From assembly GCF_002715865.1 (NCBI RefSeq), contig NZ_CP017696.1, positions 62,001 through 126,000 on the forward strand: 64,000 nucleotides of DNA. The letters are read 5' to 3'. The stretch comes from Bifidobacterium asteroides DSM 20089. GTDB taxonomy: Bacteria; Actinomycetota; Actinomycetes; Actinomycetales; Bifidobacteriaceae. Below the pieces are notes generated by a model that saw only the letters and a list, made by a program, of their open reading frames with translations, was not told the origin of the DNA and did not search any database. This document shows, one piece after another, positions 1-64,000 of this stretch (positions are counted from its first letter, which is position 1; every line of letters begins with the position of its first letter). Both the position numbers and the translations under genes were made by a program.

Positions 1-2
1 GC

Positions 3-1184
3 CTGTGGATGAGCTTCGGCTCCTGGTTCGGCGGCATCTGGATGATCCGCCTGGACCCCAAGACCGGGCTGCGCGACTATTCCACCACCTACCCCACCCA
101 GGCCAACCAGTCCGACGCCTACTACGGGCACAAACTCGCCGGTGGCTTCGGCAACTCAGGCGAAGGAACCGCCCTGGTCCATCAGGGCGACTGGTGGTAT
201 CTGATGCTTTCTTACGGCGGACTGGGGCAGACCGGGGGCTATCAGATGCGGGAATTCCGCTCCCGTTCCATCACCGGCCCCTACCTGGATCAGAATGGCA
301 AGCCGGCCGTCTACGCGCGTGAAATGAATGATCTGGATGCCAACCGGGGTCTGCGGATCGACTCCTCCCTCGCCCAGCCCGGACAGGACCAGGTGCTGAC
401 CTCCCAGGGGGGCAACGCACTTTTGATTGACGAAGATCGCGTCTTCAACGTCTACCACACTCGCTTCGTGCGCGCTGAGGGCAATCTTGAAGAGCACCAG
501 GTCCGGGTCAAGCAGATGGTGCAGACCCCTGACGGCTGGTTGGTCATGACGCCCTTCGAATACCGGGATTCGGTGGGCAGGGTCTCCTCCAGCCAGGTGG
601 TCGGCGACTACCAGGTGGTGGTTCATGACCCTGTCCACTACTATGTGGGATCTGGCTTGTCCAGTCCGGCCATCTACCGGTCGGTGTCAGTGAGTCTGCT
701 GGCCGACGGTCGGCTGGGCGGCCAGGTGCAGGGCTCCTGGACGGCGACCGGCGGCGATCTGACCATCAAGGTGGACTCGGCGGATCCGGGCACTCTGTTG
801 CATGATCTCTATCGGGCCAGACTGGGCCGACAGCTTGATGAGCAAGGCCATCCGGTCGTCTTCTTCTCAGGGCTGGGCGGCGATGTCTTCACCGATGCCG
901 GTGCCGATGTCTCCAAGACGGCAGGCGCCGCGGCCATCTGGGGCTCGCGTCCCCTGACCGATGCCGAGGTTCAGGAGGAAGTCGACAGTGGCAACGGTCA
1001 TACGACTGTTCCCGCCTCGAAGTCCACTCGTGAACCCGCAGGCCGGTCCGGCAAGGAAGGCAAGGCCGGTCGCCTGCCCTCGACTGGATCGGCCCTGTCG
1101 GCTCCCGTCGCGGCCGCATCTGCGGCCCTTGTATTGGGTCTGGGAGCACTGGTCTTCACTGCAATTCGCCGAGCCCGGGGCTGA
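3..1184 (+). CDS. Cell-wall-anchored GH43 arabinanase-like hydrolase, 3' part
   Basis: The reading frame is already open at the window edge, so the N-terminus (signal peptide and first propeller blades) is missing. The visible part reads like an extracellular GH43 arabinan endo-1,5-alpha-arabinosidase: a blade with SFGSWFGGIWMIRLD, then SGEGTALVHQGDWWYL, which fits the general-acid Glu region, and YHTRF with the His usually near the calcium site. After a beta-rich C-terminal module and a polar linker, the protein ends in a sortase signal: LPSTG, a hydrophobic stretch of about 20 residues, and RRARG. It is therefore probably covalently attached to peptidoglycan and cuts arabinan outside the cell. 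A GH43 enzyme and an ABC importer follow on the same strand and would handle the products. GH43 membership is firm; the endo-arabinanase assignment is inferred. Confidence 0.8.
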   Translation: MWMSFGSWFGGIWMIRLDPKTGLRDYSTTYPTQANQSDAYYGHKLAGGFGNSGEGTALVHQGDWWYLMLSYGGLGQTGGYQMREFRSRSITGPYLDQNGKPAVYAREMNDLDANRGLRIDSSLAQPGQDQVLTSQGGNALLIDEDRVFNVYHTRFVRAEGNLEEHQVRVKQMVQTPDGWLVMTPFEYRDSVGRVSSSQVVGDYQVVVHDPVHYYVGSGLSSPAIYRSVSVSLLADGRLGGQVQGSWTATGGDLTIKVDSADPGTLLHDLYRARLGRQLDEQGHPVVFFSGLGGDVFTDAGADVSKTAGAAAIWGSRPLTDAEVQEEVDSGNGHTTVPASKSTREPAGRSGKEGKAGRLPSTGSALSAPVAAASAALVLGLGALVFTAIRRARG

Positions 1185-1210
1185 ACCCGAACGGGCGCTG
1201 CCGAAGCCGT

Positions 1211-1244
1211 CCTCCGCCTTCGCCTTCGATCGCCCCGGCGGAGG
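1211..1244 (+). terminator. Possible hairpin after anchored GH43 gene
   Basis: CCTCCGCC and GGCGGAGG form an 8-bp stem with an 18-base loop, 26 bases after the stop codon. No T-run follows, so it is weak as an intrinsic terminator. Confidence 0.35.
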
Positions 1245-1259
1245 GTGAGCCGTCCAATA

Positions 1260-1277
1260 ATATTCAACGTTGTATAT
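1260..1277. promoter_or_regulatory. LacI-type operator-like palindrome centred on CAACGTTG
   Basis: The 18-bp site ATATTCAACGTTGTATAT is symmetrical except at one base pair position (ATAT-N-CAACGTTG-N-ATAT). It lies about 43 bp upstream of the GH43 start at 1320, where a repressor could block transcription. LacI-family operators commonly have a central CG inside AT-rich arms. The cognate regulator is not adjacent in this window and may lie upstream. Confidence 0.6.
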
Positions 1278-1319
1278 TGGTCGTACAGACCAGTACCTTC
1301 GTCTTCGTGATAGGAACAC

Positions 1320-2315
1320 ATGATGAGCGCATACCACAATCCCCTGGTACTCCAGAGGGCCGATCCTTGGGTCATCAGGCACAAGGGCCTCTACTATTTC
1401 ACCGCCTCCTACCCGGCCTATGACAGGATCATCCTGCGTGCCGCCGCCAGGCTGAACGACCTGCAGGCCGCACCTGAGCGCACCATCTGGCGCAAGCACG
1501 AGTCCGGCCCCATGAGCAAGTACATCTGGGCACCTGAACTCCACCGGATCAACGGGGCCTGGTACATCTACTTCGCAGCAGCCGAGCAGGACTTCGGTTC
1601 TGCTGATCTGCCCACCCACCGCATGTACGTACTGGAGAACACCGGCGAAGATCCCATGGATGGCGAGTGGACCGAGAAGGGGCAGATCCACACCCCGATC
1701 GATTCCTTCTCCCTGGATGCCACTACAGCGGTGATCGGGGGCAGCCAGTACCTGATTTGGGCCCAGAAGGATCCGGCCATCGAGGGCAATTCCAATCTCT
1801 ACATCGCCCGCATGGCCAACCCCTGGACCCTGGCCACCGATCCCGTCCTGCTCTCCAAGCCCGAATACGACTGGGAATGCATTGATTTCAAGGTCAACGA
1901 GGGGCCGGCTGTCCTGCTTCACCAGGGTATGGTCTACCTGACCTACTCGGCATCGGGCACCGGGGTCCCTTATGCGGTGGGCATGCTGACCGCCCGTGAG
2001 GAGGCCGACCTGCTGGATCCGGCCTCCTGGACCAAGAGTGACCGTCCCGTCTTCAAAACGGCAGAGGAGAACCATCAGTACGGGCCCGGCCACAACTGCT
2101 TCACAGTCAGCGAGGACGGCAGCCAGGATCTGATTGTCTACCATGCCCGCAACTACACCCAGATCGAAGGGGACCCCCTCTTTGATCCCAACCGTCATGC
2201 CAGGGTGGGGCTAGTCACTTGGACCGACCATGGCCCGGACTTCGGGCGGCCTTTGCCTGACGACCGATGGACCCCGACAAGTCGTCAGATCCTGCCTCCC
2301 GACGGTAGTCATTGA
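1320..2315 (+). CDS. Intracellular GH43 exo-alpha-L-arabinofuranosidase-like
   Basis: This 331-residue protein has no signal peptide, so it probably acts in the cytoplasm on imported arabino-oligosaccharides. The three GH43 acid residues can be placed: Asp in RADPW near residue 15 (general base), Asp in SFSLDATT (pKa-modulating), and Glu in KVNEGPAV (general acid). The sequence SKYIWAPELHRINGAWYIYFAA is typical of arabinofuranosidase-type GH43 proteins (only part is quoted as a family signature). The start is ATGATG at 1320 behind a weak GATAGGA ribosome site; the second ATG, at 1323, is also possible. It sits between an anchored GH43 gene and an ABC importer, which fits an arabinan-use operon. 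Exact substrate linkage cannot be read from the sequence. Confidence 0.85.
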   Translation: MMSAYHNPLVLQRADPWVIRHKGLYYFTASYPAYDRIILRAAARLNDLQAAPERTIWRKHESGPMSKYIWAPELHRINGAWYIYFAAAEQDFGSADLPTHRMYVLENTGEDPMDGEWTEKGQIHTPIDSFSLDATTAVIGGSQYLIWAQKDPAIEGNSNLYIARMANPWTLATDPVLLSKPEYDWECIDFKVNEGPAVLLHQGMVYLTYSASGTGVPYAVGMLTAREEADLLDPASWTKSDRPVFKTAEENHQYGPGHNCFTVSEDGSQDLIVYHARNYTQIEGDPLFDPNRHARVGLVTWTDHGPDFGRPLPDDRWTPTSRQILPPDGSH

Positions 2316-2370
2316 GCGGCATTGCCGGGCCATGCCCGACACGCTTGTACATCGTTGGAGAAGCGAGTAT

Positions 2371-2393
2371 TATATAATTTGCAACGTTAGAAA
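2371..2393. promoter_or_regulatory. AT-rich promoter region with AACGTT operator-like core
   Basis: A TATATAAT-like -10 stretch runs straight into TTTGCAACGTTAGAAA. The core TTNNAACGTTNNAA is symmetrical and shares CAACGTT with the palindrome at 1260-1277. It lies about 150 bp before the binding-protein gene. One regulator may control both the GH43 gene and the importer; this is inferred. Confidence 0.45.
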
Positions 2394-2544
2394 GATGTCG
2401 GTTTACAAAGGCGTGGGCTACGTTCACGTATCTGGGAGCGTGACCAAGCGATGCAAGCCATTGGACCAGATGGGCAGGACATGGCTGTTCCGGCCGCCAT
2501 CGGTTCCTTTGTAACCGTTGCTTGATGTCGAAAGGACAGAGACA

Positions 2545-3864
2545 ATGAAGGCAATCAGAAAGGCTGCGGTAGCCGCAATCGCGCTCGCCACGCTCAGCAC
2601 CGTAGGGCTCTCGGCCTGCGGTTCCGGCAGTGGAGGCAAGGATGCCAAGGGCAAGGACGGCGTCACCAACATCGTCATGTGGCATGGATTCTCCGAGGCT
2701 GATGGCAAGACTTTGAAGAAGATCGTCGAGAACTTCAACAAGTCCCAGAAGCAGTACCACATCGATGCCCAGCTTCAGCCCTGGAGCACCATCGGCGAGA
2801 CCATGGTCACCAAGGTCACCTCGGGTGACGGCCCCGACTTCGTCACCACCGGTGCCGACAACGGCCAGGGCTGGTCCATCGACGGCACCTTCCAGTGCGT
2901 GCAGGACTTCTATGACGATCCCTCCAACGAGACCAAGAACTACCTGCCCAACGTCACCAAGCAGACCGAGTTCACCATTGACGGCAAGAAGCAGCAGTGC
3001 GCGGTCCCCATGGGCTACGCGCCCTCCACCGTCTGGTACAACACCGATATGTGGAAGGCCGCTGGCCTGACCGAGCAGGACTATCCCAAGACCTGGGACC
3101 AGCTCCTGGATGTGGCCAAGAAGCTGACCAAGGGTGATGGTTCCCAGTACGGCATGGCCCTGTCCGACTCCGGATGGGCGGCCTTCATGAAGGGCAACGG
3201 CACCGGTCTTTACGACACCAAGGGCAAGGTCACCATCAACTCCGAGCAGAACAAGGCCTTCCTGCAGAAGATGCGCGAGTTCTACAAGGGCGGTTACTCC
3301 AAGACCGGCATGGATGACACCGCTGCACGCGAATCCTTCGAGTCCGGCCAGTCGGCCATGGTCATCGTCGGCCCCTGGGAGGATCAGGCAGCCACCGACA
3401 AGGGCATCAAGCACGATCTGTTCCCCGTGCCCAACGGAGACGGCACCTATGTCTATCCCGATGGCAGGAAGGGCTCCAACACCGGTTCCACCGGCCTGTA
3501 TTGGTGGGTCACCTCGCAGGTCAAGGACGAGGCCAAGAAGAAGGGCATCTACGCTTTCTTCAAGTACTACAACAATCATGACAACCAGGTCATGTGGTCC
3601 CTGGGCTCCGCCTATCCGCCGAACAACAAGACCGTGACCACCGAAGAGCTCTCCAAGCGCCCCCTGATCGCCAAGGTCTCCGAGAACACGGACAACTCCT
3701 ACATTGGCATCGCCGGCCTCAAGGGCGGCTTCGGGGATATCTCGGCCACCCTGGATTCGGTGACCCAGAACACCGCTCGTACCAACGATGACATTTCCGC
3801 CTCGCTGTCCAAAGCCTCCAACAAGATCCAGAAGTATCTGGACGAGTACAAGGCTGAGGACTGA
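2545..3864 (+). CDS. ABC sugar-binding lipoprotein
   Basis: A 439-residue solute-binding protein of the carbohydrate (CUT1) family. It begins with a lipoprotein signal peptide, MKAIRKAA then a hydrophobic core, and a lipobox LSAC with the lipidated Cys at about residue 25, so it is tethered to the outer face of the membrane. The mature part has the WHGFSEADGKTLKKIVENFN start and the TGLYWWVTSQ region typical of family-1 binding proteins. The ATG at 2545 is chosen because AAAGGACAG lies just before it and it gives a proper signal peptide; an upstream in-frame start would bury the signal. It is followed by two permease genes. Arabino-oligosaccharides are the likely ligand, from context only. 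Confidence 0.9.
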   Translation: MKAIRKAAVAAIALATLSTVGLSACGSGSGGKDAKGKDGVTNIVMWHGFSEADGKTLKKIVENFNKSQKQYHIDAQLQPWSTIGETMVTKVTSGDGPDFVTTGADNGQGWSIDGTFQCVQDFYDDPSNETKNYLPNVTKQTEFTIDGKKQQCAVPMGYAPSTVWYNTDMWKAAGLTEQDYPKTWDQLLDVAKKLTKGDGSQYGMALSDSGWAAFMKGNGTGLYDTKGKVTINSEQNKAFLQKMREFYKGGYSKTGMDDTAARESFESGQSAMVIVGPWEDQAATDKGIKHDLFPVPNGDGTYVYPDGRKGSNTGSTGLYWWVTSQVKDEAKKKGIYAFFKYYNNHDNQVMWSLGSAYPPNNKTVTTEELSKRPLIAKVSENTDNSYIGIAGLKGGFGDISATLDSVTQNTARTNDDISASLSKASNKIQKYLDEYKAED

Positions 3865-3879
3865 TTGACCATCCACCCC

Positions 3880-3926
3880 TGAGGAACCGGTTTGGCGGCC
3901 AGTAGTGCCGCCGGCCGGTCCCCTCA
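3880..3926 (+). promoter_or_regulatory. Intercistronic stem-loop between binding protein and permease
   Basis: An inner perfect stem GGCGGC/GCCGCC (3894-3899 with 3907-3912, 7-base loop) is nested in an outer stem TGAGG-AACCGG with CCGGTCCCCTCA (one bulge). It lies between the binding-protein stop and the permease start. Such hairpins in sugar ABC operons protect the upstream mRNA or reduce readthrough so that binding protein exceeds permease; that role is inferred here. Confidence 0.6.
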
Positions 3927-3976
3927 TGGCTGACCGTCGCCCGGGCCCGGCGTCCGGGCGGCACTTTGGAGTACTT

Positions 3977-4927
3977 ATGTCCACTACCACTGGGATCCCA
4001 CCCGCGCAGGGCGCCGACGCGGTCATCAAGGACAACAAGAAAACCCTTTCAAGGCGCAATATCCGAATCGGGCTGAGCTTCATAGCCCCGGCCCTGATCG
4101 TCCTGTCGGTCTTCGTTTTTTACCCGACCATCAAGACCTTCTTCACCTCGCTGACTACAGACCGCATCAACCGCAAGGGCATCTTCGTCGGTCTGCACAA
4201 CTACGCCGAGCTTTTCACCAACGCGGACTTCTGGACCGACTTCCGCAACACGGTCATCTACGCGGTCGTCTATGCGCCGCTGGTGGTCATCGTGGCCCTG
4301 GCCTTCGCCCTGTTGCTCAACCGCAAGGACATCAAGGGGGTCGGCTTCTTCCGCACCTGCCTGTTCATGCCCTACATCATTTCGCTGACTGTGGCGTCCA
4401 TCGCCTGGAGCTTCCTCCTCTCGCCCTCCCTGGGTCTGATACCCTACTGGGGCAAGGTGCTCTTCGGCATCCAGCACATGGATCTGCTGGGAACAAAGTC
4501 CACGGCCCTGGCCACCATCATCTTCATCACCGTATGGAAGAACTTCGGCTATTTCATGGTCATCTTCCTGGCCGGTCTGCAGGGGATCAACCCGGATCTG
4601 TACGAGGCGGCCTCGTTGGATGGGGCCAACGCCTGGCAGCGTTTCCTGCACATCACACTGCCCGGGTTGATGCCCACCTTCAACTATGTGGTCATCTTCG
4701 GACTGATCGGATCCTTCCAGGTCTTCGACCAGGTCTTCATTCTGACCTCCGGAGGCCCCGACCGCGCCACGGAAACCATCGTCTACCGCATCTACACCGA
4801 GGCCTTCGGCAACGGCAAGATGGGCTACGCATCGGCCCTGTCCTATGTCCTGCTGATCATGACGCTGATCATCGGCATTATCCAGCTGGTCTGGAACAAC
4901 AAGCATGAGAAGGAGGAAATCGGATGA
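3977..4927 (+). CDS. ABC sugar permease, MalF type
   Basis: A 316-residue inner-membrane permease with about six membrane segments. The ABC-ATPase docking loop reads EAASLDGANAWQRFLHITLP, the classic EAA motif. The ATG at 3977 follows TTTGGAGT and gives MSTTTG; an upstream in-frame start would add a Pro/Arg-rich stretch that looks like non-coding leader. The stop overlaps the next start by four bases (ATGA), so the two permeases are translationally coupled. It forms a heterodimer with the next gene product and takes sugar from the lipoprotein encoded upstream. No ATPase gene is present, so a shared MsmK-like ATPase is expected elsewhere. Confidence 0.9.
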   Translation: MSTTTGIPPAQGADAVIKDNKKTLSRRNIRIGLSFIAPALIVLSVFVFYPTIKTFFTSLTTDRINRKGIFVGLHNYAELFTNADFWTDFRNTVIYAVVYAPLVVIVALAFALLLNRKDIKGVGFFRTCLFMPYIISLTVASIAWSFLLSPSLGLIPYWGKVLFGIQHMDLLGTKSTALATIIFITVWKNFGYFMVIFLAGLQGINPDLYEAASLDGANAWQRFLHITLPGLMPTFNYVVIFGLIGSFQVFDQVFILTSGGPDRATETIVYRIYTEAFGNGKMGYASALSYVLLIMTLIIGIIQLVWNNKHEKEEIG

Positions 4928-5805
4928 GCCAGTCGACTCCTACCGCAATCGAGCACGATAAGTTGCTCAAGAGGGCCCATGCCCGACACATGGTGGCCAG
5001 GGTTCTGACCTACTTCCTGCTGATCCTGATGACGGTGATCATCATCTTCCCCTTGCTGATTGTGCTCATCACCTCCTTCACGCCCAACAAGCTGACCCAG
5101 ACCTGGCCGCCCAAGGTGATTCCTTCCTCATTCACCCTGGACAACTACACCTCGCTCTTCCAGCGGATGCCTATCGGCAGGCAGCTGATGAACACGGTGA
5201 TCTTCGCCGGGGCTGTGACGGTCTTCTCGGTCTTCTTCGACTCCCTGGCCGCCTACGGGCTCTCCAGGATTGACTTCAAGGGGCGCGGGTTCCTGCTGGG
5301 AATCCTGATCGCCACCATGATGATCCCTGGCATGGCCCTGCTGATCCCGGTTTACAAGCTGCTGGCAAGCATGGGGCTGGTCAACTCCTACTGGGGCATC
5401 ATCATCCCCAGGCTGGCTGATGTGGGCGGCATCTTCCTGATGCGTCAGTTCTTCATCTCCCTGCCCAAGGATCTGGACAACGCGGCCCGCATCGACGGTG
5501 CCGGCGAGTTCCGCATCTTCTGGCAGATCATCCTGCCCAACGCCAAGTCCTCGGTGCTGGTGGTGACCATGTTCAACTTCATGGGCAACTGGAATGATCT
5601 GCTCTGGCCGTTGATTATGACCAGCCGCCCGGAGACCAGGACCATCACCGCCGGTCTGGCCATGCTGACCGGCCATGGCTCCTCGGTCACGCCTTACGGC
5701 GTGGTCATGGCGGGCGCCCTGATCTCGGCGCTGCCCCTGCTGATCATCTTCTTCTTCATTCAGAAGAGCTTCGTGCAAGGCATCGCCATGACGGGCATCA
5801 AGTGA
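4924..5805 (+). CDS. ABC sugar permease, MalG type
   Basis: A 293-residue membrane protein with six predicted membrane segments and the EAA-loop sequence NAARIDGAGEFRIFWQIILP. The first residue of the usual EAA is Asn here, a common variant in MalG-type subunits. It overlaps the upstream permease by ATGA and closes the operon, with a strong terminator 70 bases downstream. It pairs with the upstream permease for uptake of oligosaccharides released by the GH43 enzymes. Confidence 0.9.
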   Translation: MSQSTPTAIEHDKLLKRAHARHMVARVLTYFLLILMTVIIIFPLLIVLITSFTPNKLTQTWPPKVIPSSFTLDNYTSLFQRMPIGRQLMNTVIFAGAVTVFSVFFDSLAAYGLSRIDFKGRGFLLGILIATMMIPGMALLIPVYKLLASMGLVNSYWGIIIPRLADVGGIFLMRQFFISLPKDLDNAARIDGAGEFRIFWQIILPNAKSSVLVVTMFNFMGNWNDLLWPLIMTSRPETRTITAGLAMLTGHGSSVTPYGVVMAGALISALPLLIIFFFIQKSFVQGIAMTGIK

Positions 5806-5874
5806 CCGACGAGGCCGTCATCATCGGCACCAGGTACAGGGTTCCTTGAGGATGGACCTCTCTGACTGGCGCCC

Positions 5875-5920
5875 AAGGGGCCGACGGGGGATAAGCAACC
5901 TCCGTCGGCCCCTTGTTCGT
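5875..5920 (+). terminator. Strong intrinsic terminator of the arabinan importer operon
   Basis: AAGGGGCCGACGGGGG pairs with CCTCCGTCGGCCCCTT (16 bp with one G-T pair) across an 8-base loop and is followed by a T-rich stretch. Confidence 0.85.
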
Positions 5921-5968
5921 TCTGGATTTAGACTGGGCTGGTGAACGTCGCGGACGGGGAGGTCAGGC

Positions 5969-6700
5969 ATGGATGAGCGTCAGGACGATCAATATGGGCT
6001 GAGCTCCGAGCAGGAGGATGCCCTAGGGGTTCTGGCATCGGCGGATCCTCACGCCGGACAGTCCAAATGGACCATCCTCAGGCAATTGCCGCCGGATAAG
6101 CGTTGGCCCTACTTCGCCCAGCACTTCCTTCCTGGTATTCTCGCCGCTGTTCTGGTGCTGGCCCTTGTGGTCAGCCTGGTCGTTACCAGACTGACCAGGC
6201 CGCCGGACCCGCTCATTTCAGTGCAAGGCTTCAATATGAGCGCCCATGAGGAGGGGTTCGACCGTCTCAAACAGGGATTCATGCGCGACCGGGGAATCAA
6301 GGATGGTCGGCTGGTGGACATGGAGGCGACCATGACGCTGAACGGCCAAGGCTACGACGATTCGGCCAAGGCCCTGACCCGGGTCAGCGCAGGCCAGATC
6401 AACATGGTGATTGCCCCCGTGGGCATCTTTCCGACTCTATGCAAGCGCGGGCTGGTGGCCAAGCCCTCGCAAGGATTGAAGGGCGACGACCTGCGTCGGT
6501 TGGCTGGCCAGGGTGTTCTGGTGGATTCCAATGGCCGACAGGTATCGAATCCGTCCCATGCCATGGGTCTGGATCTCTCCCGCTCATCGCGCTGGCGGCA
6601 GGTGCCTGGTCTGCCCGATCATGCCATCCTAGGGCTGAGCAAGGTAGCCGACACCATAACCTACGTCCGGGCCTTCGTTGACTATATGGATTTCGACTGA
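5969..6700 (+). CDS. Single-pass membrane protein of unknown function
   Basis: A 243-residue protein with a cytoplasmic N-terminus of about 50 residues, one clear membrane segment near residues 53-73 (LPGILAAVLVLALVVSLVV), and an extracytoplasmic domain of about 170 residues. The outer domain has alternating strands and helices (SVQGFNMSAHEEGFDRL, INMVIAPVGIFPTL) and vaguely recalls a small ligand-binding domain, but I do not recognise a family. The ATG at 5969 lies just after GGGGAGGTCAGGC. It stands alone between a terminator and a gap of about 500 bases. Confidence 0.7.
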   Translation: MDERQDDQYGLSSEQEDALGVLASADPHAGQSKWTILRQLPPDKRWPYFAQHFLPGILAAVLVLALVVSLVVTRLTRPPDPLISVQGFNMSAHEEGFDRLKQGFMRDRGIKDGRLVDMEATMTLNGQGYDDSAKALTRVSAGQINMVIAPVGIFPTLCKRGLVAKPSQGLKGDDLRRLAGQGVLVDSNGRQVSNPSHAMGLDLSRSSRWRQVPGLPDHAILGLSKVADTITYVRAFVDYMDFD

Positions 6701-7209
6701 GTTCCCGGATCCCTTTGAAGCGTGTTTGTGGTATGAATTCTCAGGGCGGATTCCCGCCCTAGCAGGTGGTAGCCCACGATCACTGCGCGAGGGGTTCGGC
6801 CCGAATCTTCCTGTCTTTCCTGCTGCCGGACATGATCCAGCATCATGAAGATGGCCATCCGCACCATCTCAGCGAAAAGTGAAATCCAAGGCCACGATGG
6901 TCAGGGTGGGGAGGGAGTGGGCTCCGGTTCAATCCCGTCTCCGCAGGCAGCCAATTCGGGTGAATCTGCTGCTACGCCACCGAGGCTTCGTCCACTGGCG
7001 TGACCTGGGCTGTGCCCTGCCAGTGGGGGCGCCGGGAGGAATGACCTCTCCGGAGCGGATTATGGACAGACACCGGGTGCTGCGCTGCCGGACATCGGAC
7101 TCCATGACATGCAGAGGCATATAGATGGGGAGGAGGATTGCCTTTACTCTCATGTGGGCAAGGCTGACTGGTATGGAGCTGTATATGCACGAACCTGCAA
7201 AGAAGCGAG
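6701..7209. other. Gene-poor gap of about 500 bases
   Basis: No convincing coding frame is seen. A small hairpin AGGGCGG/CCGCCCT lies at 6743-6760, 40 bases after the preceding stop, and could end that transcript although no T-run follows. The stretch GGTTCAATCCC near 6934 resembles a tRNA T-loop but cannot be folded into a tRNA. Confidence 0.4.
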
Positions 7210-8274
7210 TCAGCGGGTCAGAGTCCGCTTCAAAATCCGATACTCGCTCTCGGTGATGGGCATAATGGAGCCGTGGCGCTTGGTCAGCCGGCCGAAGTTC
7301 ATGTCGTTGACCAAGGTCCAGTCCTGCTGCCGTCGGGATGACAAATCCGCCGAGCGGAAGGGCAGGTAGCCCCGGCCCTCGGCGAACTGGTCGCAGATCA
7401 GGCCGAAGGGCATGGTCCGACCGTCGGGTACGGCGGCATCCGTATCGTTGTAGAGGAAGAGCTCGGGTCCCTCCAGATAACGCGAGGAGTAGCGTCCTTG
7501 GCCGAAGATGTCGGTCAGATTGGATAGGTAGGACCAGGCCTGGTCGTCGTCCGTACGCACCAGCTCATGGGTTACCGCATAGGGGTTACGGGTGCGTTCC
7601 AGGGTGATCTGGTCATCCTTGGAGGCCCGGTACCACCAGCCGTCGGGCGCCTTGAGCATGGTTGTGTCGATGATTCCGTTGCTGCGGTCGATCCACTTGA
7701 CTGGACGTGAGAAGGTGATCAGGTCAGCGCTGGTGGCGTAATACATGTTGATGCCGTCGCCCAGCTCGTTGACCAGGTCGGCCGCGGCCGGGTCCTCGGT
7801 GCTGTCGGCGGCAGCCGTGGCCCAGAAGACTATCCATCGCTTCCTGTCGGCATCCCAGCAGGCCTCCGGCGCCCAGGCCATGCCGGCCTTGGGAATGGCC
7901 GAGGCCACATCAACCAGGCGGGGTCTGCCCCAGTGGGCCAGGTCAGGCGAATCCCAGATGACCAGGCCGGTGGATCCGTCCACGGTGGCCCGGCCCTCCT
8001 GCCAGCCGCCCCTGTGGTAGACGGACAGGTCGGTGGCGATGATGTGGAAGAGACCGTCTGGTCCCCGGACGACATAGGGATCACGCACGCCGCCCTCGCC
8101 TTCGCTCCAGGTCAGTACCGGGTCTCCCTGGGCCCGCAGGTCATGCCAGTGCAGGCCATCGCGGCTGAGGGCGAAGTAGAGCTGCTCGTCCGTCTCGGCC
8201 TGTTCATGACCGGTGAAGTGGACGAAGAGGTAGGCGCTGGTAGCTTCGAACGAGGGTCGCCAATCCGTAGACAT
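7210..8274 (-). CDS. Intracellular GH43-type glycoside hydrolase
   Basis: A 354-residue protein with five-bladed-propeller character and no signal peptide. Visible signatures are GGVRDPYVVRG (Asp near the N-terminal blade), GMAWAPEACWD, GIIDTTMLKAPDGWWY and YLEGPELFLYND, as found in GH43-like arabinosidases and related fructosidase-fold enzymes. The start at 8274 follows GAAAGGT on the minus strand; the frame continues much further upstream but that part is antisense to the tatD gene. It is transcribed away from tatD. The substrate is uncertain; an arabinoside is inferred from the many neighbouring GH43 genes. Confidence 0.75.
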   Translation of the reverse strand: MSTDWRPSFEATSAYLFVHFTGHEQAETDEQLYFALSRDGLHWHDLRAQGDPVLTWSEGEGGVRDPYVVRGPDGLFHIIATDLSVYHRGGWQEGRATVDGSTGLVIWDSPDLAHWGRPRLVDVASAIPKAGMAWAPEACWDADRKRWIVFWATAAADSTEDPAAADLVNELGDGINMYYATSADLITFSRPVKWIDRSNGIIDTTMLKAPDGWWYRASKDDQITLERTRNPYAVTHELVRTDDDQAWSYLSNLTDIFGQGRYSSRYLEGPELFLYNDTDAAVPDGRTMPFGLICDQFAEGRGYLPFRSADLSSRRQQDWTLVNDMNFGRLTKRHGSIMPITESEYRILKRTLTR

Positions 8275-8472
8275 ATTCCACCTTTCCTGCTTACGGCAAC
8301 GGTACCGCGGCGGCGGGGGACTGGCGGACGGACGGCGGATGCTTCTTCGCTCTTCCGTTCCTGCCGTTCGAGGGCCGCCATGGGTGATTTTAGCTGCCGG
8401 CGTTCCCTTTGTCGGCGCCACCCACCCGGGCGGGTCGTGGTTTGGGTCGCACGGGACTCTAGACTGTGGACC

Positions 8473-9429
8473 ATGAGCAGGCATCATCGCGACCGCAGCT
8501 GGGCTCCCGACCCGGAGCCCCTGCCCGAAGGCATTGGAGTCATCGACGATCACACCCACATGGCCTCTGTTGTTCCTTTCGCCCAGGAGATGGACCGGCA
8601 GGCCAGGGAGCGCGGGCAGGATCCGGTCCCCGTCCGCACGGTCGACCAGCAGCTGGAAAGGGCTGGGGCCGTGGGCGTGGTCGGGACCATCGACGTGGGC
8701 TGCGAGCTGCCTAACCTGCAGACGGCTGTGGACCTGGCCCTGGCCCATCCCGGGGTGGTTTACGCAGCTCTGGCCATTCATCCCAATGAGGCCGTTCTGC
8801 ATGGTCATCGAGGGGTGCCGGGACCGGACGGACTGCCACTGAAGTATCAGCCCTGGCATGAAGCTTCCTTCGAGCAGGCGCTTGGGGAGGTTTCGCGACT
8901 GGCTCGCGCATATCCCGACCAGGTGGTGGCCATCGGTGAGACGGGCATGGACCTCTTCCGAACCGGTCAGGGGGCCGAAGAGATCCAGCGGCAGGCCTTC
9001 CGCGACCACATTGCCCTGGCCAAGGAGCTGGGTCTGCCCATGCAGATCCACGACCGCGATGCCCATCGGCAGGTCATCGAGACCCTATTGGAGGACGGCG
9101 CTCCCGAGCGCACAATCTTCCACTCCTATTCGGGTGATGCGCAGATGGCTCAGGTGGTCGCAGAGCACGGCTGGTATCTGAGCTTTTCGGGAACGGTTTC
9201 CTACAAGGGCAACGAGGGAATCCGCCAGGCCCTGTCCGTGGTCGGCATGGACCACATCATGGTGGAGACCGATGCACCCTACCTGAGTCCTATGCCCTAC
9301 CGGGGACGCACCAACTCCCCATACATGATTCCTTATACCCTCCGAGCCATGGCCGATGCCTTGGGTTGCCCCCTGGCCCAGGTGGCCAAAGCGACGGCGG
9401 CCACCACGCGCCGGGTTTACGGCTTGTGA
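8473..9429 (+). CDS. tatD: TatD-family metal-dependent hydrolase
   Basis: A 318-residue TIM-barrel hydrolase of the TatD DNase family, which in characterised members is a metal-dependent 3'-5' DNase. Metal and catalytic signatures are in order: DDHTHM (His-x-His after strand 1), AIGETGMDLF (Glu), MQIHDRDAH (His), IFHSYSG (His) and VETDAPYLSP (Asp). The start at 8473 is the first ATG that leaves only the usual short N-terminal tail; an upstream extension would overlap the divergent GH43 gene. In many bacteria tatD sits beside metG and ksgA; here it precedes kup. Confidence 0.88.
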   Translation: MSRHHRDRSWAPDPEPLPEGIGVIDDHTHMASVVPFAQEMDRQARERGQDPVPVRTVDQQLERAGAVGVVGTIDVGCELPNLQTAVDLALAHPGVVYAALAIHPNEAVLHGHRGVPGPDGLPLKYQPWHEASFEQALGEVSRLARAYPDQVVAIGETGMDLFRTGQGAEEIQRQAFRDHIALAKELGLPMQIHDRDAHRQVIETLLEDGAPERTIFHSYSGDAQMAQVVAEHGWYLSFSGTVSYKGNEGIRQALSVVGMDHIMVETDAPYLSPMPYRGRTNSPYMIPYTLRAMADALGCPLAQVAKATAATTRRVYGL

Positions 9430-9603
9430 GGGATGTCCGACGGACGCTGCCAGGCGGTATTAAGCTAATGGTGTGTCGCGGTCTGAATCGCCCCTGCCGA
9501 GTGTGGGGGGAGAGTGCTACGGTTGTCGTCGCACGTGTGCGCGAACAGCAACATACGGCACCCGTAAGTAGATGAGTGAAGGCATTGGCCGATGGAGGGC
9601 TCT

Positions 9604-11925
9604 ATGGCGGATGAGCGGCATGAGTTGGCGGCTCAGGATGATGGCAGGGGCGCTGACGAACCACCCCGGTTATCCAGCGAAAAAGCAGCGAAGCCGACTG
9701 CGGCCTCCCGTAAGGGTCGGCTGACGAAGGAGTCGATACTTCCCCCGGAGAGCTTTACCAAGGCCCCAAAGATCTCGGCCAAATCCCGCACCCGGGAGGA
9801 AGAGAACGAGCTCAAGCGGGTCCGGCGCGAGGCCCAGCGTGCGGCCCAGCGTCGCCGCACCCCGCCAAAGGGCCCTCTGGGCCGCTGGTGGCGACGGGTG
9901 CAGTCCTCGCCTGACAGGATCAGCCTGGGCATGTGCATCGTGGCCCTGGGTGTGGTCTACGGCGACATCGGCACCTCGCCCCTGTACACCATGCAGGCCT
10001 TCGTGGCCGGGCAGGGCGGCATGGCCCGTGTGGACAGGGCTGCAGTGCTGGGTATGCTCTCCCTGGTCTTCTGGTCCATCACGCTGATCACCACGGTCAA
10101 ATACGTTCTGGTGGCCATGCGCATCGACAACAAGGGCGAGGGCGGCATCTTCGCCCTGTACACCCTGGTCCGGCACTACGGCAAATGGCTGGCCATTCCT
10201 GCTATGGTCGGCGGTGCAGCCTTCCTGGCTGACTCGGTGCTGACTCCGGCCGTCTCCATATCCTCGGCAGTCGAGGGCCTGAAGACCATCCCAGTCCTGA
10301 CTCCGATCTTCCGTGAAAACGGAAACCTGACCATGGTCATCACCTTAGTGATCATCCTGATTCTGTTTGCGGTCCAGTCGCGCGGAACGGAGCGGATCGG
10401 CAAGGTCTTCGGAAGCGTGGTCATGGTCTGGTTCGCATTCCTGGCCCTGATCGGCATCTACTGCATAGGCAACGACTGGTCCATCTTCGAGGCCCTGAAT
10501 CCGGTCTACGGGATTCGCTTCCTCTTCAGCCCGCAGAACCCGGTGGGTCTGACCATCATGGGCACGGTCTTCCTGTCCACCACGGGAGCCGAGGCTCTCT
10601 ATTCCGACATGGGTCACGTGGGTCGGGGCAACATCTATGCCACATGGCCCTTTATCAACGTCGCCCTGGTCTTCAACTACTTCGGTCAGGGGGCCTGGAT
10701 CCTGCGCAACAGCGACAATAAGGCCCTGCAGGGTGTGGACGGGCTCAACCCCTTCTTCCAGATGATGCCCACCACCGTGCGTTACGTGGCTGTCCTCCTG
10801 TCGGTGACGGCTGGTGTCATCGCCTCGCAGGCCCTGATAACGGGTGCATTCACCATGGTCTCGGAGGCCACCGGCCTCAACTGGATGCCGCACCTGCAGG
10901 TGCGCTACCCGGCGCGGACCCGTGGCCAGCTCTATATCCCAACCATCAACTGGGTCCTGTGCGCGGCCACGCTGACGGTGCTGGCCATCTTCAAGGATTC
11001 CGAGCACATTTCTGCCGCCTACGGATTGGCCCTGACGGTGACCATGATCACCACCACCGTTCTGCTGGCCGACTATATCTGGCACGACGGCAAGCGGGCG
11101 CTCTCCCTGCTCTTCGCTGCTGTCTTCCTGGCCATCCAGATCCTCTTCTTCATGGCCTCCATGGCAAAGTTCATGCACGGCGGCTGGTTCACCATGCTGC
11201 TGACCGCGGCCATCCTCTACATCATGTACACCTGGGATGTGGGCACCAAGGTGGAGCGCTCACAGCGTCGGCATATGACGGCAAAGGAGTGTCTGCCCGC
11301 CCTGGAGATGCTCCACAACGACTTCCGTGTCCCCTATTACGCGGACAATCTGGTCTATCTGACCTCGGACGCGGAGATGCGGCGGCTGGACACCGATATC
11401 TTCTTCTCCATCTTCGCCAACCGGCCCAAACGGGCTCGCGCCTGGTGGGCGGTCTCGGTCCAGACCACGGATGCTCCCTACACCCGCAAGTATTCGGTGG
11501 AGAATTTCGGCACCAACTACCTCTTCCGCGTGCGCATGAGGCTGGGCTTCAAGGTTGACCAGAATGTGGCCACCTACCTGCACCAGATCATGCATGAGCT
11601 GATCGACAGCGGCGAACTGCCCAAGCAGCCATCCATCTACCCCAAGGTGGACGAGGATCCGCAGATCGGCACAGTCACCTACGTGCTGGTCCACAAGGCT
11701 CTGATGCCCGAGTCCAAGATCGACTCCCGCGGTGCCTTCTCGCTGAAGGTCAAGTATGCCATCCGCAAGGTGGCGGGCTCGCCGATCAAGTGGTTCGGTC
11801 TGGCTCCCTACAACCCCATCGTGGAGGTGCAGCCCTTGTTCGTTTCCACCAGGGCGGTTCCCAAGCTGACGCGAGTGGTCCTGCCCTCCCGCAAAATCAA
11901 AGGCGGCAAGCATCACAAGGGCTGA
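9604..11925 (+). CDS. kup: Kup potassium/proton symporter
   Basis: A 773-residue potassium uptake protein. The Kup/HAK signature ALGVVYGDIGTSPLYTMQ follows membrane segment 1, and about 12 hydrophobic segments run to near residue 550, then a C-terminal cytoplasmic domain. The ATG at 9604 is chosen because GGAGGG lies four bases before it; the ATG at 9592 would overlap that ribosome site. The N-terminus has about 100 charged residues before the first membrane segment (lysine, arginine and glutamate rich), much longer than in E. coli Kup. It is single-gene in context, upstream of gnd. Confidence 0.92.
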   Translation: MADERHELAAQDDGRGADEPPRLSSEKAAKPTAASRKGRLTKESILPPESFTKAPKISAKSRTREEENELKRVRREAQRAAQRRRTPPKGPLGRWWRRVQSSPDRISLGMCIVALGVVYGDIGTSPLYTMQAFVAGQGGMARVDRAAVLGMLSLVFWSITLITTVKYVLVAMRIDNKGEGGIFALYTLVRHYGKWLAIPAMVGGAAFLADSVLTPAVSISSAVEGLKTIPVLTPIFRENGNLTMVITLVIILILFAVQSRGTERIGKVFGSVVMVWFAFLALIGIYCIGNDWSIFEALNPVYGIRFLFSPQNPVGLTIMGTVFLSTTGAEALYSDMGHVGRGNIYATWPFINVALVFNYFGQGAWILRNSDNKALQGVDGLNPFFQMMPTTVRYVAVLLSVTAGVIASQALITGAFTMVSEATGLNWMPHLQVRYPARTRGQLYIPTINWVLCAATLTVLAIFKDSEHISAAYGLALTVTMITTTVLLADYIWHDGKRALSLLFAAVFLAIQILFFMASMAKFMHGGWFTMLLTAAILYIMYTWDVGTKVERSQRRHMTAKECLPALEMLHNDFRVPYYADNLVYLTSDAEMRRLDTDIFFSIFANRPKRARAWWAVSVQTTDAPYTRKYSVENFGTNYLFRVRMRLGFKVDQNVATYLHQIMHELIDSGELPKQPSIYPKVDEDPQIGTVTYVLVHKALMPESKIDSRGAFSLKVKYAIRKVAGSPIKWFGLAPYNPIVEVQPLFVSTRAVPKLTRVVLPSRKIKGGKHHKG

Positions 11926-12000
11926 GTGAGTGGAATCTCACCCTATGGATCCTGGCCCAAATCGGGTCCGGGCCATAGAATTGACGGCATGGAACCTGGT

Positions 12001-12017
12001 GCCCGGCCTTTCCGGGC
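12001..12017 (+). promoter_or_regulatory. Small hairpin just before the gnd ribosome site
   Basis: GCCCGG and CCGGGC form a 6-bp perfect stem with a 5-base loop, ending eight bases before GAAAGG of gnd. It could reduce translation or mark an mRNA end; function is unproven. Confidence 0.35.
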
Positions 12018-12037
12018 TACCGTCGAAAGGTGATGTG

Positions 12038-13504
12038 ATGACACAAGCTCAAGCCAATATCGGAGTCGTGGGTCTGGCCGCCATGGGCGCCAGCCTGTCC
12101 AGGAACCTGGCACGGCACGGCAATACCGTAGCGGTTTACAACCGTCACTATTCGCGCACCGAGACCCTGATCAATGATCATGGCCAGGAGGGGCGGTTTG
12201 TCCCGGCCAAGACGTTGCAGGAGTTCGTGGCCTCGTTGACCAAACCCCGCACCGCCATCATCATGGTCAAGGCCGGTGATCCCACCGACCAGATGATCAA
12301 CGACCTGGCCGACCTGATGGAGCCGGGGGACATCATCGTCGACGCCGGCAATGCCTACTTCAAGGACACCATCCGCCGGGAGAAGGCCATCCGCGCCCGT
12401 GGATTGCACTTTGTTGGCTGCGGTGTCTCCGGCGGCGAGCAGGGCGCACTCCTGGGGCCCTCCATGATGCCCGGTGGAACCGATGAGTCCTGGAAGACCC
12501 TGGGACCCATCCTGGAGTCCATCGCCGCCAAGGTCGACGGCGAACCCTGCGTCACCCACATCGGCACAGACGGTGCGGGTCACTTTGTCAAGATGGTCCA
12601 CAACGGCATCGAGTACTCCGATATGCAGGTGATCGCCGAGTCCTATGACCTGATGCGTCGCGGTCTGGGCATGGAACCCGAGGCCATCGCCCAGGTCTTC
12701 GAGGAGTGGAACAAGGGGGATCTGAACTCCTACCTGGTGCAGATCACCGCCGAGGTACTCCATCACACCGATGCCGCCACCGGCAAGCCCTTCATCGACA
12801 TCGTCACCGATCAGGCCGGCATGAAGGGCACCGGTACCTGGACTGTGCAGACCGCACTGGATCTTGCCGTGCCCGTGACCGGCATTGGTGAGGCGGTCTT
12901 CGCCCGGGGACTTTCCTCTTCGCCTGAGCTGCGCAGCCAGGCTGCACAGGAGGGACTGAAGGGTCCGCAGCCCAAGGCCGTCATGGCCGATCTGGCTGCC
13001 GACCCCGAGGCCCGCAAGTCCTTCATCGAGGACATTCGCCAGGCCCTCTATGCTTCCAAGATCGTGGCCTACGCCCAGGGATTCAACGAGATGCAGGAGG
13101 GAGCCCGGGTCTATGGCTGGAAGCTGGACATGGGCGCCATCGCCCGCATCTGGCGCGGCGGCTGCATCATCCGGGCCAAGTTCCTGAACCGGATCTCTGA
13201 TGCCTACGCCTCTGGCCGTGAACCGGGCTCCCTGCTCTTCGACCCCTTCTTCAAGCAGGCGGTCGAGCAGGCCCAGGATTCATGGCGGCGTGTCGTGGCC
13301 AGCGCCACCCAGGCCGGCATCCCCATCCCCGTCTTCGCCAGCTCCCTGTCCTACTACGACGGACTGCGTTCCGATCGGCTCCCCGCCGCCCTGATCCAGG
13401 GGCAGCGTGACCTCTTCGGCGCCCACACCTATGGGCGCGTGGATCAGCCGGGTGTCTTCCACACCCTCTGGGCCGAGGACAAGTCCGAGATCAAGCAGGA
13501 CTGA
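12038..13504 (+). CDS. gnd: 6-phosphogluconate dehydrogenase, long decarboxylating form
   Basis: A 488-residue enzyme that oxidises 6-phosphogluconate to ribulose 5-phosphate and CO2, normally with NADP. The dinucleotide site is GVVGLAAMGASLSRNLA (GxAxxG type), followed by the family signature VGCGVSGGEQGALLGPSMMPGG and the active-site region HFVKMVHNGIEYSDMQ. The C-terminal helical domain contains IWRGGCIIRAKFL. The ATG at 12038 follows GAAAGG. A strong terminator follows. A second, shorter dehydrogenase lies at 18843-19721, so the genome carries two non-identical versions. Confidence 0.95.
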   Translation: MTQAQANIGVVGLAAMGASLSRNLARHGNTVAVYNRHYSRTETLINDHGQEGRFVPAKTLQEFVASLTKPRTAIIMVKAGDPTDQMINDLADLMEPGDIIVDAGNAYFKDTIRREKAIRARGLHFVGCGVSGGEQGALLGPSMMPGGTDESWKTLGPILESIAAKVDGEPCVTHIGTDGAGHFVKMVHNGIEYSDMQVIAESYDLMRRGLGMEPEAIAQVFEEWNKGDLNSYLVQITAEVLHHTDAATGKPFIDIVTDQAGMKGTGTWTVQTALDLAVPVTGIGEAVFARGLSSSPELRSQAAQEGLKGPQPKAVMADLAADPEARKSFIEDIRQALYASKIVAYAQGFNEMQEGARVYGWKLDMGAIARIWRGGCIIRAKFLNRISDAYASGREPGSLLFDPFFKQAVEQAQDSWRRVVASATQAGIPIPVFASSLSYYDGLRSDRLPAALIQGQRDLFGAHTYGRVDQPGVFHTLWAEDKSEIKQD

Positions 13505-13522
13505 GCTTCTCGCCGGAACCGC

Positions 13523-13565
13523 AAGGGTCCGCACAGCCGCTGAAACGGCTGCGCGGACCCTTTTG
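13523..13565. terminator. Intrinsic terminator between gnd and the convergent LacI gene
   Basis: AAGGGTCCGC-ACAGCCG pairs with CGGCTGC-GCGGACCCTT around a CTGAAA loop, followed by TTTT on the plus strand and preceded by few As. It may serve both converging transcripts. Confidence 0.85.
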
Positions 13566-13573
13566 TCATCCTG

Positions 13574-14608
13574 TCAGCGGATCCTGGCTGTGGATTCCCG
13601 GACCACCAGCCGGCATGCGGCAGTCGTCCGAGTGGGAGGACGATTATCGTCCTCGCCCTGCAGACGAGCCAGGAGGGCATCCACCGCCTTGCGGGCCAGG
13701 TCCTCCTTGTCGGTGCTGATGGTGGTCAGCGAAGGTATATAGGACTCTCCCTCCTGGATGCCGTCGAATCCCACAACGGCCAGGTCCCGGGGAACCTCCA
13801 CTCCGCATTCGTGCAGTCCTCGGATCAGGCCCAGGGCCAGGGAGTCGGTCATGCAGAAGATGCCGTCAAAGGGCAGGTCGGACGTGTCGGCCAGATGATG
13901 GCCCAGGTCGCGGGCCATTTCCCCGTCCCAGCGGTCCAGGGACAGGAAGTCCTTAGGTTGGGCCTCGATTCCGGCGGCCTTCAGGGTCTTCAGGCAGCCT
14001 GCCACCCTACGGCCACGGACCGAGTGCCGTTGGACCGGATTGGTGCTGGCCGCCATGTCGGCACCCACCACGCCTATTCGTCGGCATCCACAGTCCAGCA
14101 GGTGCTGCACGGCCATGGCGGCTCCCTCGAATCCGGCCGTCATGACCGAGTCGAAGACCGGCTCGGCTGAGGGGTCGTCCAGCAGGACCAGAGGCTTGCC
14201 ATCGGCCAGCTCCTGCATCTCTTCATTGGTGATGCTGCCTGGGCTGAAGATGGTGCCGTCGCAGAGCTGGCTGGTCACATGCCGGAGGATGGAGACCTCG
14301 TCCTGTTTGGAGTTGGAGGTCTGCTGGATGATGGCCTGCATGCCGTGGGCATTGATCTGCCGGGAGATGGCCGCGCTCATCTGCGCGGGGTAAGGCTTGT
14401 CTAGTTCGAAGATGGCCACACCGATGATGCCGCTCTTGCCTGAGCGCAGGCTTCTGGCCGACAGGTTGGCCGAGTAGCGGAGCTTGTGGGCGGCAAGCAG
14501 GACCCTGCGCCTGGTGTCATCCGCTATGCGTCTATCGCCTCGAAGGGCATAGGAGGCAGTGGCCCGAGAGACCTGCGCCTCCTTGGCCACATCGCTCATC
14601 GTCACCAT
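13574..14608 (-). CDS. LacI-family transcriptional regulator
   Basis: A 344-residue repressor. The N-terminal helix-turn-helix reads MSDVAKEAQVSRATASYALRG, followed by the hinge and a periplasmic-binding-like sugar sensor (GVVGADMA, GIFCMTDSLALGLIRGL, AVVGFDGIQEG). GTG/ATG choices upstream were rejected because GAAAGGT lies six bases before the ATG at 14608. It is divergent from a sugar ABC operon, and two LacI operators (TTGANNCGNNTCAA) lie between them, so it very likely controls that operon and itself. The inducer is unknown, but the GH43 gene in the operon suggests an arabinoside or xyloside. Confidence 0.92.
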   Translation of the reverse strand: MVTMSDVAKEAQVSRATASYALRGDRRIADDTRRRVLLAAHKLRYSANLSARSLRSGKSGIIGVAIFELDKPYPAQMSAAISRQINAHGMQAIIQQTSNSKQDEVSILRHVTSQLCDGTIFSPGSITNEEMQELADGKPLVLLDDPSAEPVFDSVMTAGFEGAAMAVQHLLDCGCRRIGVVGADMAASTNPVQRHSVRGRRVAGCLKTLKAAGIEAQPKDFLSLDRWDGEMARDLGHHLADTSDLPFDGIFCMTDSLALGLIRGLHECGVEVPRDLAVVGFDGIQEGESYIPSLTTISTDKEDLARKAVDALLARLQGEDDNRPPTRTTAACRLVVRESTARIR

Positions 14609-14670
14609 CTCGCACCTTTCACGGGGTTCAGCCATCATCTTAGGCACACAGGGGTCTTGTCGGCATATAA

Positions 14671-14684
14671 TTGACACGATTCAA
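14671..14684. promoter_or_regulatory. LacI operator O1
   Basis: TTGACACGATTCAA fits the symmetric LacI-family pattern TTGANNCGNNTCAA. It sits in the divergent promoter region and is the exact reverse complement of O2, with the match extending to 17 bp. Confidence 0.8.
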
Positions 14685-14714
14685 CCAACGTGCTATACCA
14701 TATTGTGACAGCAG

Positions 14715-14728
14715 TTGAATCGTGTCAA
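14715..14728. promoter_or_regulatory. LacI operator O2
   Basis: TTGAATCGTGTCAA is the inverted copy of O1, with centres 44 bp apart (about four helical turns). That spacing puts both on one DNA face and would permit looping by a tetrameric or bridging repressor. Confidence 0.8.
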
Positions 14729-14792
14729 TTCCCGGGTCTCGACGTTGAACAGCCCGGACGGATGTTCAGAGGATTGATTGCAAGGAGGAGTC

Positions 14793-16043
14793 ATGAAGCT
14801 GAAGCGAGCATGGAAGGGCATAGCTGCGGCGTTGGGGGTCGGCGTGTTGGTGTCGGCCATGGGTGCCTGCGGGGCTGGTGGCGCTGACGGGTCCAAGACC
14901 ACGCTGACCTTCCTGTCATGGAACAACGAACAGGTCATGAGGCCATACATCGACCAATTCGAGCAACAGAACCCGGGGATCAAGGTGGACTTCAGCTACT
15001 CGCCGCCGACCCCCGAGTACATCCAGACCCTGCAGACCCGACTGGTCGGCAACCAGGCCCCGGATGTGTTCATCATCACCTCCGAGAACAAGGCCGACCT
15101 GATCAAGAACGGCTACGTGCGGGACCTGACCAACGAGCCCTTCATGCGCAACATCTCCCAGGCCAACAAGGACTTCGTCAGTCATGAGGGCAAGGTCTAC
15201 GGTATGTCCGTGTCCTCCTGGGCCTCCGGCATCGTCTACAACAAGGACCTGCTGGCCAAGGCTGGCGCCAAGGAGGTACCGGAGACCTGGGACGGGTTCC
15301 TGCAGCTGTGCAAGAAGCTCAAGGCCGCCGGGGTCACGCCCTTCCTGGAGACCATCGCCGATGGCCCCAGCAGGATTCCCGACGCCTTCATGGGCTCGCA
15401 GTTCGACAGGGACAAGGTCGACGTGACCAGCCTGATTGACCGCCGCCCTCAAAAGCCCGGCAGCGACCAGCGCGAGGCGGCTGCGGCCTGGATGAAGCTT
15501 TACGACCAGGGCCTGGTCACACGGGACACGGTCGGCATCAGCGGCGACGACATGAAGACCCAGTTCATCAACGGCCAGGTGGCCATGATCTGCACCGGCC
15601 CCTGGGATCTGCCATCCATCGGCCAGTCCGGGCTCAAGTATGGTATGGCCCCCATGCCGCTCTTGGAGAAGGGCATGGTCAACTACGCCCAGGGATCGCC
15701 ATCGCCCGCCTACGCCATCTACTCCCACCTCAAGGGCGACAAGCTCAAAGCGGCCCGGAAGTTCCTGACCTTCATGGACAGTCACTGGGCCCTGCAGCGT
15801 TCGGCCGACAACGGGGATGCCATCACCGTCCAGGGGTTCAAGGCCAAGGTCAAGCCCGAGTACGAGCAGGTCTACCGGGCCAACGTGCAGCCAGGCCACT
15901 ACTTCCTGCTCATGAACTTCTATGCCAAGCCGGATGTGCTGACAACCGTGCGCCAGTCCGAGACCCAGCAGCTGGTGCAGGGGTCCATCAATCTGGATCA
16001 GTGGGCCAAGGCCATCGACGACAAAATGGCCTCGGTCAAGTAG
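14793..16043 (+). CDS. ABC sugar-binding lipoprotein
   Basis: A 416-residue CUT1-type solute-binding protein with a lipoprotein signal: positive MKLKRAWK, hydrophobic core, and MGAC lipobox with Cys near residue 26. The mature protein begins TLTFLSWNNEQVMRPYIDQF and has the usual hinge and GQVAMICTGPWDLP segment. ATG at 14793 follows AAGGAGGAG. It is the first gene of an operon of binding protein, two permeases and GH43, behind two LacI operators. The ligand is unproven; an arabino- or xylo-oligosaccharide is inferred. Confidence 0.9.
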   Translation: MKLKRAWKGIAAALGVGVLVSAMGACGAGGADGSKTTLTFLSWNNEQVMRPYIDQFEQQNPGIKVDFSYSPPTPEYIQTLQTRLVGNQAPDVFIITSENKADLIKNGYVRDLTNEPFMRNISQANKDFVSHEGKVYGMSVSSWASGIVYNKDLLAKAGAKEVPETWDGFLQLCKKLKAAGVTPFLETIADGPSRIPDAFMGSQFDRDKVDVTSLIDRRPQKPGSDQREAAAAWMKLYDQGLVTRDTVGISGDDMKTQFINGQVAMICTGPWDLPSIGQSGLKYGMAPMPLLEKGMVNYAQGSPSPAYAIYSHLKGDKLKAARKFLTFMDSHWALQRSADNGDAITVQGFKAKVKPEYEQVYRANVQPGHYFLLMNFYAKPDVLTTVRQSETQQLVQGSINLDQWAKAIDDKMASVK

Positions 16044-16056
16044 GAAGGGCTGGATC

Positions 16057-16986
16057 ATGGCTTCCCAATCTGCGGCAGAGCGTGCCAACGCCCATCGGCG
16101 GCGCATGGTCGGCCTGCGGCAGGATCTGACCTCTTTCTGGTTCCTCCTGCCCATCCTGGCCGTCTTCGTCATCCTCTTCGCGGTGCCGCTGGTGCAGACC
16201 ATCATCTACTCGGTGACCGACTTCAACGGCTACAGCCTGAACATGCACTATGTGGGCTGGAAGAACTATCACAGCGTGTTCACCGATTCCTCGACCATGC
16301 AGGGCCTGGTATTCACCATTCTGTACGCTGTGGCCCAGACGGTCCTGGTGACCATCTTCGCCATCCCCTTGGCCGTCACCCTGAACCGGAAGTTCTGGGG
16401 CCGCAACTTCGCACGCTCACTGTTCTTCTTCTTCAGCGTGCCATCGTTGGCAATCATGGGCATGGTCTGGAAGTACATTTTTTCGCCTATGAAGTCAGGT
16501 GTCATCAACACCATCCTGGGCGTCTTCGGCCTGGGGCCGGTGCCCTGGCTGTCCAACTCGACCCTGGCCCGGTGCTGCGTCATCTTCATCGCCGTCTGGG
16601 CACAGATCGGCTGGCATGCCACCCTCTACCTGGCTTTCCTGCAGTCCATTCCCGGAGACCTCTATGAGCAGGCCACAGTGGACGGGGCCAGCAGCCGCCA
16701 GCAGTTCGTCCACATCACCCTGCCCCAGCTGATTCCGGGCATCGTCACCTCAAGTTTCCTCCTCATGTCAGGTGGCCTCAAGGTTTACGATCTGCCCTAC
16801 ACCATGACCAAGGGCGGCCCCGGGTACTCCACCTATACGGTGACCCAGTCCATCATCCAGCAGGGCATCGGCCAGTCCCAGTACGGGTTGGGCTCGGCCC
16901 TGGCGGTTTTGTTCACCTTGGCTACGGCCCTCGTGGTCTTCGCTCAGATGGGTGCCGCCAGCCTGATTTCGAGGAGGTTCCAATGA
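16057..16986 (+). CDS. ABC sugar permease, MalF type
   Basis: A 309-residue permease with six membrane segments and the docking loop EQATVDGASSRQQFVHITLP (EAA-type, first residues EQA). Its start lies 14 bases after the binding-protein stop, with GGAAGG as ribosome site, and no hairpin lies between, unlike the first ABC operon. The stop overlaps the next start by ATGA. Confidence 0.9.
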   Translation: MASQSAAERANAHRRRMVGLRQDLTSFWFLLPILAVFVILFAVPLVQTIIYSVTDFNGYSLNMHYVGWKNYHSVFTDSSTMQGLVFTILYAVAQTVLVTIFAIPLAVTLNRKFWGRNFARSLFFFFSVPSLAIMGMVWKYIFSPMKSGVINTILGVFGLGPVPWLSNSTLARCCVIFIAVWAQIGWHATLYLAFLQSIPGDLYEQATVDGASSRQQFVHITLPQLIPGIVTSSFLLMSGGLKVYDLPYTMTKGGPGYSTYTVTQSIIQQGIGQSQYGLGSALAVLFTLATALVVFAQMGAASLISRRFQ

Positions 16987-17840
16987 GCAGCAGCAAGAGC
17001 TCGACTCTGACACTGAGCCAGCGGGAGCGGCGGCGTTCGGTGGTCAGGAGCGTGGTGGTGCTGATCATCGCCCTGATCTGTGCTGTGCCCCTCTGGTACA
17101 TCCTGATCAACACCTTCAAGACCGTCCCCGACATGGCCACCAATCCCCTGGGCCTGCCCAAGCAGTGGACGTTGCGCAACTACACGCGGGCCTTCGCCAC
17201 GGTGCCCATCGTCCGCAGCCTGGTCAACACCCTGATCGTCACCTTTTTCGGTGTCCTCTTCCAGGTGCTGATCGGAGCTTTGGCTGCCTACGGGATGATC
17301 ATGCGCAAGTCGATCTTCACCTCGGTCATCGGGGTGATCCTCATGATTGCCTTCGTCATTCCCGCCCAGTCCACCCTGATTCCCCTCTACCGGATGGAGT
17401 CCAGCGTGGGGCTTGTCAACACGCTCCTGGGTCTGATCGTCATGTACCTGGGCGGGGCGGTCTTCTGCTACTTCCTGATCGTGGGCTACATGCAGTCCCT
17501 GCCCTTCGAGCTCATCGAGGCCGCCAGAATCGACGGTGCCGGCCCTTTGAGGATCTTCTGGAGCATCGTGCTGCCACTGATCAGGCCCATCCTGACTACG
17601 GTGGTGGTCTTCCAGACCATGTCGACCTGGAACGACTTCATGACGGCCAACGTTTTCATCAGCAGCTCCAACCTGCGCACCATCGTTCTGCAGGTCTACA
17701 ACGCAGTCGGCCAGTTCACGACTGATTGGCCCAGCTTCATGACCATTACGGTCCTGGCCCTGATTCCGGTCTTCATCTTCTTCATCTTCTGCCAGAAGTG
17801 GATCGTTTCCGGGCTGGTTGCCGGAGCGGTCAAGGGGTAA
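16983..17840 (+). CDS. ABC sugar permease, MalG type
   Basis: A 285-residue membrane protein with six segments and docking loop EAARIDGAGPLRIFWSIVLP. GAGGAGG precedes the ATG inside the previous gene. It pairs with the upstream MalF-type permease. No ATPase gene follows, so a shared ATPase is expected. Confidence 0.9.
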   Translation: MSSSKSSTLTLSQRERRRSVVRSVVVLIIALICAVPLWYILINTFKTVPDMATNPLGLPKQWTLRNYTRAFATVPIVRSLVNTLIVTFFGVLFQVLIGALAAYGMIMRKSIFTSVIGVILMIAFVIPAQSTLIPLYRMESSVGLVNTLLGLIVMYLGGAVFCYFLIVGYMQSLPFELIEAARIDGAGPLRIFWSIVLPLIRPILTTVVVFQTMSTWNDFMTANVFISSSNLRTIVLQVYNAVGQFTTDWPSFMTITVLALIPVFIFFIFCQKWIVSGLVAGAVKG

Positions 17841-17923
17841 GGCGCCCAGTCGAAAGGTCGTAGTCAATGGCGGCGGTCGGAGGTTCCGGCCGCCGCACTC
17901 ATGAAGGATCGGAGTCATAGTCC

Positions 17924-18842
17924 ATGGAGGAATTCGCAAGCGCACATCAAGGATCGAAGGGGACGGGATTGGCGAGCAACCCTTTGCATCGCTACTGCGC
18001 GGACCCGGATCTGGTCATGATCGGGGACCGCTGGTACCTCTATTGCACCGAGGACGGTCTAGCTGGTTGGTCCTCGCACGCCTTCTACGTCTATGAATCC
18101 GGGGATCTGTGCCACTGGACTCGCCGAAAGATCTTGGACCTGGACCAGGTCCCCTGGTGGCATGGGAGGCAAGGTGCCTGGGCTCCCTGTCTGCTGGTGC
18201 GCCAGGGGCGCTGCATCCTGTATTTTGTGGCAGACGGGCAAATCGGCCAAGCTGTCGCTCCCGGCCCAACCGGCCCCTTCCGGGTGGCCCAGGAGCCATT
18301 CATCGCCCGAGGGGACTATGACTGCGTGCCCATTGATCCCTCGGTCTTTGTGGATGACGACGATATACCCTACCTGCTCTGGGGCAATGGCCGTGCCTAC
18401 ATGGCGCGGCTGAGCTCGGACGGCATGTGCCTGGAAGATGGCTCGGTGCGCTCCGCCGTACCCGACAATTTCCGCGAAGCCATCACTGTTTGCCGACGGG
18501 GAGACACCTACTATGCTTCCTGGTCGGAGAACGACACCAGGGATCCGAACTACCGGATCCGCTGGTCCAACGCGCCATCGCTGGATGGGCCCTGGACCGC
18601 ACCCCAGATCCTGGTCAAGGCTGATTATGACAAGGGGATTCTAGCCACGGGGCACCACTGCATCACCCGTGTGCCGGGCCGGGATGATTGGATCGTGGCC
18701 TACCACAGGTTCGCCAGGGACGGCCAGGGCGACGGCTGTCATCGCGAAATCGTCTTTGCCCCCTTGGATTTCGCTGATGACGGTGCCATGGTCCAGGTCC
18801 GTCCGCAGGTGGGATCCTACTGGTACCCGGCCCGGGACCAGG

Positions 18843-18853
<11 letters not shown>
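17924..18853 (+). CDS. Intracellular GH43 glycoside hydrolase
   Basis: A 309-residue protein without signal peptide. GH43 marks are HRYCADPDLVMIGDRWYLY (Asp general base), CVPIDPSVFVDDDDIPYL (second Asp) and FREAITVCRRGDTYY (likely Glu acid). It follows the permeases after 83 bases and probably hydrolyses the imported oligosaccharide, as arabinofuranosidase or xylosidase. The last 11 bases overlap the end of the convergent gndA-type gene. Confidence 0.82.
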
Positions 18854-19721
<868 letters not shown>

Positions 19722-19807
19722 AGTGTCAGTTCCTCTCCTTGACTGCAACAGTGTGAAGTTGACCGCGGCGGTTGGTTCTCGGCCGCGGTCGGGCCGAATC
19801 GTCGGTG

Positions 19808-20485
19808 CTACTGGCGGGCTGCCTGCCGGGCACGCTCGGCCTGAACCTGGGCGGTGTGCGCCTTGACGTAGCTCTGAAGGCCTAGGGTGTCGATGACCTC
19901 TTCGGCCTCGATCTCAGGAGACATGCGCAGACCCACGTCGATGGTCAGGTGGACTTCGTCCGGTCCCAGGGGTTCCAGGTCATCGAACTGGGAGCGGAGC
20001 ATCTGCGGCTTCATGAAGTGGCCCTTCCGCTTGGAGAGCCGTTCCATGATGGAGTCGTAGTCCCCGCTCAGGTGAATGAAGACTACCCCCGGCATCCGCA
20101 ACCGTTCACGATAGATCCGCTTCAGGGCCGAACAAGTGACCATTCCGGGCACTCCTCGCCGCATGTGGTCCTTGATCCAATCATGGATACTGTCCAGCCA
20201 GGGCCATCGGTCCTCGTCGTTCAGGGGGATGCCGCGAGCCATCTTGTCGATGTTGGCCTGCGGGTGGAAATCGTCGGCCTCGGCCATGTCCCAACCCAGC
20301 TTGTTGCCCAGGTGCTCGTTCATGGTGGTCTTGCCGCAGCCGGCGACCCCCATGATGACCAGAATGGGGGTGCGGCCTTGGAAGTAGTCCGGGGGAACCG
20401 TGTTGTCCACTGCTGAGGGCACCTGCGGCTCAGGGTGTTCTTCTGCGCTCAGCGCGTCGGAGTTCTTCAACGTTGTGTCGACCAT
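19808..20485 (-). CDS. gntK: Gluconokinase
   Basis: A 225-residue P-loop kinase that phosphorylates D-gluconate to 6-phosphogluconate. Walker A is GVAGCGKTT near residue 55; EADDFHP, DRWPWL and CSALKRIYRERLR are typical gluconokinase motifs. It is larger than the usual 160-180 residues because it has about 45 extra N-terminal residues and a C-terminal Ala/Arg-rich tail. The ATG at 20485 follows AGAAAGG. It lies between the short 6PGDH and GntP genes, which together form a gluconate operon. The core TTCAACGTTGT at 20466-20476 matches the palindrome at 1260, probably by chance. Confidence 0.93.
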   Translation of the reverse strand: MVDTTLKNSDALSAEEHPEPQVPSAVDNTVPPDYFQGRTPILVIMGVAGCGKTTMNEHLGNKLGWDMAEADDFHPQANIDKMARGIPLNDEDRWPWLDSIHDWIKDHMRRGVPGMVTCSALKRIYRERLRMPGVVFIHLSGDYDSIMERLSKRKGHFMKPQMLRSQFDDLEPLGPDEVHLTIDVGLRMSPEIEAEEVIDTLGLQSYVKAHTAQVQAERARQAARQ

Positions 20486-20521
20486 GTGTAACCTTTCTGA
20501 AAAGTGATTTGACAATGACGC

Positions 20522-21967
20522 TCAGGCAGTGATGGGCACAAAGATGCTGGCGACCATGACCAGGACCAGGACCACTACCGACAGCAGGCATTCAAGAACC
20601 GACCAGGTCTTCAGGGTCTCGCCGACACTCAGGCCGAAGTACTCCTTGATCAGCCAGAAGCCCGCGTCATTGAGGTGGGAGAGGAAGATGGACCCAGCGC
20701 CGATGACGATGACCAGGAGGGTAGTGGCCATGGAGCCTGCATGCATCATGGTCATGGCGTTGCTGAGGATGCCGGCCGTGGTCAGAATGGAGACGGTGGC
20801 CGAGCCTGTGGCGATGCGCACGAAGACGGCGATGACCCAACCCAGAAGGAAAATGGAGATGTTGGAGTTCTCTACAAAGGTACCGATGATTTTGCCGATG
20901 CCGGTGGAGACCAGAACGCCCTTGAAGCCGCCGCCTGCGCCCACAATCAGCAGGATGCCTGCCACGGCGGGAAGCGAGGCTCCCAGGGAGTCATTGACGG
21001 TCTTCCAGGAGATGCCCGAGGCTGCCTTGAGGACCAGCATGGAGACAATCAGCGCTATGGCCAGGGCCATGACCGGGTTGCCGATGAAGTTGATGGTCTG
21101 TGCCAGGCCGTCCGTGCGGTCCATGAACCCGGGAATGGCAATCTCGAAGATGGAGGTCAGCAGCATGAGGACTGCTGGCAGTAGGATGCAGCTGACCGAG
21201 AGGCCGAAGGATGGCAGACGGGTCTCTTCCTTGCCCGCCTGTTCGCTCTTGGCCACGAAGTCAGCCGGGGCTTCGATGGGCACCCAGCGGGAGGCCAGTC
21301 GGGAGAAGGCCGGGCCCACGACGACCAGGGTGATCAGGGCGAAGGGGATGCCGAACATCATGGTCAGGCCTACGTTGCCGGTCTGCTTGAACTGGCTCAG
21401 TGCGGCCAGGGGACCAGGGTGAGGAGGCACACAGGCGTGCATGATGGACAGGCCTGCCAGGGTGGGGATGGCCACACGCATCAGGGGAAGCTTGGTGCGG
21501 CGGGCCACCAGAATGATGACCGGGACCAGAATGACCAGGCCAACCTCGAAGAACATGGGCAGGCCGATCAGGGCGCCGATCAGGGCCATGATCCAGGGGA
21601 TGGTTGCGGGCTTGGACTTGGCGACCAGGGTGTTGACCACCTGGTCAGTGGCTCCAGTGTCCATGAGGACCTTGCCGATCATTGCTCCCAGGCCGATCAG
21701 AATGCCCACGGAGCCCATGGTGGAGCCGAACTCGCCAGTGAAGCTGGTCAGGGTGGCCACGGGACCGTAGCCGGAACCGATGCCGACCACCAGGGCGGCA
21801 CCCAGCAGGGAGACAAAGGGATGGAGTTTGACGACAGTGACCAGGAAAATGAGCACCACCAGGCTGAGCACCAAGCTGATGCCCAATTGGGTGGTGTTCA
21901 GGGAAACGGCCTGACTCGCCGCCAGGGTTAGGTACCCGTCGGCTGTCGGCTGCGACGCTAAAAGCAT
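20522..21967 (-). CDS. gntP: Gluconate:proton symporter, GntP family
   Basis: A 481-residue membrane protein of the GntP family with about 12-14 hydrophobic segments. Recognisable stretches are LHPFVSLLGAALVVGIGSG, HACVPPHPGPLAAL and ATGSATVSILTTAG. The ATG at 21967 follows AAGAGGTA on the minus strand. It lies immediately upstream of gluconokinase, with a perfect inverted repeat and a divergent GntR/FadR-type regulator in front. Confidence 0.93.
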   Translation of the reverse strand: MLLASQPTADGYLTLAASQAVSLNTTQLGISLVLSLVVLIFLVTVVKLHPFVSLLGAALVVGIGSGYGPVATLTSFTGEFGSTMGSVGILIGLGAMIGKVLMDTGATDQVVNTLVAKSKPATIPWIMALIGALIGLPMFFEVGLVILVPVIILVARRTKLPLMRVAIPTLAGLSIMHACVPPHPGPLAALSQFKQTGNVGLTMMFGIPFALITLVVVGPAFSRLASRWVPIEAPADFVAKSEQAGKEETRLPSFGLSVSCILLPAVLMLLTSIFEIAIPGFMDRTDGLAQTINFIGNPVMALAIALIVSMLVLKAASGISWKTVNDSLGASLPAVAGILLIVGAGGGFKGVLVSTGIGKIIGTFVENSNISIFLLGWVIAVFVRIATGSATVSILTTAGILSNAMTMMHAGSMATTLLVIVIGAGSIFLSHLNDAGFWLIKEYFGLSVGETLKTWSVLECLLSVVVLVLVMVASIFVPITA

Positions 21968-22032
21968 GGCTACCTCTTCTCTGAGGGTGCGAACCATTCG
22001 GCATTATCAGCTTTCCGGCTCTTTTTTTGCAT

Positions 22033-22062
22033 TACTTAATATCAACAGAGTGATATTAAGTA
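22033..22062. promoter_or_regulatory. Operator for the GntR/FadR-type regulator
   Basis: TACTTAATATCA and TGATATTAAGTA form a perfect 12-bp inverted repeat with 6-base spacer, in the 180-base divergent region between gntP and the regulator. It is very AT-rich in a GC-rich genome and overlaps where both promoters should lie, so it is the likely binding site of the adjacent regulator. Confidence 0.8.
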
Positions 22063-22144
22063 TGCCTTAACAAACAATATCCTACACGAATCTGGGACGG
22101 ATTGGAAGATGGCATGCTGAAAGCAGGGTTGAGCCTCTACTTGT

Positions 22145-22975
22145 TTGCTGAATCGTCTGATCGCTCTGAATACGGGACCGATTGCTAGAGTGGAATCCGT
22201 GGAAAGCGCGAGCAAGCCTGATGACGAAACGGCTATAGAAGGCACCCTGCATGACCGGCTGCTGGACCAGTGGGGGGCGGCCATCGTCGATGGCACTATC
22301 GCACCGGGCGACAGGCTGCCCTCCCCGGATCTGGATAGCCAGAGGCCTTCGCGCACAGTGACTCGGGAGGTTACCAGTGTTCTTGAGGCCATGGGTCTGG
22401 TCACTGTCAAGCGCAAGGTCGGTGCCACAGTCAATCCTTGTCAACACTGGAATATTTATGATCCACTGGTGATCGAGTGGAGGCTGCGCGGACCCGACCG
22501 AGGGCGGACCCTGCATGAGCTGTCCGAGCTCAGGGCATGCGTGGAGCCCATGGCTGCCCAGCTGGCGGCCGGCCATGCTGATCAGGATCAATGGGCGAAG
22601 CTGACGCGGGCCGCTATTGATATGGTGGCCAACGCTGACCGGGCCGACGGGCCGGACTACCTTCGGGCTGACGAAACCTTCCATCGAACCCTGCTTGAGG
22701 CATCGGGCAACGCTATGTTCGCGGCGCTGGGCGATGTGATTGCCTCAGTGCTGTCCGGGCGGACCCGGCATGAGCTTATGCCCAGGAAGGCCGATGAGAA
22801 GGCTCTGCGGCTGCACGGCGATGTGGCTGCACTGATACGTCGGGGCGATGCAGAGGGGGCACGGCATGCCATGGAGTGGATCGTCGACGAATCCGATCGG
22901 GCTGTCGAGCAAATGACGAGAAAGGACTCCGAAGATTCCGTCCGTGCTGCGGGTAAGGAATCTTCGGAGTCCTGA
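22145..22975 (+). CDS. GntR/FadR-family regulator of gluconate genes
   Basis: A 276-residue protein with an N-terminal winged helix (LHDRLLDQWGAAIVDGTIAPGDRLP, RTVTREVTSVLEAMGLVTVKR) and a C-terminal FCD ligand domain (ELRACVEPMAAQLAA, DETFHRTLLEASGN, HGDVAALIRRGDAEGARHAM). It is divergent from gntP and adjoins a perfect inverted repeat, so it probably represses the gluconate operon in the absence of gluconate or 6-phosphogluconate. The start at 22145 is the first plausible codon but lacks a strong ribosome site, so a later start is possible. Its tail KDSEDS...KESSES is encoded by a 17-bp inverted repeat. Confidence 0.88.
   Translation: MLNRLIALNTGPIARVESVESASKPDDETAIEGTLHDRLLDQWGAAIVDGTIAPGDRLPSPDLDSQRPSRTVTREVTSVLEAMGLVTVKRKVGATVNPCQHWNIYDPLVIEWRLRGPDRGRTLHELSELRACVEPMAAQLAAGHADQDQWAKLTRAAIDMVANADRADGPDYLRADETFHRTLLEASGNAMFAALGDVIASVLSGRTRHELMPRKADEKALRLHGDVAALIRRGDAEGARHAMEWIVDESDRAVEQMTRKDSEDSVRAAGKESSES
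22923..22972. terminator. 17-bp perfect hairpin at the end of the GntR-type gene
   Basis: AGGACTCCGAAGATTCC and GGAATCTTCGGAGTCCT form a perfect 17-bp stem with a 16-base loop. It ends three bases before the end of the stop codon and faces the convergent pgl gene. No T-run is present on the plus strand, so it may act as an mRNA-end or antitermination structure rather than a classical terminator. Confidence 0.6.
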
Positions 22976-23004
22976 GATCCGTGGAGGCTCTTGGTGCAGA
23001 AGGC

Positions 23005-23796
23005 TCAGTTCAGTTTCGAGGCGGCATCAGCGTCCAGGAGCCACAGGGTCTCCAGGGTGCCCCTGGCATAAGAGGAGGGGACGTGGGGATCGTCTGTGGT
23101 TCCCAAGGCGGCAGCCACGGCCGAGGCCTTTTCGGCAGTTGAGGTGAAGAGCCACACTTTTGGGGTTCGGCGGATGAACGGCGTGGTCATGGTGACCCTG
23201 AGCGGGGGCAGCTTGGGGGAGTTGCTGACACCCGTCACCAGCAGAGCGTCGTCCTGCAACCTGACTTCAGGGCGGTCGGGGAAGAGGGAGGCATAGTGGC
23301 CGTCGGGGCCCACGCCAAAGACGGCCAGATCCATCCGGCCCTCAGGGCCCAGCTGGTCGATGATCTCCTGCTGATACGTGGCTGCAGCCTGGGTCAGAGC
23401 CCGTTCGTTCTCCTCCTGGTCGGCGGCCTCTACCTGGGATGGGCTGCGGGTGTCCACGGGCATGGAATGCACATTGGCCTGCGGCAGCAGCCCCTGGTCA
23501 ATCAGCGAACCATACCAGGCCCGCCGTGCCTGTTCGTCGTTGCGGTCCGGGTCCTCCAGGCCCACGAACCGCTCATCGCTCCACCAGAGGTGGACCCGGC
23601 TCCAATCCACACTCCGGCTCAAGGGATCAGCACCCATCAGGGCATAGACATCCGCCGCATCTCGCCCACCGGTCAGCGCCAGGTCTGCCCGATCCTGACG
23701 GGCCAGAAGGTCTCCCAGCTCCAGCAGGATGCGGGCTGCTGTAGCTTGGTTGAGCAGCTTGGTTGTGGCATAGGTCACGGTACGACGATCGGTCAT
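23005..23796 (-). CDS. pgl: 6-phosphogluconolactonase
   Basis: A 263-residue DevB-type lactonase that hydrolyses 6-phosphogluconolactone to 6-phosphogluconate. Key segments are ALTGGRDAADVY, LWWSDERFVGLEDPDRND and DLAVFGVGPDGHYASLFP (the GxGxDGHxASLFP motif). ATG at 23796 follows GAGGAGGA on the minus strand. It is the third gene of zwf-opcA-pgl, the oxidative pentose phosphate entry. Confidence 0.93.
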   Translation of the reverse strand: MTDRRTVTYATTKLLNQATAARILLELGDLLARQDRADLALTGGRDAADVYALMGADPLSRSVDWSRVHLWWSDERFVGLEDPDRNDEQARRAWYGSLIDQGLLPQANVHSMPVDTRSPSQVEAADQEENERALTQAAATYQQEIIDQLGPEGRMDLAVFGVGPDGHYASLFPDRPEVRLQDDALLVTGVSNSPKLPPLRVTMTTPFIRRTPKVWLFTSTAEKASAVAAALGTTDDPHVPSSYARGTLETLWLLDADAASKLN

Positions 23797-23876
23797 CTGA
23801 TCCTCCTCGCATGCAGGTGATGCTGGCCTCAGCCTACACCCCTGTGTTTGCATATGAATTCAGTCGCTGCCGGGGC

Positions 23877-24884
23877 CTACTGGTGGTCGACCATTCCCCA
23901 GCCGGTGTGGATGACCTCCTGATAGACCTCGTCAGGATCCAACCGGCCCAGTTCCTCGCTCATACAGTCCACAGCGGTGCGCAGGGGCATGGAGATGGTC
24001 TGTGAGGCCTGATCGGGCTGGTTGATTCGGGCCTGATCGTCATTGTGGCGCTCCATGCTCATGACTCCGTCAGGACGTTCGAAGTAGACACCGGTGATGG
24101 CCCGGGCCTGCGGGTCACGCTCAACGGTGACCGGCACCTTAAGTTTCAGTGCCAGCCAGGAGGCCAAAAGCTCCAATGGCAGGTAGTGGGCCTGGCCGGT
24201 CACCCTGACCGAACGGATGGGCAGATGGGGCGGCTGCTGCACCATGGATGTCAGCTGTGCCCGCCAGATGGTGATTCTGGTCCAGGACAGATCCACGTCC
24301 TGGGCGCGCGAATGGGCCAGCAGCCGGGCGAAGGCGGCCTGGCGATCGTCGGCCTCCATGGCGTCGGTGATTCTGCCGGCGGCCATGGTCCCGATGGGGT
24401 CCTGCGAGGGATCCACGGGTGGATTGGTGGGCCACCAGACCACCAGAGGTGCATCCGGCACCAGGAGGGGGATGACCAGGGCATCGGAATGATCCAGCAG
24501 AGCCGCCACTGGCCGCAGGACCACCACCTCGCCGGCGCCGGCATCCGAACCGAAGCGAATCTCGGCATCCAGTGTGCGCTCGCCGTCATGGTCGGTGCTC
24601 TTGTAGGAGACGCAGTCTTCAGAGGACTGTGCTGCAGCGAACCTCTGGTCCGCTTCCTGCTCGGCCTGATGGTCTTCGGCGTCGGTCACCATGGCGATGA
24701 CCCGGCAGGGGTGTTCCCGGCTTGCGGCGTTCACGGTTTCCAGGGCCGTCTCCAGATGGGCCTGCTCGGTGATGATGACCAGGGTCAGCACCCTTCCCTG
24801 GGCGGCCTCCCCTCGCTCTACGTGGAGCTCGTCGATCTCCCGGGCGATGGCGGAGGTAGTGGTGTTGTTCAGTCTGACGATCAT
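23877..24884 (-). CDS. opcA: Glucose-6-phosphate dehydrogenase assembly protein OpcA
   Basis: A 335-residue OpcA-type protein, known in cyanobacteria and actinobacteria to bind and activate glucose-6-phosphate dehydrogenase. It starts MIVRLNNTTTSAIAREID and has LVVWWPTNPPVDPSQDPIG in the middle, both typical. Its start overlaps the zwf stop by four bases (ATGA), so the two are translationally coupled, consistent with a complex. Confidence 0.9.
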   Translation of the reverse strand: MIVRLNNTTTSAIAREIDELHVERGEAAQGRVLTLVIITEQAHLETALETVNAASREHPCRVIAMVTDAEDHQAEQEADQRFAAAQSSEDCVSYKSTDHDGERTLDAEIRFGSDAGAGEVVVLRPVAALLDHSDALVIPLLVPDAPLVVWWPTNPPVDPSQDPIGTMAAGRITDAMEADDRQAAFARLLAHSRAQDVDLSWTRITIWRAQLTSMVQQPPHLPIRSVRVTGQAHYLPLELLASWLALKLKVPVTVERDPQARAITGVYFERPDGVMSMERHNDDQARINQPDQASQTISMPLRTAVDCMSEELGRLDPDEVYQEVIHTGWGMVDHQ

Positions 24885-26473
24885 GGCATCCTCCAGTGGT
24901 ATCCGTCGCGGGCCAGCATCAGATCAGCCTCCCGTGGACCCCAGGTGCCGGCGCGGTAGGGCTGGGGTTGACCCTGTCCGGCCCAGAACTCCTCGATCGG
25001 GTCCAGGATTTTCCAGGACAGATTGACCTCCTCGGTGGTGGGGAAGAGGGGCGGGTCTCCCAGGAGCACGTCCAGGATTAGCCGCTCATAGGCCTCCGGG
25101 GAGGCTTCGGTGAAGGAACGCCCGTAGGAGAAGTCCATGTTGACGTCGCGAACCTCCATGGCCGAGCCAGGGGTCTTGGCCCCGAAACGCAGAGTCACGC
25201 CTTCATCGGGCTGTACGCGGATGACCACGGCGTTGGCGCCCAGTTCCCGGGTGGCCGTGGCCTCGAAGGGCAGGTGGGGGGCACGCTTGAAGACGATGGC
25301 GATTTCGCTGACCCGCTTGCCCAGGCGCTTGCCTGTGCGCAGGTAGAAGGGGACGCCGGCCCAGCGGCGGGTGTCCACATCCAGCCTGATGGCCGCGTAG
25401 GTCTCGGTGGTGGAGGAGGGATCAATCCCGTCCTCGTCCAGGTAGCCGACCACATGCTGGGACCCCTGCCAGCCGGCCGTGTACTGGCCTCGGGCGGTGT
25501 GGGCCGCCAGATCCTTGGGAAGATGGACAGCGGAAAGAATCTTCGTTTTTTCAGCCGTCAGATCCGACGCCGAGAAGGAAACCGGCTCCTCCATGGCTGT
25601 CAGGGCCATCAGCTGGAGGAGGTGGTTCTGAATCACATCCCGGGCTGCTCCGATTCCGTCGTAGTAACCGGCCCTGCCGCCGATGCCCATGTCCTCGGCC
25701 ATGGTGATCTGCACGTGGGAGACGTAGTTGGAGTTCCAGACCGGCTCGAACATCATGTTGGCAAAGCGCAGGGCCAGGATGTTCTGCACGGTCTCCTTGC
25801 CCAGGTAGTGGTCGATGCGGAAGACCGAATCCGGCTCGAAGACCTCGGAGACCACGCGGTCGAGCTCCTTGGCCGAGGCCAGGTCGTGGCCGAAAGGTTT
25901 CTCGATGATGACGCGGCGCCAGGCCCCTTCGGTGGAGTGGGAGAGCCCTGACTCCGCCAGCTGACGGGCAACCTGGGGAAAGGCCTTGGGTGGCACCGAC
26001 ATGTAGAAGGCATGGTTGCCACGGGTGCCCCGGACCCGGTCCAGCTCCGAGACGGTGGCCGACAGGTTGCGGAAGGCCTCGGCATCGTCGAAGCTGCCCT
26101 TGACGAAGCGCATGCCCTGGCTCAGATGTCGCCAGGTGGACTCGTTGAAGGGGGTGCGGCAGTGGGCGCGGACGTTCTCCTCCGCAAAGGCGACGAACTG
26201 TTGGTCGCTCCAGTCGCGCCGTCCGAAGCCGATCAGTCCGAAGCTGGCCGGCAACAGCCCCCGGTTGGCCAGGTCATAGACGGCCGGCAATAGCTTTTTC
26301 TTGGCCAAATCGCCGGTGACGCCGAAAATGACCAGTGAGCTGGGTCCTGCGATGCGCGGCATGCGCAGATCGCGCGGGTCCAGCAGGGGATTGTGCCAAG
26401 GCGCCTGTCGGCCGCCGCCCTCGTCGGGGGGAGTGGGCTGGTCGGCGGAGCGCGCAAGTGGTGAAGTGCCCAT
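24881..26473 (-). CDS. zwf: Glucose-6-phosphate 1-dehydrogenase
   Basis: A 530-residue enzyme that oxidises glucose 6-phosphate to 6-phosphogluconolactone with NADP. The nucleotide-binding sequence is VIFGVTGDLAKKKLLPA, and the active-site sequence is RIDHYLGKETVQN with the catalytic His a few residues away. The ATG at 26473 follows CGAGGAGCAC; a longer upstream extension would run into the divergent HD gene. Next come opcA and pgl. The divergent space to the HD gene is only about 120 bases. Confidence 0.95.
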   Translation of the reverse strand: MGTSPLARSADQPTPPDEGGGRQAPWHNPLLDPRDLRMPRIAGPSSLVIFGVTGDLAKKKLLPAVYDLANRGLLPASFGLIGFGRRDWSDQQFVAFAEENVRAHCRTPFNESTWRHLSQGMRFVKGSFDDAEAFRNLSATVSELDRVRGTRGNHAFYMSVPPKAFPQVARQLAESGLSHSTEGAWRRVIIEKPFGHDLASAKELDRVVSEVFEPDSVFRIDHYLGKETVQNILALRFANMMFEPVWNSNYVSHVQITMAEDMGIGGRAGYYDGIGAARDVIQNHLLQLMALTAMEEPVSFSASDLTAEKTKILSAVHLPKDLAAHTARGQYTAGWQGSQHVVGYLDEDGIDPSSTTETYAAIRLDVDTRRWAGVPFYLRTGKRLGKRVSEIAIVFKRAPHLPFEATATRELGANAVVIRVQPDEGVTLRFGAKTPGSAMEVRDVNMDFSYGRSFTEASPEAYERLILDVLLGDPPLFPTTEEVNLSWKILDPIEEFWAGQGQPQPYRAGTWGPREADLMLARDGYHWRMP

Positions 26474-26595
26474 AGTGCTCCTCGTGAAATACCGTGGCTC
26501 CCAGTCTACTGTCGGCAGTAGAAGGGCAGGGCTGAATATCCGCTGAAGTGTGCATAAGCGTCGCAAAGGTCACATTTACGGATGGAATCCCTAGA

Positions 26596-27261
26596 ATGGT
26601 CCGTATGATTCCCAATGTTCCCATGGCCGAGGGCCTGCACCGTCAGTACGCGCCCTCCCAAGCCGCCTATGAACTGATACACACCCACTGCCAGATCGTC
26701 GCCGCCCTAGCGGTGCGTATGGCCGATCAGGTCAACGAACGCCTGTTGCGTGGTGATGACCCTGAAGGGGTTCTGCCCGAGCGGCCCCTGGATCGTGATC
26801 TGGTACGCATAGGCGCCCTGTTGCACGACATCGGCACCTATCGGATCCTCAAGGATGACGGCTCCCAGGGTCGGCCCCTGACCTTCCAGGGCGATCGGTA
26901 CATCGAGCACGGGTTGGAGGGCTACCGCCTGCTGCTGGGTGCTGGAGTGGACGAGTCGGTGGCCCAGTTCGCCCGCAACCATACCGGGGTGGGGCTGACC
27001 CGTCGCCAGGTGGAGGAGGAGCATCTGAACCTGCCCCCGGACGACTACCTGCCGGTCAATCCTGAGCAGGAGGTGGTCATGTATGCGGACAAGTTCCACA
27101 GCAAGCACCAGCCGCCTATCTTTGTCTCCGAGCCCACTGCCGCCAAGCGCACGGCCAAGTATGGTCCCGACAATCTGGCCCGGTGGAGGCAACTGGTGGC
27201 CCGGTATGGGGTGCCGGACCTGCAACCCCTGGCCAATCACTATGGCATGACCATCGTCTGA
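26596..27261 (+). CDS. HD-domain phosphohydrolase-like protein
   Basis: A 221-residue protein with an HD metal-binding core: ELIHTHCQIVAAL, then LLHDIGTYRIL (His-Asp pair) and ARNHTG plus VMYADKFHSKH with the final Asp. HD proteins are metal-dependent phosphohydrolases, often for nucleotides, but the substrate here is unknown. The start is uncertain between ATG at 26596 and 26605; the upstream ribosome site is weak. It is divergent from zwf and overlaps the convergent ATP-grasp-like gene by 22 bases. Confidence 0.8.
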   Translation: MVRMIPNVPMAEGLHRQYAPSQAAYELIHTHCQIVAALAVRMADQVNERLLRGDDPEGVLPERPLDRDLVRIGALLHDIGTYRILKDDGSQGRPLTFQGDRYIEHGLEGYRLLLGAGVDESVAQFARNHTGVGLTRRQVEEEHLNLPPDDYLPVNPEQEVVMYADKFHSKHQPPIFVSEPTAAKRTAKYGPDNLARWRQLVARYGVPDLQPLANHYGMTIV

Positions 27262-28121
27262 TTCGGCTGTACCGGACCCCAGGAACTGCGGAAGCGACCG
27301 CCGAATTCCCGCAGCATCCACGGGTCTGGTTGATAAGGGTCGACTGGATTGGTCCGGCATGCCGCAACGGCTTTCAGGAAAGAGACCATCCCCTGCGATC
27401 CGTAAGCGTAAGGGGCTGCGCACCAGACCGGGTTTCCTTCCAGAACGAGAGGCCGATCCGATCCACGGAGGAAGGCCAGATCCACGCTGATCGGAGCAGG
27501 AGATTGACCCTCGGTTGCCTGGAGGGCGCAGTCCTCGGCGATTCTTCGATGCCTGGGGTTGAAGACGGCACCGTCAAAGACCGTGGTGATGGTCCGAGAA
27601 TTTTCACCCTCATGCAGACAGTATCCGCTGGAGGCCGCAATCCGGTCCTTGTCGATGATGACCCGCCATTCCTCATGAATATCCGGCAAGTGGGTCTGGA
27701 TGCGAATCAGCGATTGCGCAGGTGCTGTTCGTAGGTCATGCTGCAGGTCTGCAAGGGTTCGTCGGGCTGCAGGAAGGCCCGATACCCGTCCGGCAGCCAG
27801 TTGCGACCAGGGGCGCTGTCCCAAGCCCGATGGCAGTCGGTGCCAGCTCAGGATGGTTTCGGCCGTCACGGTCAGAATCCTGCGTCCGGTCAGGGATTGA
27901 TCCAGCTCATCCAGCCACAAGGTCGGTGGGGATGACAGGACCCAGGAAGGACGGCCATGGGAGGCCAGCCAGACGTTCTGGGCGATCAGCAGCCCTGGGG
28001 TGATCCATATGGCTTCCTTGACGCCGACTTCCTGAATGGGTCCGAATCCATGGTGATGATGCAGAATGACCCCTTGTTGCGGGCGTGGGCCCTTGCTGCA
28101 CAAATTGATTTGCTCGGCCAC
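27240..28121 (-). CDS. ATP-grasp-like protein, start unclear
   Basis: At least 293 residues from the GTG at 28121, but the same frame stays open 41 codons further upstream. That upstream part (ALICSVITHEEWIPRVVAEQ) looks like a real N-terminal strand, although it has no ATG, GTG or TTG. The C-terminal part SVDLAFLRG...PLVLEGNPVWCAAPYAYG resembles the ATP-grasp end (metal-binding ENP-like motif, as in the R2K/DUF4343 families). It overlaps the ABC ATPase end upstream, so it may be translationally coupled. Function is not known; ATP-grasp ligases form amide or ester bonds using ATP. Confidence 0.55.
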   Translation of the reverse strand: MAEQINLCSKGPRPQQGVILHHHHGFGPIQEVGVKEAIWITPGLLIAQNVWLASHGRPSWVLSSPPTLWLDELDQSLTGRRILTVTAETILSWHRLPSGLGQRPWSQLAAGRVSGLPAARRTLADLQHDLRTAPAQSLIRIQTHLPDIHEEWRVIIDKDRIAASSGYCLHEGENSRTITTVFDGAVFNPRHRRIAEDCALQATEGQSPAPISVDLAFLRGSDRPLVLEGNPVWCAAPYAYGSQGMVSFLKAVAACRTNPVDPYQPDPWMLREFGGRFRSSWGPVQPNQTMVMP

Positions 28122-28203
28122 GACCCGAGGTATCCACTCCTCATGGGTGATGACGGAACAAATCAGTGCAGTGCCGTCCGTCCCCGGCCCGAAAGGTTGG
28201 GGC

Positions 28204-29229
28204 TCAATCGACGATGAACCGGTCGTCGTAGGTGCCCTCGTCTACAGTGTCCGAACCGCCCGAGGTCAGGATGATCACGGTGCAGTCATGACGGCGGGAG
28301 ATCCGTTTCAAGGTGGCCAGCAGGGTGTCCCAGTCACCCGGCTCAAGCCCCTCGGTGGGTTCGTCGGCGATGAGCACATCGCACTCGCAGCACAGGGCAC
28401 GGGCCACGGAGGCCAGACGGAAGTCCAGGTGGCCCAGATCAGCGGTCGTCTTGTCCTGCAGACGCTCCGGGAAGCCCACCTCGTCCAGCAGGTGACGGGC
28501 CAGATTGTCCTTGGGTCCCAGGAAGGTGCGCCCGCTGGCATCCATGGTGTAGACAAGGTTCTGCACGGCGGTCAGGTCGTGCCTCAAGGCATCGGTATCA
28601 AAGATGGCCCCGATCTGGTGGCCGCGATAGTCGGAGGCCAGCAACTGGCGCAGGTCCGTGCCTCGGAAGAGCACGCTGCCCTGCGTGGGGGCTCGCAGAC
28701 CGGTTATCAGAGCCATCAGTGCGGCCCGCCCGGAAGGCGAGGTGGTCTCCACTGAGTAGATGCGGCGGCGCTGGAAATCCAGATTGACATCGTCCAGAAT
28801 CTGTTCGGGGCGACCCTGGACCTTGCGCGTGTAATCCACGTGCTTCAGGGAAAGCACCGGGTAGCCGCCAGGAACCAGCACCCGTTGGTCACCGGTCTCC
28901 AACAGCGGGTCCTCTTCCTGGTCGCCATCAGGATCTTCGGCATCTTCATGCTCGATGACCACTTTGAAGGCAGCCAGCGAGACATCTTCTTCCGAAGAAT
29001 CACCCTCCTCGGACTTTTCGTCTGTCAGGGTGGCTGCTTCTTGCTCGGATTCGGGCAGAGGTTCGGCGCCGGTGTTCTCGTCGGCTTTTTGATTGGTTTC
29101 GGCCCTTGTCTGAGCAGCTTGCTTCTGATCGGCCTGCTTCCGATCAGTCTTTGCCTGGTCAGCGGTCATGGTCGCAGCCTTTTCCTGGGACTCTTTGTTA
29201 GGTTGCTGGTCCGATGTCTTTTCGCTCAT
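28204..29229 (-). CDS. ABC ATPase-like protein with degenerate motifs
   Basis: A 341-residue protein. The first about 120 residues are a charged Gln/Glu/Lys-rich region; the rest follows the MacB/LolD-type ABC ATPase fold (YPVLSLKHVDYTRK). Walker A, usually GxSGxGKS/T, is TTSPSGRAALM, with no catalytic Lys. The signature LSGGQ is replaced by LGHLDFRLASVARAL, and the usual H-loop His is missing (IILTSGGSD). Walker B, VLIADEPTEGLEPGD, is intact. It is therefore probably unable to hydrolyse ATP normally. The gene overlaps the downstream-in-sequence permease by four bases. It may be a regulatory or pseudo-ATPase of that permease. Confidence 0.75.
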   Translation of the reverse strand: MSEKTSDQQPNKESQEKAATMTADQAKTDRKQADQKQAAQTRAETNQKADENTGAEPLPESEQEAATLTDEKSEEGDSSEEDVSLAAFKVVIEHEDAEDPDGDQEEDPLLETGDQRVLVPGGYPVLSLKHVDYTRKVQGRPEQILDDVNLDFQRRRIYSVETTSPSGRAALMALITGLRAPTQGSVLFRGTDLRQLLASDYRGHQIGAIFDTDALRHDLTAVQNLVYTMDASGRTFLGPKDNLARHLLDEVGFPERLQDKTTADLGHLDFRLASVARALCCECDVLIADEPTEGLEPGDWDTLLATLKRISRRHDCTVIILTSGGSDTVDEGTYDDRFIVD

Positions 29230-30461
29230 GCCTCGTCCTCCAGGTCGTTGGTGTATAGCTGGGCGGTTCTGAAGGCCGCTACCCGGGCGGCTGCGGCCAG
29301 AGCGAGAACCAGGCAGACGGCCAGACCAATCAGAATCATCTTCCAGATCAGACCAGCATCAGGCATGCTGGCCAGGTTCCCCAGCCGGAAGAGCGACCGG
29401 CCCAGCGGCCGACTGATCAGGGCGCCCAGAGCCAGGCCCAGTGCCAGTCCGGGCAGGGTGAGCAAGAGGGTCTCCAGGGCGAACTGCCAGCCCAGCCGGG
29501 CTTTGTGGACTCCGATGGTGACAGCCATGCCGATTTCGTTGGCACGGCCGCGCAGCATGAGGATCAGGCAGCCCAGCAGAATCAGCCCGCCCAGCAGGCA
29601 GACCAGGATGATGGTGGTTCGCGCCTGGTCGGCAGCCTGGTGGACCGGCTCCATCCGCCGCTGGTAGTCCTTCAGGCCGGGGGAGTCGATGTCGTACTGC
29701 GAGGCTTTGAGCCCGTCCTTGCGCAGCTCCTTGATGAACTTTTGGTAGGTGCTCGGCGAATCCAGGACGAAGGCCACCAGCAGCTCATGGCCAGGATCAC
29801 CGGGTTTGCTGGCCGTATCCAACCCCAGCATGGCAAAAGTGGGATAGGCCGTGTAGATGGCACGGTTGGCTGCCTGGTCGGCGGCCTTGCGGTAATGATA
29901 GATGCCCGAGACGGTCAGTTTGACCTGTTGATCCTGCTGGCGGGGATCCTTGATGGTCAGGGGATCGCCCACCTTGAGCTTGTTGGCCTGTGCCATCTGC
30001 TTGGAGATAAGCACGGTCTGGGTGCCCGAGGCATTCTGTGAAGCGTAATCCAGCCCCTTGCCCTGGTCCAGTACGAAGGGGCCGTGAGGCAGGGTGGGCT
30101 CGGCCTGCTTGTCGGAAACACCCACCAGGGAGTAAGTGCCTGACTGGGGCAGTCCCTCCGGGCTGATGTCGGCGGTCTCATGGAAGTAGGCCTTGTACTG
30201 CATGCCATCCATCTGCAGGCGCTGGGCGTACTTGGAATACTCGTTCCAGCCCAGGGGAGAGGCCTTGGTTCCCTTGCGCGGGCTGATGACGGCATCCACC
30301 TGTTGGGATTCGTAGTCTGTGGTGCGTGCCCTGGTGTCAGCCTGGAGCACGGTGGCCGCCGTCGTGGCCAGCGCCGCCACGACCAGGCAGGCCAGGACCA
30401 TGGACAGGCTCCGCGCCGCATGCCGCCTGATGGTGAACCAGGCGTTCTTGAGAACGAACAT
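29226..30461 (-). CDS. MacB/FtsX-type ABC permease
   Basis: A 411-residue membrane protein with one N-terminal membrane segment (ARSLSMVLACLVVAALATTAAT), a large extracytoplasmic domain to about residue 280, and three membrane segments at the C-terminus, the MacB/FtsX layout. Its stop overlaps the start of the degenerate ATPase gene by four bases. Members handle export of peptides, lipids or lipoproteins, or transmit signals across the membrane. The substrate is unknown. Confidence 0.82.
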   Translation of the reverse strand: MFVLKNAWFTIRRHAARSLSMVLACLVVAALATTAATVLQADTRARTTDYESQQVDAVISPRKGTKASPLGWNEYSKYAQRLQMDGMQYKAYFHETADISPEGLPQSGTYSLVGVSDKQAEPTLPHGPFVLDQGKGLDYASQNASGTQTVLISKQMAQANKLKVGDPLTIKDPRQQDQQVKLTVSGIYHYRKAADQAANRAIYTAYPTFAMLGLDTASKPGDPGHELLVAFVLDSPSTYQKFIKELRKDGLKASQYDIDSPGLKDYQRRMEPVHQAADQARTTIILVCLLGGLILLGCLILMLRGRANEIGMAVTIGVHKARLGWQFALETLLLTLPGLALGLALGALISRPLGRSLFRLGNLASMPDAGLIWKMILIGLAVCLVLALAAAARVAAFRTAQLYTNDLEDEA

Positions 30462-30562
30462 GACACCCTTCCTGATAGCGTTCCAGGGATGACCGGGCGG
30501 CCCACGATGGCGGGCCTTGAGTCCGGTCGCCGTCCTCCAGTCTAGCCAGGGACGCTCCCAAG

Positions 30563-32035
30563 CTAGCGGTGCGAACTTGGAGCTTGCTGAATGTCCTGTT
30601 CGGCCTCTGGCTGCTCGGCGTGGGAGAAGTTGCGCACCTTCAGGGAGACGGCCAGAGCGGCCAGAATCAGCACCAGGGTGAAGATCAATCCATAGTGGGT
30701 GCCCCTGGTGAAGGCCTGGGCTTTGTCAACTCCGGCTGCCTGCCCCTCGCCCATGGCCAGCAGGGAGGTGGTGATGGCCGTGGCCACGGCTCCTACGATC
30801 TGTTGCATGGTGTTGATGATGGTGCTTCCATCGCCGGACTGCGGGCCGGTCAGAGAGTTGAGCGCGTAGGTCTGGGCTGGTGACATGGCCAGGGGGCAGC
30901 CGATCATGAGGATGATGTGGGCTGCCACCACCAGGGCTACAGGGGTGTGGGGGCCGGTGAACAGTAGGATGACGGTTCCAAGCAGAGCGACGATGAATCC
31001 GCAGCGGACGGGCATCCGGGCTCCAAAGCCGTCATAGAGCCGGCCGGCGAAGGCTGAGACCAGGGCGTTGATGGCGCCACCGGGCAGCATGAGGATGCCG
31101 GTCATGGCTACGGGCAGGAGCAGTCCCCGCTGCAGGAACTGGGGCAGCAGATACATGGAGGAGAGGATGACTGCGAAGTCCAGCATGACCAGGGTGGCGC
31201 CGTAGCGGAAGGCTGGGATGGAGAAGATGCGCAGGTTGAGCACCGGGTGCTCCAGGTCCAGCTGACGACGAATATAGAGGACCAGGGCAGCCAGGGCCAC
31301 AACCAGAATGATCAGGGTGACCGGGGAAAGCCAGCCGTACCTGCTGGCCAGGCTGACGCCTGCCACCAGTCCGCCGAAACCGACAATGGATTCCAGAATA
31401 GAGGCCAGGTCGGGCCGTTGGTGGGTGATGGTCCCTACATTCTTCAGGAAGCAGACGGCGAAGATCAGGGCTACAACCAGGAAGGGGGTGAAGAACCAGA
31501 AGATCCAGTGCCAGGTCAGCTTGCCCAGGATGATTCCGGTCAGGGTCGGGCCGATGGCGGGAGCGAACATGATGACCAGGGCGCACATGCCCATGACCGT
31601 GCCCAAACGGGCCGGCGGGAAGATCAGCATGGCCACGGTGAACATGAGCGGCAGGATCAGGCCGGTGCCGATGCCTTGAATCAGCCGTCCTGTCAGAAGG
31701 ACGGGGAAGGTGGGGGCCATGGCCGAGATCACCGAGCCCGCCAGGAAAGCGACCAGACCGAAGATCACGGTCTGCCTGGTGGTGAACCACTTGGAGATCA
31801 GGCTGGAGAAGGGCAGGACGATGCCGATGACCAGCATGTACCCCGTCACCAGCCATTGCACGGTGGCAGCGGGGATTTGGAAACTCTCCATCAGGTTGGG
31901 CAGGGCGATATTGAGCGAGGTTTCACTCAGCATGCCCACGAAGGCCCCGATCATCAGCGCGGCGATGGCCGGCCAGGGGTGGGGGACGGCCGGGCGTGAC
32001 CGGTGAACGGAGGCAGAGGTGGACGTGTTTTGCAC
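30563..32035 (-). CDS. DHA2-type MFS drug exporter
   Basis: A 490-residue transporter with about 14 membrane segments. NIALPNLMESFQIPAATVQWLVTGYML is the opening of EmrB/LmrB-type proteins, and GRLIQGIGTGLILPL is motif C of drug:H+ antiporters. A GTG start at 32035 is chosen because AAGGAG lies nine bases before it; an earlier ATG would add a Lys/Arg-rich leader. It is divergent from the SNF2 gene, with a 10-bp inverted repeat between them. No regulator is adjacent, and the exported compound is unknown. Confidence 0.88.
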   Translation of the reverse strand: MQNTSTSASVHRSRPAVPHPWPAIAALMIGAFVGMLSETSLNIALPNLMESFQIPAATVQWLVTGYMLVIGIVLPFSSLISKWFTTRQTVIFGLVAFLAGSVISAMAPTFPVLLTGRLIQGIGTGLILPLMFTVAMLIFPPARLGTVMGMCALVIMFAPAIGPTLTGIILGKLTWHWIFWFFTPFLVVALIFAVCFLKNVGTITHQRPDLASILESIVGFGGLVAGVSLASRYGWLSPVTLIILVVALAALVLYIRRQLDLEHPVLNLRIFSIPAFRYGATLVMLDFAVILSSMYLLPQFLQRGLLLPVAMTGILMLPGGAINALVSAFAGRLYDGFGARMPVRCGFIVALLGTVILLFTGPHTPVALVVAAHIILMIGCPLAMSPAQTYALNSLTGPQSGDGSTIINTMQQIVGAVATAITTSLLAMGEGQAAGVDKAQAFTRGTHYGLIFTLVLILAALAVSLKVRNFSHAEQPEAEQDIQQAPSSHR

Positions 32036-32078
32036 GATAATGATCTCCTTCTTCAGACAAACAGCACGCCATCTTAGG

Positions 32079-32139
32079 GAGGCGGCACTTTTTTCGTAAG
32101 CCGGCATGTCTACTCGCTTCGCCGAAGGCGTGCCGCCTC
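32079..32139. promoter_or_regulatory. Long-spaced inverted repeat in a divergent promoter region
   Basis: GAGGCGGCAC (32079-32088) and GTGCCGCCTC (32130-32139) are perfect inverted copies 41 bases apart. They lie between the MFS gene and the SNF2 gene and could bind a regulator or form an mRNA stem. No regulator gene is adjacent. Confidence 0.4.
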
Positions 32140-32195
32140 GGGACGGAAAAGGTTATGCTCGGGAATGATCGTCAGAGACCATAAGGAGGGTGCGT

Positions 32196-35100
32196 GTGGA
32201 TTGGCATGCAACGGTCTACGGGTCAAGAGCCGGCGGTTCGGGAGGCCATGGTTTCTATGATCCGGGCGACGAGGAGGAGGGACGGATCTTCGGCGAACCG
32301 GACACCATCTCTGACGCCGCTCTGCGTCGATTGGGCGGCAAGGCCTACTTTCGTGCCCATCAACTGCTGGATGACCGCCGCTTTACAGACCTGCGCCTGC
32401 GGCACCTGGGGGCTTTGACCGTCCTCAAGGGACGTGTGCCCGCCACCTATCAGCCGGATGGCGACTGCATAGTTCAGGCTCGGCTGGACGAGCAGGCCCA
32501 TCGGGTCATCGACTCCTCCTGCACCTGCCGGTCCTTCGGGCGCCAGGGTCCTGCATGCAAGCACGTAGTCGCCTTGATCATGGCCTACAACGAGTCCAGC
32601 CAGGCCTTTGCAGGATCGGATGACTGGGCCGGTGACCAGGGTCGATCCCGGTCCGCCCGGTCGACTTCGGGACCCCTGGCGGCTTATATGCACCGGCAGG
32701 AGGGTCGGCGGCGGCAGGCCTTTCGTGACCGCCAGCTGAGCCTGCTCAAGCAGGAGAACGGTCCGGTCGGTAGTCGTCACCTGCCCATCGGCTCGGTTGG
32801 GCTGATCCCCGATCTGGCCAGTGAACGCGGCGGGTGGCAGGTACGTCTGCACATCACCCTGTCCTCCCACGGTGTCGCCTACCTGGTCAAGGACCTGCCG
32901 GCCCTTTTGCGTGCCATGAACCAGGGCGAATTCATGTCTTACGGACGGCGGCTGGCCTTCATCCATTCTCGTGACACCTTTGATGACCGGGCACAGGCTC
33001 TGCTGACCATTCTGGAAAGGGCCGGCGCCATCCGTCGCAGCCTGGCCGAACAGGAGGGGGGCATGCGCCGCCGTCTTACACGTGCAGGATTGGCGGGGAT
33101 TCGGCTCAGCGACGACGAGGTGGCGCAGATTCTCGATCTGTTCGTGGATTCCGGGCTCACCCTGGACTACACGCCTCCTGAGGACTCCTTCCTGCAGACC
33201 ATGCCTGCCCCCGTGGTCGACGGAGACCCAGACCCCGGCATCGCGGTCCGCAAGGAGGCGGATGGCTACCGAATTACCCATGCCCTGGCCGTGGAGCGCT
33301 TCATCGTAGGTCAGGCCTCTTCCTTCGTGATCGTGCGCCCTTCGCAGCCCGGCTTAGGGCTGGATCCGGGGCCGGTCATCCACCGTTGCAGCGCGCGTTT
33401 CATGCGGCATCGGGACCTGTTGGAGACCCTCTGCCGCCCTGGCGAGGATCGGGATCTGCATCTGGATGCCGACGACCTGGATCTTTTTGCCCGGACTGTC
33501 CTGCCTGACTTGGATCAGGGTGCCCAGGAAGGATCCGGGCTCTTCGCCACACTGCCTGAAGAGCTGGATGCCCGCCGACGGCCGCCCTGCAGGATCGAGC
33601 TTTACCTGGACAGGGATCAGCAGGGGGTCAGTTGTGACCTCAAGGCCCGCTATGGAGATCGTCTTGTGTCCGTCGGCGCTGATCCCGGCTCCGAGGATGA
33701 ACCTGGCAGGGATCGGGAGAGCGAGTCTCTGGCCCGGCAGACGGTCCGCCGCTATTTCCCCCTGATGGAGGAGGGATTGGCCCGCATTCCCGAGGAGAAC
33801 GAGGAAGCCATCCACACCCTGCTGACCCGGGGCCTGCCGGTGCTCAAGAGTCTGGGACGGGTCTTCTCCACCCCGGCCTTCGACGGACTGAGCGTCGTCT
33901 CTCATCCGCAGATTCGTGTGGGTGTGCGGGTGCGCTCTGGTCTGGTTGAGATCTCTCCCATCGCCGATGAGGTACGGCCCGAGGAGGCCGCCGCCATTCT
34001 GGCTGACCATCGCCGTCGTCGGCGCTTCCATCGTCTGCGCAATGGGGCTTTCGTCGAGTTGGCTGATCTGGATACCGAGGCAGTGGACACCCTGGCCCAG
34101 GATCTGGGCATCGACCCGGCTGATCTGGCCAAGGGGCCGGTCCGGGTGCCTGACTTCCAGCTCGGCTACCTGGATGCGCTGGTGCCCGAGCAGGACCGCG
34201 ATCCCAGCTTTCGCGACTACCTGAAGGAGCGCAAGCCCGACCCGCAGGGGTTCAGGGTCCCTGACGGGCTGCGCGGACAGCTCAGGCCCTACCAGGTCGA
34301 GGGGCTGCGTTGGCTGTGTACCCTGAGCGATTGCGGATTCGGCGGCATCCTGGCCGACGAGATGGGCCTGGGCAAGACCATACAGATGCTGGCCTACCTG
34401 CTCTCCCGTCGGGATCAGGCCAGAGATCGGGGACCCTCGCTGATCGTCTGTCCGGCCTCCTTGGTCTACAACTGGGAGGCCGAGTGCCGCCGCTTTACGC
34501 CGGATCTGCGGGTGGCGGTCCTGGCCGGAGGGCGCAGCCAGCGTCAGACTCTGCTGGATCAGGCCAGATCCTACGATCTGCTGATAACTTCATATGATCT
34601 GCTCAGGCGGGACCTGGACCGGTATCGGCGGCTGCCCTGGTATGCCTTGGTCTTGGACGAGGCCCAGTACATCAAGAACCATGCCACCAAGGCGGCCCGG
34701 GCCGTACGCGCTCTGGACAGCTTGCACCGGTTCGCCCTGACCGGTACGCCCATTGAGAACCGGCTGTCTGAGCTTTGGAGCATCTTCGACTTCCTGATGC
34801 CGGGGATGCTGGGCCCCTACTCCCGGTTCCGGGACCGCTTCGAAATGCCCATACTCAGCGGCGATCAGGATGCCCAGTCCCGGCTCCAGGCCCTGGTTGG
34901 ACCATTCATTCTGCGCCGGCTCAAGTCACAGGTGCTGACGGATCTGCCCGAGAAGATCGAAAACGTGATCAGCGTGCCCCTGCAGGGTCGTCAGCGCAAG
35001 CTCTATGCGGCTCTGGAGCAGGAGCTGAGGGCCACGCTCAACAAGGAAAGGGATCAGGAGTACGAGGTCGGTAAAATCCAGGTGCTGGCCCAGCTGACCA

Positions 35101-35690
35101 GGCTGCGGGAGGTTTGCTGCGATCCGCGTCTGGTCTACCAGGATCAGGGTCGGGACCGGCGCGGCGAGTCGGCCAAACTGGATGCCATCGAGGATCTGGT
35201 GGTCTCCTGCCAGGATGCCGGGCGTAAGATGCTGATCTTCTCCCAGTTCACCTCCTACCTGGACCTGATAGCACAACGGCTCCGTCGGCTGGACGTGCCT
35301 TACGACCTGATCACCGGCGCCACATCCAAGAAGAGGCGGCTGGAGCTGGTGGAACAGTTCAATAGGGATGCCACGCCGGTTTTTCTGATCTCCCTGAAGG
35401 CCGGCAATACCGGGCTCAACCTGACCGGAGCCTGTGTAGTCGTCCATGCGGACCCCTGGTGGAACGCCGCAGCCCAGGAGCAGGCCAACGACCGCGCCCA
35501 CCGGATCGGTCAGACCCAGGACGTCAACGTCTACCAGATCGTGGCCAAGGACACCATCGAGGAACGCATCCTCAACCTGCAGCACAGTAAGAGCGACCTG
35601 GCATCGCGCTTTGTCGATTCGGCCGCCTCCACCGGCGCTTCCAGCGTGGCAAGACTGAGCAGAAAGGACCTCCTGGCTCTGCTGGGCTGA
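32196..35690 (+). CDS. SWIM-zinc-finger SNF2-family helicase
   Basis: A 1164-residue protein. A SWIM zinc finger (CTCRSFGRQGPACKH, about residues 109-124) is followed by a long linker and a Snf2 ATPase: DEMGLGKT near residues 720-727, DEAQ near 820, then GTPIENRLSELWSIF and the C-terminal helicase lobe QFTSYLDLIAQRLRR, SLKAGNTGLNLT and HRIGQTQDVNVYQIV. The start is taken as GTG at 32196, six bases after AAGGAGGG, rather than at 32190. Such proteins are probably DNA translocases acting in transcription or repair; no target is known. It is monocistronic. Confidence 0.92.
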   Translation: MDWHATVYGSRAGGSGGHGFYDPGDEEEGRIFGEPDTISDAALRRLGGKAYFRAHQLLDDRRFTDLRLRHLGALTVLKGRVPATYQPDGDCIVQARLDEQAHRVIDSSCTCRSFGRQGPACKHVVALIMAYNESSQAFAGSDDWAGDQGRSRSARSTSGPLAAYMHRQEGRRRQAFRDRQLSLLKQENGPVGSRHLPIGSVGLIPDLASERGGWQVRLHITLSSHGVAYLVKDLPALLRAMNQGEFMSYGRRLAFIHSRDTFDDRAQALLTILERAGAIRRSLAEQEGGMRRRLTRAGLAGIRLSDDEVAQILDLFVDSGLTLDYTPPEDSFLQTMPAPVVDGDPDPGIAVRKEADGYRITHALAVERFIVGQASSFVIVRPSQPGLGLDPGPVIHRCSARFMRHRDLLETLCRPGEDRDLHLDADDLDLFARTVLPDLDQGAQEGSGLFATLPEELDARRRPPCRIELYLDRDQQGVSCDLKARYGDRLVSVGADPGSEDEPGRDRESESLARQTVRRYFPLMEEGLARIPEENEEAIHTLLTRGLPVLKSLGRVFSTPAFDGLSVVSHPQIRVGVRVRSGLVEISPIADEVRPEEAAAILADHRRRRRFHRLRNGAFVELADLDTEAVDTLAQDLGIDPADLAKGPVRVPDFQLGYLDALVPEQDRDPSFRDYLKERKPDPQGFRVPDGLRGQLRPYQVEGLRWLCTLSDCGFGGILADEMGLGKTIQMLAYLLSRRDQARDRGPSLIVCPASLVYNWEAECRRFTPDLRVAVLAGGRSQRQTLLDQARSYDLLITSYDLLRRDLDRYRRLPWYALVLDEAQYIKNHATKAARAVRALDSLHRFALTGTPIENRLSELWSIFDFLMPGMLGPYSRFRDRFEMPILSGDQDAQSRLQALVGPFILRRLKSQVLTDLPEKIENVISVPLQGRQRKLYAALEQELRATLNKERDQEYEVGKIQVLAQLTRLREVCCDPRLVYQDQGRDRRGESAKLDAIEDLVVSCQDAGRKMLIFSQFTSYLDLIAQRLRRLDVPYDLITGATSKKRRLELVEQFNRDATPVFLISLKAGNTGLNLTGACVVVHADPWWNAAAQEQANDRAHRIGQTQDVNVYQIVAKDTIEERILNLQHSKSDLASRFVDSAASTGASSVARLSRKDLLALLG

Positions 35691-35820
35691 GCGGCTTGGA
35701 CTGGGTGTTGGTAATCTTGAAATTGTATATGGCTTCATACTCTGTGCCGTTGATGGTGAGGTTGATGGATACCAGATACAGGTGCAGGAAAGATGACTTT
35801 CATACGATGAGGTGTTCTCC

Positions 35821-37722
35821 ATGCGTTTGTCGTCGGTGTTCAGCAATGGAATGGTGCTGCAGCGTGATGTTCCCTCTGTGATTTGGGGATGGTCCAGACC
35901 CGGAACCCGAGTGGATGCATCCATTGCGCATTCCAAGGGGAGCGCTCTGTCTGACCGCTCCGGTCGCTGGCGGATTGTTCTGCCTGCGCATGCTGCTGGA
36001 GGCCCATATGCGCTCCATGTGACCTCAAGAACACAGTCCGGGGTTAGTGAAGAGAAGATCGTCATCGATGATGTCTTCTTTGGGGATGTCTGGATTCTGG
36101 CTGGCCAGTCGAATATGCAGCTCTGGATGGGACGATTAAAAACCAAATATCACGATGAAATCGATATGGCCAATGACGATGGCATACGGTTCTTTCTGGT
36201 TGGCGAATCTGCATCGCCCTGTGAGCCCTCCATCGATTTGCCTGGGGGGCGCTGGCAGGTCGTCGGTTTGGACGATATCACCAATTTGTCCGGCGTAGGC
36301 TACTTCTTCGCCCGGAGGATCAGGAAAAGCCAGGATGTGCCTCTCGGCTTGATTCAGATAGCCATTGGCGGTACGCCCATAGAGTCCTGGATGAGCGCTT
36401 GTCGGTTGAAGAACCTGGGGTATCTTCAGGCGGATCCCATGGATTTTCCTTCCAAAGACGGCCTTACGGCCTTTCAACAATCAGAGCATGACGCTGTTCA
36501 AAAATATCGGCGTAGCCTGGATCAGGCCGATCGCGGTCTGGCTGGCAATTGGTACGAGCGGGACTATGATGACTCGGACTGGAAGCCTCTTGCACTCAGC
36601 CAGGCATGGTACCTGCATGATGCCTTCGCGGGTCCAGGAGTTGTATGGATGCGGTGCAAGGTGGAGGTTCCGCCCTTGTATCAAGGACATCCCGCTGTGC
36701 TGGATCTGGGTACTCTGGTCGATTCGGACCAGTGCTATGTTGATGGGCAATTAGTGGGTGAGACTGGATATCGATATCCTCCTCGGTTGTATCCCGTCGG
36801 ACACTTGGGCGCTCAAATGCAGATAACGGTACGGCTTCGCATTGACACCGATCAGGGGGGCGGGTGGACGCCGGGCAAGCGCCATTGCCTGAGAATCGTC
36901 GATATGGATCAGGCGCAGATTGATTTGGATGCTTCTGGGTCGTGGCGCTGTCGGAGGGGTCTATGGGCGCCGCCGGCTCCAATCGAGCACTATCCTACGC
37001 GGATGCCGGCTGCGTGTTTCAATGCCATGGTGGCGCCACTGGCTGGTTTGCAAATGTCAGGCGTTCTGTGGTATCAGGGCGAATCAAATGCTTCTCGTTC
37101 GTCAGAGGGGTATGGCAGAAAATTAATTGGTTTGATCCAGGATTGGCGACGCCTTTTCCATCGGCCGGATCTTCCATTTATATATGTGCAGTTGCCAAAC
37201 CTGAAAATCGAAGGTCAGCAATGGCCTCGTCTGCGTGATGAACAGCGCAAGGCATTAGTCCTTGACCATACTGCAATGGTGGTCTCCTGCGGCTTAGGCG
37301 AGGATAACGATCTGCATCCGCTGAACAAAAAAGCTGTGGGGGAGCGATTGGCCTATGCGGCACAGTCCATTGTCTATGGTGCCGACCATCCGGCAATGGG
37401 CCCGCGGATCAGTCACGCGGAGCGCAGGGAGGAGGGCATCGTCCTCCATTTCGCTGAAGCCGGGTCCGGTCTGGTTGCAAACGGCCCGCTGAAGTTTGAC
37501 CTGGTCGATTCTTCATCTGGCGGAGTACCTGAATCCTTAAGCGGAATCATCGCTTCTTCTGACATGATTCTCATTCCTTTGGATTCGGACCGGGCTCTGG
37601 GTAATCCGGTCTTTGTGCGATACGCCTGGGCGCACTCGCCTCGTCTGCCTCTGGCCGGCGAGGATGGTCTGCCGGTTTCCCCCTTTGAAGTCCCGCTGGA
37701 TCAAATTCTCCCCTCCCGGTGA
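35821..37722 (+). CDS. SGNH acetyl esterase, sialate O-acetylesterase type
   Basis: A 633-residue protein of the sialate O-acetylesterase (DUF303) family. GDVWILAGQSNMQ has the nucleophilic Ser near residue 97, GVLWYQGESN lies around residue 415, and DLHPLNK has the catalytic His near 499. A beta-sandwich insert lies between the two halves, as in related xylan or pectin acetylesterases. No signal peptide is seen, so it acts in the cytoplasm. The start at 35821 follows GATGAGG. The xylan genes downstream suggest removal of acetyl groups from xylo-oligosaccharides. It does not resemble a real sialidase context. Confidence 0.85.
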   Translation: MRLSSVFSNGMVLQRDVPSVIWGWSRPGTRVDASIAHSKGSALSDRSGRWRIVLPAHAAGGPYALHVTSRTQSGVSEEKIVIDDVFFGDVWILAGQSNMQLWMGRLKTKYHDEIDMANDDGIRFFLVGESASPCEPSIDLPGGRWQVVGLDDITNLSGVGYFFARRIRKSQDVPLGLIQIAIGGTPIESWMSACRLKNLGYLQADPMDFPSKDGLTAFQQSEHDAVQKYRRSLDQADRGLAGNWYERDYDDSDWKPLALSQAWYLHDAFAGPGVVWMRCKVEVPPLYQGHPAVLDLGTLVDSDQCYVDGQLVGETGYRYPPRLYPVGHLGAQMQITVRLRIDTDQGGGWTPGKRHCLRIVDMDQAQIDLDASGSWRCRRGLWAPPAPIEHYPTRMPAACFNAMVAPLAGLQMSGVLWYQGESNASRSSEGYGRKLIGLIQDWRRLFHRPDLPFIYVQLPNLKIEGQQWPRLRDEQRKALVLDHTAMVVSCGLGEDNDLHPLNKKAVGERLAYAAQSIVYGADHPAMGPRISHAERREEGIVLHFAEAGSGLVANGPLKFDLVDSSSGGVPESLSGIIASSDMILIPLDSDRALGNPVFVRYAWAHSPRLPLAGEDGLPVSPFEVPLDQILPSR

Positions 37723-38266
37723 ATTTCGGGGCGGCGTATGCCAGTCTTTGCCTGATGGACCTGTTTGGTAATGGATTTCTCATCAGATTGCGGAAACTAG
37801 TCGAAATTGTCGTTAATTCGAGCGAGAAACATACTATCAATCCCTTCTGATGCTTGCTGAGGTGAAGATTGCAGGTGACACAAAACCGTGAAAAATGCCA
37901 ATGCTTCCTTAGACGGATTGTGACCTGTCCCAGTATCGCTATCTTATAGACTTTGTATCTTTGAGAACCATACATATGAGCCTTTAGGCAGGTATTTATT
38001 AGGTGGGGAATATCCGATCAGTTAGTACGAAAATTTAGATAAGAATAATGAAAAGATTAGGTTTTTTCCTTAAAAACTGATACACTATCTTTGGTTGCTG
38101 AGCAACAAAGAACCTGACGGAGTTGTCGAACGACCATGATCGGTCTTCGTTCAGTTCTCACTCTTTCCAGGAAAGGACGGCAAGGGATGATGGTAGGTCT
38201 TCGCGCTGGAGGTGGGTTGAAAGAAATTCGACAACACATGTATTCAGTGAAAGGGGATGAACGGCT
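37723..38266 (+). promoter_or_regulatory. AT-rich promoter and 5' leader of the xylan ABC operon
   Basis: This 544-base gap holds no convincing gene. AGTCGAAATTGTCGTTA (37799-37815) resembles the operator-like site at 43593. A possible -10 TACACT is near 38080. The likely leader has two hairpins: CTTTG-GTTGCT/AGCAAC-AAAG (38089-38110, one bulge) and CGAA-GACC/GGTC-TTCG (38127-38149, one bulge). The region is much more AT-rich than the neighbouring operons. Confidence 0.5.
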
Positions 38267-39199
38267 GTGAGCTATGCCGCTGAGTTCGCTTCATTGGTGA
38301 AGGACAGGGAAAGGGAGAAGCGGAAGCATCCTGACAATAAGGCAGCATGTGCTTTTATGGCCCCATGGGTCATCGGGGCTGTCTTTTTGTCACTTATACC
38401 GATGATCGCTTCCGTTGTCTTGTCGTTCACCAAATACAACATGCTGACCAGTCCAAAATTTGTGGGCCTGCAGAATTTTGCCACCCTGTTCAAGGATATA
38501 AGATTTCAGCATTCGCTACGAGTCACCTTCACCTATGTCATTGTGTCTGTGCCGCTACAGCTTTTGGCTGCGCTGGCACTCGCAGTGATCTTGGATCGCG
38601 GAATGAAGGGGTTGACATTTTATCGCTCCGCCTTTTATTTGCCTTCAATGCTCGGCGGTTCCGTGGCCATAGCAGTCCTATGGAAGATGGTGTTTGGTTC
38701 GGAAGGACTATTTAACAATTTCCTGAATATGTTCGGCCTTCACGTGACTCAGTCCTGGATAGGAAATCCCGCCACTGCAAATTGGACCTTGGTGGCTTTG
38801 CATGTCTGGCAATTCGGTTCCGCCATGGTGATCTTCCTGGCGGGATTACGGCAGATTCCCCGGGAGCTCTACGAGGCCGCGAGTGTCGATGGGGCGGGAA
38901 AGTGGAGGCAGTTCCGGTCAATTACCATGCCGATGCTGTCGCCCATAGTCTTCTTCAACTTGGTCATGAGCATCATCAATAGTTTTCAGACTTTCACCCA
39001 AGCATTCGTGGTCTCCGGAGGCACGGGTGGACCATCCGACTCCACGCTGTTCTACACCCTGTATCTCTACCAACAGGGTTTTGGCCAGCTGAAGATGGGT
39101 TATGCTTCCGCAATGGCTTGGATCCTGGTGCTCATCGTGGCTGTATTTACACTGATCAATTTCGCTCTTTCAAAGTACTGGGTGTATTACGATGACTGA
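38267..39199 (+). CDS. ABC sugar permease, MalF type
   Basis: A 310-residue permease with six membrane segments and docking loop EAASVDGAGKWRQFRSITMP. It begins with GTG at 38267 behind AAAGGGGATG. It overlaps the next permease gene by eight bases. The binding-protein gene is downstream, not upstream as in the other two ABC operons here. Confidence 0.9.
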   Translation: MSYAAEFASLVKDREREKRKHPDNKAACAFMAPWVIGAVFLSLIPMIASVVLSFTKYNMLTSPKFVGLQNFATLFKDIRFQHSLRVTFTYVIVSVPLQLLAALALAVILDRGMKGLTFYRSAFYLPSMLGGSVAIAVLWKMVFGSEGLFNNFLNMFGLHVTQSWIGNPATANWTLVALHVWQFGSAMVIFLAGLRQIPRELYEAASVDGAGKWRQFRSITMPMLSPIVFFNLVMSIINSFQTFTQAFVVSGGTGGPSDSTLFYTLYLYQQGFGQLKMGYASAMAWILVLIVAVFTLINFALSKYWVYYDD

Positions 39200-40091
39200 T
39201 TCGCACAAAAATTTGAAAACAGGCTCTCCGTCCGCTGCTCTTCCCGTTTTTGGTCATCGGAGCGCGGATATGTTCAAGCAGCTTATCAAGCAGATTCTCC
39301 TGTTTGTCTTTGCCCTTGTCATGCTTTATCCAATCTTGTGGATGATAGCTTCAAGTCTGCGCGGGCAAAATGAGATTTTCAAGAATATGGGGCTCTTGGT
39401 AACCCACCCAATCTGGTCGAACTATGTCAAAGGCTGGAATGCGCTAAGCTACCCGTTCAGCAAGTATTTCATCAATTCATTCATCATTGTGATCTTTGCC
39501 ATCATTGGCAACATCATCACCTGTTCGCTGACCGCCTATGCTTTTGCACGATTGGATTTCAGCTTCAGGAATATCATGTTCGGCTTTATGCTGCTCATGC
39601 TGATGGTCCCAATCCATGTCATTGTGATTCCGCAGTACATCATTTGGAATTCCCTGGGCATGATCAACACGATCGTGCCGCTGGTCCTTCCCAAGTTCCT
39701 GGCCATGGATGGGTTCTTCGTCTTTCTGTTTTATCAATTCATACGAGGCATACCCCGGGATTTGGATGAAGCGGCGAAGATCGATGGAGCCGGTCATCTG
39801 CGGATATTCTTCCAAGTGCTTCTGCCATTGATGAAACCGGCCATCGGGACAACTGCCGTATTCACCTTCATGTGGACCTGGAATGATTTCTTCAGTCAGC
39901 TCATCTATCTGACCAAACCACAGTATTATACGGTCCCCATTGCTCTCCGTACTTTCATCGATGCCCAATCACAGTCATCCTATGGCCCCATGTTTGCCAT
40001 GAGCGTCCTGTCGATTGTCCCGCTCTTCCTGGTCTTCTGCTTCGGACAAAGATATCTGGTCGAGGGTATTGCAACAACCGGCGGCAAGTAG
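39192..40091 (+). CDS. ABC sugar permease, MalG type
   Basis: A 299-residue permease with about six membrane segments and docking loop DEAAKIDGAGHLRIFFQVLLP. It starts inside the previous gene at 39192. It pairs with the MalF-type subunit before it for uptake of xylan oligosaccharides, inferred from the surrounding GH67 and GH43 genes. Confidence 0.9.
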   Translation: MTDSHKNLKTGSPSAALPVFGHRSADMFKQLIKQILLFVFALVMLYPILWMIASSLRGQNEIFKNMGLLVTHPIWSNYVKGWNALSYPFSKYFINSFIIVIFAIIGNIITCSLTAYAFARLDFSFRNIMFGFMLLMLMVPIHVIVIPQYIIWNSLGMINTIVPLVLPKFLAMDGFFVFLFYQFIRGIPRDLDEAAKIDGAGHLRIFFQVLLPLMKPAIGTTAVFTFMWTWNDFFSQLIYLTKPQYYTVPIALRTFIDAQSQSSYGPMFAMSVLSIVPLFLVFCFGQRYLVEGIATTGGK

Positions 40092-40148
40092 CGATATCCG
40101 TGTCGAGTGTGGAGGAATGCGGTCTGTCCGGAGGGCAGGGAGGTAGAC

Positions 40149-40838
40149 GTGAGCATGTTGCGGTACAAAGACGCATCACAGTGGCGAGGTGGTAAGCGCT
40201 CAGATGCCCAGCCGTTGACAGGTATAAGACAGCTGGTGCATGTAATGGCAACAAGGCCGTGGCAGCTTATCCAGGCGAGCCTGGTCTTCACCCTCGCCTG
40301 TCTGCCAATAATCACCATACCCTTGGCCTGTTCAGCCCTGTGCCGGGTTTGCGATATGCTCATGCAACGCCGGATCTGCAACCCCTGGCATGATTTTCCA
40401 AGGGCCATGATTCAAGATTGGAAGCGCGTCATGTGCGCAGGATGGACGCTGCTGGCCTTTCAGGTGGCTGCTTTCACGGGGATTGTCTTCTGCGCCCGGG
40501 CTGGAGGCCCTGGCGGCGACATAGCCATGATGGGATTCATCCTTATATTCGTCTTGTTCTGCATGGCTGCCACTTATGTTTTTCCACTCATATGGGCGAC
40601 TGATTTGCATTACCATAATCTGGTCCGCGATTCCCTGTTATTGACCATGGTCAGGCTGCCCCGGAACATGTTGGTTCTCCTCGCTGGGCCTTGCCTGATC
40701 GTGATCACGGCCCTTCTCGTTCCGGATCTGCTCTGCATCCTGCTCCTTCTTGCCTGGGGTCCGTTGGCTCTTGTCCATGTATGGAACGCCTCTGAAGGCA
40801 TCAGGCAGTATGTCATCGTTGGACGACCTTCCGCATGA
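40149..40838 (+). CDS. YesL-family (DUF624) membrane protein
   Basis: A 229-residue protein with about five membrane segments. The pattern QLIQASLVFTLACLPIITIPLACSALCRV is typical of YesL/DUF624 proteins that sit in sugar ABC operons in bacteria. GTG at 40149 follows GGGAGGT with five-base spacing; ATG at 40155 is also possible. It lies between permease and binding protein, so it may assist importer assembly or function; no biochemical function is established. Confidence 0.82.
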   Translation: MSMLRYKDASQWRGGKRSDAQPLTGIRQLVHVMATRPWQLIQASLVFTLACLPIITIPLACSALCRVCDMLMQRRICNPWHDFPRAMIQDWKRVMCAGWTLLAFQVAAFTGIVFCARAGGPGGDIAMMGFILIFVLFCMAATYVFPLIWATDLHYHNLVRDSLLLTMVRLPRNMLVLLAGPCLIVITALLVPDLLCILLLLAWGPLALVHVWNASEGIRQYVIVGRPSA

Positions 40839-40989
40839 AAGGAGGTGGAGTTCAATTGACGATGCCTCAGCCCAGTGGTCATAGCCCAGGATTTGCTGCT
40901 GGAGAAGGCATCGTCCGGAATATGCGCTTCGACCTGGTTTTTATGAAGACGGGTGTGAAACCCTGTCTGCTTTTCAAGGAGGAATGGCA

Positions 40990-42345
40990 ATGAAATACAA
41001 AAGTACGCTGATCGCAGCCGTTGCTGCCGCTTCTGCTGTGGTTATGGCTCTGTCGGGCTGTGGTAGTTCAGTCAGCGCCAGTGGTGGCGGCGATGACCCG
41101 ACTTTGGCCCCCAAAGGGGAGAAGGTCTCTATCACGCTGAACTGGTGGGGCTCCGACGCTCGCGTTAAGCTGACCGAATCCGCAGTGAAGCGATTCGAAC
41201 AGGCCAATCCCAACATTCACGTAGATATGCAATACTCCGATTGGGGTGGATATTGGGACAAGCTGGCAACCTCGGTGGCTGGGGATAACGCTCCTGACGT
41301 GATGCAAATGGATGAAAGTTATTTTTCCTCCTATGCCTCGCAAGGATCGCTCTATGACCTTTCCAAGGTTTCGAAATACCTGGATCTGGGAAACATGGCT
41401 GCGGAAAACAAGAAAGCCGGACAAATCGATGGAAAGCAGTATGCAGCCGAAACAAGCGTCACTTTGATTGGCGTAATCGTCAATATGGACATACTGGAGA
41501 AATTGGGCATCACCCTTCCTGACACCTCGAAGTGGACCTGGAAGGAGTATGAAGATGTCTGTCAGCAGGTGGTCGATAAGTCCAATGGTCAGTATGTGGG
41601 CACCCAGCCTACCTTCGGCGGCTATGACTTCCAGCTTTGGCAGCGTCAACATGGCAAGAGAACAATGTTCACTGGCAACAAGGTCACCATCGATAAGAAA
41701 CTGATGTCAGACTACATGCAGAAAGCCTATGACTGGACCCATGGCAAGAACCCCATTGCCGGCAGTCCCGACAGGTGGAGTGAGCAGTTCTCTGCAGTAA
41801 ACGGAACCCTCCAGGATTCGGATATGGCCAAGGGCAAGCAGGCTCTCTCGTTCGGATCAGGCGGCCTCTCATCCCAGCTGGCTCAGTATGCAAAGGCACT
41901 GGGAACTGAAAACTTCAAGATAGTTCCCATGCCTGCTGACAAGTCGGCGAGTAAGAAGTACTATTACATGAAGCCGGGGATGTACTGGTCGATGTCGGCG
42001 AAGACCAAGCACCCCGCAGAATCTGCCAAGCTGATCGACTTTCTGATCAACGATGATGAAACCGGCAAGGAGTTTGGCACGGACCGTGGCATCCCTTCCA
42101 ACAAGAAAATTCGCAAGGAACTGGACAGCGTTGCAAATCCGCTTGATAAGCAGCTGTTCGCGTTTGTGGATCAGATGAGCAAGATCTCTGGTCCCAATCC
42201 AGACCCGACCCCTAACGGAGCCAGTGGGTTTACCAACGCCTTCCTACGCAAGCTTCAGGATGTCGTCTTTGATAAGTCCAAGCCTGATAAGGCTGCAGAT
42301 GAATTGATCAGCGAAATTCAGAATTCGGTGGATACTGCGTCCTGA
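40990..42345 (+). CDS. ABC xylo-oligosaccharide-binding lipoprotein (inferred ligand)
   Basis: A 451-residue solute-binding lipoprotein. The signal peptide MKYKSTLIAAVAAAS ends at LSGC with lipidated Cys near residue 24, and the mature part begins VSITLNWWGSDARVKLTESA. The ATG at 40990 is chosen because AAGGAGG lies seven bases before it; ATG at 40984 is too close. It completes the ABC importer of the xylan cluster; a divergent LacI gene follows. Confidence 0.9.
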   Translation: MKYKSTLIAAVAAASAVVMALSGCGSSVSASGGGDDPTLAPKGEKVSITLNWWGSDARVKLTESAVKRFEQANPNIHVDMQYSDWGGYWDKLATSVAGDNAPDVMQMDESYFSSYASQGSLYDLSKVSKYLDLGNMAAENKKAGQIDGKQYAAETSVTLIGVIVNMDILEKLGITLPDTSKWTWKEYEDVCQQVVDKSNGQYVGTQPTFGGYDFQLWQRQHGKRTMFTGNKVTIDKKLMSDYMQKAYDWTHGKNPIAGSPDRWSEQFSAVNGTLQDSDMAKGKQALSFGSGGLSSQLAQYAKALGTENFKIVPMPADKSASKKYYYMKPGMYWSMSAKTKHPAESAKLIDFLINDDETGKEFGTDRGIPSNKKIRKELDSVANPLDKQLFAFVDQMSKISGPNPDPTPNGASGFTNAFLRKLQDVVFDKSKPDKAADELISEIQNSVDTAS

Positions 42346-42402
42346 TAAAAACCGCTGGATTTCAAGGGTGGGAGCAGCAGAGCGGTATGCCGCGATGTTG
42401 CT

Positions 42403-43416
42403 TCACCCCTTGTTTTCACGTGCTGGCGCCGTGCTGTTCCTGACAATAAGTTTGGTGGGAAACACGTTTTCGTTCTCCACCTTTTGCCCATCCTTCATTT
42501 GCAGAATGAGTTTAACGGCATGACGGGCCATCTCGGAAATCGGCTGTTCAACCGTGGTCAAGGCTGGACCCAGGTATTCCGAGGTTCGGATGTTGTCGAA
42601 TCCGACTACGGACAAATCGCCTGGAATGCTGATGTCCAACTGTCGGGCCGCTTCATAGATGCCCATGGCCTGAAGGTCATCACCAGCAAAGATGGCTGTT
42701 GGCCTATTGTCCATGGAGAGCAGGGACAGGGCCTGTGCGCGACCGTCGCTTTCGGTGAATTGACCTGAACGCTTCAAGGCGGGATCCACAGGAATGCCTG
42801 CCTTGGCCATGGCTGAGCAGTATCCGTCATAACGTGCCATGGAACAGGTCATGTCTTTCGGACCAGTGATGATTCCGATCCGGGTGTGCCCCAGGGAGAT
42901 TAGATGTCTGGTTCCCAAAAGTCCACCAGTCCAATTGTCCGCCCTGAGCGTGATGGAGTCCTGTGCGACTTCGCCTCGTGCATCCACTGTGACGAAAGGA
43001 ATATTGCGGGATGTGAGCAGGCGTCTTTCCTTCTTGTTGCCTTCCAGAAGCACAAAGATAACCCCAATTGGACGCCGTCCCAGAGTCCCGTAGACCCAGG
43101 AATGATTGTCGCTCTCGTCACCGGTCTTGGCCATCGTCAGAGTGACGCTCAGGTCGTTTTCCTGAGCCATTTCGCTCACCCCTTGGAGGATCTCCAAGGA
43201 CCATACGGTATCGATTCGTTCGAGAATGACTTCAATCGAATTGCTGTTGGCGGTCTTGGTCAGCGATTTCTTGTATCCTGCCGAGTCTAGCAGCTTCTCG
43301 ATATGGTCGCGTGTGGTCTTGGCTACATCGGATCGTCCATTGACGACCTTGGAGACAGTGGCAGTGGAGACTCCGGCCTCTTTTGCAATGTCAGCGAGTT
43401 TCACAACTTTCCTCAT
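42403..43416 (-). CDS. LacI-family regulator of the xylan cluster
   Basis: A 337-residue repressor with helix-turn-helix VKLADIAKEAGVSTATVSKVVNG and the periplasmic-binding-type sensor (THSLGHTRIGIITG-like, AIFAGDDLQAMGIYEA, VVGFDNIRTSEYLGP). It sits between the importer and the GH67 operon and is divergent from GH67. The site TAACGAAATTTACGTTA at 43593 just before GH67 is a good operator candidate. The inducer is probably a xylo-oligosaccharide or aldouronate. Confidence 0.92.
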   Translation of the reverse strand: MRKVVKLADIAKEAGVSTATVSKVVNGRSDVAKTTRDHIEKLLDSAGYKKSLTKTANSNSIEVILERIDTVWSLEILQGVSEMAQENDLSVTLTMAKTGDESDNHSWVYGTLGRRPIGVIFVLLEGNKKERRLLTSRNIPFVTVDARGEVAQDSITLRADNWTGGLLGTRHLISLGHTRIGIITGPKDMTCSMARYDGYCSAMAKAGIPVDPALKRSGQFTESDGRAQALSLLSMDNRPTAIFAGDDLQAMGIYEAARQLDISIPGDLSVVGFDNIRTSEYLGPALTTVEQPISEMARHAVKLILQMKDGQKVENENVFPTKLIVRNSTAPARENKG

Positions 43417-43469
43417 GATTCGGGAGCCTTTCCGAGTAAGTGTGCGATTGAATTCATCGAAACTTTCTA

Positions 43470-43479
43470 AGTAATTACT
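43470..43479. promoter_or_regulatory. Short palindrome in the LacI gene upstream region
   Basis: AGTAATTACT is a perfect 10-bp palindrome about 55 bases upstream of the regulator start and might take part in autoregulation. It is short and AT-rich, so it could be chance. Confidence 0.3.
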
Positions 43480-43592
43480 AGATTACTGCTCACCTGTGTC
43501 TAATAGAAAGGTAGTGGACTCTTTTGTGTCGTCTAGGAAACTGTCTGGGAATCATTGTACAAGGTACGTATATAATAAAATTACGAAGTTAG

Positions 43593-43609
43593 TAACGAAA
43601 TTTACGTTA
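43593..43609. promoter_or_regulatory. LacI-type operator-like site before GH67
   Basis: TAACGAAATTTACGTTA has perfect TAACG/CGTTA ends and an AT core. It lies downstream of TATAAT (43571-43576) and about 37 bases before the GH67 start. A second copy with 12 of 17 matching bases lies in front of the xylan importer (37799-37815). Confidence 0.55.
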
Positions 43610-43646
43610 TCAACTATGCCAAGTCTGCAGCGAAGAAGGAATGAGC

Positions 43647-45674
43647 ATGTTTGAGCCCATGTGGCTATCGCCAAAAGTCATAAGACCCATAGTCGGCACC
43701 CGCAGGTTCTATATTGAGGGTCTTGATTTTCAAGATCCTGTCGCGACGCGCATATATAGAGAACTGCTTGATTTCTTCGGGGCTAGCCAAGCGGCTGACC
43801 GGGAGTGCGCGGATTTGGTCTTCATAATGAATTCCGCTGCCTTACCCGCGGAACAGGACGGGGCCTATCGCATCCACACAGAGGGGGATTGTGTCTGCAT
43901 CGAAGGCAATACGGCCACGGCCCTCCTCTATGGCCTCTACGGATGGGTGCGCAGAAAGGCATGCGGGCAGCAGATCGATGACTTTGAGTCAGTGCCGAAT
44001 CAAGCATTGAGAATGATCGACCACTGGGATCAGACGGATGGTTCGGTTGAGCGCGGGTACGCAGGCGAATCCATCTTTTTCGGCGTTCTGGGTTCTAATA
44101 GCCATGCTGATTTCCGTAATTTTCCTGATCGGCACCAGGACGATCCCTTCCGAGGTGATCTGGCAAGGGTGACCGCCTATGCCCGTCTTCTGGCATCAAT
44201 CGGTATCAATGCCATAGCTTTGAACAATGTGAATGTGCGAGGCCAGGCCAAGAAACTGATTGTCGAACCATACCTCGACCGGGTTGCAGTGCTCGCGGGC
44301 ATCTTCGGGCAATTCGGCATTCGGGTCTTCCTGTCGGTGAACTTCGCTTCGCCCATCGATGTCGGAGGTCTGTCCACGGCGGACCCCCTTGATGATGAGG
44401 TGTCGGCTTGGTGGGAAAAGACAGTCGATGATATATATGAGCGCATTCCCGCCTTTGGCGGTTTCCTGGTCAAAGCGGATGCTGAAGGAGAGCCGGGCCC
44501 CATGCGGTACGGGCGCACCCACGTCGATGGGGCCAATATGCTGGCTCGACCCCTGTCCAGGCACGGTGGCCTTGTCATATGGAGGGCCTTTGTCTACGAC
44601 TGCAATCAGGACTGGAGGGATAGGAGCCTGGATAGGGCCAAATCCGCATACGAGAACTTCATTGGTCTTGATGGGCTGTTTGCCGAAAATGTCGTTCTCC
44701 AGGTCAAATTCGGCCCCATCGATTTCCAGGTCAGCGAGCCTGTCAACCCCTTGATAGGTCGCATGACCCGTACGAATCTTATGATTGAGTTCCAAATCAC
44801 CGCTGAATACCTAGGTCAGCAGATTGACGTCAACTATGTTCTGCCGCAGTGGCTGGCAATGACCAATTGGGATACCTGTGCCCCACAGACTGATGCACGT
44901 GTCAAGGCCGTGGTGCCGAAGCTGTGCCTGGTTTCCGCTCATACGGGTTTCGCAGGAGTCAGCAATGTGGGCATGGATGACAACTGGACAGGAAACACCC
45001 TGGCTCAGGCCAACCTTTACGGGTTCGGTCGTATGTGCTGGGATTCCGATGCCACGGCTGGCTCCATTCTGGATGAATGGATGACGCTCACCTTTCCTGA
45101 TTTGCGCGGCCCGGCAAGGGAGGCTGTCAGTGAGATCATGCTCACTTCGAACAAAACCTTCAAGAACTACACCGCTCCTCTGGGTGTAGGGTTCATGGTC
45201 AAGCCCGGTTTGCACTATGGCGTGGATGTGAACGGATATGAATACGACCGGTGGGGCACGTATCATTTTGCTGACCGAGACGGAATCGGCGTGGACCGAA
45301 CGAAATCAACCGGGACAGGCTTTACGGCCCAGTATCATAAGGCTCTTGAGGAGCGGTTCGAACATGCGGAGACAACCCCGGACGATCTGCTGCTCTTCTT
45401 TCACCATCTGCCTTATGACCATGTGCTTCATGATGGGCAGACGCTCATCCAGCACATCTACAGCTCCCATTTCGAAGGCGTAAAGGAAGTTGAGCGATAT
45501 ATAACGCTTTGGAAGAAAGTCCAGGGCTCGATTCCCCAGGCTGACTGGGAGAACGTGGCCGACAGACTCCAGGCGCAGAAAGCCGACGCGGTCGAATGGC
45601 GCGATCAGATAAACACATACTTCCATCGCATGAGCGGAGTGCCCGACAGGCTCGGCCGCAAGATTTACGCATAA
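43647..45674 (+). CDS. aguA: GH67 alpha-glucuronidase
   Basis: A 675-residue enzyme without signal peptide that removes 4-O-methyl-glucuronic acid from short xylo-oligosaccharides. The catalytic acid Glu is in VKADAEGEPGP near residue 282. The second pair is Asp in GPIDFQ and Glu in ITAEYLG, exactly 28 residues apart, as known for GH67. The start at 43647 is chosen because AGAAGGA lies six bases before it, whereas ATG at 43641 directly abuts it. The length is close to the usual 670-690. It is the first gene of an operon with a beta-xylosidase and an aquaporin. Confidence 0.94.
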   Translation: MFEPMWLSPKVIRPIVGTRRFYIEGLDFQDPVATRIYRELLDFFGASQAADRECADLVFIMNSAALPAEQDGAYRIHTEGDCVCIEGNTATALLYGLYGWVRRKACGQQIDDFESVPNQALRMIDHWDQTDGSVERGYAGESIFFGVLGSNSHADFRNFPDRHQDDPFRGDLARVTAYARLLASIGINAIALNNVNVRGQAKKLIVEPYLDRVAVLAGIFGQFGIRVFLSVNFASPIDVGGLSTADPLDDEVSAWWEKTVDDIYERIPAFGGFLVKADAEGEPGPMRYGRTHVDGANMLARPLSRHGGLVIWRAFVYDCNQDWRDRSLDRAKSAYENFIGLDGLFAENVVLQVKFGPIDFQVSEPVNPLIGRMTRTNLMIEFQITAEYLGQQIDVNYVLPQWLAMTNWDTCAPQTDARVKAVVPKLCLVSAHTGFAGVSNVGMDDNWTGNTLAQANLYGFGRMCWDSDATAGSILDEWMTLTFPDLRGPAREAVSEIMLTSNKTFKNYTAPLGVGFMVKPGLHYGVDVNGYEYDRWGTYHFADRDGIGVDRTKSTGTGFTAQYHKALEERFEHAETTPDDLLLFFHHLPYDHVLHDGQTLIQHIYSSHFEGVKEVERYITLWKKVQGSIPQADWENVADRLQAQKADAVEWRDQINTYFHRMSGVPDRLGRKIYA

Positions 45675-45687
45675 GGGGGAAATACAG

Positions 45688-47322
45688 ATGATCATTGACA
45701 ATCCGGTGTTAAAGGGCTTCCATCCTGATCCATCCATGATTCGTGTTGGGGACACCTATTATATAGCCACTTCCACATTCGAGTGGTTTCCCGGCGTACG
45801 CGTCCATTCTTCACGTGACATGGTCCATTGGCAATATGTGACCAGCATCCTGAATTCCGAGAGAATGGTCAATCTGCGTGGCGACCCCTCCTCGGGCGGC
45901 GTCTGGGCTCCTGACCTCTCCTATTCCGATGGACGGTTTTGGCTGGTCTTCTCGGATATCAAGACCGTCACGGGCACCTTCAAGGATGGCACCAACTATC
46001 TGACCAGCGCCGAGCGCATAGAAGGACCCTGGACCGATCCAGTGCCCATCAACTACGTGGGATTCGATGCGTCCCTCTTCCACGACGATGACGGCAGAAA
46101 GTATCTGATTCAGCAGACCTGGGATCATCGTGAGTATCATCATCACTTCGACGGAATAACACTGACTGAATTCGACACATCCACCATGCGGCTGTTGCCT
46201 GAGACATCCAGAACCATATGGAGGGGAACGGATGTCAGGTTGTCTGAAGGCCCTCATCTTTACAAGATCAATGGGTGGTACTACCTGTTCGCGGCCGAGG
46301 GGGGCACGACTTTCTCTCATCAGGAGACCGTCTCTCGTTCGCGGACGCTTCAGGCTGACTCTTTCGAAACCATGCCGGGCGATGAACCCTTCCTGAGCAA
46401 TTTCGATACCCCCCGGTCCTACCTGCAGAAGCAGGGGCATGGATCGCTGGTGGACACCCCCACGGGAGAGTGGTATTACGCATCGTTGTGCGCTCGTCCC
46501 TGGCACCGACCCCAGGAATCGGTAGTGGATCCTCGAGGGTGGTGCACCTTAGGTCGCGAGACATCCATCCAGAAGGTGGAGTGGGACGAGGACGGATGGC
46601 CTCACATCAAGGGAGGCCACGGAGGGAGTCGGTATGTGGAGGCTCCCAAAGATGCCCCAGTGTCTTCGCAAGAGCACGGGGAGGGCCATCAGCATGATGA
46701 TTTCGAATCGGATACGCTTGGTCCGGATTGGTGTACATTACGGGTGCCCTTCAATGAAAAAATGGGCTCAGTGGGTGCAGGCTCCCTCCGCTTGAGGGGC
46801 CAGGGGTCGCTGCATAATCTTTTTGACTTGTCTCTGGTGGCCAGACGCTGGCAGGCCTTCGATTTCGACGCTCAGGTGCGGATGGATTTTGAACCGAGAT
46901 CCTATCAGGCTATGGCGGGGTTGACCAACTATTACAGCGACGCAAATTTCAGTTGGATATTTGTCACCTGGGATGAAAGGCGTAGCACGCGGGTGATTGA
47001 GGTCGCCCAATCTGATGGAAATCGTTACGTCTCATACCTCAAGGATGAAGCAATTCCTGTGCCTACGAGCGCTCATGTCTGGTTCAAAACCAAAGTCCGC
47101 ACCTCGTCCTACTCCTATCAATACTCATTCGATGGTCGTCACTGGGCCACGGTTCCGGTTATCCTGGATGCGGCAGTCCTTTCGGACGACCATGTGTATA
47201 AGCAGATTGACGGTTACTTCACCGGTGGTTTTGTCGGCTTGGCAGCGGTTGATTATTCGGGTTATGGGAGCCTGGCCACTTTCAGCTCCTTTGATTACAG
47301 GGAGCTAAAGGAGAGAGCATGA
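45688..47322 (+). CDS. xynB: GH43 beta-xylosidase
   Basis: A 544-residue enzyme of the GH43 beta-xylosidase group (XynB3-like). The three acids are where expected: Asp14 in GFHPDPS, Asp127 in GFDASLFHDDDG and Glu187 in LSEGPHLY. A C-terminal beta-sandwich follows the propeller, giving the usual length of about 540. There is no signal peptide, so it cleaves imported xylo-oligosaccharides in the cytoplasm. AAGGGGGAAA precedes the ATG. The stop overlaps the aquaporin start by ATGA. Confidence 0.93.
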   Translation: MIIDNPVLKGFHPDPSMIRVGDTYYIATSTFEWFPGVRVHSSRDMVHWQYVTSILNSERMVNLRGDPSSGGVWAPDLSYSDGRFWLVFSDIKTVTGTFKDGTNYLTSAERIEGPWTDPVPINYVGFDASLFHDDDGRKYLIQQTWDHREYHHHFDGITLTEFDTSTMRLLPETSRTIWRGTDVRLSEGPHLYKINGWYYLFAAEGGTTFSHQETVSRSRTLQADSFETMPGDEPFLSNFDTPRSYLQKQGHGSLVDTPTGEWYYASLCARPWHRPQESVVDPRGWCTLGRETSIQKVEWDEDGWPHIKGGHGGSRYVEAPKDAPVSSQEHGEGHQHDDFESDTLGPDWCTLRVPFNEKMGSVGAGSLRLRGQGSLHNLFDLSLVARRWQAFDFDAQVRMDFEPRSYQAMAGLTNYYSDANFSWIFVTWDERRSTRVIEVAQSDGNRYVSYLKDEAIPVPTSAHVWFKTKVRTSSYSYQYSFDGRHWATVPVILDAAVLSDDHVYKQIDGYFTGGFVGLAAVDYSGYGSLATFSSFDYRELKERA

Positions 47323-48089
47323 TCAGCGGTGTGCAGATGTTCTGCTCGGAGTTCATGGGCACCGCCCTTATGATGGCCATCGCGGTCATGGTTGCCGCCA
47401 GTAGGTCGCTCCCCAAGACAGGGGCCTATCGAGCCGACTGGATCAACGCGTCGTTGGGCTGGGGTCTTGCTGTCTATGTAGGCGTATATGCGGGGTGGAG
47501 AACGGGCGGCCATCTGAATCCGGCGGTGACCCTGGCCAGGGTGGTCGGTCACTGGATTGACCCACAAGCAACCCTGAACGGCCTGGCAATGGGCAAGGGT
47601 GGCATTCCGGTCACCATGGCCAATGTGGCCATCTTCATTTCCGCCCAGTTCCTTGGGGCTTTCTTAGGTTCCTGTCTGGGCTACCTGGGCACTCGCAAGC
47701 ATTTCGAACTTTCGACCGATACAGATACCAAACTCATGATTTTCTGCACCAAGCCGGCCATACGTTCGAATTTCTGGAATCTGACATCGGAGGCCATCGG
47801 CACGGCCATCCTGGTTTCCTGGGTTTTCCTCAATGGTGGGACTCCTACGCAAGTCGGGCCGCTGGGCGTGGCCCTGGTCATCACGGTTCTGGTTATGGCC
47901 CTGGGAGGGGTTTCTGGTGCGGCCATGAATCCTGCACGTGACTTTTCCGCCCGATTGGCTTATTGCCTTCTGCCCATGTCCGGCAAGAAGGATGCGGACT
48001 GGAGCTACGCCTGGATACCCTTTGTCGGGCCGATCGTCGGAGCCTGCATCGGTGTGCTAGCTCCTGCCTGGATGGGGCTTCTGCCTTGA
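47319..48089 (+). CDS. Aquaglyceroporin-type MIP channel
   Basis: A 256-residue membrane channel of the MIP family with about six membrane segments. Both NPA boxes are intact: HLNPAVT and AMNPARD. The second box is followed by Asp (PARD), the residue usually linked to glycerol-conducting members. It overlaps the beta-xylosidase stop by four bases, so it is translationally coupled to it. What it conducts here is unknown; acetate released by the esterase, or a small polyol, is a plausible guess. Confidence 0.87.
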   Translation: MISGVQMFCSEFMGTALMMAIAVMVAASRSLPKTGAYRADWINASLGWGLAVYVGVYAGWRTGGHLNPAVTLARVVGHWIDPQATLNGLAMGKGGIPVTMANVAIFISAQFLGAFLGSCLGYLGTRKHFELSTDTDTKLMIFCTKPAIRSNFWNLTSEAIGTAILVSWVFLNGGTPTQVGPLGVALVITVLVMALGGVSGAAMNPARDFSARLAYCLLPMSGKKDADWSYAWIPFVGPIVGACIGVLAPAWMGLLP

Positions 48090-48102
48090 TCGTCGACATG
48101 GA

Positions 48103-48130
48103 AAAGCCCCTGGCCCTGTCAGGGGGTTAT
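48103..48130 (+). terminator. Likely end of the xylan operon
   Basis: CCCCTG pairs with CAGGGG with a seven-base loop just after the aquaporin stop, and AA lies before, TT after. The T-run is short, so the call is moderate. Confidence 0.5.
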
Positions 48131-48171
48131 TACGACAGAACCGGGGGTCGAGTTAGTTAGGTAGCTCGAGC

Positions 48172-48588
48172 TCAGTAGCTGGCTGAGGTGGGCTCCTGGA
48201 AGCGGACTGTCAGCCCGCGGCCGTGGTGAAGGAACATCTCCGCACCGTGGCGGTCGACGTCGCGATGGGTGAAGAGCATGCGGATGGCGAAGGCTGTCTG
48301 GGCATCATCAGGCAGGTCCAGGAAGGCCTTATGCGCATCCCAGCCATCAGCTGCGACAGCCTTGTTGGGTACGTAGGCATATCCATAGCCGTCCTCGTCC
48401 ACGTAGCCCAGGAAAGGCAGGTCCCATGCCTGGTGGTAGCTCAACTGATTCTTGTAATCCTCGACCTTCTTGAGGGCCTCGTCGCTGATACCGTACTTGC
48501 GGGCGACCTCGTTGGCCTTGGCGGTCTTCGCGGCGGCATCTTTTCCGAACATGGAAGTATCAACAACAATGACTGTATCGTCTACCAT
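48172..48588 (-). CDS. Small soluble protein of unknown function
   Basis: A 138-residue protein, not recognised. It begins MVDDTVIVVDTSMFGKDAA and contains a Lys/Glu-rich helix then GYVDEDGYGYAYVPNK and HRDVDRHGAEMFLHHG. No signal peptide or membrane segment is seen. The start at 48588 follows GAAAGGT; an upstream extension is rejected as leader. It sits between the xylan operon end and the giant adhesin gene, in the orientation of the latter, with about 240 bases between them. Confidence 0.7.
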   Translation of the reverse strand: MVDDTVIVVDTSMFGKDAAAKTAKANEVARKYGISDEALKKVEDYKNQLSYHQAWDLPFLGYVDEDGYGYAYVPNKAVAADGWDAHKAFLDLPDDAQTAFAIRMLFTHRDVDRHGAEMFLHHGRGLTVRFQEPTSASY

Positions 48589-48824
48589 GACTGACCTTTC
48601 TGTGTGACGGCCTGCACGTGTGACAATCGACGTCATGACCGTGCAGGGCCATGACCGTTCAGGTGACCGTCCATCGTCGACGGTGACCTCTGGATGCAAG
48701 ATTCCTTCCACTTGCAAGAATACCAAATTTCGTCTGCAGATAGGGGCAGGGAACCGTGAGGTTCGCCATAGGCGCCTGTCATCAGTGAAGAAGAGGCCCA
48801 GCTGTGTTCTTATGCAGGGAACGA

Positions 48825-51800
48825 TCAGCCCGGGTCAGTATCCTGATCCCTGCGATGCCGCAACAGGCACATCAGTGCCAGGCCTAGTACGGCAGTGCCG
48901 ACAGTCAGTGCTACAGGCATGACTATGTCTGCGCCGGAGGCGGCTAGGGCCTGGGAATTCGTAGAAGATTTCGCTTGGTCACTAGAAGACTGGTTTCCTG
49001 GTGCCGGTTTTTGGCTATTGGAACTAGTTTGATCTGTTTTGTTGGGCGCATTATTAGATTCGCCCGGCTTGCTCGGTTCTACCGGTTGATTCAGCTTGTT
49101 ATGTTCTCCGGAGTTGCCAGGGTCGTCGGGGTTATCTGGCTTATCAGGCTTATCAGGCCGGGCCCGGTAGGTGTTGGTGAAGGTGGGGTTGTTGCCGTCG
49201 ATGGCGGCTTGGAGCTGGCCTTGCTGGTCGTCGGTGACGTGGACGGTGATCTTGGCTTCGTTCGTGTCGTAGGCGATGCCGGGCAGGCTGCCCTGGACCT
49301 CGTTCACGGAGTACGTGTACTCGCCGGCCCTATCCAGGATCAGGGGCTTGAAGGCGATCTTCCCCTGGGCGTCGTTGGATGCCTCGTCCAGCTTCCCCTT
49401 GTCCTTGTCCCACAGGCGGAAGGAGAACTCCCCGGCCTTCAGGCCCCGGCCGTCCAGGTGCTTGACGGCGGTGATGCTCACCGTGGCGGGCCGGGCCCGG
49501 TAGGTGTTGGTGAAGACCGCCGTGTCTATCTTGCTGCCCTTGCTGTCAGTCCACTGCGTCTTGGCGGCACGGTGTAACTGAGCTGCATCGGTTGTCAAAG
49601 TGATGGTCAGGGTTGCAGTGCTCTGATCATACGTCAGACCAGGAATGGAGCCGGTTTCCTGGTGTATACGATACTCGTAGCTGCCATCGTCGGGCAGAGC
49701 AGACACGTTGACAGGCACCTGGGTATTTTGGTTGTCGGCGTCTATGGTGATTTGGCCGGGCAACGCTGCGGACGGTGCGCCACGCAGGGGGTCGACAGCC
49801 AGTGTGAAGGAGTCTGAGTTGAGCCAGTTCCTGCCTTGGATCTGTACTTTGACTCCGGCAGACACTTCATTGGTGTCCATTGTTCCTGTCAGGCCGCAGT
49901 TGTTGAAATCCAAGGATTGGCTGGCCGTGTCCACCATATCCTCGGCCTTCTGGAACTCAATATCGTTGATGACGGCGCCTTTCATGGTCCCGCCCTCCAG
50001 TATGTCGCTGGCTGAGGAGTTTTCGCTCGGGCTGGCTCCGCCGGCCTTTTGGATTGTTGTAGTCAGGTGGGTCCAGTTCGTGTTCGGAGCGGGGTCGAAG
50101 CGCAGGTGGAATTTCCCTGCCGGTATATTGGTCAGTTCGTACTTGCCCTGGGAATCAGATTTTGTGCTCAGATCATCATGTGGGGTGACGACCGACTTGG
50201 CTGGCTTGTTGTCAGTATCGTCGAGCAGGGTCACTTTGACATCTTTAAGCAGAATATCGTCCGAAGAGCGTGTGCCGTCCCCATTGACGTCGTACCATAC
50301 GATGCCACTGATGGAACGTTGAACAACCATGGCCTGGGCAGGCATTTGGTTCAGTGCATTGCCCCAGCGATTCCGATAGAGGTCGCCGGAGGAGTTGTTT
50401 CCGGGATTTATATGGAAAGTAATGTCATAGCGGAATTGGTTGGGCTGCCCATCGATGATGAAGGCCCAGGCGACCACGTTTTCAGGCATTTTCACTTCGC
50501 CACTTGTTGTGTTGAAGTCAGCCTCGTCCCAAGAGAGGTAATCCTGGGATTGTATGGAACTCGTGTCATTCACCCGCCATCGAGAATCTGTGGTGTAGCG
50601 GATGGTGATTCCGCTCAGACTAGCCCCCGCCGAAGCTTTTACGTTCATATCGGCAAAAGTGGGTTCCCCGTGGAAGTCGGGTTTGCCGCTTGTCTGTTTG
50701 TACGGCATGATGTCGATGGCATAGTGATGCTGCTTGCCACTGCCCGAGGTGCTGCTCAGCATGTTGGTGAAGCCGATTGGTGCACCGGCTTCATTAGTAT
50801 CCTGTACGGCCGAGGTGGAAAGGCTGGTTGTGTTGGTTCGCCAGGCGTGGATGGTGAAGGAATCGGCAGTCTTCAAGTATGTGTTGGGCTGGGACATATT
50901 CTGTTTTGACTGAACTGTGGCAGAGGTCGTCAAGTCTTCGTTGGAGCCGATGTCTTTGCTGGGGTCAGTCAGGTCACCCAGGGAGGTGGAGAAGTGGATG
51001 ACGCGGTTGTTGCCGTCCACAGGGATGTTGGTCAGTGTCCAGGACAGAGTGGTGATTCCGGTTACGGGGTCCGTGCTCACTGATGGCTCACAGGCGGTTC
51101 CGCCCTCTATGTGGCCCATCTCAGGCGTGGCTTCCGTATATGTGCCGCCCAATCGGGCGCTGCCGGGGATGTAGTGGAGCTTTGCCGGTAGTTTGTCGGT
51201 GATGTAGAGTTCGGTTTTGGCGCCCTTGTTGGCTTGCGAAGCTGAAGTGCCGGTGTTGATGGTTAGCCGCCAGTCAACGAACCGTTGATCGCTGTCTATG
51301 TCAAAGTATTCTTTGGGTTTGGAATTGGTGCTTGTTTGTGCTACGGCGTTGGAGATGGTGTTGGTTTCGCCGGCTACATAGAGGCTGTCCCCGTGCTCAT
51401 TGCCGCCGGTGTCTCCGCCCAGGTAACCGTTTATTTGGTCATAGCTGGCCTTGGTATAGCCTCCGGCGGATGTAGCTAAGACGGGAGATTTGATTTTGGC
51501 CAGCTCGTAGGGGTTCTGTTGCTTGGCCCAGTCTTCCCATTCCTGATCGCTGGAGTTCTCGGGGCTCAGCCCGGCCATAGCTGCTAATTGGCTGCGGGTG
51601 AAGGTGCGCGAAACTGATGTCAGCTGGGCTACAGAACCTACTTTGGCGTCGGGGAGGACATTGATCACAAATCCGCCGAAGCCGAATCGGGAATTCTCTT
51701 CGGCAAACTTGGAGGGCGCGGCGGTGTGCCCGCCCAGCAGCATGCCTACAACCGTGCCATGCTCCTTTGCATCCTTCTGCGTGCTATAAAAGTTCAGATC

Positions 51801-53612
51801 CTCTATGTCGGCATTGGCTTGCTCAGTGTCGTTTTTCCAGTCCTTTCCGTCGGGTTTGGTGGCGTACATGACCAGTTCCTGTGACGTGTTTTGATCGCTC
51901 GTTGACTCGTATTTATCGTATTTGCCGTTCTGCCAGATGCCATTGACCCAGGGAATATCCAGACCTGCGGGGTCCGGTAGTCTAACGACCTTTGGGTCGA
52001 TCTTGACCAAGGACATTCCCAGCAGAGGCAGATCGGCCTTGCTGGTTTTGAAGTTAAAACCGGCCGTTACCCGCACTTTGGTCCCTGCGACTGCTGAGTC
52101 GGTCCCCCGTAGGTTGTCAGGAGCATTCCACCACCCGCAGTCCACCCCGTCATCAAAATAGTTAGGAGCCGTCATGCAACTGTACTGAATGATGTTGCTG
52201 ATGCCTGCCTTTGATGTGTTGGAGCCCAGCGCGAAGATGACGTTGTGCCACATATCATCGGACTGGTCGGGTTGGTTTGACGTGTACGTGGGGCCGGTGG
52301 CAGAGGGTAAAGACTGGTTTGATAGCGATTTCGCACCCAGGTTGCCGTCGTCGACCTTGCTCTGCAAGCTGAGACCGGTCTGTCCATAGTAGTTGGCCAC
52401 GTCCTTGTCGCCGACAGTGGAGGGGTTGAAGACATGTAGGTAACCAGTGGAGATTTCGGCCACTTCCTGTCGCGTGCAGTCAGTCGAGGCCAGGGCAGGG
52501 GTGCAGTCGATGCCTGGTGCATGGGTATGCCCTAGGTATGGGAAGGGGTCGTTGGTTTTATAGTCCTTCAACGTCAGGTCCAGCCTAAGGCCCTGGCCGC
52601 TGCGCTGTTCAGCCACGGTGTATTGACCATTGCCTTGGACCCGGTCCTCCCCAACTACGCCACCCGTGGATCGGGCATAGCCATAATTGCTGAGAGTGGG
52701 TCTCCAGCCCTGTTCGCCGGTGTTGCGCCCGCTGTTGTTGAAGTCGCCGTCAATGGTGCCGATGTCCCAGAAGTAGGGTTGCAGATCCTCTACTTTAGGG
52801 TAGGTATCTCCGTTAGCGGTCTGCCACAAATTGCTCAGCGATAGGGAAAAGGTTATGGGGCCAATGGGAACCTCCAGACCCTTGAGACCCTTGGTTCGAT
52901 CGGGCCAACGCATGTCAACGGCCCAGTTGAACTTGCTGATGATCCCCTTGCGCTTACCCAGCTCATGGTTGGGGTAATTGCTGGCGGCTGGGGTGTTGAA
53001 GTCGAATATTTGGTTGCCGGAGCCCTCATTGGTTCCGCCAGTGATTCGCAGGTTCAGATTGAGCTTGGCCGACACGGTGACCTGATCGGATGTGGCTGAA
53101 GCAGGATCGGTCTTGGTGGTGGTATTCGGAGCGCCCCAGGCTTGGACCTCGGGGGCGAATTTGCTGCCATTGGGCATGCTTCGGACCCGAAGGACCAGAG
53201 TGACGCTGGAGGATCCCGGAATAACGGTAGGCAAATTCTGTGGGGCGGTGAGTAGCCTGTAAACGGTAAGCACCTGTGTCGGATGACCGTCGATGATCTC
53301 TGTAGTTTGCTTTGGCCGGTATTCTGGCGTAGTGTCCACCCAGCCCATGGAATCCACATCAAAGGTGACCTGGTCCTCAGGCTGGCTCAGTTTGAATTGG
53401 AAGCCTATTCGGCCTCGGCGATAACTGGTTGTCTCGCTGCGGGTATTTACGGCAAAAGAGTAGGTGTAGGACACCTTATCGAAAGTGCGCACTATGTCAT
53501 TGTCTGCATCGTGGTCGTCGCCGGGGCTGTTGTCGTTGTCGAAAGGAGCCGTGCCGGTGGAGCGGGATGCCTGGGATAGTGTGGTGACCACGGCGTCGTC
53601 GGTGTCCAGCAT
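48825..53612 (-). CDS. Giant cell-wall-anchored adhesin, body out of frame with its signal peptide
   Basis: A 1595-residue frame that has no signal peptide of its own; the reading frame is open further upstream past the poly-C run at 53674. It has a large beta-rich N-terminal part, an SdrD B-like repeat near residues 1090-1160 (SGIVWYDVNGDG), and two FctA/Spy0128-like isopeptide domains that each end in FTNTYRARP. A proline-rich PDKPDKPDNP wall-spanning linker follows. It ends in LAASG, a hydrophobic helix and RHRRDQDTDPG, a non-canonical sortase signal. The start codon in this frame is not a good start. A surface adhesin or pilus-tip protein is the likely role. Without a shift it would not be secreted. 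Confidence 0.85.
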   Translation of the reverse strand: MLDTDDAVVTTLSQASRSTGTAPFDNDNSPGDDHDADNDIVRTFDKVSYTYSFAVNTRSETTSYRRGRIGFQFKLSQPEDQVTFDVDSMGWVDTTPEYRPKQTTEIIDGHPTQVLTVYRLLTAPQNLPTVIPGSSSVTLVLRVRSMPNGSKFAPEVQAWGAPNTTTKTDPASATSDQVTVSAKLNLNLRITGGTNEGSGNQIFDFNTPAASNYPNHELGKRKGIISKFNWAVDMRWPDRTKGLKGLEVPIGPITFSLSLSNLWQTANGDTYPKVEDLQPYFWDIGTIDGDFNNSGRNTGEQGWRPTLSNYGYARSTGGVVGEDRVQGNGQYTVAEQRSGQGLRLDLTLKDYKTNDPFPYLGHTHAPGIDCTPALASTDCTRQEVAEISTGYLHVFNPSTVGDKDVANYYGQTGLSLQSKVDDGNLGAKSLSNQSLPSATGPTYTSNQPDQSDDMWHNVIFALGSNTSKAGISNIIQYSCMTAPNYFDDGVDCGWWNAPDNLRGTDSAVAGTKVRVTAGFNFKTSKADLPLLGMSLVKIDPKVVRLPDPAGLDIPWVNGIWQNGKYDKYESTSDQNTSQELVMYATKPDGKDWKNDTEQANADIEDLNFYSTQKDAKEHGTVVGMLLGGHTAAPSKFAEENSRFGFGGFVINVLPDAKVGSVAQLTSVSRTFTRSQLAAMAGLSPENSSDQEWEDWAKQQNPYELAKIKSPVLATSAGGYTKASYDQINGYLGGDTGGNEHGDSLYVAGETNTISNAVAQTSTNSKPKEYFDIDSDQRFVDWRLTINTGTSASQANKGAKTELYITDKLPAKLHYIPGSARLGGTYTEATPEMGHIEGGTACEPSVSTDPVTGITTLSWTLTNIPVDGNNRVIHFSTSLGDLTDPSKDIGSNEDLTTSATVQSKQNMSQPNTYLKTADSFTIHAWRTNTTSLSTSAVQDTNEAGAPIGFTNMLSSTSGSGKQHHYAIDIMPYKQTSGKPDFHGEPTFADMNVKASAGASLSGITIRYTTDSRWRVNDTSSIQSQDYLSWDEADFNTTSGEVKMPENVVAWAFIIDGQPNQFRYDITFHINPGNNSSGDLYRNRWGNALNQMPAQAMVVQRSISGIVWYDVNGDGTRSSDDILLKDVKVTLLDDTDNKPAKSVVTPHDDLSTKSDSQGKYELTNIPAGKFHLRFDPAPNTNWTHLTTTIQKAGGASPSENSSASDILEGGTMKGAVINDIEFQKAEDMVDTASQSLDFNNCGLTGTMDTNEVSAGVKVQIQGRNWLNSDSFTLAVDPLRGAPSAALPGQITIDADNQNTQVPVNVSALPDDGSYEYRIHQETGSIPGLTYDQSTATLTITLTTDAAQLHRAAKTQWTDSKGSKIDTAVFTNTYRARPATVSITAVKHLDGRGLKAGEFSFRLWDKDKGKLDEASNDAQGKIAFKPLILDRAGEYTYSVNEVQGSLPGIAYDTNEAKITVHVTDDQQGQLQAAIDGNNPTFTNTYRARPDKPDKPDNPDDPGNSGEHNKLNQPVEPSKPGESNNAPNKTDQTSSNSQKPAPGNQSSSDQAKSSTNSQALAASGADIVMPVALTVGTAVLGLALMCLLRHRRDQDTDPG

Positions 53613-53938
53613 CTCCTTGATTGCCGATTTGGAGGTCGGCCTTCTGCTGGGTTGTATGGGCGCGGCCTGGTTCGGGGGGTCGACTTCGACTTCTGAGTGG
53701 TTTGCGCTGCCCCGGACGTGGCATTGTCTGACTGTGGAGTCGAGGTTTTGGTCGACGTGGATGACACCTGGTTTGTCCCAGTCGCCTGTTGTGCATGTGT
53801 CGTTGTAGATGTTGATGTGGAGGTGGTGGTCTGGGCATCAGCTGTCTGCCCACCATCGGCTATGGCCATGGTGGGTATCAACATGGCCATAGCCATCAGG
53901 CCGGCCAGGACTTTTCCACTCAAATTACCCTTTGCCAC
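53492..53938 (-). CDS. Signal peptide and Ser/Thr-rich start of the adhesin, frame 1
   Basis: This 148-residue frame starts at GTG 53938 behind AAAAGGAG and encodes a good signal peptide (MAKGNLSGKVLAGLMAMAMLI) plus a Ser/Thr/Gln stalk (TSTSTSTTTHAQQATGTNQ). After the C6 tract the frame turns Arg/Pro-rich and then ends at 53492, which looks like off-frame translation. The proper continuation is in the frame of the adhesin body. One extra C in the tract (C7) joins the two frames exactly, giving ...STPPNQAAPIQPSR. It is therefore the N-terminus of the adhesin and not a separate gene. Confidence 0.85.
   Translation of the reverse strand: MAKGNLSGKVLAGLMAMAMLIPTMAIADGGQTADAQTTTSTSTSTTTHAQQATGTNQVSSTSTKTSTPQSDNATSGAAQTTQKSKSTPRTRPRPYNPAEGRPPNRQSRRCWTPTTPWSPHYPRHPAPPARLLSTTTTAPATTTMQTMT
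53674..53679 (-). repeat. Poly-C run (C6 on coding strand) at the adhesin frame switch
   Basis: Six Cs (GACCCCCCGAAC) lie exactly where the signal-peptide frame and the adhesin-body frame would join. A length of seven would restore one reading frame. This is either a phase-variation tract, a programmed -1 frameshift (CCC CCC re-pairs perfectly), a real lesion, or a sequencing error. Confidence 0.75.
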
Positions 53939-54142
53939 GTTTCTCCTTTTGAGCGCCGACGACCGCCTAGGGCGTCGGTCCGGGCATCCCCTTCAGGTCA
54001 CCCGGTCGACTGTCTACGATGGTTCTCGAGTCATTCGATACTAGTTTTATAGAACAGTATACAAAGTCATTGGTTATAATTCCGCTGTTAATATGCGCCT
54101 CCGGAGTAAAGGGCCGACTATGGACATAACAGGGAGGTCTGC

Positions 54143-55393
54143 ATGAGTGAACGGGATCATCATGAGCTCTCGCCTGCCGATTTTCCAGGCCACGGAATAC
54201 GAGAGCGGTTGGCTGTCTACGGGTTCTTCATCATCATGGGCATCGGTACTTCGGCCTGGATTTCTCGACTGCCAACAGTCAAGGCCAGCCTCGGTCTGCA
54301 GCCTTCGGGCCTGGCTCTGATGACCATCCTGGGCGGCTGCGGCGCTCTGGTCGGCATGCTGGTCTCAGGAGTGTTGACTGATCGGCTGGGCGTGCGGCGG
54401 GCCATGCTGCTGGCGGCCTCCACCTGGTGCCTGGGCATGGTAATCGCGGCCTTGGCTGTCACTCTGCGATCAGTGCCTGGGGTGGTTTTGGGGTTGCTCT
54501 TTAACTCGGCTGGGATTAGCCTCTGGGGAACGGTCAACACGGTCGAGGCCGGGGCAGTGGAGCGCTTCTCCTCTCGGTCTATAATGCCGCGCTTCCATGC
54601 TTCGTACAGTCTGGGCATGTTTCTTGCCCTGGGGCTGGGCTCGCTCCTGTCTCATCGGGGTGTGGCCATAGGCGTGCACCTGGCTGTCAATGCTTTGATC
54701 AGCCTGGCTCTGGTGGTCGCCTGCGTCCTGCTCTGCCCGGCTCAGCCTCTAGGGGATTACAAGGGCGGCGCTGACGACGAACGTTCGGATCAGCAGGCGG
54801 GGTCGGAGCAATCATCCTCCTTGGGCAAGCAGTTGGCTGCTTGGGGCGATGCACTGGTTCTCATGCTTGCCCTGATCAACGTGGCCTTGGAGGCCAGTGA
54901 GGGTGCCGTCAACGACTGGAGCGGAATCGGCCTGGTCGATGCCTTCGGTGTCCCTGAGTCTCAAGCCGGTCTTGCTCCCACGATCTTCGCTGCAACCATG
55001 ATTGTCTCAAGGTTGCTGGGTACGCATCTGATTGAACGACTGGGGAATATGCGCTCGTTGGTCCTGACCCTCCTGGTCTCGGCTCTGGGCATCCTGGTCT
55101 ATGCTCTTTCGCCCTCTTTTGTGTTTAGTCTTGTGGGCACTGGGATCTGGGGTGTCGGAGCCGCTCTGGGCGTGCCCATTGTCACCACTTTGGCAACCAG
55201 GGATCCAGCCGTGGCGGCCCAGCGTGCTTCGGTAATCTCCACTGCCTACTACGGGGTCTCCTGGATCATTCCTCCGGCTATCGGATTTTTGGCCGACCAT
55301 ACCGGTGTCAGGCCTGCTCTGCTGCCCTTGGCGTTCTTGCTGGCGGCGGTTACCCTCTTGGTGCCCACGGTGTCCAGGCTCACTCGGGAATGA
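54143..55393 (+). CDS. MFS transporter, unknown substrate
   Basis: A 416-residue major-facilitator protein with 12 predicted membrane segments, of the YbjJ-like group. The segment GVLTDRLGVRRAMLLAA matches motif A (GxLaDrxGrk/r). ATG at 54143 follows GGGAGG. It is divergent from the adhesin gene. Its end overlaps the convergent membrane protein gene by 14 bases. Substrate unknown. Confidence 0.82.
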   Translation: MSERDHHELSPADFPGHGIRERLAVYGFFIIMGIGTSAWISRLPTVKASLGLQPSGLALMTILGGCGALVGMLVSGVLTDRLGVRRAMLLAASTWCLGMVIAALAVTLRSVPGVVLGLLFNSAGISLWGTVNTVEAGAVERFSSRSIMPRFHASYSLGMFLALGLGSLLSHRGVAIGVHLAVNALISLALVVACVLLCPAQPLGDYKGGADDERSDQQAGSEQSSSLGKQLAAWGDALVLMLALINVALEASEGAVNDWSGIGLVDAFGVPESQAGLAPTIFAATMIVSRLLGTHLIERLGNMRSLVLTLLVSALGILVYALSPSFVFSLVGTGIWGVGAALGVPIVTTLATRDPAVAAQRASVISTAYYGVSWIIPPAIGFLADHTGVRPALLPLAFLLAAVTLLVPTVSRLTRE

Positions 55394-56084
55394 CGCCCTT
55401 CGGTTTGCAAAACTCCGCCAACCGGTCGTCGGGCGAATACAAGAGATGGAGACCGGCAGCATGGTCTTTGGGCAGATACTCGGATTCAAACAACCGTTCC
55501 CAAATATTGCCGTACACGTCAGTGAATTTTATGGCTACTGCATTCAGTCGGCACCGGTCCTGAGGATCGTTTTTGTCTAAAAAGCGGGGGGATTCAAAGA
55601 TGTTCCCAGGGCAGATGGTAGGCAGGCTCCAGGTAAATCGTGAATCTGGATCCATCGAGATTATCCAATCCGCTGTTGGCAATGTCCGCCAGGCGTGATG
55701 ATGGCCGAATCCAGGGACCCTGTAATAGTTGATCGTATTGTTTTTAAGTTTGATGGGCCGTAAATGGGAATTATTCAGCAAATCCCAGTGAACCAGGATT
55801 GAAACCTGGCGTATGGTGCCCTCGCTGTGGTTGGTGATGATCAGGTGCTCGTCGCTCCCTTCTTTCTGTTTATCTTTCCAAGATGTCTTGGACTCCCAGA
55901 CATCAACGCGGGAGGCCTGTTTGAGCATGGTCTGGTAAAGGTCATAGCTGCGACGTTCATCGTCCTTGGCGAATGTTCTTCTCGTCTGCCGGGCGGAGTA
56001 CACGATGGTCGCAGGAATAGCCACAACTGTGGCTATGGCTGTAGTGGAGTTAATGATGAGATTGATAATGTCGATAATGGGCAT
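55380..56084 (-). CDS. N-terminally membrane-anchored protein of unknown function
   Basis: A 234-residue protein with one hydrophobic stretch near residues 2-25 (IDIINLIINSTTAIATVVAI) and a soluble domain of about 200 residues containing many aromatic and polar residues (HAWRTLPTADWIISMDPDSRF). The start at 56084 follows GGGGAG on the minus strand. No family is recognised; the anchor plus helix pattern recalls small DUF-type proteins often near accessory genes. It sits beside a glycosylase-like gene on the same strand. Confidence 0.6.
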   Translation of the reverse strand: MPIIDIINLIINSTTAIATVVAIPATIVYSARQTRRTFAKDDERRSYDLYQTMLKQASRVDVWESKTSWKDKQKEGSDEHLIITNHSEGTIRQVSILVHWDLLNNSHLRPIKLKNNTINYYRVPGFGHHHAWRTLPTADWIISMDPDSRFTWSLPTICPGNIFESPRFLDKNDPQDRCRLNAVAIKFTDVYGNIWERLFESEYLPKDHAAGLHLLYSPDDRLAEFCKPKGVIPE

Positions 56085-56172
56085 GGACACTCCCCTGAAT
56101 ATCTGCAACATAGTCCCAAGCATGATCGTACATCTTTGCCATAAGTGATCCTATACCTTCTAGAGGTGACCA

Positions 56173-56541
56173 TCAGATGGTCAGATGGATGCCTTTCCCT
56201 GCCAGATTCTCCAAGCACTCCTGCAGATAGGATGCATCATGCTCGGGGTAGATGGGGTCCGTCAACGGCTCTACAACCAGATCCTCATAGGGAGGGCAAT
56301 GTCTGCCACGGTAGAGCGGGTCATACCAGGCGGGATCAGGATGATAGCCGCGCTCGCGCATCGTTGCCATGACCAGAAGATGAAATTGAAAGAGCTTGTA
56401 TGGGCAGTGGTGGAAGACGTAGTCAACGGTGGCATGCCGTCGACCCCACCCCAGGCCCCGCAGTGCAGTGATCTCCCGATGCTGGCCCAGCAGCTGCTGT
56501 CTGGGAAGCAACGGGATCAGATCCTGATGCCACAATCGCAT
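56173..56541 (-). CDS. Pyrimidine-dimer DNA glycosylase-like protein (DenV/TIGR02328 type)
   Basis: A 122-residue protein that starts MRLWHQDLIPLLPRQQLLGQ and continues HREITALRGLGW and TVDYVFHHCPYKLFQFHLLVM. This matches the TIGR02328/Pyr_excise family, related to phage T4 endonuclease V, which cuts at UV pyrimidine dimers. ATG at 56541 follows GAGGGG; an upstream ATG would add about 20 residues that do not fit the family start. Activity is not demonstrated for most such bacterial members. It is followed in the same orientation by a hypothetical membrane protein gene. Confidence 0.82.
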   Translation of the reverse strand: MRLWHQDLIPLLPRQQLLGQHREITALRGLGWGRRHATVDYVFHHCPYKLFQFHLLVMATMRERGYHPDPAWYDPLYRGRHCPPYEDLVVEPLTDPIYPEHDASYLQECLENLAGKGIHLTI

Positions 56542-56653
56542 GACGACCCCCTCGTTGGGGTCATAGATGAACCCCTCCTTCAGCCTAGCCGCTCGCATCA
56601 CTGTAAGCGGACTGGCAGAGGGAGGGGTTCCGGCAATTCCTTACTGGAATTCC

Positions 56654-57394
56654 TTACTGGGCGATGAATCCACCGTCCACGACAAATTCGGCACCCAGCG
56701 CGAACTTGGATTCGTCGCTGGCCAGATAGACGCAGATTTCTCCGATGTCCTGGGGCTCTCCGATATGGCCCAGAGGCGTCAACTTGCTCATCCTGTCCTC
56801 AAGGCTCTGGCTGATCAGAGGGGTCTTGATGAATCCGGGATGGACCGAGTTGATGCGAACACCGTAATTGTTGTTGGCGGAATCCAGGGCGGCGGACTTG
56901 GTCAGTAGCCTGGTACCGCCCTTGCTGGCGTTATAAGCTCCGGCTCCGCTCAGGCCTACGAAGCCCTCGATGGAGGAGATGTTGATAACGGATCCACCGC
57001 GACCCTTCATGACCCGCATGCCATGCTTGGTGCCAAGGAAGGTTCCGTTGAGATTGATGGCGATGACCTTTTTCCAGTCCTCGTAGCTCTCCTGGTCCAT
57101 GGTGGCCCCGCTGCCGCCTATGCCGGCATTGTTGACCACGGTGGTCAGTTGGCCCAGCTCCTTTTCAACGGTGTCGATGGTGGAGACCCACTGGTCCTCG
57201 TCCGTCACGTCCAAGGTGTGGAAAACGACCTGCCCGGGGTGCTCCTGCATGAAGCTGCGTGAAGCATCGCTCTCCTTGATGTCGGTAAGGGCCACCTTGG
57301 CTCCCTCGCGGACGAAGCATTCGGCTATGCCCACGCCCATGCCGCCGGTTCCTCCGGTGATAATGGCTACCTTACCTTGTAGTCGATCAGTCAT
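56654..57394 (-). CDS. Short-chain dehydrogenase/reductase
   Basis: A 246-residue classical SDR enzyme. The cofactor site is GGTGGMGVGIA with a following Asp (LTDIKE), which suggests NAD(H). NNAGIG, Ser in VINISSIEG and YNASKGG (catalytic Tyr-x-x-x-Lys) are all present. ATG at 57394 follows AAAGGAGTGG. The substrate is not evident; alcohol or acetoin-type reductions are possible. It is separate from the helicase gene downstream. Confidence 0.88.
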   Translation of the reverse strand: MTDRLQGKVAIITGGTGGMGVGIAECFVREGAKVALTDIKESDASRSFMQEHPGQVVFHTLDVTDEDQWVSTIDTVEKELGQLTTVVNNAGIGGSGATMDQESYEDWKKVIAINLNGTFLGTKHGMRVMKGRGGSVINISSIEGFVGLSGAGAYNASKGGTRLLTKSAALDSANNNYGVRINSVHPGFIKTPLISQSLEDRMSKLTPLGHIGEPQDIGEICVYLASDESKFALGAEFVVDGGFIAQ

Positions 57395-57586
57395 GTCCAC
57401 TCCTTTATAGAGATGTGCTGTCGTATTCCATCCTATGGGATGGCATGCCCACGCTGATGACCGACGTATGGATGACCCTGGTCCCACCAACGTTTCGAAG
57501 TTGTCCATGAGGTGCCGACGGTTCCGCGGGGGTCACAATATATTCCCCGCTGAAGCAGCGTGCCTGTTCTGCTGACTGTGTTGCGC

Positions 57587-60500
57587 TTAGACGTCGAGCA
57601 GATGACGGTAGAGTTCATGATCCACAGGTCGGTCAAGACCGAGGTTGGTGATGGTGACAGGTACTCGGCCCTTGCCGTCCGGCCCTGGTTTCTCCGCGGC
57701 TCGCGATGGCCCCATCGCGCTGACATGACCAAGATAGTAGTAGCGACGGTCTGCCGCCTCCTGTCGACGCATGACGAAAAGCGGAATGAAGTGAGTCTCC
57801 TGCCAGCCCGGCTGTCCCAGACCCTGACGCATCCACTGGAATTCCCTGGATTCAGGTTTTCTGTGATTCTTGCTGAACCAGCGTAAGGTTTGCTCGCTCA
57901 GGAATTGATCCTGGTACTGGCTGTTGGCGTACTTGATGAAGATGGGCATGGTGCCTGTAGTATGGTCCACCATGTATCCGCCGATGCTTTGGCCATTGAC
58001 CTCGTGATCCCAGCCCAGCAGGCGCACGACTTCGGCCATTGTGTATTGCCTTCCTCTAAGGAATCCGTGCTCAGATTGCAGCTCCTGGGCGGGAACATCC
58101 CCTAGGGCATCCTGGCAGTTGAGCAGACCAGTTTTCAAAGTGTCCTCGAAAAAGTTACGGAAGGTTTTGTGTTCTTCCATCAGCTCAGCGAAGGTCGGAT
58201 TGAGTCTGATGGATCCGTCCTCCATACGGCTGATCAGCGGAAGACCGCCGAACCGGCGGGCCTGTGTCGGTGTGAAGTAACTGCCGTCCAGAACGCGCAG
58301 AGCCGACGCCATCTGGGTGGGATCTCGATAGGATTGCGGGAACCGTTCAGTTAGGGTAGCCTTGAGCATTCCAATGTCTGTCGCTGTGTTTGTATGCTCG
58401 CTCCTGGATAGTTGGTACAGTTGCTCGAGGATGATCAGCTCCTGAGGTCTCAAACCAGGTAGCAGGACTTCGGTGGCCATTTTAAGAATGCCCGTTTCGG
58501 TTGTGCTGACAGGATCAGGCGGAGTGCCATCCTTACCCAGGTTGCGCTCGCGAGAACGTACGAAAGAGTGATAATCACCTAATTTGGCGGCCATGGTACG
58601 CGTGAGCGATGGATCGTGAGCATGGACGTCAGTGAGCATAGGGATGCGTCCTAGCTCGAACCTTAACTGGCGATATGCTTCGGTCAACTTTTTCATAGCC
58701 GACCAATCTGCTGTGTCCAAAGATCGCAGGATACGTGTCCGTGCGATGGGGTCGAAGCTGATGGATGACAGGCCTATGGTATGGCGTTGCAAGTTGCGAC
58801 GGGCCATGTCGCGATCGCCTGTATTCCCGTACAGGGCCACGGGGATCAGATAGTTGTTTGTGTAGTTGCCGATGAAGTCTATGACAACGACGCTCTCTTT
58901 ATGATCGTAAAGCCGCAGTCCTCTTCCCAGCTGCTGGGTAAAGACTATGCTGGACTGGGTGTTGCGGAGCATGACTATTTGGTTGAGCGCCGGAATATCG
59001 ATGCCTTCGTTAAACAGATCAACGGTGAAGATGTAGTCCAGGTCTCCGTTTTCCAAGTCATGGATAGCTTTCTCGCGTTGCGGAACCGGGGTATCCCCGG
59101 TGACTGCCTGGGTACGATAGTTTCGCTCAGCCTGCTGATTAGTCTCACTGTTGAACAGCTTTGACAGTTGTTGAGCCTCTTCGCGTCTGCTGCAGAAGAC
59201 GAGGCCGGTGATCTGCTGATGGTAGGGGCTGTACTGCTGCAGCACATCGATAATGTATCTGACCCTGTTCGGGGTGGCCAGCTGTCCTATTTCGTATGTC
59301 AACTGACTGTGGTTTCGGCTGTGGCTATCATCGTCGACGGTGATGCTAGGCCGATCGTCGCCGGTAGCGGGGTCAGCTCCCAGGTATTCGGCTACCCCAT
59401 AATAGTGGAAGGGGCAGAGCATACCTGCGTCCAATGCCTTCTGCAGTCGTATCTCGTAGGCTACGTTGTATCCGGAGAGTTCGAAAATGTTGAAACCATC
59501 GGTGCGCTCAGGGGTAGCTGTCATGCCTAGAATAAAGTTTACTGCGGAGAAGTGGTCGATGATTGCTTGATAGCTTTTAGCTCCGGCATGGTGGACCTCA
59601 TCAATAAGGATGTAGTCAAAGGCATCAGGTGAGAACTCTTTCAGAATATCCGGACGGCTCATGGTCTGCACCGTTGCAAATAGGTAGCGTCTGTCCTTCT
59701 TTTCGTCCTTCTTCCTGTCACTGCCGGTATATAAACCGGTTTCCTCCTCGGAGCAACCTAGAATTTCCTGATAAGAAGACTGTGCCTTTTCCAATATCTG
59801 CTCCTGCTGAGCCAGGTAGAGCATTCTGGCCGGACCGACCTGCTTGACATCCAGAGCCGATAGGTAGGTTTTACCTGTTCCTGTGGCAGAGATGATGATG
59901 GCCCGGTGCTCGCCCCGAGCTCTCAGCTTTCTCAGGTTCTTCAGAGCCTCCCGTTGCATGGAATTGGGGTGTATGTGTCTGTGCTGGCGTGCGGTCTCGA
60001 GTTGTTTTCTGGGTGGGGCGTAACGGCGAAAGTCCTCTTCATATTGCTTGATCCAGTCTTCTGTCAGAGGCTGAGATTCAGCCACTTGTCGATCAATTTC
60101 ATGGTTGATTTGGTCGATCAACGCTCCCCGGTCCAGGGAGGACAAACGCAGGTTCCACTCACGTTGATTCGTCAGGGCCTGTTGGGTGAGATTGGAGCTG
60201 CCAATGTAGAGGTCATAGTATGGTTTGCCGTTTTTTAGATGCTTGGCGAAAATATAGCCTTTGGGGTGAAAGGGTTGGCCTCCCGGTATGACTTGAGCGG
60301 TTGAATCCTCTGACTCTGATTCTTGCTCGCCTTGCCAGACTCTTACGTCGGCTCCGGTAACGTCCTTGAGTTTGAGCAGCTCCCAGAAGGCTCTTGGAGG
60401 ATTGAAATAGTTTTTAGTGGAGGTGATGATCCGCCCAGGTCGGCTGCCAGGTTTGGCTTTCTGGTTTTTGAACTCTTGGAATAGAGAAAGCAGGGTCTCG

Positions 60501-60739
60501 GCGGATACGAAGGCGACTGAGATGTCGAAGGTCTCGCTTTCCTGGAGTTCTTGGCAAAGCGCGTCCTCCATATTGTCACCAGGTTGGTTGGTGATCAGCC
60601 GGGGGGTGAAGTCCTGGGCTCCAGCAGATAGCTCCCGAGTCGGATCGTTGCCGATAAGGCCTGTAACTACGCCTTCTAATATCGATGTTGAATCAGGATC
60701 TATTTGCAGATGAATGTCAGCATTCAAATTAGAATCCAT
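57587..60739 (-). CDS. PLD-helicase-DUF3427 protein
   Basis: A 1050-residue multidomain protein. The N-terminal part (about residues 40-215) is PLD-like, with HPKGYIFAKHLKN then YIGSSNLTQQAL, the H-x-K and GSSN pair of the PLD fold near 158-190. A DEAD/DEAH ATPase follows: ATGTGKT near 285-291, DEVHH near 379 and a second lobe with TGDTPVPQREKAI and GIDIPALNQIVMLRNTQS. The C-terminal part, about residues 700-1050, ends in the DUF3427 domain (AEVVRLLGWDHEVNGQSIGG). GAGGAAAAT precedes the ATG at 60739. A NUDIX gene precedes it by 72 bases. The function is unproven; such helicases are often found near defence or genome-maintenance genes. Confidence 0.9.
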   Translation of the reverse strand: MDSNLNADIHLQIDPDSTSILEGVVTGLIGNDPTRELSAGAQDFTPRLITNQPGDNMEDALCQELQESETFDISVAFVSAETLLSLFQEFKNQKAKPGSRPGRIITSTKNYFNPPRAFWELLKLKDVTGADVRVWQGEQESESEDSTAQVIPGGQPFHPKGYIFAKHLKNGKPYYDLYIGSSNLTQQALTNQREWNLRLSSLDRGALIDQINHEIDRQVAESQPLTEDWIKQYEEDFRRYAPPRKQLETARQHRHIHPNSMQREALKNLRKLRARGEHRAIIISATGTGKTYLSALDVKQVGPARMLYLAQQEQILEKAQSSYQEILGCSEEETGLYTGSDRKKDEKKDRRYLFATVQTMSRPDILKEFSPDAFDYILIDEVHHAGAKSYQAIIDHFSAVNFILGMTATPERTDGFNIFELSGYNVAYEIRLQKALDAGMLCPFHYYGVAEYLGADPATGDDRPSITVDDDSHSRNHSQLTYEIGQLATPNRVRYIIDVLQQYSPYHQQITGLVFCSRREEAQQLSKLFNSETNQQAERNYRTQAVTGDTPVPQREKAIHDLENGDLDYIFTVDLFNEGIDIPALNQIVMLRNTQSSIVFTQQLGRGLRLYDHKESVVVIDFIGNYTNNYLIPVALYGNTGDRDMARRNLQRHTIGLSSISFDPIARTRILRSLDTADWSAMKKLTEAYRQLRFELGRIPMLTDVHAHDPSLTRTMAAKLGDYHSFVRSRERNLGKDGTPPDPVSTTETGILKMATEVLLPGLRPQELIILEQLYQLSRSEHTNTATDIGMLKATLTERFPQSYRDPTQMASALRVLDGSYFTPTQARRFGGLPLISRMEDGSIRLNPTFAELMEEHKTFRNFFEDTLKTGLLNCQDALGDVPAQELQSEHGFLRGRQYTMAEVVRLLGWDHEVNGQSIGGYMVDHTTGTMPIFIKYANSQYQDQFLSEQTLRWFSKNHRKPESREFQWMRQGLGQPGWQETHFIPLFVMRRQEAADRRYYYLGHVSAMGPSRAAEKPGPDGKGRVPVTITNLGLDRPVDHELYRHLLDV

Positions 60740-60811
60740 ATTTTCCTCGATTCCCTCGCAGGTTTCAGTTTCCCTGGTTTGACCGACTCGACGGATTGGC
60801 TCTCCGGGCGT

Positions 60812-61258
60812 TCATTGATTATCACGACGGGGATCCCTAAAGCATTGGTTCACGGCCGTAAGGATAGCCACGGCCGGTCTGTCGGCTGGAGCCCAGTTCA
60901 AAGATGGAAGATCTGCTGGAGCCAGCCAGCGAAGAGCTCGGTGTTCACTGCGTTGCGGCCGTCCTTGGGTAAGGCGGCAAAGTTGAATGCAGAGGGCGAT
61001 GCGGCCAAATGGATAGGTGTACATGGTCGTGCAAACTGGTTCCAAGACCCGGACCGTGCAATCAAGTTCCTCAAAAATCTCACGGCGCAGGGCTTCCGAT
61101 GGTGATTCGCCGGGCTTGATCTTTCCTCCAGGAAACTCCCAACAACCTTCTAGGGTGCGGCCTGGTCCACGTTGAGCACATAGGATCAGCCCGTTTTCGA
61201 GAATAGCTCCGCCTGCTACGCTCGTTGTCTTTGCCCGATCGGTATGCAGTGTGGTCAT
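60812..61258 (-). CDS. NUDIX hydrolase, MutT-like
   Basis: A 148-residue NUDIX protein. The Nudix box is complete: GESPSEALRREIFEEL fits GxxxxxExxxxxxxREUxEE. MutT proteins hydrolyse nucleotide diphosphates such as 8-oxo-dGTP. The start at 61258 is the ATG at MTTLHTD; the ribosome site GGAAAGG is somewhat distant, and an upstream TTG is possible. It lies 72 bases upstream of the PLD-helicase gene in the same orientation and probably shares its transcript, which suggests a functional pair. Confidence 0.85.
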   Translation of the reverse strand: MTTLHTDRAKTTSVAGGAILENGLILCAQRGPGRTLEGCWEFPGGKIKPGESPSEALRREIFEELDCTVRVLEPVCTTMYTYPFGRIALCIQLCRLTQGRPQRSEHRALRWLAPADLPSLNWAPADRPAVAILTAVNQCFRDPRRDNQ

Positions 61259-61453
61259 GAGTGCGCAATCGCCTTTCCGCCTTTGGGAGCCAAGTCCAGG
61301 ATACAACTCGTTGACTTCTAATTAAGTGTTCAAAGATCAAAGTCTATGACTGGGAAGCGGGTATGAATTCGCCACCGGTCCGCTGTGGAAGGGGCAAAGT
61401 GGTGAAAACAGAGCAGCGAAATGATTGTGAAGGCTGTCAGTTGCAGGGCCAGG

Positions 61454-62776
61454 TCAGGCGATCTGATCGGTCAACTTGCGCGTACCTTTCAGAGGGATAA
61501 TGCCTAGGAACAAGGCCACAACCATGATCAGGATGCTCAGACCGAACATGATGATGTAGCCGTGGGGCTGGTCAGCGATGGCGCCCCAGAAGAGAGCTGC
61601 GAAGGCCGAGGCTAGGGACCCAACCATCTGGATACGTGCATAGATGTTGGTGTAGTCGCGCGAGCCGAAGACCGCTGTAACCAGGATTGGTGTCTGCACA
61701 GTAGTGCAGGCGTAGACAAGGCCGAAGGCAAAGGCTCCCAGCAGGAGGAGCACGGGCAATCCGGGGAAGGCGACCATGAGGCAGACGCCGAGAATGCCGC
61801 CGCCGATGCCCAGACAGAGACCGCCTACGATGCTGCCGTCGTTGACCATGCCCAGGATGATCTTGCCGATGGCCTGGCCGGCCATGCAGGAGGAGGCGAT
61901 CAGTCCCGTGTAGGCTGCCATGGATGGCAGGGATGCCGCGTAGGAGGGCAGGAACTGGTAAATGGTCTGATTCATGGTGATCAGACCGCAGAAGAGCGCC
62001 AGCGCCCAGAAGGCAGGGGAGCGCAAGGCCTGGGAGGCAGTCATGCCTACGGTTGACGCTGCAGGCTCAGGACTCTTTTGGTCTTTGCTCCCGGTGCCTG
62101 CACTATTGGTGGCCGTCTCAGCTGCATCAGGCTCCTGGTCGGCGCCGTAGGGATGCAGACCCATCTGTTCGGGTGTGCTGCGAATGACGAAAATGGTGAA
62201 GGGCAGGGTGATCACCAGGATGAGAATAGCGAAAACCAGATATCCCCGCCTCCATCCATCAGGGGCGGATCTGATGATCATGGTGCCTATCTGGTTGAAG
62301 ATCACGCCGCCTATGCCGGTGAAGGCCATGCACAGGCCGATGAAGAACCCGACCCGCTTGCGGAACCAGGCGTTGATGAGTGTTGGCACTGACAGATAGA
62401 GGACGGCCGGCATGCCGATTCCCAGAACCACTCCGCATAGATAGAACTGCCACATGGCGGATGATCGGGACATACCCAGGCAGCCCAGTCCAGCCAGGAC
62501 GGTGCTTGCGGTCAGTACGATGCGCAGATCGTAGCGGTGCATCAGCCATCCGGCCACCGGCAGGAAGGCGACCATGGTGATGCTGAATATGCTGAAATAT
62601 CCGGTGAATGCGGCCTTGGGAACATGGAAGTAGCTGCTGACAGGCGTGAAGAAGATACCTGCGCAACTGCAGACCAGCGATACCGGGATGGCCGTGAAGA
62701 CGATGCCCGACAGCACGATCAAGTACGGGTAAACAGCCTGTTTTCGTGATGATGGCTGTGTCGGTGTGGTCGACAT
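61454..62776 (-). CDS. MFS transporter, oxalate/formate antiporter-like group
   Basis: A 440-residue transporter with 12 membrane segments and a long middle loop rich in Glu, Ala and Ser (DQEPDAAETATNSAGTGSKDQ). It resembles the OFA group (RSTPEQMGLHPYGADQ in the loop is typical). ATG at 62776 follows AGAGGAAGG; the upstream frame lacks a good start context. It is divergent from the glycosyltransferase gene. Substrate is unknown and the oxalate name is only a family label. Confidence 0.85.
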   Translation of the reverse strand: MSTTPTQPSSRKQAVYPYLIVLSGIVFTAIPVSLVCSCAGIFFTPVSSYFHVPKAAFTGYFSIFSITMVAFLPVAGWLMHRYDLRIVLTASTVLAGLGCLGMSRSSAMWQFYLCGVVLGIGMPAVLYLSVPTLINAWFRKRVGFFIGLCMAFTGIGGVIFNQIGTMIIRSAPDGWRRGYLVFAILILVITLPFTIFVIRSTPEQMGLHPYGADQEPDAAETATNSAGTGSKDQKSPEPAASTVGMTASQALRSPAFWALALFCGLITMNQTIYQFLPSYAASLPSMAAYTGLIASSCMAGQAIGKIILGMVNDGSIVGGLCLGIGGGILGVCLMVAFPGLPVLLLLGAFAFGLVYACTTVQTPILVTAVFGSRDYTNIYARIQMVGSLASAFAALFWGAIADQPHGYIIMFGLSILIMVVALFLGIIPLKGTRKLTDQIA

Positions 62777-62929
62777 GACTGCGACCTTCCTCTCGCGGAA
62801 TCGGGACTGGCTAACTGCTGCTTGGTTTGTATGCTCCCATTGTTCTGCGGTTTGTCTGCTTTGAATGTCCACTATGGGGAATTTAAGAACTAATTGTAGT
62901 TCAATATTTGACCCTCACCTATCGTTACA

Positions 62930-63925
62930 ATGCAGACTATGAGGTTTTTTGTCGTCGCTGTTGTTGTCTCCTACAACCGCTCCAAACTCCTTAAGGAGTG
63001 CCTGGATGGCATAAGCAGCCAGTCCCGCAAGCCTGATCAAGTCCTTGTCGTAGACAATGCCAGCGAGGACGGACCGGTGGATGTGGTTTTGTCGCACCCC
63101 TCGAAACCTGACTTGGTCCGTTTGCATCACAATATGGGCGGTGCGGGGGGATTCGTAGCTGGCATGGCAGCGGCCCTGGCGAATATTCCTCCCCGGTGTG
63201 AAGCTTACCTGTGGCTGATGGATGACGATGTGGTGCCGCAGCCTGATGCTCTGTCTGGTTTGCTGGATGCTGCTTCCGAGGCTCATACCGACAATGGCTC
63301 TTGGCCGGCCCTTTTGGGCTCTGAGGCTGTCTGGGTCGACGGCCGGGTGCATGGGATGAACAAGCCCCGTCGACGTCTGCCGATCAGGAACGGCAGGCCA
63401 CAGTTGCGGGTCAGCGATCATGCCTACCAGGTGCGCTCCTTGTCTTTCGTCTCCTGCCTGGTGAATGTCAGGGCCATCCAAGCTGCAGGAACTCTGCCGC
63501 GTGCCGCCTTCTTCCTTTGGAATGATGACTTCGAATATACTTCCAGACTGCTGAAAACGGGTATCGGCTATTACGTTCCTGCCAGTCGGGTATGGCATAA
63601 AACCAAGGTCTTCGGCTCCAGCGATGCCGACCCGGGTTCTCGCTTCTTCTATGAGGTGCGCAACAAGATATGGATGTTCCGATTCAGCAGGGGCAATTTC
63701 ACAACGATTGAATTTCTGGCACTGCTCGTTGCTACTGGCAGACGGTGGCTTCTTACCTTTGTCAGGGCGCATGATCGGCGGCAGATCTTGCATTGCTTGT
63801 CTCGTGGATTTAAAGCCGGCCTGGCTACACGCCCTAGCAGCAACCATGATCTGTTTGCCCGGGAACCCGAGGTTCAGGCACTGATCGACCGTGCCGATCA
63901 GGGACGGCAGGCGGTGATCCGGTAG
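62930..63925 (+). CDS. GT2 family glycosyltransferase
   Basis: A 331-residue family-2 transferase of the GlfT/rhamnosyl type. FVVAVVVSYNRSKLLKECL begins the GT-A fold; VDNASEDG, AYLWLMDDDVVPQP (DxD-type metal site) and FFLWNDDFEYTSRLL (catalytic-base region) follow. Such enzymes add a sugar in cell-wall or exopolysaccharide synthesis. ATG at 62930 has no strong ribosome site; ATG at 62939 is also possible. Its later neighbours lie outside the window, so the polymer is unknown. Confidence 0.88.
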   Translation: MQTMRFFVVAVVVSYNRSKLLKECLDGISSQSRKPDQVLVVDNASEDGPVDVVLSHPSKPDLVRLHHNMGGAGGFVAGMAAALANIPPRCEAYLWLMDDDVVPQPDALSGLLDAASEAHTDNGSWPALLGSEAVWVDGRVHGMNKPRRRLPIRNGRPQLRVSDHAYQVRSLSFVSCLVNVRAIQAAGTLPRAAFFLWNDDFEYTSRLLKTGIGYYVPASRVWHKTKVFGSSDADPGSRFFYEVRNKIWMFRFSRGNFTTIEFLALLVATGRRWLLTFVRAHDRRQILHCLSRGFKAGLATRPSSNHDLFAREPEVQALIDRADQGRQAVIR

Positions 63926-64000
63926 AGCTTCGCCCGGCCTTGGCTGTCAACCAGTTGAAGGGCTTGCGGAACGGGTTGGAGTCCATTGAAGATCTGATGC

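Follow-up and report, generated by a model that had tools for sequence, protein, structure and literature searches.

On the reverse strand of the 64-kb window considered here, which is the whole stretch of Bifidobacterium asteroides DSM 20089 DNA that was analysed, the gene for a large surface protein is divided between two open reading frames (ORFs) that lie one base apart in frame. The first ORF (53492..53938, minus strand) begins with a GTG at position 53938, preceded by AAAAGGAG, and on translation yields a signal peptide and the start of a Ser/Thr-rich linker before running into an out-of-frame tail that stops at 53492. The second (48825..53612, minus strand) encodes a body of 1595 residues; its frame is open from 53837 to 48825 and contains its first ATG at 53612. 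The signal peptide, judged by eye from a basic and then hydrophobic N-terminus, is confined to the 5′ ORF, and none could be seen by eye in the translation of the open stretch of body frame upstream of the ATG (53613..53837, minus strand). The distance from the GTG to the body ATG is 326 nt, which is not a multiple of three, and the two frames overlap between 53492 and 53837, the direction needed for fusion being −1. A run of six cytosines (C6; 53674..53679, minus strand, G6 on the plus strand) lies at the frame junction, and alignment with relatives places the net one-base difference there, so that both the separation of signal peptide and body into different frames and the position of the run at their junction, as described in the first-pass annotation, are borne out. 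There are 14 C6/G6 runs in the 64-kb window and no longer G/C run within it. The adjoining gene, on the opposite strand, encodes an MFS transporter (54143..55393, plus strand). The right-hand portion of the window (36000-64000), where the surface-protein gene lies, has a G+C content of 0.48-0.58, down from about 0.59-0.65. The genome assembly consists of one contig of 2,190,368 bases.

The body contains two FctA stretches (PF12892; Spy0128-like isopeptide pilin) and one SdrD_B domain (PF17210), all above the Pfam cut-offs, together with a SpaA match that is barely above its cut-off, and no Pfam family was matched at E 0.01 in its first approximately 1100 residues. Sequence matches to the pilin chains 8f70, 3klq, 5ttd, and 8k6t are weak and limited to the pilin-like C-terminal part. 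The FctA stretches and the SdrD_B domain support the assignment of the predicted product to the cell-wall surface proteins. These domains are shared with pilin and adhesin wall proteins that carry FctA and SdrD_B, although the anchor differs: in place of LPXTG the C-terminus of the body has LAASG followed by a hydrophobic stretch and then RHRR, and LAASG or LADSG was found in all nine sequences compared, the window copy included. The sortase anchor proposed earlier would be of this LAASG type, and a search of the whole genome with PF00746 listed two other places without the surface-protein gene among them. Two sortases were found, both away from the gene (272.8 and 2046.7 kb in the genome). 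The protein would be secreted and attached to the wall by a sortase-type anchor, and in close relatives it is encoded in a single frame.

Nine named loci encode the surface protein in one contig scan, with best segments 64-94% identical, and their hosts include Bifidobacterium apousia, B. mizhiense, B. polysaccharolyticum, B. mellis, B. choladohabitans, and two B. asteroides strains, species that inhabit the bee gut. These relatives place the genome in the B. asteroides group. At the level of the group, an association with the bee gut is supported by the available portions of PMC4449606 and PMC3447821. In a genus set of 27 genomes (like the contig scan, restricted to one genome per species), a match to the first 871 body residues was obtained in 16, comprising the genome itself, 12 relatives with a long open frame, one relic (G008), and two distant genomes in which the match is weak (G002 and G021); the match was absent from the other 11. 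The named loci overlap those of the genus set, being on the same contigs, and the 12 distinct relatives are counted once. Their long open frames span 1537-1830 codons, the copy in G020 being cut by the contig end.

The body frame runs open upstream through the signal peptide in all 12 relatives, as read by eye. The start, AAAAGGAG and the signal peptide are recognisable in 11 of them, and in each of these 11, which share the start motif, the GTG-to-body-ATG distance (267-333 nt) is divisible by three. The twelfth, G017, has an N-terminus that is about 47% identical and a different signal peptide, yet this too is in frame. Within the 110 nt that precede the body ATG, C runs reach a length of at most 3-4 in 11/12 relatives, while strain 7101 has a C6 there and remains in frame. 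None of the 12 has a C run longer than six near the junction or an out-of-frame copy. The C6 run is therefore neither conserved nor longer in any relative examined and, because strain 7101 carries it in frame, six cytosines do not in themselves set the gene to 'off'. The classic on/off switching that the first-pass annotation had attached to a homopolymer in this position is not supported, the run being short, common in the window and not kept in relatives.

Constraint on the body was measured over its first 1180 codons in the genome itself and 8 of the 12 relatives. The dN/dS values of the genome against relatives (0.21-0.32) are within those among the relatives (0.19-0.33), and its private codons comprise 13 silent and 7 replacement changes, against 3-32 silent and 3-21 replacement changes in the other genomes. 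No relaxed selection or further lesion was found in the body, and its remainder is open. This undiminished constraint is out of keeping with an old pseudogene; the unchanged dN/dS and open body would suit a break of recent date, a sequence error or continued production of the protein. Loss of the gene has a parallel in G008, where the MFS neighbour is kept at 90% identity and the adjoining surface-protein gene is represented by fragments only (L104:6319-6896; residues 16-44, 398-453, 471-521, and 1541-1595), which are spread over three frames and some 0.6 kb. This syntenic, eroded relic shows that the surface-protein gene can be lost in the group.

On balance, and by a narrow preference, the frame break is best regarded as a recent frameshift of one base, private to DSM 20089, giving a loss-of-function allele rather than an evolved switch. 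This reading is drawn from the intact frame in 12/12 relatives, the commonness of C6/G6 runs, the relic in G008, the 11/27 genomes in which no match occurs, and the intact constraint. The assembly contains a frame break, relatives have the one-frame state, and a conserved tract is absent; the difference would, in addition, be real in the cell and recent, and the protein would not be made. The proposed course of events is that a recent one-base break at an ordinary short C run parted the signal peptide from the body, and full-length exported protein would not be expected from the DSM 20089 allele. Two observations count against a private mutation: the undiminished constraint also fits a gene whose product is still made, and a second broken gene in the same genome, described below, makes miscalls more plausible. 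The frame break is real as a feature of the sequence and ordinary as biology, and the allele matters chiefly for annotation and for the comparison of strains, one bee-symbiont strain probably lacking a large surface protein encoded by its relatives.

The most serious rival is a sequencing or assembly error, in which the gene of the isolate would have an unbroken frame and the run would have been miscalled. It is consistent with the one-frame state of all 12 relatives, with a difference that amounts to a single base in a homopolymer and with the normal constraint on the body. The frequency of such breaks was gauged by an audit of 204 kb of the genome against 208 kb of the neighbour G018, with 117 ORFs having matches each way; a flag denotes a disagreement of frame and is silent on which copy is broken. 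Flags were raised on 5/117 ORFs in the genome itself and on 6/117 in G018, two loci being flagged both ways. Besides the surface-protein gene, those in the genome itself comprise two short-repeat differences, an ORF-extension artefact (a 480-aa frame that also occurs in G003, G009, G019, and G020), and cydD (TIGR02857; G000:C1 173100-175068), whose frame is broken at a T8 run by a difference of a single base that is private to this genome. In 12 close relatives cydD aligns in one stretch over all 647 residues, one copy having an internal stop, and its break is either a mutation or a sequence error. In G018, single-base differences account for two of the six flags, and multiple gaps, repeats or a stretch without clear cause for the remainder, so that single-base cases number at least two in the genome itself and two in G018. 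A general excess of frame breaks in the assembly was rejected, as the level, though above zero, matches that of G018. A previous audit that required 70% identity flagged the surface-protein gene against G009 only, its signal-peptide piece having fallen below the cut against G018. Of the two other flags that it raised in the window, one proved to be an antisense frame of an SDR-like gene (named by eye), and the other, at 26277-26688, is gapless against G018 and was taken as an alternative-frame ORF.

The equal level of frame disagreement in G018 speaks against an error-prone assembly, as does the ability of the one-contig assembly to resolve G10-G19 tracts. However, with cydD broken at a second private homopolymer, sequence error stays a serious rival, and on account of that break mutation was lowered from a reasonably probable reading to one barely better than even, and error raised from a rather unlikely reading to a tentative but considerable one; switching, already improbable, was marked down slightly. 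Among the three options first named for the locus and the assembly error named there as a refutation, a lesion or a sequence error is best supported.

Phase variation, that is, reversible on/off slippage at the C6 run, is improbable. The comparison that favours it is with B. breve UCC2003, whose sortase-pilus genes bbr_0113 and bbr_1889 carry, in the available text of PMC9187656, a G-tract that lies between the signal peptide and the anchored body and slips in replication. The surface-protein gene resembles these in that its signal peptide and anchored body fall into two ORFs between which a homopolymer lies, in the same signal/body position, and it is off in the assembly. The DSM 20089 run is an unconserved C6 known here from one assembly, against the G8-G13 tracts that the same available text tabulates in five species, with no bee species among those tabulated, and against the G11-G15 tracts in RCC1 genes of its own group; none of the 12 relatives is out of frame. 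In addition, the B. breve gene stands at the head of a pilus cluster that has a sortase of its own (PMC9187656, available text), whereas the two sortases found in DSM 20089 lie elsewhere in the genome. The comparison sets a short, unconserved run apart from real contingency tracts.

A variant on this theme, and a rather far-fetched one, would make the C6 run a nascent contingency tract, at which slippage in replication or translation might still yield some full-length protein, so that constraint on the body would persist. If so, the surface protein would be a weak switch just coming into being, alongside the candidate RCC1 switches with long tracts in the same cell.

That a fusion product arises by programmed −1 ribosomal frameshifting at the C run is very unlikely. 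Such frameshifting employs a slippery heptamer of the form X XXY YYZ, and the zero frame here reads ACC CCC CGA, without one. The overlap of the frames (53492-53837) and the −1 direction would suit such a shift, re-pairing of a single tRNA on the C run is conceivable, and the CGA behind CCC is a less used codon (it makes up 60 of 640 Arg codons across 14 window ORFs chosen by hand). Against this, the fold downstream is not significant (z = −1.31, with 22/200 shuffles at least as stable, pseudoknots being outside the test), and 12/12 relatives need no shift. The −1 slip on CCC CCC that had been offered as a means of restoring translation thus lacks a canonical heptamer, a significant fold, and conservation. 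Translation of the body alone from the ATG at 53612 has the least to commend it and is scarcely credible. In its favour is an AAGGAG immediately before that ATG, also present in strain 7101; against it, the spacing is zero, 11/12 relatives have no AAGGAG there and one has no ATG, and the body frame would supply no signal peptide.

The genome holds 36 tracts of nine or more G/C, and the flanking stretches were read around 16 tracts of eight or more. Five of these 16 mark the boundary between signal peptide and body in RCC1-repeat wall proteins. Three are on the plus strand, G13 at G000:C1 1068265 and G15 at 1072371, both out of frame, and G14 at 1076517, where the signal peptide is in frame. 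The two on the minus strand are G12 at 403754, out of frame, and G13 at 406502, which is out of frame by eye and in frame with a poor score by the frame rule. RCC1, RCC1-like and Flg_new domains were detected in all three tract proteins scanned. A pattern search for the tract followed by the conserved R(Q/P)T(P/A)RV codons returned 78 sites in 11/27 genus genomes, eight of them in the genome itself, and RCC1 tract sites lie in loci L070 and L072. After removal of sites with identical 60-base flanks, 33 sites with flanks were analysed, with tract lengths of G11 (5 sites), G12 (20), G13 (5), G14 (1), and G15 (2); many of the assemblies are multi-contig and may be short-read, and these lengths are provisional. 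By the frame rule, 26 of the 33 are out of frame and seven in frame, one of the seven with a poor score.

RCC1 proteins of bee bifidobacteria have been described previously (PMC4449606; PMC3447821, in the portions available) and, like the split surface protein, are large, anchored and from the same group of organisms. They differ from it in having other domains and in the G11-G15 tract directly after the signal peptide in the 33 genes examined. A search of the open-access literature, in the text accessible to it, found no report of G-tracts in RCC1 genes of bee bifidobacteria. By their anatomy, which is like that of the B. breve G-tract switch, the RCC1 G-tract genes, and not the C6 gene, are candidates for the dedicated phase switches of this organism, and they would make surface phase variation directly testable in an insect gut symbiont.

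Other long tracts were seen in passing. Paired, oppositely oriented C/G tracts about 100-140 bp apart are present at L069 (G000:C1 32303, G12, and 32401, C13), L038 (1963 and 2099), and L004 (2010 and 2146), those in L038 and L004 preceding the surface-protein gene by about 3.5-4 kb; a tRNA as their cause was rejected, as ARAGORN found none at the three loci. Apart from the RCC1 set, G tracts of great length occur in G000:C1 at 1134927 (G19), 1672880 (G17), and 34200 (G17), of which the G19 tract is in no long open frame and the G17 tract at 34200 is inside an open frame of 372 codons.
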